From the NCBI GenBank assembly GCA_030613575.1, contig JAUWLP010000004.1, positions 1-36,245 on the forward strand: a stretch of DNA of 36,245 nucleotides, read 5' to 3'. A program made the translations under genes and the position numbers. The notes beneath the pieces were generated by a model. That model worked only from the letters and a program-made list of their open reading frames with translations. It did not search any database and was not told the DNA's origin. The stretch comes from Desulfobacteraceae bacterium. GTDB taxonomy: Bacteria > Desulfobacterota > Desulfobacteria > Desulfobacterales > UBA11574. Below, in pieces: positions 1-36,245 of the stretch; within the stretch, counting starts at the first letter, position 1; each line of letters begins with the position of its first letter.

Positions 1-408
1 ATCAAGGGAGAGCTTCTTCCACGCCCTTTAAGTGTCTTATATGACCATGTGAGGGATTTCTCGGTTTACGTGGATGAAAGGAATGATGACGTTATCGGCT
101 GTTGTGCATTACAGTTTTGTTGGGATGATCTTGCTGAGATACGATCTCTTGCCGTACATCCTGAACATCTGAGGAAAAAAATAGGATCAAAGCTTGTAGA
201 AACAATACTCTCCGAGGCAAAATCGTTTGAGGTAAAAAAAGTGTTTGCACTCACTTACCGCCAGGAATTTTTTAAAAAATTCGGCTTTATGCAAATAAAC
301 AGGTCAGAGCTCCCGATAAAAATCTGGGCCGACTGTATCATGTGTGTGAAATTTCCGGACTGCGACGAAACAGCAATGATGAAAGAAATAGATCTGAATC
401 AGGTATAA
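1..408 (+). CDS. GNAT-family N-acetyltransferase, 5'-truncated by window edge
   Basis: Frame is open from base 1 (IKGELLPRPLSVLYDHVRDFSVYVDE...); GNAT core AEIRSLAVHPEHLRKKIGSKLVETIL resembles the ArgA/GNAT acetyl-CoA loop. Confidence 0.85.
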   Translation: MKGELLPRPLSVLYDHVRDFSVYVDERNDDVIGCCALQFCWDDLAEIRSLAVHPEHLRKKIGSKLVETILSEAKSFEVKKVFALTYRQEFFKKFGFMQINRSELPIKIWADCIMCVKFPDCDETAMMKEIDLNQV

Positions 409-1460
409 ATAACATTCAAGGAAAGCGGAGGATACTTCCACACACCCGGTTTTGGAACAATATGCTGCCCTCCGACGCTCAGCCAGTTCAAATCCGGCTT
501 GATTTCACGTAATTTTCCGTCGTCAGGCATCCTGGCATGATTGGTAACTGAATAGGTTGCCTGGAATATGCAGATGCCGTCCTTTTTTTGGCGGGCCACC
601 ACATAATTTTTCTTGAACGTCCGGGCCGCAATATTATTTGCTTCTGCAATCTGTTCCATTTCACTGTTTTCAAACCTCATCAAAAGCAATTTTGAAACGC
701 CCCTTTCGGAAATCCGCATTAACGTTCTCGATTCGCTGCTTCCTGCATAAACCGTAGTAATACAGGGGATCCTTTTTAAATACTGGGCCGCAACAATAGC
801 TGCAGTCCTTCTGCCGCCAACATCGACAGACAGACAATAATACTCGAAGAATTTTTTCTGGATGTATTCTGCGTATTTATCTCCTTTTTCATATAGATCC
901 TTCGATACATAACGAAGGCTGCGGGCCAGGTCTTCGGCTGCATCTGCAATCGGCCAGTCGATACGCACATGAAAATGTGACAGACTAAATATATTCTTTG
1001 CCCTGCCGGCCGGATCTCTTTGAATAAGGAGTGCATAATCCACGGGAAGCAACGTCTTTAACAAATCATGGAAATGGGCCGACTCTAAATATTTCTGCTT
1101 TGAATCAAATTTGCTTGAGAGATGGAGCGTTTCATAACGGAGAAGATTGGTTTTGGTGGTTTTGTTCACATCAAAGAACCGAACATATTTTTTATGAGTC
1201 ACAGGGATTGTATCTTCCGCAAAAATCACTAAAAAAGAGTTCTGGCATTCATGCTCCACAGCCGGGATACGCGCACGGGGTTTCAATTCACGTTTTTCTA
1301 CAAACGGGTAATCGATTTTTTTACAAAGAAAATTATTATATGAATCTATCAGCGCATACTTGAGCATTTGTTGATCCAGGTCATCCCGCAAAAGCTCATA
1401 ATAAGAACGCCTCAATCTATTTTCCTGGCTAATCTCTTCCCTTACACTCCAGAATGCCAA
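399..1460 (-). CDS. hypothetical protein (353 aa)
   Basis: Long ORF, convergent with the preceding gene; no family recognised. Confidence 0.7.
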   Translation of the reverse strand: MAFWSVREEISQENRLRRSYYELLRDDLDQQMLKYALIDSYNNFLCKKIDYPFVEKRELKPRARIPAVEHECQNSFLVIFAEDTIPVTHKKYVRFFDVNKTTKTNLLRYETLHLSSKFDSKQKYLESAHFHDLLKTLLPVDYALLIQRDPAGRAKNIFSLSHFHVRIDWPIADAAEDLARSLRYVSKDLYEKGDKYAEYIQKKFFEYYCLSVDVGGRRTAAIVAAQYLKRIPCITTVYAGSSESRTLMRISERGVSKLLLMRFENSEMEQIAEANNIAARTFKKNYVVARQKKDGICIFQATYSVTNHARMPDDGKLREIKPDLNWLSVGGQHIVPKPGVWKYPPLSLNVIYT

Positions 1461-1667
1461 TCTTGCCCCCTTGGAATTCGCCGAACGAATCTGTTTTGAG
1501 ATTAAAACTTAATCTGAGAGTTCCAAATTTCGAAAATGGTTAAAAGTAATAATATTTTTTTAATTTGTGTGTATTCGTGTTCATTCGCGGTTAAAAACCC
1601 ACCTGAACGCATATTTTTTCTTATTATAATAGCACTATTTTAAACAATCGTCAACAGCATATGACCT

Positions 1668-2366
1668 TCATTTTCCGTTAAACTTCTCAATCCATTGATA
1701 CAAAGCCTCCCGATACCTGTATGTAAAAAAGATAAGTACAAGGCATAAGCCTAATATCAAGACAAACCACCCGTATCTCTGTTCAAAAACATTCGATCCC
1801 TGAAGGCTGAGCATCAGTGTCCCTGGCATTCGTCCTATGGCTGTAAGTATAATAAAGATTTTTAAAGGTATGGCGCTTAACCCGAGAAATAAACACAGAT
1901 AGTCTTTAGGAAATCCCGGGAAAATAAATAAAACAAGCAGAACAATGACGCCCTGGCGTTTAACAACATTATCCATCCGTTTTAATTGAGCCGTGGGGAT
2001 AAGTTTTCTTACAAACCGTTTTCCCAGAAAACGACCGATTGTAAAATTGATCAACGATCCTGCTGTCAGGCCGATACTCGAAAATAAAAATCCCTTTGCA
2101 GCCCCAAACAAATATCCTCCGATAAAGCCTGTTGCTTCACCTGGAAAAGGGGCCAGCAAAACCTGAAGAATCTGAATGATTATAAAAACAACAGGCGCAC
2201 CGGAACCAAAGGATGTGACAAAAACCTTGATTTGCTCTCTATCCGTAAAAAGATCGTAGAAATAGGTGGTCTTTTCCCACAAAGGTATGCGATATAAATA
2301 TCCCAGCAAAACAAGGATACATACAACTACAACAGTAATTGTTCTTCGAATATTTTTATTGGTCAT
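1668..2366 (-). CDS. TVP38/TMEM64 (DedA-like) family membrane protein
   Basis: Hydrophobic protein with FPGEATGFIGGYLFGAAKGFLFSSIGLTAGSLINFTIGRFLGKRF and FPGFPKDYLCLFLGLS. Likely start is near MTNKNIRR; the ORF-track N-terminus GDRSQRTEDRGQRSDGRGQRSDGRSQ is translated repeat DNA. Confidence 0.8.
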   Translation of the reverse strand: MTNKNIRRTITVVVVCILVLLGYLYRIPLWEKTTYFYDLFTDREQIKVFVTSFGSGAPVVFIIIQILQVLLAPFPGEATGFIGGYLFGAAKGFLFSSIGLTAGSLINFTIGRFLGKRFVRKLIPTAQLKRMDNVVKRQGVIVLLVLFIFPGFPKDYLCLFLGLSAIPLKIFIILTAIGRMPGTLMLSLQGSNVFEQRYGWFVLILGLCLVLIFFTYRYREALYQWIEKFNGK

Positions 2367-2450
2367 TTGACTTCTGCCATCTGACCTCTGACCTCTGCCA
2401 TCTGACCTCTGACCTCTGTCCTCTGTCCTCTGACTTCTGTCCCCGAACCC
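2364..2450. repeat. heptameric polypyrimidine array (TCTGACC/TCTGTCC/TCTGCCA units)
   Basis: Consecutive 7-nt units: tctgacctctgacctctgccatctgacctctgacctctgtcctctgtcctctgacttctgtcc. Confidence 0.9.
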
Positions 2451-2516
2451 TGATCCCTGCTCAATCATCAATTAACAATCCGAACAATCAACAATCTTCA
2501 ATCAACAATCAACAAT

Positions 2517-3695
2517 CTAGATGTCCAGCGCAGCCACAGCCGGCAGGGTTTTACCTTCCAAAAGGGCAAGAAAGGCTCCTCCGCCTGTTGAAATATATGT
2601 TATTCTGTCAGTTTCGCCGCTCTTGTGTACGGCGACATCCGTATCTCCACCGCCAACGATTGAAAGTGCGTAAGAATTGGCCACGCTATGCGCCATGGCG
2701 AATGTCCCCCGGCTGAATGCATCCATTTCAAACACGCCCATGGGACCATTCCAGATAATAGTTTTGGCATCATACAAAACCTGAGAATATAGCAGAGATG
2801 TGGCAGGACCGATATCCAGAGCCATCCAGTTTTGAGGGATTTCCTGCATCGGTACGATTTTGATTTCAGCTCTGGCATCAAAATGGCTTGCCACTACCGC
2901 ATCCACGGGAAGATATAACTTTATACCGCTTTCAGCTGCCTTTCTCATTACAGATGCAGCCACTTCAATAAGATCAATTTCTACTTTTGATTTTCCCAAA
3001 TCGTGGCCGGTACTTTTAAGGAAGGTATTTGCCATGGCACCACCGATGATTAACTTGTCAACATAGCGCAGCATATTCTCCAACGCCCCTATTTTGCTCG
3101 AAACCTTTGTACCTCCCACAATGGCAACCACGGGACGTTGCGGATCAGCCATTGCTTTTTTAAAATAGTCAAGTTCCCTTTGAAGCAAAAAACCGGCTCC
3201 GGATATGGGCGCGAATTTTGTTATGGCGACAACCGACGCATTGACCCGGTGAGAAACGGCAAAGGCGTCATTTATATAAACGTCACAAAGCTCGGCCAGC
3301 GCCTTTGCAAATGCATCATTATTTTTCTGCTCCTCGGGATGGAATCTTAAATTTTCGAGGAGCACAACATCGCCCCTTTTCATTTTATTTACGATCTCTT
3401 TTATCTCAGAACCGATACAGTCTTTTGCCATTATAATTTTTTTTCTAAGGAATCTGCCCAAGCGCTTAGCTACGGGAGAAAGGCTGAGTTCAGGCACGGC
3501 CTTTCCTTTTGGTCTGCCCATGTGTGAAGTGATGATCAGCTTGGCGTTATGATCCAGTGCGTACTCCAGTGTCGGCAAAACAGCGCGAATCCGGGAATCA
3601 TCGGTGATGTTCTGATGCTCATCAAGGGGAACATTAAAATCTACCCTGAAAAAGACCCTTTTGCCTGAAAGATCTATATCTTGAATGGTTCTCAT
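2517..3695 (-). CDS. pgk: phosphoglycerate kinase
   Basis: [64 protein letters not shown]; start trimmed to the MRTIQD methionine. Confidence 0.97.
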
Positions 3696-3708
3696 GATTT
3701 CTCCTCCC

Positions 3709-3996
3709 TTATCGACTCCCTTTGATTTTCTTTTCCAACCTGCGTTGTATGTCTTTCTTTTTCGACCATCTTTCCATAAAACCAATAGCACCGGACGTAT
3801 ACGCCCTGTCGACAAATTCTTCCCGAACCTTCAGTCCGCCGATCCCATCAATGGCTGATTTTAAGCACTCTGTTTTGTGGCGACATGCAAGACAGGCCTC
3901 AGGAGTATTTCGCAAACCGTTCCTGCTTTTTGGAAAAACAGTTTCAAGTTCGCCAAAGCAGGCGGGAAATTTTTTATCCAGATCTTTATTGGCCAT
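3709..3996 (-). CDS. small Cys-motif protein adjacent to RadC
   Basis: [21 protein letters not shown]...[15 protein letters not shown]-x2-C-x5-C motif; slightly overlaps radC. Confidence 0.75.
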
Positions 3997-4750
3997 TGTC
4001 TTGCACATCAAATTCCCGATTCATCCTTGCAATATAACCTTGATCCGCAAAACTGAAGTACCGGTTGTCTCCTATGATCAAATGTTCGTGAACGGTTATG
4101 CCGATTACTCTGCATGCAAAAATTAACTGGCGTGTTATGGAGATATCTTCCGTAGACGGCTTGGGATCACCTGAAGGATGGTTGTGAGCAAAAATAAGAG
4201 CTGCGGCGTGATGATTAAGGGCCGCAACTATTACTTCTCTGGGGTAAACCGAACTTGCAGTCAAAGTTCCTTCAAAGAGGGTCTCCAAAGCAATAACCCT
4301 GTTCTTGGCATCAAGAAAAAGAACATTGAAGCATTCACGACTCTTTTCTCTTATGCTGTGGTAAAGATAATCGAACAGTTCCCTGGAGTTATTCAAGGGG
4401 TTTTTATGTATCAACCGTTTTTCAAGATAACGATCTGCAACCGCTTTTATAAGCTTGACTCCCAGAAGATTCTTAGGGCCGATCCCGGGCACTTCACAAA
4501 GCGCTGTCGGTGAAGCTTCAAGTACTCCCTGCAGGGTTTTAAATCGTTTCAGCGAAGCCTTGGCAGCATCCTTGCAGTCTTTTCGAGGGGTGGCAAGCGT
4601 CAGGAGCAGTTCAATTACTTCATAGTCATGGAAGCCGGACAGGCCCGAAGTAAGAAATTTTTCCCTAAGCCTCTCCCTGTGACCTTTCCCCTTATGTTGT
4701 CTGACACGTTCAATTTCGGACTGCCGATCGAAAGTTGCATATTTTTTCAT
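3986..4750 (-). CDS. radC: RadC-family JAB-domain DNA repair-like protein
   Basis: GHRERLREKFL, VPGIGPKNL, HNHPSGDPKPSTEDI, GITVHEHLIIGD. Confidence 0.95.
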   Translation of the reverse strand: MKKYATFDRQSEIERVRQHKGKGHRERLREKFLTSGLSGFHDYEVIELLLTLATPRKDCKDAAKASLKRFKTLQGVLEASPTALCEVPGIGPKNLLGVKLIKAVADRYLEKRLIHKNPLNNSRELFDYLYHSIREKSRECFNVLFLDAKNRVIALETLFEGTLTASSVYPREVIVAALNHHAAALIFAHNHPSGDPKPSTEDISITRQLIFACRVIGITVHEHLIIGDNRYFSFADQGYIARMNREFDVQDNGQ

Positions 4751-5002
4751 AAACCGATCAAGTTAGTTCGCTTCACTCACAATTGGAATGTTGGAATATT
4801 AGAACACTGGAATATTGGGTTCTGTAAAAATGGAAAGTTGGGTTATTATAAAATTCCTCTTGACAGGAATTAAATAGAGGAATGTCATTTTCTTTAAATT
4901 ATCATTCCATTATTCCATCATTTCATTATTCCATGTGCGAGTTAAAAATATAAGTCTAAAAAATACCTTTATTTCCAATAAATAGTAGAATTTCCGAGAC
5001 GT

Positions 5003-6037
5003 TTAATTTACATCGAGTTCGTGTTTAAGGTCGCGGGTCATCAGCCTGTGTACAGCTTCTTTGGGAGAAACATCGTCATAAAGAATATGGTATACTTCGT
5101 GGGAAATCGGCATCTCAATACCAAGCCTGCGTGACAGGTTATAAACCGACCTGGCTGTTTTAACACCCTCTGCAACCATTTGCATTTCAGACAGGATCTC
5201 CTTTAACTTCATGCCCTTCCCTATCTTTTTCCCCACGGTATGGTTCCTGCTGATATCCCCGGTGCAGGTCAGCACCAGGTCCCCGACACCGCCGATTCCG
5301 GCAAAAGTACGCGGGTTGGCTCCGAGCTTTAATCCTAGCCGACGAATCTCTGTCAGACCCCTGGTGATCAAAGCCGCCCTTGTATTTAAGCCAAGACCAA
5401 GACCATCCATGATCCCTGCGGCTATGGCAATAACATTTTTTACAGCGCCTCCCAGTTCAAGACCGATCATGTCATTGTTTGTATAAACCCTGAAATACGG
5501 AGTTGCAAATATGTGCTGAATATAGCCTGCTACTTTTTGGTCTTTTGATGCCACGGCTATAACGGTGGGAAATTTATTTGCTACTTCCCGCGCAAAACTC
5601 GGGCCTGAAAGGACTGCAAAAAAGTCTTCGTCAATTTCAGGAAGGGTCTCTTTGAGCACGCCCGACATGGTCAAATGGGTTTTATTCTCGATACCTTTGG
5701 AAGCCGACACAACGATCGTCCCGGGTGAAATATGCCCGTGAACTTTTTGAGCCGTCTCCCTCATAACATGGGACGGAACAACAATCAGTACCAGATCTTT
5801 TTTTGATACAACTTCGGAAATATCGTTGGAAGGGGATATGTTGGCTGAAAGGGGAAAACCTGGGAGAAAAACTTTGTTTTCCCTGTATGCTTCGATCTGC
5901 TCTTTTACTTCATCTTCAAATACCCATAAATCAAGTTTAAAACCTTTTAAACCCAGAAGATCGGCAAGAGCTGTGCCCCAGCTTCCAGCGCCCACAACAC
6001 CGATCTTTACGGCGCTTTCATCTATTCGATTTTTCAC
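5003..6037 (-). CDS. gpsA: glycerol-3-phosphate dehydrogenase [NAD(P)+]
   Basis: GVVGAGSWGTALADLL, SASKGIE, VLSGPSFAREV, GVGDLVLTCTGDISRNHTVG. Confidence 0.97.
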   Translation of the reverse strand: MKNRIDESAVKIGVVGAGSWGTALADLLGLKGFKLDLWVFEDEVKEQIEAYRENKVFLPGFPLSANISPSNDISEVVSKKDLVLIVVPSHVMRETAQKVHGHISPGTIVVSASKGIENKTHLTMSGVLKETLPEIDEDFFAVLSGPSFAREVANKFPTVIAVASKDQKVAGYIQHIFATPYFRVYTNNDMIGLELGGAVKNVIAIAAGIMDGLGLGLNTRAALITRGLTEIRRLGLKLGANPRTFAGIGGVGDLVLTCTGDISRNHTVGKKIGKGMKLKEILSEMQMVAEGVKTARSVYNLSRRLGIEMPISHEVYHILYDDVSPKEAVHRLMTRDLKHELDVN

Positions 6038-6053
6038 CGGCTAATCACCTCAC

Positions 6054-8498
6054 CTATAAATGATCTTCCTTTTCCGCGAGCCTTGCAACACCGGCAACCT
6101 TTTCTTCGCCTAACAGCCCAATAATCTTTACCCCCTGGGTGTTACGGCTGATCACAGAGATTTGGCTCACAGACATGCGTATCAGTTTCCCTGTATCGGC
6201 CATTAACATCAGATCGTCATCATCATCAACCAGAAGTATTGCCACTACCTGTCCGTTTCGCTTACTTGTCTTAATGGTAATGACACCTTTGCCCCCACGC
6301 CTCTGGAGAGGATACTCATCAATCGAGGTTCTTTTCCCGTACCCGTTTTCCGTTGCCGTAAACAGCTTCTGGCCATGGCTTAAAACCTCCATACCAACAA
6401 CTCGGTCATCTTTCCCAAGGCTCAACCCGCGAACGCCTCTTGCGACGCGGCCGCTCGGTCGAACGTTAGACTCGTGAAAACGTATGGATTTGCCCATGGT
6501 AGAACCTAAAAAGACATTTTGAGTCCCATCTGTAATCCTTGCTGCAATCAATTCGTCACCTGGAACCAGACTTAAAGCGATGATACCGCCAGATCTGGGT
6601 CTGGAAAACGCCATAAGATCGGTCTTTTTGACCAGTCCGCTTCTGGTTGCCATAATAACGTAATATCCCGGTTCAAATGCCGGAACATCAAGCACTGTTG
6701 CAAGTTTTTCACCCTTTCCCAGATTAAGAAGATTAACAATGGCTTTTCCTCGGCTCATGCGGCCGGCCAGGGGGATGTCGTACACCTTGCACCAGTAAAC
6801 CCTTCCCTGGTTTGTGAAAAACAGGAAAGTATGGTGGGTGGAAGCCACAAACAGACTTGAGATAAAATCGTCATCTTTAACTCCCATGGCTGTCTTTCCT
6901 TTGCCGCCGCGGTGCTGTTTCCGGTAAAGGGTAATGGGATTCCGTTTTATATAACCGCTTTTGGAAATGGTGACGACCATGTCCTCTTCAACAATCATAT
7001 CCTCAATGGTTATCTCTTTTGTTGATTCAACAATCTCAGTCCGGCGTTGATCACCGTACTCTTGCTGTATTTCTGTAAGCTCGTCCTTAATAATATTTTT
7101 CACAAGACGCTCACTGCTTAAAATCTCTTCGTACCAGGCGATATCTTTGAGAATATTCTTGTATTCTTCCAGAATTTTTTCCTGCTCCAAACCGGTAAGC
7201 CGCTGCAGACGCATATCGAGTATGGCCTGTGCCTGTATCACAGTCAGGTCGTATGTCCGAACCAGGCCTTTGTTGGCTTGGTCCGGCGATTTTGATTCGC
7301 GAATCAGGAAAACGACATCATCAAGATTTTCAAGGGCAATTTTTAAGCCCTCCAGGATATGGGCCCGCGCCTCAGCCTTTTTCAGGTCATACCTGGTTCG
7401 CCTGATAATGATCTCTCTGCGGTGAAGAATGAAATGCTCAAGAATCTTTTTCAAAGAAAGTTGTTTAGGCTGGTTGTTTGCAATGGCAAGAAAGATGATA
7501 CCGAAGGTGTTCTCCATCCGCGTGTGCTTGTAAAGCTGATTGATTATCACCTCCGCAAACTGATCTTTTTTCAACCCTATCGCGATCCGCATACCTTCCC
7601 GGTCCGACTCATCCCTTATATATCGCACCCCTTCGATCTGTTTTTTTCTTATCAGGATTGCAATTTTTTCGATAAGTTTTGCCTTGTTAACCTGATAAGG
7701 AAGCTCCGTGATAATGATTGTCTCTCTTCCTGTTCTTTTGTCTTTTTCGATCACGACCCTGGCCCTGATCCGGATTATGCCCCGGCCGGTTGAATATGCG
7801 TCGTGAATTCCTGTAGTGCCGTAAATTATACCGGCCGTGGGAAAATCAGGGCCCGGGATATACTCCAGAAGATCCTGACATGTTAGATCAGGATCGTTTA
7901 TGATAGCCTTTGTAGCTTCAATTACTTCAAAAAGATTATGGGGCGGAATGTTGGTGGCCATACCAACGGCGATACCGGCAGAACCGTTTATTAAAAGGTT
8001 TGGGGCTTTGGCCGGAAGTACAGAAGGCTCTGTTAAAGAATCATCATAATTAAGCGTAAACTCAACGGTTTCCTTGTCCAGGTCCTCCATCATCTCATGG
8101 GCCATACGCGTCATTCTGATTTCGGTATACCTCATTGCAGCCGGAGAGTCGCCATCCACGGAACCAAAATTGCCCTGGCCGTCTACAAGGGGATACCTTA
8201 AAGAAAAATCCTGGGCCATCCGCACAATCGTATCATAAACCGCAGTATCGCCATGGGGATGATATTTACCTATAACATCACCGACTATACGGGCAGATTT
8301 TTTATAAGCTTTGTTCCAATCGTTTTTCAGCTCTCGCATTGCAAATAGTATGCGTCGGTGCACGGGTTTCAGACCGTCTCGCACTTCCGGGAGTGCCCTC
8401 CCGATGATCACACTCATGGCATAATCGAGATACGACTTTTTCATCTCGCTCTCGATACTGATCTGTGCCAACTTTTCTGTATTCAACATATTAAACAC
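6054..8498 (-). CDS. gyrA: DNA gyrase subunit A
   Basis: [78 protein letters not shown]-terminal GyrA beta-propeller with QRRGGKGV. Confidence 0.97.
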
Positions 8499-8578
8499 CC
8501 AATTGTCTATTCTTTCAGAATTTAGTCTCTTAGTTGTAGATTTTGTGTTTTTTACGGCAAATTATTTACAACTTAAAA

Positions 8579-8816
8579 AAAGTTTGAAGTGATCTAAAGT
8601 GATCTAAAATGCCTAAAGTTTACCCTGTGGAATGCCTGTCCAATGAAATGCAACGCCTATTTCATCGGGGCGGAGCCCATTACTCCGGGGTTTTGGAATT
8701 CTACTAATTTTTATATGAACAGATGGAGCGACCTGCCCGCTCGTGCCTTGCAATGGCAGGGGGGAGCGACACCTTAACTTTAGGCACTTCAAACTTTAGT
8801 TCACTTTAGTCACTTC
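8579..8816 (+). repeat. dispersed repeat family R1, copy 1 (AAGTGATCTA-type arms, GGAATTCT...GGAGCGA..CGACACC core, nested insert)
   Basis: gaagtgatctaaagtgatctaaaatgcctaaagtt ... ccttaactttaggcacttcaaactttagttcactttagtcactt; same arms and core as 19003-19142 and 35359-35504. Confidence 0.85.
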
Positions 8817-8822
8817 TAATTT

Positions 8823-9899
8823 TCAATCCTTAACAGGGTCAACCAATTGTTGATAGCTGGTATAATAAATATCTGTTAATGTTAAAAAAGCAGTGGCAAC
8901 CAGAGGGCCATAAATAATACCCAGAATTCCGAACATCTTCAATCCCCCGATGATTGAGAAAAAAACAAGAAGCGTATGCATTTTAACCCGTCGGCCCACA
9001 AGTTTCGGTTTTAACAGATATTCGATTCCACCGGAAAGTATAATGTAAAAAACAACAAAAAATATCCCTGATGCAATCCTCCCCTTTAAGATTAGATAAA
9101 GAGCTGCAGGGATAAACACAATTCCTATTCCTATGATGGGAAGAAACGCAAGCAGTCCCATTATAACACCCCACATAAACGGTGACCTTAAACCAAAGAG
9201 TGAAAATATGATGCCGCCGGCCACACCCTGAATCAGAGCGCAAAGTCCATTTCCGATAAGAATAGCACCGGCCATGTCCTTAAATTTTTTAATCAGTTTT
9301 TCGTCCTGTTCCTTTGGCAGTGGAGAAAGATCAATGATGAACGCAACAAGTTTGTCCCCGTCAATTAAAAGATAATAGATAACAAGGAGCATAAAAAAGA
9401 AGTAAACAAAAAATTTGAGCGCATTCGATGCAATAGAACTGGCTTGCTGATATAAAAAAAGGCCGACAACTTTACCCAGCTCAGACGCCCCTTTATTGAG
9501 TTGTTCACCCGTAATTTCTAAATTTAAATTTGAAAGGACAAGGTTTATTTTTTCTAGAATCCTGCTGCTTTCAAGAATAGTCTTGATCTGATCGCTGATT
9601 ACAGCACTTTTTCCCATAATATACAGCCCGTAAGCCTCTTTTGACAGAATTCCTACAAAAAAGACTATCGGGATAAACAGGATTAAAAATATAAAAGCGC
9701 AGGTTAGAATCGATGCAAAAAGAGGACTGATTTTTCTGTTTAAAAAATTATAAACCGGTCTAAAAATACTGGTTACCACAGCAGCAATAACAAGAACAGA
9801 AATAAAGGGCCAGAAAAGCCGGCCGAGCGTAAAAGCCGAGACCAGAAAAAGGACCAGAAAAAACCACAAAATAATATTTTGTGAAGTTTTATCCTGCAT
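8823..9899 (-). CDS. AI-2E family transporter (PerM-like)
   Basis: Multi-TM protein with GLLAFLPIIGIGIVFIPAALYLILKG and GPLVATAFLTLTDIYY signatures. Confidence 0.92.
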   Translation of the reverse strand: MQDKTSQNIILWFFLVLFLVSAFTLGRLFWPFISVLVIAAVVTSIFRPVYNFLNRKISPLFASILTCAFIFLILFIPIVFFVGILSKEAYGLYIMGKSAVISDQIKTILESSRILEKINLVLSNLNLEITGEQLNKGASELGKVVGLFLYQQASSIASNALKFFVYFFFMLLVIYYLLIDGDKLVAFIIDLSPLPKEQDEKLIKKFKDMAGAILIGNGLCALIQGVAGGIIFSLFGLRSPFMWGVIMGLLAFLPIIGIGIVFIPAALYLILKGRIASGIFFVVFYIILSGGIEYLLKPKLVGRRVKMHTLLVFFSIIGGLKMFGILGIIYGPLVATAFLTLTDIYYTSYQQLVDPVKD

Positions 9900-9982
9900 A
9901 GTACCTCCAATTTACCAATAATAATTCGTGAACACAGGTCTCATCGAGAAAGGTATCGTGCAAAGTTGGATAACAGACGTCT

Positions 9983-10138
9983 TTACTTGCAGGCAAATCC
10001 ACCCGCCACTAACAAAAGAAGAGTTTCAAACACGAAAACAGGAACATAGTCCCCGAAAAAAGCGTAAACAATACCGCCGCCAATTATGGCCGGCACTGCA
10101 AAAACTACCAGAATACCTAAACTTCTGCTGATGTTCAT
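9983..10138 (-). CDS. small membrane protein (51 aa), not in ORF track
   Basis: MNISRSLGILVVFAVPAIIGGGIVYAFFGDYVPVFVFETLLLLVAGGFACK; RBS-like CAGGAG about 10 nt upstream; same strand and just upstream of the AI-2E gene. Confidence 0.7.
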   Translation of the reverse strand: MNISRSLGILVVFAVPAIIGGGIVYAFFGDYVPVFVFETLLLLVAGGFACK

Positions 10139-10439
10139 CTACGTAAATCTCCTGTAAGTTTTTGAATAGTTTCTCGAACCGCCTTTTGCTCCAAACAAAT
10201 GAAGTTCAAAAGACAATAGCTTGATAATATTAGGGATTCTCTTTTCTTGAGTCCTTCGCCTCACGTCGTATAAAACACGAAGCGATTTAGTAACTTGTAA
10301 CAATAACATTTAATCAAGTAAAGGAAAAACAGACAAACCTGTTTATTTTTTATTATATTCATAAAGGTTTGACGATCAAGGTTTGTTTTTAATAACATAC
10401 AAAGTGTTTTAACACTAATTGAGACGAGACCTTTGCAAA

Positions 10440-11225
10440 ATGTGCCTGATTATTTTCTCTTATGATATGCATCCCCTTTACCGGTTGATACTTGCTGCCA
10501 ACCGGGACGAATATTACAACCGTCCGACAGCTCCGCTTTGTTTTTGGGATGATGAGCCGGGCATTCTGGCCGGCCGTGATTTAAAGCATAATGGAACGTG
10601 GCTTGGAGTCACCCGGACTGGACGAATTGCGGCCATCACCAATTTCAGGGAACCTGACTTTCGGATTGCGAATGCGCCTTCCCGCGGTTTTCTTGTCAGC
10701 GATTTTCTGGCCTCAAAAGAATCTCCCAAAAGTTATATAGAGCACGTTAAATCTATGGGGCACAGGCACAATGGATTTAATCTTTTTGTTGGAGACAGGT
10801 ATGAGCTATTTTATTATTCAAACAGAGAAAACAGCATTAAGGAAGTAAAACCCGGCCTATACGGCGTGAGTAATCAGTTTCTTGACACGCCATGGCCCAA
10901 GGTTACTAAAGGAAAGGTTGATCTTAACAAACTGGTCTATAATAATGAAAAAATTGACTCTGAAGACATATTCAGCATTCTAAAGGACAGCTCTTATCCG
11001 CCAGACAACGTGCTACCGAGCACCGGCGTTGGCCTCAAATGGGAACGTATTCTTTCCCCCTTGTTTATCACAAGCAGATTTTATGGAACACGTTCATCTT
11101 CCATTGTTTTAATGGAAAGATCTAATAGAATAACATTTTGGGAACGGGCATTTATTTCAGATGGCGCTGTATCCAGAGAGGAGAAAACCCGAAAATTCAC
11201 TTTTAAGATGTCAGAATCAGATTAA
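10440..11225 (+). CDS. NRDE family protein (TANGO2-like)
   Basis: MCLIIFSYDMHPLYRLILAANRDEYYNRPTAPLCFW, LAGRDLKHNGTWLGVTRTGRIAAITNFRE. Confidence 0.93.
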   Translation: MCLIIFSYDMHPLYRLILAANRDEYYNRPTAPLCFWDDEPGILAGRDLKHNGTWLGVTRTGRIAAITNFREPDFRIANAPSRGFLVSDFLASKESPKSYIEHVKSMGHRHNGFNLFVGDRYELFYYSNRENSIKEVKPGLYGVSNQFLDTPWPKVTKGKVDLNKLVYNNEKIDSEDIFSILKDSSYPPDNVLPSTGVGLKWERILSPLFITSRFYGTRSSSIVLMERSNRITFWERAFISDGAVSREEKTRKFTFKMSESD

Positions 11226-11573
11226 TTTGATAATATAGAAATTTTCTTTTTTGGACACAGATCCGTCTGCTCAGTTGAATTCGGTGTTATTAGCCGAACC
11301 ATTTAGCCGGGGCAGGTCCTGCAGATCGTACTGGGGCGTCCTATTTAGTGCCCGAACGAAAACCCCGTTCAGGCACGATTGATGATTGTTGATTGTTGAT
11401 TTAAAAACCAAAATAAATTCATAGAGTTGGTAGCGGCACGATTATAGCTGAATTCCGCTTCATGGGGTTTTCGGTCAAGCACTATTTAACTTGACAAACA
11501 GACGATATTTACTTAGATTATGTTTTATAAAACATGTTCTTTTTCATCTTTTTACCACAAATGATTTCTTTAT

Positions 11574-11928
11574 GGGGGCGAAACGGCTTCGACGGGGATA
11601 AAGAAGCATCGGCTGCATGCCAAGCTCCTGCCGGCTTGTAAAAAAGGCGGGAAACTTAAAATAATCGCAGACGATTATAATTACGCTTTAGCCGCTTAAA
11701 GGCTAACGTCCTACCGGATTATTCCTGCGCATCCGGCAAGGGCGTCGACTAGCAGGATAGCCGGTCCTAATATCCCGTTAACGGATCGGTGACATTTTTA
11801 CGGGATAGCCTATCAAGCATCCTGCCTGGAGGAGACTTGAGAAGGCGAAAGCGAAATTTCAGGCTATGTATGTAGATGCCCTTGCGGAATATTCGCGGAC
11901 GCGGGTTCGACTCCCGCCGCCTCCACCA
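11574..11928 (+). ncRNA. ssrA: transfer-messenger RNA (tmRNA)
   Basis: 5' GGGGGCGAAACGGCTTCGACGGGG; 3' GGGTTCGACTCCCGCCGCCTCCACCA; 5'/3' acceptor pairing; tag frame gca gac gat tat aat tac gct tta gcc gct taa (ADDYNYALAA) at 11667-11699. Confidence 0.97.
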
Positions 11929-12084
11929 GTCTTCGTTTGAGCTTGACGAAAGCGAAGACTGCCGCGCCGTCGCTATTAGCGAAGGCGGGCTAAATAAGTC
12001 CATAAATAAATCCCAAACAAGCTCAAACTACGACTCGGCACGCCAGTCTATGTTTGAGCCTGACGAAAACGAAGACTACCAGTT
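11926..12084 (+). repeat. pair of about 38-bp direct repeats, each an imperfect AGTCTTCG...CGAAGACT hairpin, downstream of tmRNA
   Basis: ccagtcttcgtttgagcttgacgaaagcgaagactgcc (from 11926) and ccagtctatgtttgagcctgacgaaaacgaagactacc (from about 12041). Confidence 0.8.
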
Positions 12085-12087
12085 AAA

Positions 12088-12330
12088 TTGTTTTATTACG
12101 TTTACATCCTTCAATCGATAAATTATCCTGATCGGTTCTACACAGGTTTCACCGAAAACCTGAAAAGCAGACTTGAACACCACAACAACAGTCAAAGCCC
12201 ACATACTTCAAAACACCGCCCCTGGCGGATCAAAACCTCAATAGCATTTGCTGACAAACAAAAGGCAATCGATTTCGAACAATACCTAAAAACTTACTCT
12301 GGAAGAGCATTTGCGAAAAAACGGTTATAG
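12088..12330 (+). CDS. GIY-YIG nuclease superfamily protein (UPF0213-like)
   Basis: FYYVYILQSINYPDRFYTGFTENLKSRLEHHN...SKHRPWRIKTSIAFADKQKAIDFEQYLKTYSGRAFAKKRL; N-terminus may start at a TTG. Confidence 0.9.
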   Translation: MFYYVYILQSINYPDRFYTGFTENLKSRLEHHNNSQSPHTSKHRPWRIKTSIAFADKQKAIDFEQYLKTYSGRAFAKKRL

Positions 12331-12404
12331 AAGTTTTTTTCCAACCAAACCCTGATTTTATTTGGAGGGCAATACTGTTAAATATTTGGATTTGTGAAAG
12401 TGTT

Positions 12405-12524
12405 TTATATGGTTTTTTGTTCTCTCAAAAATGTATCAAGAGCCTCGATAACAATAAGGGTGATGTCGGTATTGTTTTCCGATGCATAGGCTTCAACTCT
12501 TTCGGCAAGCCTGCAGGAACTTAA
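12405..12524 (-). pseudogene. remnant of a ribbon-helix-helix-like antitoxin
   Basis: Hand translation gives LSSCRLAERVEAYASENNTDITLIVIEALDTFLREQKTI* with no in-frame ATG before an upstream stop. Confidence 0.4.
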
Positions 12525-12554
12525 CTATTTGAAATAATTAAATCCCTCTTTATC

Positions 12555-12693
12555 CTTGACGGCTTCGTAAAAAGTCCCAACACCGTCATGCCGGACTTGA
12601 TCCGGCATCCAGAACTTATTGAAATTACTGGATTCCGGCTTTCGCCGGCATGACGATTCCAAGAGATTTTCGACTTTTTACGAATTCATCAAG
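12555..12693. repeat. MITE-like nested inverted repeat
   Basis: Outer arms cttgacggcttcgtaaaaagtc / gactttttacgaattcatcaag; inner arms ccgtcatgccggacttgatccggcatccag / ctggattccggctttcgccggcatgacg. Confidence 0.85.
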
Positions 12694-12749
12694 TTTATTT
12701 TATTAAATTCTAAGGATTTATATCCTATAACTTAAAGTAAGAAATAAAA

Positions 12750-12787
12750 AAAGGCTTACAAGTTATTGAAAATACTTGTAAGCCTTT
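12750..12787 (-). terminator. Rho-independent terminator for minus-strand transcript
   Basis: Perfect 14-bp stem aaaggcttacaagt/acttgtaagccttt; on the minus strand the 3' arm runs into TTTTTTTATTTC. Confidence 0.8.
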
Positions 12788-12881
12788 CTTGTTATCGAGG
12801 CAGAAACCGGTTTCAGCTGCTGAATAGCGATGGTGACTTATTCAACAGGGGGTGTTTTCCAAAGGTCTCCGGAATATGCCC

Positions 12882-13100
12882 TTATATTTTATCTTCGGTA
12901 TAGAGGTTTTCTGTCAGCAATAATGCTTCTGATTCTATTAGTAGCTTTTCAGCTGTATCCTGAATCATTTGCAACTTAAGTTTTTCTTCCTCCTTAAATT
13001 CTTCCCATTTTTTAAAGATCTGCCCTGATGTTTTTGAACCAAAATAGACGTCTGTCCCATTAGAGATCTCAAGTTCAAATTTTTCGGTTTTGATAATCAT
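12882..13100 (-). CDS. small hypothetical protein (72 aa)
   Basis: MIIKTEKFELEISNGTDVYFGSKTSGQ...; RBS-like AAGGAGAG upstream; followed by the terminator at 12750-12787. Confidence 0.6.
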   Translation of the reverse strand: MIIKTEKFELEISNGTDVYFGSKTSGQIFKKWEEFKEEEKLKLQMIQDTAEKLLIESEALLLTENLYTEDKI

Positions 13101-13136
13101 TTAACACTCTCCTTGTGATCAAGTTTGGACGGTATA

Positions 13137-15497
13137 TTACGTTGCTTCAAGTTCCTTCAGTTTTTTTCTGACATGCCTGTTTTTAGGATCGAGAATCAGC
13201 GCGTTTTTATACTCTTCGATGGCCCGGTATGAAATACCAATTCTTTCATATAATGATGCCGCAGAAGCTCTGATTTTTGCATTGTCGGGCAAATATTCAA
13301 TTCCTTTTAACATAATGTTTAATGCTTCATCGTATTGCTTTTGTTTTGTGAAATAGCTTCTTGCCTTAAAAAAACAGCTTGGACTAACTTCTTCTTCATT
13401 ATCAAGCCAGTTAAATGCCTTTAAATAGGTACTCTCAGCTTCATGCTGCATACCCTTGTCCAATAAAAATTCGGCAAAAAATATTCTCGGTTCTACTCTA
13501 TCAGGGAGCGCATTCCTTATATCATCAAGGCTCAAGCCCTTTTCATCCATAAGATCGATATATGATCGGCTTTTATTAATATTCATTGACATGGCTGTCC
13601 GCATGGTGTCAATGCCGCGATCTTTATGACCGTTTGCCAGCAGCCATTCTGCGTAAGTTTTATATCGGACCGAACTTATCCGATTGTATTTTATCCCTGC
13701 CAGGAAAAGTCTTTCCGCAATTTCAGGTTGGCCAGTTTCGGACATGAACTCCCCAAAGTCATGAAGCAAAGATCCGGATACCGGATTTCGGTGTATTGCC
13801 TTTTTGAAGTAATGCAAAGCTGTCTCATTATCTGAAATACGGATGGCTGATTTTGCCGCAAACCATGGGACGAAGAAGTCCAGCGGATTATATTTTAAAG
13901 CTTTCTGTTCAATCTTTAATATATTTTCTGTGTCCTTTTCAGTAAGATTTTCAACTACCGAAAGCTTTAAAGTAGAAAAGAGCAGGGATTCGCCTTTTAT
14001 TGTGCCGATGTTAAACAATATAACAAAGGGTATCAACGGAAGCATGCAGACAGTGCCCGAAACAAACGCTTTTTTTGCCCTTGATGCCATGGGTTTTAAG
14101 AGGGTATTTCCCAACCCGTCTCTCAGTCGGGTATGAGATGCGGAAACAGCCAGTCCTGCAAGGAAAAACAGATACAATCCATTAGCTCCGATTTGAAGGT
14201 TGAAATCCGTAATGCTGTGGAGCAGAATAGCGATAATGCCGGATATGCTCCCAATATAGATGAAAATGGAATAGGGTTCCCTTCTTTTGAGAAATACCTT
14301 AAACGATTTATAAATGATCGTTACCAGAGATCCAAAAAAGAGTAAAAAACCAATAACACCACCGTTTACCAAAAACTCAATATAATCGTTATGGGCATGG
14401 GTAATTCTTCGGCCAAACGATTTGGACTGATATTTTGAATAAATATTGCCAAAGGTTCCCATGCCCGTTCCTGTAACAGGGAATTCCTTAAAAACATTCA
14501 CACTGTCTTTCCAGTAGATGGGCCTGTTCTCGGCGATTTCGCCCTTCTCATTTCTTGTCTTTTCGAATTCCTCGAAAATCGGCTTCCATCCAAACCAGCC
14601 CACTGAAACCAGTAATAAAAGAATTAGCAAGACAACGGTGCTACCGGCAGATCTGAACGTTCCCTGTTTTAGGGTGATCATCAGGAAACAAAATCCTGCC
14701 GATATACATAGGCTGATGATTCCGCCCCTCGAGAGGCTTAAAAAAACGGATACCGCAACCAACAGGGAGGAAAACCCTAACAGAATATGCTCGCTTGTCC
14801 GGATTTGACTGAAAAATTCAATGATTTTTTCTCGAATCGATGGATATGACACACTGGGTTTATAAAAAAGGAAAAGGGAAAAGATTACAGGGAAAATCAT
14901 CTCCATCAAGCCGGCGTAGTGGTTACTATTAAAATAGGGGCCGAAAGAAGATGGGTAGGCTTCATAAAACCAGTAAATTTTACCAGGAGATGTAAATCGC
15001 TGCAAAATTGCTGTTATACTAAGGATAGTTGCAAAGATTGCCAGATAATTTACGGTCTTTTTTAATAAAGACTCGTGGGACAGCAACTGAACCGTCAGCA
15101 GGTAAAACCCTGCATAGGATGTATACCGGAACAGTTCTTCAAGGGTCGCTTTTTTATTGATGGACAAGGAGATCCACTGGATCGGATCGACAATCCCGAT
15201 GGTTTCACTATACAGACTGTAGGTTGACGGCGAAATAAGCTTGACAACTTCTGCAGGCAGGGGAATCAGTTGAGCCAGGATAAAGGCTGGATAGAGCATT
15301 ATAAGAAGGGCGCCGGGTGCCTTGTAAATCGTCCAGTTATTCATTCCGCAGGAAATGAACAGCAAAAGGACCGCTCCAATTGACAATGCCTCCATTATGG
15401 TGAGAGACCATGTTGAGACCGTTCCAAAGGCAAGAGGGGAAAAAATCAGAAGAAAAATAAATATTCTATACGTTAGTTTTTCTATGGATCGGCTCAT
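13137..15497 (-). CDS. O-antigen ligase/polymerase (WaaL/Wzy-like) with C-terminal TPR repeats
   Basis: Multi-TM N-terminus, SLSRGGIISL, HAHNDYIEFLVNGGVIGFLLF; C-terminal TPR-like segment. Confidence 0.9.
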   Translation of the reverse strand: MSRSIEKLTYRIFIFLLIFSPLAFGTVSTWSLTIMEALSIGAVLLLFISCGMNNWTIYKAPGALLIMLYPAFILAQLIPLPAEVVKLISPSTYSLYSETIGIVDPIQWISLSINKKATLEELFRYTSYAGFYLLTVQLLSHESLLKKTVNYLAIFATILSITAILQRFTSPGKIYWFYEAYPSSFGPYFNSNHYAGLMEMIFPVIFSLFLFYKPSVSYPSIREKIIEFFSQIRTSEHILLGFSSLLVAVSVFLSLSRGGIISLCISAGFCFLMITLKQGTFRSAGSTVVLLILLLLVSVGWFGWKPIFEEFEKTRNEKGEIAENRPIYWKDSVNVFKEFPVTGTGMGTFGNIYSKYQSKSFGRRITHAHNDYIEFLVNGGVIGFLLFFGSLVTIIYKSFKVFLKRREPYSIFIYIGSISGIIAILLHSITDFNLQIGANGLYLFFLAGLAVSASHTRLRDGLGNTLLKPMASRAKKAFVSGTVCMLPLIPFVILFNIGTIKGESLLFSTLKLSVVENLTEKDTENILKIEQKALKYNPLDFFVPWFAAKSAIRISDNETALHYFKKAIHRNPVSGSLLHDFGEFMSETGQPEIAERLFLAGIKYNRISSVRYKTYAEWLLANGHKDRGIDTMRTAMSMNINKSRSYIDLMDEKGLSLDDIRNALPDRVEPRIFFAEFLLDKGMQHEAESTYLKAFNWLDNEEEVSPSCFFKARSYFTKQKQYDEALNIMLKGIEYLPDNAKIRASAASLYERIGISYRAIEEYKNALILDPKNRHVRKKLKELEAT

Positions 15498-15537
15498 AAT
15501 AATTTGGGAATTGAAGAATTTAAGAATTGAGGAATTA

Positions 15538-15790
15538 GTCTGCTCTTCTCACCTTCTGCTCTTCTCACCTTCTCGCCCTTCCTGTCCTCCTTCTTCTGAC
15601 TTCTGACTTCTGTATTCTAATCTTCTGCTCTTCTCACCTTCCCGCCCTTACTGCCCTCCGACTTCCGTCCTCTGCCCTCTGACCTCCGTCTTCTGCTTGC
15701 CCAGTTAAATTCTTCGCAGAAGACGAGCGAAGCGGATTTAACCGGGGTCATCTAACCTTCTGCCCTTCCCATCTTCTCACCTTCTAATCT
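15538..15790. repeat. polypyrimidine heptamer array with embedded GAAGCGGATTTAACCGGG segment
   Basis: ctcttctcaccttctgctcttctcacc...ttctgacttctgacttctg...gactt ccgtcctctgccctctgacctccg. Confidence 0.85.
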
Positions 15791-16481
15791 TTTCCCCAGC
15801 CAACATGGCTTCGGGATTCGTGGTAACCAGTTTAAGGGCGTTTTCTTTGCCTATGATTTTACCGGCCTTGTGGACCGCTTCGGAAAGAACCGGCCGCCGA
15901 TACCGTGCGGAGTGAGCATCTGATGCAATAAAGCTGACCGCGCCCTTTCGTAACAGAAACCGGGCGCAAGCCTTTGAATCCTGGCCGAACATGCCGGTGA
16001 GGCTCCCCGCGGTGATCTGGACCAGAACCTGCATGTTTAGCAAATTAAACAGCATATCAGGATTTTTAAGAATGGCAGCATTTCGCTCCGGGTGAGCGAT
16101 GATGGGGTAAAATCCCTTTAAAATCAGGTGAAATAGTATTTCTCCGGCACGTTGGAGCAAGTGACCGGCAGGGAACTCTATGAGAATATATTTTGTCCCG
16201 TTGAGGGTATGAAGATTAAACTGAGACGAATCGAGATAAAACGACACTTCACCGCCCAACAGGATATCCACGGGTATCATCTTCTCCTCAAGGCGCTGCG
16301 TCAGCATCTCATGGCGTATGATTAAAGATTGTCTGGTTATGGAAGGTTCGTTGATATGCGGTGTGGCAATAATTTTAGAAATACCGTCAGCATGAGCGAT
16401 TTTTGCCATTTTAACAGATTCAGAAAGGTCGGCGGCACCATCGTCCACACCCGGAAGAATATGGCAGTGTATATCGATCAT
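15777..16481 (-). CDS. CpsB/YwqE-like tyrosine-protein phosphatase (PHP fold)
   Basis: MIDIHCHILPGVDDGAADLSESVKMAKIAHADGISKIIATPH, HPERN, SDAHS; ORF-track N-terminal extension lies in repeat DNA. Confidence 0.93.
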   Translation of the reverse strand: MIDIHCHILPGVDDGAADLSESVKMAKIAHADGISKIIATPHINEPSITRQSLIIRHEMLTQRLEEKMIPVDILLGGEVSFYLDSSQFNLHTLNGTKYILIEFPAGHLLQRAGEILFHLILKGFYPIIAHPERNAAILKNPDMLFNLLNMQVLVQITAGSLTGMFGQDSKACARFLLRKGAVSFIASDAHSARYRRPVLSEAVHKAGKIIGKENALKLVTTNPEAMLAGEKIRR

Positions 16482-16483
16482 TT

Positions 16484-16689
16484 CTAAAGCTAAAGTTTGA
16501 AGTGGGCTAAAGGCAGAGCCTACGGCTGTTGGAAGTAAGAGGTTGGAGGTCGGAGGCAAAGAAAATGTTTTTTGCCTCAAACCTATAGCGAAGCGCTCCT
16601 CCAACCTATTGCTGCTGAAAGCGAAACGCCGTGCGCCTTGCGATGCTTTCGCTTTCAACTTTAGGCACTTTAGATCACTTTAGGCATTC
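16484..16689. repeat. R1 arms flanking an R2 element (nested repeat)
   Basis: Left arm ctaaagctaaagtttgaagtgggctaaagg, right arm aactttaggcactttagatcactttaggcatt; interior 16515-16640 matches 22600-22720 in reverse complement. Confidence 0.75.
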
Positions 16690-16713
16690 TTTTGGCATAT
16701 CTTTTATGCAACG

Positions 16714-18942
16714 TTAGGGTTGGTTATCCGATGCATAATATTGATAGTACTCCTTGTTATAGTGGTAATAATAATATCCGCTCTTTTTCTCATCAACAGC
16801 ATTAATCACGGTACCGATAACCTTGGCCTCGATATCCGCCATTTGTTTCAACCCGTGGTTCATCATTTCATAGGTTGTCTTTCCGAAACGGATAACGATT
16901 AGGCTTGCGTCGACGATTTTACTCATTATCAATGTGTCGGAAACCGAAATAATCGGCGGTGTATCAAATATGACAAAATCGAATTTATCCTTCAACGCGC
17001 GAACAAGATCTTTCAATCTTTTGGAAATCATCAGTTCCGAAGGATTTGGTGGAATCGGACCGGAATTGATAACGCTCAGGTTCTCAGGCAGTCCGTCCCG
17101 GATGATGTTTATGCCGGACGTGCCGGTAATAAATGTGCTCAATCCCTTTTCGTTTTCCAGGCCGAAAACCTGATGCAGCATGGGTCTTCTCAAGTCGCAG
17201 TCGATAAGCAGGACCTCGCTTCCTGATTTGGCAATAGCCAAGGCAAGGTTAGAAGCGACGGTTGTTTTCCCGTCTTTAGGTGCCATGCTGGTTACCAGGA
17301 TGGTTTTGGGCGGCGAGTCAGAGGAAGACAACATGATGGATGCCCTGAGGGATTTGAAGCTCTCCGCAAGGGCACTTGACGGTTCATCTAAAATCAACTT
17401 GTAGAGATCTTTGTCTTTATTCTTTGCTTTCGAGATCGTGGAAAGGACAGGGATGTTGTATCGTTCCTCAATATCATCAGGCGTTTTTATTGTATTGTCC
17501 AGGTACTCCAGGAATAAAGCCAGACCAACACCGCCGAAAAGGCCCATGATAATGCCCAAAAGAATATTTCTCTTCTTGTTAGGCTTTGAGGGGAATTGAG
17601 GCAACTGGGCTTTTTCCACAACCCATACATTGATGTTTTGTGCCTTTTCCGTAATACTCTGCTCCCCGACTCTGCTGGTTAAGGCATCGAAAAGCTTCTG
17701 ATGATTTTCAATTTCTCGTTTCAGAATTTCGTACTGGACAAATTTCTCATTCAGACCGACAGCCTCTTTTTTGGTTTTTTCCAGAAGTCCCCTTAAATCC
17801 CGCGTATTGGAATCGGCCAGCTCATATCTATTTTTAACTGTTTTTATAATGTGCCGGATCTCCTGATTCCGTTTAGTCCGCAAAATCGCAAGTTCGCTCT
17901 TCACTCGAAGCATGACCGGATGCTTGTGGCCGTATTTTTTGGATTGCTCCATGATGTTCTGCTCGACTTTAAATATCTGATCCCGGATCAATTTCAAAAC
18001 CGGATCGTCGGCGATAACAGGGATGGTTTCAAGCTCTTCGAAGTTGTTGAGAGACTTTTTAATTATCTTGTAAATGGTTTCAAACTCCTTTTGCCGGGTC
18101 TCGGCCCGGGCCAATTCGCTGCCGAGTTGGGCCAGTTTTTGGGGAATGATGGTTACCCGGTCTTCAATGGTTACTATATCATTGGCCTTCATGTATTCGT
18201 TGAGCGCTTTTTTAGCCTTTTTTAGTTTTTTAGCCTCTTCTTCGCCCTTCATTCCCATCCATTTCTGATTATAATTGGACGCCTCCATTTTCATTTCCAA
18301 AAGTTGGTCCATGTATGATTTTGCCGTGGCATTGGCAATCATTACGGCCAGTTCAGGGTTTGCCGACATAAAACTAAGGTTAACGATTCTCGTTTCTTCC
18401 ACAGGTTCCACTGTAATGGCGGAACTGATCATTTGGGCAATGGAATCGACCTTGGAGATTTCGTCTTCCTCTATCTCCTGAATCGTTTTCACAGGCTTTG
18501 CAAAAACACTATTTGTGATTTTACTGACAACCGCATAAATGCCTTTGATCCAGCCCACAACCGCATTAACCGAAAAACCGGATTCATCCATGCCCGCAAC
18601 ATAGCTGTCGTATGTCTCCTCTAATTTTAGCTGCTTGACGACTTTTTTTGCAACCGGATAGCTGGTGATAATTTGTGCCTGGGTCTGGAGGAATTCAGGA
18701 TCATACTGTGCATAACCGTAATTTGGCATTAATGGACTGGCGTCGGTTTTTTCGATGAGCAGCCTTGTGGATGCCTCATAAATCGGCGTTGCCGTCAGGG
18801 TTTTGATGAGAACAACGGTAAAGATGATAATAAAAATTGAAAAAACAATCAGCTTTCTTTTTCTTAAGATATTCAGATAATCTCTTAAATGAATCTCTTT
18901 TTCTCTTAACATCATATCTTCGTTCATAAGTTTACGTCCCAT
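16714..18942 (-). CDS. polysaccharide chain-length determinant / BY-kinase fusion (Wzz-Wzc type)
   Basis: LRDYLNILRKRKLIVFSIF; Walker A TSMAPKDGKTTVASNLALA; DCDLRRPMLHQVFGLENEKGLS; Tyr-rich tail SGYYYYHYNKEYYQYY. Confidence 0.95.
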   Translation of the reverse strand: MGRKLMNEDMMLREKEIHLRDYLNILRKRKLIVFSIFIIIFTVVLIKTLTATPIYEASTRLLIEKTDASPLMPNYGYAQYDPEFLQTQAQIITSYPVAKKVVKQLKLEETYDSYVAGMDESGFSVNAVVGWIKGIYAVVSKITNSVFAKPVKTIQEIEEDEISKVDSIAQMISSAITVEPVEETRIVNLSFMSANPELAVMIANATAKSYMDQLLEMKMEASNYNQKWMGMKGEEEAKKLKKAKKALNEYMKANDIVTIEDRVTIIPQKLAQLGSELARAETRQKEFETIYKIIKKSLNNFEELETIPVIADDPVLKLIRDQIFKVEQNIMEQSKKYGHKHPVMLRVKSELAILRTKRNQEIRHIIKTVKNRYELADSNTRDLRGLLEKTKKEAVGLNEKFVQYEILKREIENHQKLFDALTSRVGEQSITEKAQNINVWVVEKAQLPQFPSKPNKKRNILLGIIMGLFGGVGLALFLEYLDNTIKTPDDIEERYNIPVLSTISKAKNKDKDLYKLILDEPSSALAESFKSLRASIMLSSSDSPPKTILVTSMAPKDGKTTVASNLALAIAKSGSEVLLIDCDLRRPMLHQVFGLENEKGLSTFITGTSGINIIRDGLPENLSVINSGPIPPNPSELMISKRLKDLVRALKDKFDFVIFDTPPIISVSDTLIMSKIVDASLIVIRFGKTTYEMMNHGLKQMADIEAKVIGTVINAVDEKKSGYYYYHYNKEYYQYYASDNQP

Positions 18943-19002
18943 GATTTCTACAATTAATTGTTAATAAAAGAGTTTTATGGCAAAATAATTCAGAACTTAA
19001 AC

Positions 19003-19142
19003 AAGTGTGAAGTGATCTAAAGTGATCTAAAATGCCTAAAGTTATGGAATTCTGTCAATTTTATATGAATAGTATGAATAGATGGAGCGAAGCGACACCT
19101 TAACTTTAGGCACTTCAAACTTTAGTTCACTTTAGTCACTTT
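19003..19142 (+). repeat. R1 copy 2
   Basis: gaagtgatctaaagtgatctaaaatgcctaaagttatggaattctgtcaattttatatgaa...gatggagcgaagcgacaccttaactttaggcacttcaaactttagttcactttagtcact. Confidence 0.9.
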
Positions 19143-19152
19143 TCTGGATTGG

Positions 19153-19947
19153 CTAAAAGAAGCTTTCGGGCACAACGATGATGTCGTCAGGAAGGATCGA
19201 TTCATCCATTTTTGCTTTGTATAGAACCGTCTCTTTTCCATTTATTTTTCGTATGATTTTAATCCGTTTGCGGGAAGCGATGTCGGTAAAGCCGCCGGCC
19301 ATGGTCACTGCCTTGAGCAGTGTTGTCTCCGAGCCGCATTTGTATGCCGCGGGTTTGTGGACCTGCCCGTTGATATAGAAAAGGTCCGCCTTTGTGATGT
19401 ATACACTGTCTTCGTCCAATAAAGCAACGTTAATGGTAGTATCTCCCTTTTCCAGTAATCGCTGCAAATCAACTCTTATGATGTTCACATTGTTTTTGTC
19501 AGAATTGTGTCTTCGTTTGATAATTGCCTGACTGCCGGCGTTATCTTTAACTCCGCCGGCTTTTGAGAGCAATTCGAGTAATGTTGTTTCCTCACGCAGT
19601 TCATATAACCCCGGCTTGTTGATCTGTCCCAGGATCGTTACATTTCTGCTTCTGAACTCTTCTATAAATATGGAAACATGGGGATCCACCAAGTAACCAT
19701 CGGCAAGCCGGCTTCTAATCTTATCATCAATCTGTGAAATGCTGAGTCCCTTTACATCCACCTTGCCGATCAGAGGAACAACAATAATCTCCTCCCCGCT
19801 GACCCTCACGGTGGTGGTCAGATCATCATTTTCATACACCACGATCTTTAATACATCGCCTTCACCCACCACATAGTCCTGTGCGCCGGCCAATGCGGTA
19901 AAACAAAAGATAATAGCCAATATTGCTATTAGGGATTTTACTCTCAT
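19153..19947 (-). CDS. polysaccharide biosynthesis/export protein (Wza-like, SLBB)
   Basis: Signal peptide MRVKSLIAILAIIFCFTALAGAQ; YVVGEGDVLKIVVYENDDLTT; SLBB repeats VTILGQINKPGLYEL. Confidence 0.93.
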   Translation of the reverse strand: MRVKSLIAILAIIFCFTALAGAQDYVVGEGDVLKIVVYENDDLTTTVRVSGEEIIVVPLIGKVDVKGLSISQIDDKIRSRLADGYLVDPHVSIFIEEFRSRNVTILGQINKPGLYELREETTLLELLSKAGGVKDNAGSQAIIKRRHNSDKNNVNIIRVDLQRLLEKGDTTINVALLDEDSVYITKADLFYINGQVHKPAAYKCGSETTLLKAVTMAGGFTDIASRKRIKIIRKINGKETVLYKAKMDESILPDDIIVVPESFF

Positions 19948-20082
19948 GATACTCCTATAAAAAGATTGAAAATTGATGATTGACGATTGAAGATTGGTGG
20001 TATCGCCTTGCTATATTTTTTTATTAATAAAATTGGGAAGAATTCCTTAAATATTCAATATGCAATATTCAATATGCAATTC

Positions 20083-21381
20083 CTAAATTTCCAACCTTAC
20101 ACCCATCAACACACTGTTTGTGTCAAAGTCATACAGAGCTGTATTTGACTCTCTTTTTTCATATGTATACTCAAGATGCATAGAAAACCAGTCCCTAAAA
20201 TGATACCGGATAGATGGGTTCACATAATACACGTCATCTTCCCGCTCTTCTGATCCTCCGATCAGACCGGATTCGCTTTCATAATTTTCATTCGCATAAG
20301 ATGCCCTCATGCCCAGGGATATCTTTCGGGTCACCCTCTGGAGGTAGGTTGCACCGACTCTATGGGACAGGATATAGTCGTATATTGAAAGGTCGGCTTC
20401 TTCCTGTTTTCTGTATGCGGTAAGACTCAATGACGTTTTTGGCGTAAAGTGATGATTCAACTGTATTTCATAAATATAATCTTTAGCATCGTCTATACCC
20501 GAATCATCAAAATCCGTAACCCCGTATCCGGCCTTTATTCTGCCCCTTGACTTGTCTGTTATGTCCCATTGAAAGCCGCCGTAAAACCGGTTTTCGGTGC
20601 TGTCCGAGTTCTCATCCCTGTCATAATCAACCTGTGTAAATTCATACCCTGTAAACACATCAACCTTTGGCCTCACCTGGAAATAGATATACCCTGTACC
20701 CGTGTGATCCGTGCGGTTAAACCCTCTATTTTCGTTTTCATCGTAGTCCACCAGAAAATTAGAATAATCAAGTTTAACGTTAAGCTTTTCGGAGATTCGA
20801 TACCCCAGAGTAATATTGACAAGATTTGTTTGGTATTTATCCTGCTCCTCTACATCTATCAGGCTTGTGGAGTAACTGTCATACGTGTCCACGAACTGAT
20901 CGAGCACTTCAATGGACAACCCGCCTTTCAAATTGTATTGCAAAGCCCCTTCCAACTGATGGCTTGTGGTATTTTGATCGGAATTGTCTGCGTACAATTC
21001 AAATTCGGGTTCGTAAGAAAAATAGGCGTTAAACGGCCTGAAGGAGGGTTGATCATACCTGCTTATGGATATTCCTCCTGGAGTGTCTTTTGACGTGGAA
21101 ATGCGTCGAGTTCTTTCTTTTCTGCCGGGAATAGAGAGCCATATCCCCGGCCTTATCAAGGTAATATAATCGCTTTCCTCGTTCGTATTGGTATAATAGA
21201 TATTATCCGAATACTCTTCTTCCACAGATAAATACGCGTGGAGCCACCCCCCCTTCTTCCCGAAGATATCCCAGCCGATCTGATCCTGGCTGTCAGATTC
21301 ATCAGAGCTGCAATAAGCCGGAAAGCAGATGATCAGAACGAAAAAAACCGTCACTATAAAAAAATAAAATCTCTTCATCAT
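20083..21381 (-). CDS. outer-membrane beta-barrel protein of the EPS locus
   Basis: Signal peptide; alternating aromatic beta-strands; terminal strand DTNSVLMGVRLEI. Confidence 0.8.
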   Translation of the reverse strand: MMKRFYFFIVTVFFVLIICFPAYCSSDESDSQDQIGWDIFGKKGGWLHAYLSVEEEYSDNIYYTNTNEESDYITLIRPGIWLSIPGRKERTRRISTSKDTPGGISISRYDQPSFRPFNAYFSYEPEFELYADNSDQNTTSHQLEGALQYNLKGGLSIEVLDQFVDTYDSYSTSLIDVEEQDKYQTNLVNITLGYRISEKLNVKLDYSNFLVDYDENENRGFNRTDHTGTGYIYFQVRPKVDVFTGYEFTQVDYDRDENSDSTENRFYGGFQWDITDKSRGRIKAGYGVTDFDDSGIDDAKDYIYEIQLNHHFTPKTSLSLTAYRKQEEADLSIYDYILSHRVGATYLQRVTRKISLGMRASYANENYESESGLIGGSEEREDDVYYVNPSIRYHFRDWFSMHLEYTYEKRESNTALYDFDTNSVLMGVRLEI

Positions 21382-21831
21382 GTCTAGGAATTCCTGAATT
21401 GTAATGAAATCATGGAGCTTTTAATGGTCACTGACAAACATCACCTTCGTGGTGAAGTAGAAAAAAGTTGTACCCCAGTACGATCTGCCGGACCTACGGG
21501 GCAGGCGGAGTAAAAATAATGAATATCGAATAATGAATAATGAATATCGAATGTAGAAGGATGGAATCGCTTCACTCTTTCATTTTATATGAAAAAAATG
21601 ATAAAATATTTATCCCGCCTGCCCAATGGAATTTATTTTTCCGTTTATTCTATCGGGGTGAAATACGACAGTCCATTTCACTGGGACCTTACTTCGACAT
21701 TCATCATTCAATATTCGACATTCGATATTAAAATATATTTTGCCTTAAAGCGAAGCGGATTTAACCGGGACCTTCCGTCCTCTAACTTCTGTCTTCTGAT
21801 CCTTCAATTCATATTTGTTTAAATAAACGAA

Positions 21832-22203
21832 TTAATTACAACTGCAACTAAAAGAAGGGCAATCTTTTTTTATAGCTCTACATGTTTTACTTATGGGGTG
21901 GCTTTGGCTTGCAGGGCAGCAAACATTGCACCAATAATCATACAAAGAATCGTTGCAAGGGTCTTCCTGTGCAATCACCAGGCTCTGTCCCATCTCTTTC
22001 TGATCAACCCCAAAGGCATCTAGCGCCTCATAAACCGCATGGGGAGATGCCTGGCTGTTATAGGCAAGTGTCATTGCACCGGCAAGGTTGTTTTGATCAA
22101 GTGCTTTAGCAAAGCCGTCCTGCCAGTCATCGCCGGCAAACGCCAAAGACCCGAACAATGCCATAGAAACTACGATTAAAAAAGTCAAAATTCTTTTTTT
22201 CAT
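21832..22203 (-). CDS. secreted Cys-rich small protein (123 aa)
   Basis: Sec signal MKKRILTFLIVVSMALFGSLAFA; eight Cys confined to the last about 41 residues (PCNDSLYDYWCNVCCPASQ...TCRAIKKDCPSFSCSCN); strong RBS GAGGAGGGATTTAAC-ATG. Confidence 0.85.
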   Translation of the reverse strand: MKKRILTFLIVVSMALFGSLAFAGDDWQDGFAKALDQNNLAGAMTLAYNSQASPHAVYEALDAFGVDQKEMGQSLVIAQEDPCNDSLYDYWCNVCCPASQSHPISKTCRAIKKDCPSFSCSCN

Positions 22204-22235
22204 GTTAAATCCCTCCTCATCCTAATTTGGTAGTA

Positions 22236-22333
22236 TTGGACACAGATGAACACAGATTATCAAGATTTTTAAATTTAAAAAAATACTATTCTCTGTGTAT
22301 TTCTGCGAAAATCCGCGTCCTATTTAACTTAAC
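22236..22333. repeat. repeat family R3, copy 1
   Basis: ttggacacagatgaacacagattatcaagatttttaaatttaaaaaaatactattctctgtgtatttctgcgaaaatccgcgtcc. Confidence 0.9.
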
Positions 22334-22354
22334 TTTTTCCGAATTCATCAAACT

Positions 22355-22573
22355 TTAGCTTACTTGTAACTTTTCCGAGCAACAATCAGGACACTTAACG
22401 AAATATGCGTCAGGTGAACACTTGAATAAAGCGCCGCCCTGTAATCCAAATCCTCCTGCCGTAGATGTTATATTAACGATAATCTCACACCCGCAGTCTG
22501 AACATTTATCTTTCAATTCAATGGTCGATTTCCCGGGATTCGCTTCAAATATTTTTCTTAATATTTCTATCAC
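22355..22573 (-). CDS. small Cys4 zinc-ribbon-like protein (72 aa)
   Basis: CSDCGC...GGFGLQGGALFKC...CPDCC pattern. Confidence 0.65.
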   Translation of the reverse strand: MIEILRKIFEANPGKSTIELKDKCSDCGCEIIVNITSTAGGFGLQGGALFKCSPDAYFVKCPDCCSEKLQVS

Positions 22574-22599
22574 TGTTATATTTCAGTCCGTTTCCCCTG

Positions 22600-22720
22600 T
22601 GTGCGTTTCGCTTTCAGCGGCATTAGGTCCAAGGTTTGAGGAGCGCTTCGCTTTAGGTTAAAACAAAAAACTCTTTTGCCTCTAACCTTAAACCTCCAAC
22701 CGCACAGCGTTCGCCTCCCA
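22600..22720 (-). repeat. repeat family R2, solo copy
   Basis: Reverse complement aligns with 16515-16640 (ggttggagg..ggaggcaaa(a)ga...tttttt.....cctatagcgaagcgctcctc..aacct...gctgaaagcgaaacgc). Confidence 0.7.
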
Positions 22721-22763
22721 CTTTCTCACCTTCCCACTTTCTCACTTTCTCACCTTCCTGCCC

Positions 22764-24623
22764 TTACTGTCCTCTGACTTCTGACTTCTGTCCTCCAACC
22801 TTCTTGCCCTCAAACCATCCCTCCTGAATCCTAAAAAGCCCTGCATACTCTCCGTCCAGCCTCATCAATGTATCATGGGATCCTTGTTCAACAATTCTGC
22901 CATCTTTTAGCAGCAAAATCCGGTCCGCCATTCTTACCGTGGACAGGCGATGGCTGATCAAAATGGCCGATTTCCCCTGTATAAGCCGGTGAAACTGGTT
23001 AAAAATATCATATTCCGTCTTTACATCAAGGGAACTTGTGGGTTCATCTAATATGATGATCTGGGCGTTTCTGAAAAAGGCTCTTGCAAGTGCAACTTTC
23101 TGCCACTGGCCGATACTGAGTTCCTCTCCTTTTTCAAACCACTTCCCGAGGATGGTGTCATAGCCATCCGGGAGACCGGTGATCAACTGATGGGCGTCTG
23201 CCTTGCGCGCGGCATGGGAAATTTTGTCCGAATCTTGCGTGCAATCGACATTTCCGAACCATATGTTTTCCCGGGCCGGAAGGAAATATTTGACATAATC
23301 CTGGAAAATAACGCTCAATTGGGATTGAAGCGATGTTTTATCGAACGCTTTAAGATCGGTGTTGTCAATCCTTATGCTTCCGGAAGTCGGATCATACAGC
23401 CTGCACAGCAGCTTAACCAGGGTTGTTTTTCCGGACCCGTTGTCTCCCACCAACGCAACAACCTCACCCGGGGAAATAGAAAAGGAGACCTCCTTTAGAA
23501 TATCCTCTCTTCCCGCGGGATATCTGAAAGAAACGTTATCAAACTCAATCCCCTCTTTTATGGGTATGGGGACAGAAACCGGTGTAGGGGACTGTTTGAC
23601 TGTGGGCGTAAGATCAAGAAACGCATAAAGATTGGTGAGGAAAAGGCTGTCGTCATAAAGGTCTGCCAGACCCCCTAATAGATCCTTCATATTTCCAAGC
23701 CCCCGTTGAAACGCACCAAAGAACATGACCATGTCTCCCAGAGTGATACTGCCCGTGATCGCCCTTTTTGCAATAAAGCCAAAGGTAGCGAACACTAATA
23801 GGGTGGCCAGGGACTGGGCGGCAAGATCCGCTACGGACCGCTTTTTGACCATGGACAGCTTCTCGCTTCTCAGGGTATCTCGCAGCCGGCTGAACCGTTG
23901 AATAAACAAGTCTGCCAGGCCGAACAGCCGGACCTCCTTGGCATGTGCATCTCCAGTGAGTATCCAATTGTAGTAACGGGATTTTCGCTCGGACTGTGTG
24001 TGCTGCTGCTGCCATTGGTACATCTTCCCCGAATATCTTATTCGTACGAACACCCCTGGAACGGCCGCTGCAATGAGTATTATGGGAATGCTCCAGTGAA
24101 ACACAAACAAAAGCCCCGCAATGGCGACAAGGGAAATACCGCTTTGTCCCACCTGTGTTAATCCATCGATTATTTGAGTGGGGCGGTAGGGTCCTTCTTC
24201 CTGGGCTCGGTGAAGTGTGTCTAAATACTCGGGGTTTTCGTAGTATTCCAGATCTACGGAAACCGACTTTTCGTGGAGAAGATTGTAAACATGGTCGGTG
24301 ACGGACAGAGATTGTGCTTCCTTGATCCAGCCCGCCAATTGCTGAAAAAAAACGTTTAAAAGAGCAATCGCACCCGCGATGCATATGAGCACAATAATGG
24401 AGCTGATTGCCGCTGATTTGTCAGGTTCTGTAATTGCCATGCTGACCGCATCCACGATCAGCTTCATCAAGTACAGGGCTAAAAGGGGTAACAGGCCCTG
24501 GGCAACAAGAACCCCAAGACTGCCGATGGTCCATCCTCTGCCGGCCTGCCAGACCAGGCGCAACGCCCGGTCGATGCGTAGGATTTGCGCTATTCTCTTG
24601 CGTGTTGAAACAGGCTGAGTCAT
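22764..24623 (-). CDS. ABC transporter, fused permease/ATPase, no C39 peptidase domain
   Basis: MTQPVSTRKRIAQILRIDRALRLVW...; Walker A LVGDNGSGKTTLVKLL; LSIGQWQKVALARAF; ILDEPTSSLD. ORF-track N-terminus is repeat DNA. Confidence 0.93.
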   Translation of the reverse strand: MTQPVSTRKRIAQILRIDRALRLVWQAGRGWTIGSLGVLVAQGLLPLLALYLMKLIVDAVSMAITEPDKSAAISSIIVLICIAGAIALLNVFFQQLAGWIKEAQSLSVTDHVYNLLHEKSVSVDLEYYENPEYLDTLHRAQEEGPYRPTQIIDGLTQVGQSGISLVAIAGLLFVFHWSIPIILIAAAVPGVFVRIRYSGKMYQWQQQHTQSERKSRYYNWILTGDAHAKEVRLFGLADLFIQRFSRLRDTLRSEKLSMVKKRSVADLAAQSLATLLVFATFGFIAKRAITGSITLGDMVMFFGAFQRGLGNMKDLLGGLADLYDDSLFLTNLYAFLDLTPTVKQSPTPVSVPIPIKEGIEFDNVSFRYPAGREDILKEVSFSISPGEVVALVGDNGSGKTTLVKLLCRLYDPTSGSIRIDNTDLKAFDKTSLQSQLSVIFQDYVKYFLPARENIWFGNVDCTQDSDKISHAARKADAHQLITGLPDGYDTILGKWFEKGEELSIGQWQKVALARAFFRNAQIIILDEPTSSLDVKTEYDIFNQFHRLIQGKSAILISHRLSTVRMADRILLLKDGRIVEQGSHDTLMRLDGEYAGLFRIQEGWFEGKKVGGQKSEVRGQ

Positions 24624-24630
24624 GCAAAGT

Positions 24631-24660
24631 AAAGAATCCTGGCTAAGAGAACCAGGCTTT
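24631..24660. repeat. short interspersed hairpin repeat AAAGAATCCTGGC..CCAGGCTTT (copy 1)
   Basis: aaagaatcctggctaagagaaccaggcttt versus copy at 35292-35321. Confidence 0.75.
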
Positions 24661-25026
24661 ATTTTATCCGCAGAGGGGATTTGCTTTGTTGGAAGTTCGT
24701 TGACATATTGAAATCCCAAAAAACAAATCCCAAAGAAACAAATAAATAACAATGACCGAATTTCAAAATCCCAAACAAAAAAAGCAACCGCTTTGCCTCC
24801 GGCCCGGAGGGAACCGGTTTGAAATTTGAAATTTGGAGTTTAAGATTTATTTGGAATTTGGTGCTTGGAATTTGTGATTTTAGACACAAAGCTCTAAGGC
24901 AGAACCATCTATCTCTGACCTAGCTCTCCGTGGCGTAGGCTCTCCGAGCCGGAGGCAAAGGAACAAGGTTTTAATGTAAAAACAAAAGTGTTTTCTAAAA
25001 ATAACTTAACCCGCATCCTTTAACTC

Positions 25027-25168
25027 GTGTCCATCCAGAAATGGTAGATTTTGGTTTTCGGCAAGGCCCGAGCAAGTTTTCAACCGCAGGCATAGCGCGC
25101 TATTTCGAGGATTGAAAACGAGCGAGAACGCCGCCGGAGGCCGAAAGATGCCGTTTATGGATGGACAC
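25027..25168. repeat. 142-bp inverted-repeat (MITE-like/long hairpin) element
   Basis: Termini gtgtccatccagaaatgg / ccgtttatggatggacac (16/18 complementary), internal complementary stretches ttttcaaccg / ...attgaaaacg. Confidence 0.8.
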
Positions 25169-25170
25169 TA

Positions 25171-25338
25171 CTAGCTTTTGCCGATATTGTGCAGGGGGTT
25201 GCCGTGTGCCGGTACACATTGTTGAAGACCAATAAAAGGTCTTCCCCGAGGTAACTTGCATGCCGTCAGGACATTTTCCTCCGGCTTTCCTCTGACAAAC
25301 ACGATCAACTCAGTTTTTTTCCATGGTTTTTTTGCCAT
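25171..25338 (-). CDS. candidate RiPP precursor peptide (55 aa), not in ORF track
   Basis: Hand translation MAKKPWKKTELIVFVRGKPEENVLTACKLPRGRPFIGLQQCVPAHGNPLHNIGKS*; AAAGGA RBS about 7 nt upstream of ATG; lies between radical SAM and ABC exporter genes, same strand. Confidence 0.75.
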   Translation of the reverse strand: MAKKPWKKTELIVFVRGKPEENVLTACKLPRGRPFIGLQQCVPAHGNPLHNIGKS

Positions 25339-25499
25339 GACACATCCTTTTTTCGATTATTCTGGCAACTTTGTACTCTACTAATATTTTCAACAAGAAA
25401 ACAAGGGGTAATCTTGTGGTGATATAGTGGGTATGCTTGCTCCCCCTTCTATCTCAATTTGATATTAATTCAGGGGGGTTAAGAAGATCAGAAAAGCAG

Positions 25500-25640
25500 A
25501 AGATCAGATCACCTTCCAACCTTCCGAGCTTCTCACTTTCTCACCTTCTGACCTCTGTCTTCCGTCCTCTGATCTCCGTCTTCTGTCCTCCGACCTTCCG
25601 ACCTTCTCACCTTCTGCTCTTCTAAACTTCTCGCCCTCAA
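25500..25640. repeat. polypyrimidine heptamer array
   Basis: ctcactttctcaccttctgacctctgtcttccgtcctctgatctccgtcttctgtcctccgaccttccgacc; encodes C-terminal tail of the radical SAM ORF. Confidence 0.9.
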
Positions 25641-26729
25641 CCGGGCAACCTCACAAAAATACTGAACCCGGCTGTCCAGCTTGCCTGTCTCCAGGTGTGC
25701 GTGTGCCGGGCACCAGTAGCAAAGGTTGACAATAGGACACTTGCGGCAGCTTTCCAAAAACTCACTGCTGTCAGATCGCATATTCCTTACCACGGGCACA
25801 AACTTGCGCAGGGCCTCGGCAAGACTCCCTTTATTTAGATCAAAAACACAGTCAGGATGCAGCAAAGAAGAGCACAAGCGAAACTTTCCGTCAGGCCCGA
25901 TGGTGCATTCGTCCAATCCGGTTCCGCAGTTGAAAAGAAAGGACTTCTCATTATCGGTAACAACCTTGTTGGCAGGATTGTCGCATTCTTTTTTCATCGC
26001 TGAAAACCGCAAATAGTCCTGTCGGTCTAAAACCGCTATTTCCTCCGGTGTCAGCCTTTCGCTCATGATCTCTTGATTTCGTTTACGGTCTCCGTCAAAC
26101 CTCAAATGCAGCAGAGGGTCAAACCGGAAAGGGGACTTGCTCTTTTTTTTGCAAAAAAGGGCAATCTGTTCAAGTTCTTCTATGTTTGATCGGATGGCCA
26201 TGGCTTTGAGGTCTACAGGGATCCCCGAGTCCAAAAGCAGGTTCAACCCGCGCATAAATGCTTTAAAACTTCCCGGCTTCCGGGTGACCTTTTCATAGGT
26301 CTTTTCTGTAACACCATAGACGGAAACTTCAATGTTTCTGGGCGGCCATTTCTTAAAAATATCGATGTGCGATTGTTTTAAAAGTGTTGCGTTTGTAAAT
26401 ACCGAAACCAGGAGCCCTTTTTTCTTCAAATAAATATAGATCTCTTCAAAATCGTTCCTCAAAAGGGGCTCGCCTCCGGTAATCAGGCACCACAGAGTCT
26501 CCAGCGAACAGGCCTGATCCGCGATATCTTTTATCTTTTCAAATGAAAGCTCCTTTTTTTTTGCATCCTGGTTGTTAGCAGGAACATTGATATAACAATG
26601 GCGGCAGTTATTGTTGCAGCGCGCGGTCACTTCCAGGTTCATGGCAAGCAGCCGGCCTTTTCTTCCCGCCAGTTTTTGCCATATCGGCGCCTCCGGCAGA
26701 GGTGTTCTTCTAATATACGATTTATGCAT
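25533..26729 (-). CDS. radical SAM / SPASM-domain peptide-modifying enzyme
   Basis: LEVTARCNNNCRHCYINVPA (CX3CX2C), TGGEPLLR; C-terminal Cys-rich CTIGPDGKFRLCSSLLHPDC...CRKCPIVNLCYWCPAHAHLETGKLDSRVQYFC. Confidence 0.93.
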   Translation of the reverse strand: MHKSYIRRTPLPEAPIWQKLAGRKGRLLAMNLEVTARCNNNCRHCYINVPANNQDAKKKELSFEKIKDIADQACSLETLWCLITGGEPLLRNDFEEIYIYLKKKGLLVSVFTNATLLKQSHIDIFKKWPPRNIEVSVYGVTEKTYEKVTRKPGSFKAFMRGLNLLLDSGIPVDLKAMAIRSNIEELEQIALFCKKKSKSPFRFDPLLHLRFDGDRKRNQEIMSERLTPEEIAVLDRQDYLRFSAMKKECDNPANKVVTDNEKSFLFNCGTGLDECTIGPDGKFRLCSSLLHPDCVFDLNKGSLAEALRKFVPVVRNMRSDSSEFLESCRKCPIVNLCYWCPAHAHLETGKLDSRVQYFCEVARLRARSLEEQKVRRSEGRRTEDGDQRTEDRGQKVRK

Positions 26730-26814
26730 ATGATTTCAGGGTTCTGGGTTCAGAAAATAATGGTTAATAATCAATGGTTAACAATTAATAATTAACAATT
26801 GATTATTAGATCGG

Positions 26815-27290
26815 GGTTCGGGGTTTACGGAAGACCGATGGAGGAAGGAGGACCGCTTCGCTAAGATGATGGACGACAGAACGTATCGGCCTTCTTCTCC
26901 ATCGCGTATAGCATCGCAAATATGTGTTCGTAACTCTCATCAAGTCTATGGAAAGTCTCTTCATCGATATATTTACAATGCAAGGAAAATTCCAACCATG
27001 TTTGGGTTTCGGCTGCTTCCTGTCCGGAATCGGTCAACTTGTTCAGAAAGACTGCCTTGTACCGACGTTTTCGCCATCCTTCTGATAAGTTCGAACAAAC
27101 TGAGCGCGATGCTCGTCTTATCTGATCAGTCAAGGAATATGTTTCCTCTTTGGGGAATTTCTTGGTAAGTTCAAAAATTTCCATGGCACTATTGAAGGCT
27201 TTGCGATAAACTTTCAGATCTCTCACAGTTCTGATCTTGTTTGTCCTATTTTCGTCCATCTTCCCTCATCCTTCTTCCTTCGTCATCCGA
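26815..27290 (-). repeat. four-helix-bundle gene module, copy A (ORF plus flanking purine/pyrimidine tracts)
   Basis: Matches 30684-31172 through ORF and immediate flanks. Confidence 0.85.
26861..27259 (-). CDS. four-helix-bundle protein (23S rRNA IVS / bAvd-like family), copy A
   Basis: VRDLKVYRKAFNSAMEIFELTKKFPKEETYSLTDQIRRASRSVCSNLSEGWRKRRYKAVFLNKLTDSGQEAAETQTWLEF. Confidence 0.93.
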   Translation of the reverse strand: MDENRTNKIRTVRDLKVYRKAFNSAMEIFELTKKFPKEETYSLTDQIRRASRSVCSNLSEGWRKRRYKAVFLNKLTDSGQEAAETQTWLEFSLHCKYIDEETFHRLDESYEHIFAMLYAMEKKADTFCRPSS

Positions 27291-27854
27291 TCTTCTCACC
27301 TTTTCATCTTCTAACCTTCTTATCTTCTCTATATCGTGCGCCCTCAATCCCTCAATCCGTTTAATCAATCCCAAAACTTTGGAAACTATCCTCATCACAA
27401 AAGGAACCTGTGATAAAAGCGCAATGGCTCTTCGCTCAGGTCCCAAACCGAATCGAACAGGCTTGCCGTTTCTTTCAACCCGTGTGACATGGCCGCATAT
27501 ATGGTTCAGGCCAAAGGACCCGGTATCTTTTTTTTCAGCATTGTCTCCCTTGATCCGATATCTTCCGTTTTTCATGCCCACGACCCTGTGAACCACCAGC
27601 TTTTCGGTACCAGGGTCGATTATTCCTACAACATCACCTTTCCGTGGAAAGCGGATTGAGGGAGGGGACAGGGTAAGTATGTCACCATCTCTGATAAAAG
27701 GGGACATACTCCGGCCACTGGCCTTGAATTTAAAAGACTTGCCCCTCTCGATGACCGCCTTTAGAAGCTGTACAACAGCGGTGCCTGAAAGCGAAAGTTC
27801 ATTGCCGGTCGAGGCCTTTGCAAAAGATACGGGTTCATTACGACGGGATCTCAA
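27246..27854 (-). CDS. S26-family (SipW-like) signal peptidase
   Basis: KFKASGRSMSPFIRDGDILTLSP, PRKGDVVGI, EKLVVHRVVG, RIKGDNAEKKD; start overlaps PqqD-like stop. Confidence 0.88.
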   Translation of the reverse strand: MRSRRNEPVSFAKASTGNELSLSGTAVVQLLKAVIERGKSFKFKASGRSMSPFIRDGDILTLSPPSIRFPRKGDVVGIIDPGTEKLVVHRVVGMKNGRYRIKGDNAEKKDTGSFGLNHICGHVTRVERNGKPVRFGLGPERRAIALLSQVPFVMRIVSKVLGLIKRIEGLRAHDIEKIRRLEDEKVRRSDDEGRRMREDGRK

Positions 27855-28134
27855 CGAGAAACTTCCTTTTTAACAACTCCTTCATCAGACCGAAGACATC
27901 CGCTTCGATCTCTTGAAACGATGCTTCGTACTCTTCAGAAAGTTGAGTAATCAGATCCCTGAGAGACGTTTTACCGTCCAAACGATCCCAGACGCCCCTT
28001 CCCGTTTCATTGAGGGAGTAAAGCTCATCTTCCATATCCCCCACATTGGAAGTCACGGGAACTATGATAAGTTGCCCTTCTATCTCATGGGCAACCACAT
28101 CTTCTGATATGGCATACACAGAATCAATGTTCAT
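27838..28134 (-). CDS. PqqD-like RRE (RiPP recognition element) protein
   Basis: MNIDSVYAISEDVVAHEIEGQLIIVPVTSNVGDMEDELYSLNETGRGVWDRLDGKTSLRDLITQLSEEYEASFQEIEADVFGLMKELLKRKFL. Confidence 0.9.
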   Translation of the reverse strand: MNIDSVYAISEDVVAHEIEGQLIIVPVTSNVGDMEDELYSLNETGRGVWDRLDGKTSLRDLITQLSEEYEASFQEIEADVFGLMKELLKRKFLVEIPS

Positions 28135-28152
28135 TGTATAGTAATTTCCTTT

Positions 28153-28249
28153 TTGGACACAGATGAACACAGATTATTAAGATTTTTAAATTTAAAAAAA
28201 TACTATTATCTGTGTATATCTGCGAAAATCCGCGTCCCATTCAGCTTAA
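28153..28249. repeat. repeat family R3, copy 2 (overlaps 3' end of the HPr-kinase-like ORF)
   Basis: ttggacacagatgaacacagattattaagatttttaaatttaaaaaaatactattatctgtgtatatctgcgaaaatccgcgtcc. Confidence 0.9.
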
Positions 28250-29129
28250 ATTCATCTTCCAAAAGGTTCACCACTTTGCCGCTTTTATCAAAACACAACT
28301 CATAGCACGGCACTTCCCGCACGATCTCTGAGATCAAAGCCAATGTCTGGTTCCACCACTCTGGTGTTACAAACGACTTGACAAGACAGGCAAGCAGTTT
28401 TTTCAGGATCATTGTTTTATCTTCAAGGCGCTTCACACGGTTCTCTTTCGCATGTTTTAAAAAAAATATCGCCTTTAAATCCGCGGAATCAGAAGACACA
28501 TCTTCCACATCCCCGTGGCTCCATGTGCCGTAAATCTTGAAACCGCCCGCTTGTTTTCTGATGATGTTCCGGTCGTCGCACAGGATTGTTGCCCGGTTTT
28601 TCATCATTAACGACATGGTCGACTTTCCGGCATCAGAGTGTCCGGCGAAAAGCAGGCCGTTTCCATCCATAATCATGCCGGAGGAGTGGAGTATGCACCC
28701 TTTCCTGTCCGCCAGAAGCCGTGCCAGCAGAATCTGATCTGTGGGGAAGAGGGTAAGAGAACTGACATTTCCTGCGTTGTATGCCATACGGTTTGTTTCA
28801 TCGTTGTAAATCACACCTTTTGTGTGATCCAGGTTGAATATGGCGGCCCGTTTCAAGCTGTCTGTATTCTCAATGGATGAGGTCCAAACATAGGTAAAAT
28901 GTTTTTTACCCTCATAAATCATCCATGGCGATTTTCCATAGACTTTTTTACCGGGATCACTTTTGCCGATATCCAGCAGGTGAAAATGATGATGAATGTA
29001 AACCGTATCCTCACCGGGCGCTTTGACCTCAAATTGCTTAATCTTGGGGTGAAACGTTTTTTCCAAAATGGGAAGATCTGATGACACCGCAAGAGTGATG
29101 CCGGCGGTTTTGTAGTATCGTTCGTACAT
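28206..29129 (-). CDS. HPr-kinase-like (HprK-related) protein
   Basis: Walker A GLLFAGHSDAGKSTMSLMM, CDDRNIIRK; family as seen in RiPP/EPS loci. Confidence 0.85.
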   Translation of the reverse strand: MYERYYKTAGITLAVSSDLPILEKTFHPKIKQFEVKAPGEDTVYIHHHFHLLDIGKSDPGKKVYGKSPWMIYEGKKHFTYVWTSSIENTDSLKRAAIFNLDHTKGVIYNDETNRMAYNAGNVSSLTLFPTDQILLARLLADRKGCILHSSGMIMDGNGLLFAGHSDAGKSTMSLMMKNRATILCDDRNIIRKQAGGFKIYGTWSHGDVEDVSSDSADLKAIFFLKHAKENRVKRLEDKTMILKKLLACLVKSFVTPEWWNQTLALISEIVREVPCYELCFDKSGKVVNLLEDEFKLNGTRIFADIHR

Positions 29130-29145
29130 GAATTTATATTATCTC

Positions 29146-29425
29146 ACCACAGAGACGCAGAGAACACAGAGAGACATGAATTTTCTGTTTGCTGCTGAGA
29201 GGGCGGCAAACAGAAATCCTCAGAAGCTTCGCTTCATGTGATGACATTGTAAATAGTGTAAATTTGAAGCTGTCTCTCAAAGCTTAGTATCCCTGTTAAT
29301 CTGATTTAGAAAAAATGGCCTTAAAGGCATGGGTTTATTTCTTTTCGTCCTCTCAGCGAAAAGAAATAAGAAAAACGCCTCTGTGCCCTCCGTGCCTCTA
29401 ATGAGCGCAGCGAATGGGCGGTGAT
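29146..29425. repeat. repeat family R4 element A: outer inverted arms plus two hairpins with TGAGAGG heptaloop
   Basis: Hairpin 29182-29216 (tttctgtttgctgc-tgagagg-gcggcaaacagaaa) and 29335-29369 (ttatttcttttcgt-cctctca-gcgaaaagaaataa); arms accacagagacgcagagaacacagag / cctctgtgccctccgtgcctc. Confidence 0.85.
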
Positions 29426-30669
29426 TAATCTTTCAATCCCTTAATTCTATTGTTACGCCTACCTATCATCAACCATGAAAAAAACGCCATACACAAGCGG
29501 GCCGGGCGCAGGATACTGTGGACAAAAGAAAGTTTTGCCGGTACCGGAAAATGCGCCCACTCCTGGGCAGTGGCGCCAAGGAGCAAGTGTTTACCGTAGC
29601 GTATTTTTTCTGACCATCTGTCTCTTACCTTGAAATGGAAACCGGAAAATTTAGGTTTCTCCCTAAATACGGGTGATTCAATGTTTTCTTTAAAAAGATT
29701 ATTGTAAACCGTTAAGGCCAGCTCGGGAAGTGCGGGGTCCTTTTCCACGAGGTTCATCATATCTTGGGAAAGCTTAACATCAAAAAGATCGCATACTAAA
29801 AAAAGGCCTAAATGAAGAATCCTTTCACAGCGCATTCTTTCCGCTAAATGCCTTACCCGCATCCAGTCCAATCCGTCATTTGATTGAATCAGGCCGGCAA
29901 TGCTGCTCAAGGATTCCACGTCTTGCCAGCAATCCCTGGTCCCATTGAGACACAGGTAGACTAACAGATCCTCCCTGCAGGGATGGAGCACTTTTTTACC
30001 TGCGATGGTTGCATGGACGAGATTGTTTTCAATGCTGTTTAAAAGCAGGGGATAAAACGTATAGCTTCCCGACATTTCCCAGTGGAGATCCACGGTCAGT
30101 CCGCTTTTGCTGCTGATCAATTCAATACTGCTCTTTTTCGCCGCATAAGCTAAAAGCTGCTTTTTATTTAAATTTATCTCTAATTGGAATCCATAATCCT
30201 CAAAAATCTTTATTGTCTTGAGAGCATCCTGTTTGTTTACCAATATGTCCAGATCGCCGAACTGTCGAAGGGCAAAGTCTCCGTAAACCATTTGTGCCAG
30301 AACCGGTCCTTTAAACGGTACCGCAGGAATATTATTATCTTCCAGAAGCTTCAAAATGGATACAAGCTTAACGGTAATAAGAAGGCTGCGCATTGAGTTG
30401 GTATTGTACTCGTTTTCAAGCTTTTTCAGGACATCATCTGGGACAGACTCCGGACATGCTTTTTTTAAGCTTTGGTATAAGAGGAGATGGACTTTATGTA
30501 AATCGGCTGTTTCTATAAGATATTCCCAATCAACAGTCTCATTTACAAGAGACTTGATCTGTTCGATCGTTGCAGTATCCAAACTGCCCCGCGCGCCTAA
30601 AAGAAGCAGTTTAATTTCTTTGCGGTATTTTGGCGGCACGAATTGATAAAATAGATGGTAACAGTTCAT
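29425..30669 (-). CDS. nucleotidyltransferase family protein (PF14907-like)
   Basis: PAVPFKGPVLAQMVYGDFALRQFGDLDILVNKQDALKTIKIFEDYGF. Confidence 0.9.
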   Translation of the reverse strand: MNCYHLFYQFVPPKYRKEIKLLLLGARGSLDTATIEQIKSLVNETVDWEYLIETADLHKVHLLLYQSLKKACPESVPDDVLKKLENEYNTNSMRSLLITVKLVSILKLLEDNNIPAVPFKGPVLAQMVYGDFALRQFGDLDILVNKQDALKTIKIFEDYGFQLEINLNKKQLLAYAAKKSSIELISSKSGLTVDLHWEMSGSYTFYPLLLNSIENNLVHATIAGKKVLHPCREDLLVYLCLNGTRDCWQDVESLSSIAGLIQSNDGLDWMRVRHLAERMRCERILHLGLFLVCDLFDVKLSQDMMNLVEKDPALPELALTVYNNLFKENIESPVFREKPKFSGFHFKVRDRWSEKIRYGKHLLLGATAQEWAHFPVPAKLSFVHSILRPARLCMAFFSWLMIGRRNNRIKGLKD

Positions 30670-30683
30670 GGGTTTATAGGTGC

Positions 30684-31172
30684 AGGGGTTCTGGGTTTGC
30701 CGAAGACCGATGGAAGAAGGAGGACCGCTTCGCTAAGATGATGGACGACAGAATGTATCGGCCTTCTTTTCCATAGCGTTTAGCATCGCAAATATGTGCT
30801 CGTAACTGTCATCAAGCCTTTGGAAAGTCTCTTCATCGATATATTTACAATGAAAGGAAAATTCCAACCATGTTTGGGTCTCGGCCGCTTCCTGCCCGGA
30901 ATCGGTTAACTTGTTCAGAAAGACTGCCTTGTACCGACGTTTTCGCCATCCCTCTGATAAATTTGAACAAACTGAACGCGATGCTCGCCTTATCTGATCC
31001 GTCAAGGAATATGTTTCCTCTTTGGGGAATTTCTTGGTAAGTTCAAAAATTTCCATGGCGCTATCGAAGGCTTTGCGATAAACTTTCAGATCTCTCACAG
31101 TTCTGATCTTGTTTGTCCTCTTTTCGTCCATCTTCCCTCATCCATCTTCCCTTATCCATCTTCCTTCGTCAT
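30684..31172 (-). repeat. four-helix-bundle gene module, copy B
   Basis: About 22 nt differences from copy A over the 399-nt ORF (hand count). Confidence 0.85.
30733..31131 (-). CDS. four-helix-bundle protein (23S rRNA IVS / bAvd-like family), copy B
   Basis: 6 aa differences from copy A over 132 aa. Confidence 0.93.
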   Translation of the reverse strand: MDEKRTNKIRTVRDLKVYRKAFDSAMEIFELTKKFPKEETYSLTDQIRRASRSVCSNLSEGWRKRRYKAVFLNKLTDSGQEAAETQTWLEFSFHCKYIDEETFQRLDDSYEHIFAMLNAMEKKADTFCRPSS

Positions 31173-31227
31173 CCGTCCTTCTGCTCTTCTCACCTTCTCA
31201 CCCTCTCGTCTTCTCGCCCCTCCGTCC

Positions 31228-33204
31228 TCAATGACTCCTCGCTCCATTCACAATGATATTTTTATAAGATTTCCATGTATACCTGGCTTGCGTCTTCAAC
31301 GGTGCTTTTAGATAAGACTTGATGTATCGCAATTCAGACTCAATGATTTCCGGAAGTGTATCAGGTAAATCGGCGTAAAACGGCGGAACAAGCCCAGGCA
31401 CCACCTTTTTCCTCAATTCCTGGAGTTCTTTTGTGTACAGGGCAAGATACTGCTTGCTCAACGGGCGCACACCAAACAGTTTGAGATCTCCTTTCAACCA
31501 GTTGTAGAGCCCGGGAAGTTCGTCAAACCAGGTGGCCCGCATATATTTGCCCCAGCCGGTTATCCGGAAATCATCTCTAAATTTTCCTCCCTTTTTCAGA
31601 TAGTTTTGCTCATAGATATACTCTTGCAGAAATTCCGAATAGGGATACATGGTTCTGAACTTGTATACGGTGATCATTTTGCCGTTAAACCCTGTTCGTT
31701 TTAACCTCACAATGGGGCCGTATGATGGATTTTTATTTAAAGAGGGTTTTTTTACCTTTTGCGCGATAAAAAAGAGGCGGTTCTCAATTTCGAGCTCATC
31801 GACGACTTTGAACCCGGAAAAATAGAGCCGGCCGAAAATTTCAGCCTTTGACACCATTCGGTTTCTACCTCTTGTAATGGTAAAGTATATCTTCTTGATA
31901 TAAGGAAGTTTCGGGCAGACCCTGGTCCAGATAAAATTGGCACAGTAGATCAGCTTTGCAATATATTTTGGATATTTGTCCAGATAATATTTTTTACGTG
32001 TTCCGATGGTGTGAGCCTTGCCAATGAAATACCCCTTGGGTTTCATCTTGCTGTACACATGGAGAAAATACCTGTTGAACCATCTCACATCATTGGTCTT
32101 GTGAAGGTTGATAAAAAGACAGTGCCGGTTTTCATCGAGATTCTGAATATCTTCTATCTCGTCGGTACTCATAATGGCGGTATGGTTTCGGTCGATCTTC
32201 GACAGGTCGATGTTTTTCTTTATGAAATCAAAAAGCGTTTCGCTGAAAAATTCCAGCGCGTACTTCAGCTTTATTTCCACAGCCTCTTTAACAGGCAGGA
32301 TACTTTTTTCTTCGGGCAGGTGCCGGTCTTGATCGGCAATATCGAGTACCGCCCTTACTTCATCGGCGGTTTCAATGTCCTCGTCTAACTTGCCGCGTTT
32401 TCTGTAAGCATAATAGACATAGTAAACCATGATCTCAAATCCGAACAGGATGACTATGGTGCTGTACAGATGGAGCCGGGAATAATAGAAAAGCCTTAAG
32501 GCAAACACGATCACCGAAAGCGCGGCTCCCATGATAATGGTCGCCTTGATGCAGGGGCCGATGGCTGTTGTGTACGTGCTGTTGAAATTGTTTTTGTCAT
32601 ATTTTTTGACAATAAAAGAGGTTGCAAACAACAGGCCGTACAAAATAAGTATCATCTGGTCATATCTGGGCGGGAGCGAAAAGCTGCCCCGCTTGATGTA
32701 GTTGATCCCTATAAAGATGGCAATCAGCAATACAGCATCGATAAAAACCAATGGGTGGTAAGTTGTTATAGAAGCTGTTTTATCCTTTATCCCCGAACGC
32801 TGTTTATCAAAAAATTTATTTCCGCTGACAATGTAAAAGAAGAGAAAGCCGACAAGCTCCAAAAGAAAAAATGCGCCGCAAGCGCCGAAGGTTTGCATCC
32901 TGGATACGGCAGTCAGTTGGGCCCACAAAACAATCGAAAAGGATACGATGAATACAATTGCCATATTCGACTTGATGATCAGCACAAGAGAGTCAAAGAA
33001 AGTTTTACCAATGATCTTTCTGAACTTTCTCATGAACAAAGCGACCGCCAGCCAGGCCAGATAGAAAACAACAAAAAGCGCCATATAGATGTTTGATAGC
33101 TCTAAAGAGCCCCTTTTGATCAACTGTACGCTGAACAATGCGACATTGAGCAAAAAGAAATCGATCAGACCGATCATGAAATTATGTCGAACAGGTTTTG
33201 ACAT
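31228..33204 (-). CDS. polysaccharide sugar transferase (undecaprenyl-phosphate sugar phosphotransferase type)
   Basis: N-terminal TM segments; C-terminal bacterial sugar transferase motifs VYKFRTMYPYSE, FRDDFRITGWGKYMRATWFDELPGLYNWLKGDLKLFGVRPLS, KVVPGLVPPF. Confidence 0.92.
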   Translation of the reverse strand: MSKPVRHNFMIGLIDFFLLNVALFSVQLIKRGSLELSNIYMALFVVFYLAWLAVALFMRKFRKIIGKTFFDSLVLIIKSNMAIVFIVSFSIVLWAQLTAVSRMQTFGACGAFFLLELVGFLFFYIVSGNKFFDKQRSGIKDKTASITTYHPLVFIDAVLLIAIFIGINYIKRGSFSLPPRYDQMILILYGLLFATSFIVKKYDKNNFNSTYTTAIGPCIKATIIMGAALSVIVFALRLFYYSRLHLYSTIVILFGFEIMVYYVYYAYRKRGKLDEDIETADEVRAVLDIADQDRHLPEEKSILPVKEAVEIKLKYALEFFSETLFDFIKKNIDLSKIDRNHTAIMSTDEIEDIQNLDENRHCLFINLHKTNDVRWFNRYFLHVYSKMKPKGYFIGKAHTIGTRKKYYLDKYPKYIAKLIYCANFIWTRVCPKLPYIKKIYFTITRGRNRMVSKAEIFGRLYFSGFKVVDELEIENRLFFIAQKVKKPSLNKNPSYGPIVRLKRTGFNGKMITVYKFRTMYPYSEFLQEYIYEQNYLKKGGKFRDDFRITGWGKYMRATWFDELPGLYNWLKGDLKLFGVRPLSKQYLALYTKELQELRKKVVPGLVPPFYADLPDTLPEIIESELRYIKSYLKAPLKTQARYTWKSYKNIIVNGARSH

Positions 33205-33392
33205 TTTAATTATTGAAAAATTTTCCTTTTGACAGGATATTTAAGATCTTCAGGATTTATTTCCTTTTTCGCCGAAGGCGAATTGCTTTTCAGCAGATTC
33301 TTCCGACTCCTGACTTCCGTCCTCTGTCCCCTGACTTCCGTCCTCCGTCCTCTGCCCTCCCACTTTCCCATCTTCTAACCTTCTTATCTTCT

Positions 33393-33761
33393 CTATATCT
33401 TGCGACCTAATCCCTCAATCTGGTAGTAAATCATGTGGCACACATAAAACCCGGCGAGGCCCAAGCCGTTTGCAGCAATGTCTTTTGGATTGAAAGTTCT
33501 GTGGGGGACATATATTTGAACGATCTCGAACAAAACGCCCAGCAAGAACAGGGCAAAAAAGGTGATGAGGACAACCTTTTGACGTTTATTCCCAAAGGCA
33601 AGAACATATAGCGCCCCTGCAATAAAATAACCGATAAGGTGCAGCCAGAAACCCGTACCAAACCCTTTTGACAGATTTAGGCAGCTCACGGATGAGTAAT
33701 CGACAAGTGAGATAAACGTAATGGCAAGAAGCCATATGAAAAATATGATTTTTGAGTACAA
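33393..33761 (-). CDS. VanZ-like family membrane protein
   Basis: LHLIGYFIAGALYVLAF, FALFLLGVLFEIVQIYVPHRTFNPKDIAANGLGL. Confidence 0.88.
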   Translation of the reverse strand: MYSKIIFFIWLLAITFISLVDYSSVSCLNLSKGFGTGFWLHLIGYFIAGALYVLAFGNKRQKVVLITFFALFLLGVLFEIVQIYVPHRTFNPKDIAANGLGLAGFYVCHMIYYQIEGLGRKI

Positions 33762-33826
33762 TGAGTCGTTAACCGTTTTTATTCTTTCTTGACAACAAAT
33801 GATAAGCTATGATAACTTAATAAAAC

Positions 33827-34114
33827 ATGAAACTCTTTCAGATGCCGCGGTTCAAAAGGTATGTAAAGAAACTTCCACGACAGTTTCAGCAGGTTATCTT
33901 GGACACGGTCGAAGAAGTCCTGGCAGATCCTGAGGTCGGCCAACTTAAAAAAGGCGACTTGGAGGGCTTTAGGGTCCACAAGTTCACAATGGGTCGCCAA
34001 TTGACCCTGATAGCTTATAAGCTTGAAAACAATTCTCTTGTCTTGTACCAGGTTGGTCCACATGAAAACTTTTATAAGAACCTGAAAAGATATTTAAAAG
34101 AAATCGGAGGTTAA
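33827..34114 (+). CDS. RelE/ParE-superfamily toxin
   Basis: FKRYVKKLPRQFQQVILDTVEEVLADPEVGQLKKGDLEGFRVHKFTMGRQLTLIAYKLENNSLVLYQVGPHENFYKNLKRYLK. Confidence 0.9.
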   Translation: MKLFQMPRFKRYVKKLPRQFQQVILDTVEEVLADPEVGQLKKGDLEGFRVHKFTMGRQLTLIAYKLENNSLVLYQVGPHENFYKNLKRYLKEIGG

Positions 34115-34115
34115 A

Positions 34116-34457
34116 ATGCCAACAGCAGAAAAAATCATAAAAGAAATATACCATCTTCCAATGGAGGAAAAAGAAAAAGTCGTGCGTTACATCATAGAAT
34201 TCGGCGTAAAAGGCGCTCATCACGATCTCCCTGAAATTCTGAACATAAAAGAATGGCAGGATGAAATTGCAAGCAAACCTTTTAATCTAAAACAGGCATC
34301 GGAATATCTTGGTGTATCATCTGTAACACTTAGGAGATGGATCAAAACAGGTCGAGTATTGGCGCATAAAATAGGCAGAGCATATACATTTGATGTGAGG
34401 CATCTCAAAGAACTTAAAAAAGCCCACGTGACAAAAAGACATGCAAAAGAACTATGA
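34116..34457 (+). CDS. excisionase/MerR-type HTH antitoxin
   Basis: NLKQASEYLGVSSVTLRRWIKTGRVLAHKIGRAYTFDVRHLKEL; 1 nt downstream of toxin stop. Confidence 0.85.
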   Translation: MPTAEKIIKEIYHLPMEEKEKVVRYIIEFGVKGAHHDLPEILNIKEWQDEIASKPFNLKQASEYLGVSSVTLRRWIKTGRVLAHKIGRAYTFDVRHLKELKKAHVTKRHAKEL

Positions 34458-34577
34458 ACATCAGTATGTCCTCACCTTTCTCACCTCCTGCTCTTCTTGT
34501 CCTCCACGCCTTCTCACCATTTTTCTTTAATCACCCTGAAAACCGCATCTTTATATGTGACTTAAACAATCAGAGTT

Positions 34578-34618
34578 ATGCACATAAAACAGTGCATTAT
34601 GCACATTTTTCTGTGCAT
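34578..34618. promoter_or_regulatory. two tandem dyads ATGCAC-N8-GTGCAT (enhancer/operator-like)
   Basis: ATGCACATAAAACAGTGCAT-T-ATGCACATTTTTCTGTGCAT; both half-sites perfect, centres 21 bp apart. Confidence 0.75.
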
Positions 34619-34724
34619 TTTTAATCCCATCTGCCATAAAAAATTCCCCACTCCTTACAAACAGATTCTCATAAACCACCATCAATTGAGGATTTTCGTC
34701 ACTTTATAATTACAAAACAAAAAT

Positions 34725-34741
34725 TGGCATAGAAATTGAAT
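34725..34741 (+). promoter_or_regulatory. candidate sigma-54 (-24/-12) promoter for the PilZ gene
   Basis: TTGGCATAGAAATTGAA; perfect -24 TTGGCA, -12 TTGAA deviates from TTGCW. Confidence 0.5.
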
Positions 34742-34799
34742 CGAATTAAATAAATGATTTTTTGCTTAACGATCATCGGAAACGATTCAAAAGGAAATC

Positions 34800-35366
34800 A
34801 TGTCATCGTACCGTATTTTCATTCCAACAATAGGATCTTTAGCTATGACCAACATAAAAGACTTTAATGAGCGCAGAAAGCATGAACGATTCAAGGTTAA
34901 GAGCGGTGCAATTGCTATGATCAAGACATTGCCTATAAAACCGAAACAAACTATGGATATGAGCATGGGTGAAAATCCCTCTGTTGCTAAGCATAAATAT
35001 TGTCAAATCATAAATATCAGCAAAGGCGGGCTTGCCTTTCGTTATATTGACAAAAATAGCGAATTAAATGAACCATTTGAGTTGGATGTATTGTTTGCCC
35101 AAGATAGAATCTGTTTGACGTATTTAAAGAATGTGCAGTGTAAAACTGTTTGGGTTTCCCATGCTTCTCATGCAGCCGGCAAGACCTCTTCCAGTCACTT
35201 AATAACTATACAGCGAGGCGTACAGTTTGGGGAAATGACGTCCCACCAGGCATCTCAATTGGATAGTTTTCTCAAAAGATACACAATCAATAAAGAATCC
35301 TGGCCCAAAGGACCAGGCTTTGGTTTGCCCCTGAAAGGGGCTGTACTTAAAGCCGTACAAGTGTAA
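34800..35366 (+). CDS. PilZ domain protein (c-di-GMP effector-like)
   Basis: NERRKHERFKVKSGAIAMI (RxxxR-type), CQIINISKGGLAFRYI (DxSxxG-like); C-terminal NKESWPKGPGFGLPLKGAVLKAVQV is translated repeat DNA. Confidence 0.85.
   Translation: MSSYRIFIPTIGSLAMTNIKDFNERRKHERFKVKSGAIAMIKTLPIKPKQTMDMSMGENPSVAKHKYCQIINISKGGLAFRYIDKNSELNEPFELDVLFAQDRICLTYLKNVQCKTVWVSHASHAAGKTSSSHLITIQRGVQFGEMTSHQASQLDSFLKRYTINKESWPKGPGFGLPLKGAVLKAVQV
35292..35321. repeat. short interspersed hairpin repeat (copy 2)
   Basis: aaagaatcctggcccaaaggaccaggcttt. Confidence 0.75.
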
Positions 35367-35504
35367 AGTGCCTAAAGTGATCTAAAGTGCCTAAAGTGAT
35401 CTAAAGTGCCTAAAGTTATGGTGTCGCTTCGCTCCGCTGATTTTATATAATTGACAGAATTCCTTAACTTTAGCTCACTTTAAACTTTAGTTCACTTCAA
35501 ACTC
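35359..35504 (-). repeat. R1 copy 3, opposite orientation
   Basis: agtgcctaaagtgatctaaagtgcctaaagtgatctaaagtgcctaaagttatggtgtcgcttcgctccgctgattttatataattgacagaattccttaactttag; core is the reverse complement of copy 2. Confidence 0.9.
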
Positions 35505-35824
35505 TTGCAGCGATTCTTCAGAATATCATAACTGAGCTTCGGACTAAACCACCCGATTCGCATTATTTGATTGTTTTCAATTAGATATATATAAATCCCC
35601 TTTTTCTTTCAGGGTGTTCTCACCCGATTTCATTTTTATCTTCCTTGCCTCATATTTTCCCCCTCATTAAAACATACAAGTTAGTTCGCTTCGCTCACAA
35701 TTGGAATAATGGAATTATGGAGTAATGGAATGATGGGTTTGAAGGAGTTTTTTACAGTCAATAACCACCCCTAAAAAGGGTGGCTTGATGGTGACCCTGA
35801 AAGGGTCTTTGACAAAACAATTCT

Positions 35825-36050
35825 AACCGCAGAGCCACGGAGAACGCAGAGTTTATTCTTTGATTTGTTTTCCTTTGAGAGGAAGGAAAACAAATAACAA
35901 CATGCTGAGCCCGACAAAGAATGTTGTTCACAAGGGCGTTTTTATGTGTGTTTCCGCTATCTTCGCTGCTATCACGCTGTAATATCTTTTCTTTTCTGGC
36001 CTCTCACCAGAAAAGAAAAGATATTTTTGCTCTGCGAACTCTGCGTCTCG
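35825..36050. repeat. repeat family R4 element B
   Basis: Hairpin 35863-35895 (atttgttttcctt-tgagagg-aaggaaaacaaat) and 35982-36024 (atatcttttcttttctgg-cctctca-ccagaaaagaaaagatat); arms cgcagagccacggagaacgcagag / ctctgcgaactctgcgtctc. Confidence 0.9.
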
Positions 36051-36123
36051 AGTCCCGCCGATAGGCGGGATGAAAAACATTGCAAAATATCTCTGAATTG
36101 TGTATAAGTGATCTAAGATTTGC

Positions 36124-36216
36124 GGAGAGATGGCCGAGTCGGCTGAAGGCGCTCGCCTGCTAAGCGAGTGTAGGGCGCAAGTTCTACCGAGGGTTCGAAT
36201 CCCTCTCTCTCCGCCA
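36124..36216 (+). tRNA. tRNA-Ser(GCT)
   Basis: ggagagatggccgagtcggctgaaggcgctcgcctGCTaagcgagtg...gagggttcgaatccctctctctccGCCA; long variable arm, encoded CCA. Confidence 0.96.
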
Positions 36217-36245
36217 TCCAACTAATAATATCAATGACTTACAAG

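Follow-up and report, generated by a model that had tools for sequence, protein, structure and literature searches.

A Likely RiPP Precursor Gene in a Cassette of Radical SAM, HprK-like Kinase, and Signal Peptidase Genes

Organization of the Locus

The window, by which we mean the whole stretch of DNA analyzed (36,245 nucleotides), is a complete contig from a MAG (2.4 Mb, 82% complete). It carries a cassette of seven genes (22764-30669) whose surroundings are a Wzy-type exopolysaccharide locus, with Wzc, CpsB, Wzy, a sugar transferase, and export and outer-membrane proteins. The genes of the cassette are listed first, followed by the features of the short peptide.

22764 to 24752, minus strand: MsbA-like ABC exporter; the true start is probably within the TTG-initiated frame
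25338 to 25171, minus strand: gene of 55 codons for the proposed precursor peptide, ending in a TAG stop
25533 to 26729, minus strand: radical SAM/SPASM protein (Pfam Radical_SAM, 4e-24), placed in paralog group C by the tree
27246 to 27854, minus strand: SpI, an archaeal/SipW-type signal peptidase I homologue and putative leader peptidase
27838 to 28170, minus strand: discrete PqqD-type RiPP recognition element (RRE; Pfam PqqD, 5e-15)
28206 to 29129, minus strand: HprK-like kinase with the P-loop GHSDAGKST; orthologues are present in the cassettes
29425 to 30669, minus strand: NTP_transf_5 nucleotidyltransferase of the PsmN/LppN type (Pfam, 6e-57)
25321 to 25323, minus strand: W6 of the peptide, with L11 part of the proposed RRE-binding motif
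T9 of the peptide: stands where relatives usually have Pro
PEENVLTACK of the peptide: conserved segment
C27 of the peptide: conserved
25216 to 25218, minus strand: C41, the sole core Cys of the peptide
25174 to 25176, minus strand: S55, the C-terminal Ser of the peptide

The peptide gene lies between the radical SAM (rSAM) gene and the ABC gene, all three on the same strand, with a gap of 194 nt between the rSAM stop and its own start. Its start context (AAAAAAGGATGTGTC-ATG) is made up of AAGGA, six bases, and the ATG. A sequence-only reading had proposed an ORF of fewer than 60 residues with a good ribosome-binding site, downstream of the rSAM/SPASM gene and on its strand; this description and the translation given with it both held, as did the statement that no Asp or Glu occurs after residue 21.

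The CxxxCxxC motif of the window rSAM (C38, C42, C45) and its seven SPASM cysteines (C268, C286, C328, C331, C337, C340, C359) are invariant in the alignment, and a model of the protein (pLDDT 87) has CteB, SuiB, PqqE, and SkfB as its nearest folds. SpI has its best match in TIGR02228 (8e-10, under the cut-off of that model); residues S49, H89, D104, and D110 are invariant, and its match among PDB profiles is SEC11. Because the ABC exporter was found to have no C39 peptidase domain, SpI is likely to be the leader peptidase. The top PDB match of the RRE is the paeninodin-like lasso RRE 9x90_B, and profile matches to solved RREs of lasso and linear polyphosphorylated peptide (LPP) systems were obtained with TbiB1 (7e-8), 9x90 (8e-6), and 9x8z (1e-4). 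The kinase is matched only weakly (ScmC, 8e-9; HprK_rel_B, 2e-7; Pfam Hpr_kinase_C, 0.016, below cut-off).

Several other elements were observed in and beside the cassette. A MITE-like repeat of 142 bp (25027-25168) with inverted ends, GTGTCCATCC...GGATGGACAC, stops two bases short of the peptide stop codon, and three more full copies with 96-97% identity are present in the same genome. Shortening of the peptide by this adjoining repeat was ruled out, the final Ser aligning with that of the family. Two near-identical genes for 132-aa "four-helix bundle/IVP" proteins (26861-27259 and 30733-31131; 127/133 positions) flank the SpI, PqqD, HprK, and NTP_transf_5 genes, and similar genes occur within the cassettes of two other loci (L064, L078). 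Downstream of the ABC gene, 21832-22203 encodes a protein of 123 aa that starts with a signal peptide and is rich in Cys toward its C terminus (CNVCCPAS...SFSCSCN), for which no Pfam or NCBIfam match was found.

A Peptide Family with a Conserved Leader and a Variable Core

Among the 1,084 ORFs of the window, the top match of a family profile built from 43 relatives, with the window peptide left out, is the 55-aa ORF at an E-value of 1e-14, the runner-up being at 0.66. Its recovery by a profile to which it did not contribute indicates that the ORF is more than a chance frame. Values of dN/dS (NG86) were ∼0.11 for L023 versus L096 and for L086 versus L098 and 0.13 for L087 versus L098; with dS above 1 these estimates are rough, and with that reservation the relatives are likely to be under purifying selection. 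We therefore have high confidence that this is a genuine precursor gene and not a chance ORF, which supports the precursor reading made earlier, although translation and modification are untested.

A profile was required to find the relatives, a single-sequence scan of genome contigs and a tblastn search of plasmids having yielded nothing useful, and neither the peptide nor its relatives reached the cut-off of any Pfam or NCBIfam model. Four clear relatives came from same-order genomes. With a profile, 29 of the 390 genomes searched in the order gave matches (a few of the lowest-scoring are doubtful), and across the phylum the family was matched in 15 of 395. Named public genomes contributed 23 loci, from Desulfobacteraceae, Myxococcota, Acidobacteria, Chloroflexi, and Chlorobiaceae and also from Lentisphaerae, Omnitrophota, Aminicenantes, Actinomycetota, and one Methanothrix MAG; single taxon assignments could be wrong through MAG binning errors. 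The distribution is patchy, with several precursors per genome, and the six same-genus genomes searched yielded no relative.

In all, 76 distinct cores were recovered, from Desulfobacterota, Myxococcota, Acidobacteriota, Chlorobiota, Chloroflexota, and others. The leader common to the family is [W/Y]xKPxLIVLxRGxPEExVLxxCK, and the sequence that follows is hypervariable and 14-40 aa long. Ser is the last residue of 70 of the 76 cores (Thr in four, Tyr in two), compared with only 9% of the remaining core positions. The one-Cys cores of the window (GNPLHNIGKS) and of the L083-L099 group (for L091, GAPLQNIGS) are similar at their ends. With a small ORF of conserved leader and variable core beside modifying enzymes and an RRE, the family satisfies the general criterion for a RiPP at the level of gene content, translation and modification being inferred.

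The pairing of a PqqD protein with a SPASM rSAM is also the logic of PQQ and mycofactocin, and the peptide might on that basis serve, in the manner of PqqA or MftA, as the scaffold from which a small cofactor or redox carrier is built, and not yield a secreted product. We give this very little weight given the hypervariable cores, their number per genome, the exporter and leader protease alongside, and the patchy distribution, down to the absence from the same-genus genomes searched.

Some precursor genes were observed far from any cassette (L069, L071, L135, L136, L143, L147), and in three genomes with such dispersed precursors (G690, G709, G724) the cassette is on another contig, which suggests action in trans. 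A reading of L056, L069-L071, L074, and L076 as rSAM-free cassettes was dropped because the flanking genes tested are unrelated and the three genomes hold a cassette elsewhere.

Conservation of the Cassette

Complete loci contain an HprK-like kinase, a PqqD-type RRE, SpI, and a radical SAM/SPASM gene, usually with NTP_transf_5 and an MsbA-like exporter, and the HprK-PqqD-SpI-rSAM-peptide cassette was kept across phyla in two independent harvests. Most loci on long enough contigs have the homologous small ORF in such an rSAM/PqqD/HprK/SpI cassette, a minority being dispersed. The sequence-only reading was to be refuted if no homologous small ORFs existed near rSAM/PqqD loci, and this is not the case, as homologues do exist there. 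It had missed the HprK, SpI, and NTP-transferase module and its near-identity to the core gene set of LPP clusters, the C-terminal Ser, the agreement between Cys and rSAM counts described below, and the change from Pro to Thr in the WxxP motif of the window peptide.

In many loci the rSAM gene has SpI on one side and the precursor on the other, and in 15 it is fused to HprK, the kinase standing behind the radical SAM domain. The rSAM domains form three groups in the tree, A (HprK-fused), B, and C, with support of 100/99-100 each, and the window protein belongs to C. A protein of ∼560 aa with a weak radical SAM match was also seen beside three-rSAM cassettes (L059:3-1640, L062:3469-5166, L066:8134-9828, L073:3487-5184); the L073 copy has no NCBIfam match at 1e-6.

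At L076:2-382 (plus strand) a single open frame holds the PqqD C terminus and the precursor, with a Lys/Glu-rich linker between them. This may be a natural fusion of RRE and precursor that would support the pairing of RRE and leader, although an internal start is not excluded. Leaders of the form [Y/W]xxPx[L/V] are bound by lasso and LPP RREs (PMC13381572). The earlier proposal that the segment ELIVFV is docked by the PqqD-like RRE is thus supported, on sequence alone, by the conserved [W/Y]xxPxL motif and the in-frame fusion.

Core Cysteines Follow the Number of Radical SAM Genes in Most Main-Clade Loci

The number of core cysteines equals the number of rSAM genes in 22 of the 24 complete main-clade discovery loci and in all eight main-clade loci fetched later in the phylum-wide search. 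The rule was first noticed on the early loci, and the later ones were fetched only afterward; label permutation on this later set gave 375/100,000, a test that is inflated by the relatedness of the loci. The window fits, having a single rSAM (group C) and C41 as its only core Cys, as do the other Desulfobacterota one-rSAM cassettes with a single core Cys (L083, L085-L088, L091, L099). L146, with one rSAM and one Cys, is nested in the tree inside the three-rSAM clade and appears to reflect an independent joint loss. The rule is broken by L024 (one rSAM, three Cys) and by two of the three L065 peptides. A second, type-B clade (L092-L095, L138, L139, L141, L142), whose leader reads ...KPxIxxVxLxxEEAVL..., was set apart from the main-clade counts; there a single rSAM invariably goes with two Cys.

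We infer from sequence alone that in most loci there is probably one rSAM enzyme per Cys, with one to three rSAMs modifying the peptide, the chemistry not having been shown. An earlier suspicion that the window peptide is degraded for want of a second Cys was dropped; because the Cys number tracks the rSAM number, a single Cys suits its single enzyme.

A broader version of this idea, that the family is real but its copy in the window is decaying or has lost its function, draws on the Thr in place of Pro in the WxxP motif, the presence of only one of three rSAM paralogs, the repeat that ends two bases from the stop, and the insertion of two "four-helix" genes within or next to the cassette. On the other side, every cassette ORF is intact with its active-site residues conserved, the C-terminal Ser is intact, and one core Cys with one rSAM is the arrangement found in L083, L085-L088, L091, and L099. 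We consider decay unlikely.

Proposed Pathway

Family, cassette, motifs, active-site residues, and the match of Cys and rSAM counts are all directly evident in the sequences. Our reading of them, to which we give a probability of ∼0.68, is that the seven-gene cassette makes a RiPP whose precursor is encoded by the 55-aa ORF; the catalytic steps, the biological role, and the border between leader and core are inferences. The discrete PqqD-type RRE would bind the leader through the strand W-x-x-(P/T)-x-L-I-V, and the SPASM rSAM of paralog group C would modify C41, most likely by a thioether to a nearby residue. In homologous cassettes with two or three rSAM paralogs, the core has two or three Cys. 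The HprK-like kinase is predicted to (poly)phosphorylate Ser55 at the C terminus and the NTP transferase to decorate the Ser55 phosphate. SpI, guided by the RRE, would cut off the leader near the PEE-x-VL motif, and the MsbA-like ABC transporter would carry the product out of the cell. The site or target of its action may be the exopolysaccharide whose gene locus holds the cassette.

Precedent for several of these steps exists: LppS (SpI) cleaves its leader with the help of the RRE and LppK phosphorylates Ser (PMC13381572), and in lasso precursors the C-terminal Ser is the residue that PadeK phosphorylates and to which PsmN adds a hexose (PMC9266682). A cleavage site near PEE/x is no more than a guess by analogy, taken from the spacing between W6 and the LPP cleavage site, and the segment ENVLTACK, after which the core had been supposed to begin, is not an established leader/core border.

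A number of points stand against this main reading. There is no experiment and there are no expression data, and the chemistry cannot be read from the rSAM fold. Residue 9 of the window leader is Thr, against Pro in nearly all relatives, and the P-13A substitution weakened RRE binding in LPP. Phosphorylation in LPP is on core Ser3 and not at the C terminus, and two family cores end in Tyr. Not all precursors have a cassette nearby (L069, L071, L135, and L136 are far from any).

It also remains possible that the rSAM makes another modification (a C-C or C-O crosslink, or epimerization) and that the core Cys take part in disulfides or serve as metal ligands, SuiB (a Lys-Trp crosslink) and PqqE being as close in fold as CteB; the match of rSAM and Cys numbers is, however, simplest if Cys is the substrate. 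Returning to Cys as substrate, a bolder version of the main reading, which we hold only tentatively and would not bet on, is that three orthologous rSAM paralogs (A, kinase-fused; B; C) each act on one core Cys and that, once crosslinked, the peptide receives (poly)phosphate and sugar at its C-terminal Ser, by which it is possibly joined to the exopolysaccharide of the surrounding locus. If this were true, the enzyme set could be read from the peptide, and the family would be a modular RiPP class.

Comparison with Known Systems

The sactipeptide and ranthipeptide enzymes CteB and SkfB are among the nearest solved folds, and in the window too a SPASM rSAM is predicted to act on a Cys-bearing peptide, a Cys thioether being suggested only by the fold similarity to CteB. 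A Desulfobacca rSAM, Desac_0107, has been given as putative sactipeptide (PMC4289311). The window rSAM differs in having no N-terminal RRE and in the addition of a kinase, an NTP transferase, and SpI, and it reached no NCBIfam cut-off.

SynChlorMet systems (TIGR04248-TIGR04251) are similar in combining two SPASM rSAMs, PqqD, and an HprK-like protein. In four genuine SCM loci, PqqD and two rSAMs were present in 4/4, SpI and HprK in 3/4, and NTP_transf_5 and ABC in 2/4 each. Membership was ruled out on NCBIfam cut-offs (rSAM 82 versus 400 bits for ScmE and ScmF, PqqD 25 versus 100 for ScmD, HprK 35 versus 125 for ScmC), and the present precursor family has no match in the SCM loci. Two of these loci, which also have SpI, HprK, and NTP_transf_5 genes, were seen to contain candidate SynChlorMet precursors with YxxPxL leaders (L186:12794-12967, plus strand, and L187:5774-6046, minus strand; MTYEPPELIDLSG... 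and MEYMEPKLVDLDEG...), a hint on where such precursors could be sought.

Paeninodin and pseudomycoidin lasso systems share the WxxPxL leader bound by an RRE, an HprK acting on the C-terminal Ser, NTP_transf_5, and an ABC exporter, the roles of RRE and kinase being predicted in the present case. The Asp or Glu required at core position 7-9 of a lasso peptide is missing from the window peptide, and no macrolactam synthetase (Asn synthase-like) or B2 protease was found among the window genes scanned, an rSAM being present instead.

The closest likeness is to LPP (Popov et al. 2026, PMC13381572), in SpI, discrete RRE, HprK, NTP transferase, and MsbA-like exporter, so that the LPP core-gene criterion is met, and in the [Y/W]xxPx[L/V] leader, variable core, and location in capsular polysaccharide loci. 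The cluster might then be of LPP or lasso type, the nearby rSAM gene not acting on the peptide, and the NTP_transf_5 and HprK genes, which are also lasso tailoring genes, agree with this. We think it unlikely: in many loci the rSAM gene stands between SpI and precursor, in 15 it is HprK-fused, its copy number follows the core Cys number, the leader is without the LPP HQxIxFET motif, and no lasso enzymes were found among the window genes scanned. Nor is the description of LPP as linear, with phosphorylation primary and no other maturase, satisfied by complete cassettes with one to three rSAM/SPASM genes; radical SAM is absent from LPP clusters as described, the term appearing nowhere in that text. 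The LPP leader YxxPxVLxHQxIxFETxxS is likewise not met, the LPP phospho-Ser is at core position 3 and not at the C terminus of a Cys-bearing core, and LPP is said to be restricted to Bacillota, whereas the present family occurs in many other phyla. Because the leader motif differs and a new class of maturase is present, we do not file the family as LPP.

No description of RiPPs combining rSAM and HprK was found in the open-access literature searched, subscription papers being outside its scope, and this is likely to be a widespread and apparently undescribed natural-product family. By analogy, the cassette would work like LPP with radical SAM chemistry added, placing radical SAM peptide chemistry and phosphopeptide (LPP/paeninodin) chemistry on one assembly line. 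It would also widen the range of an SpI-dependent module, described as confined to Bacillota, by many phyla. One rSAM paralog per Cys would offer a directly testable rule for radical SAM regioselectivity.
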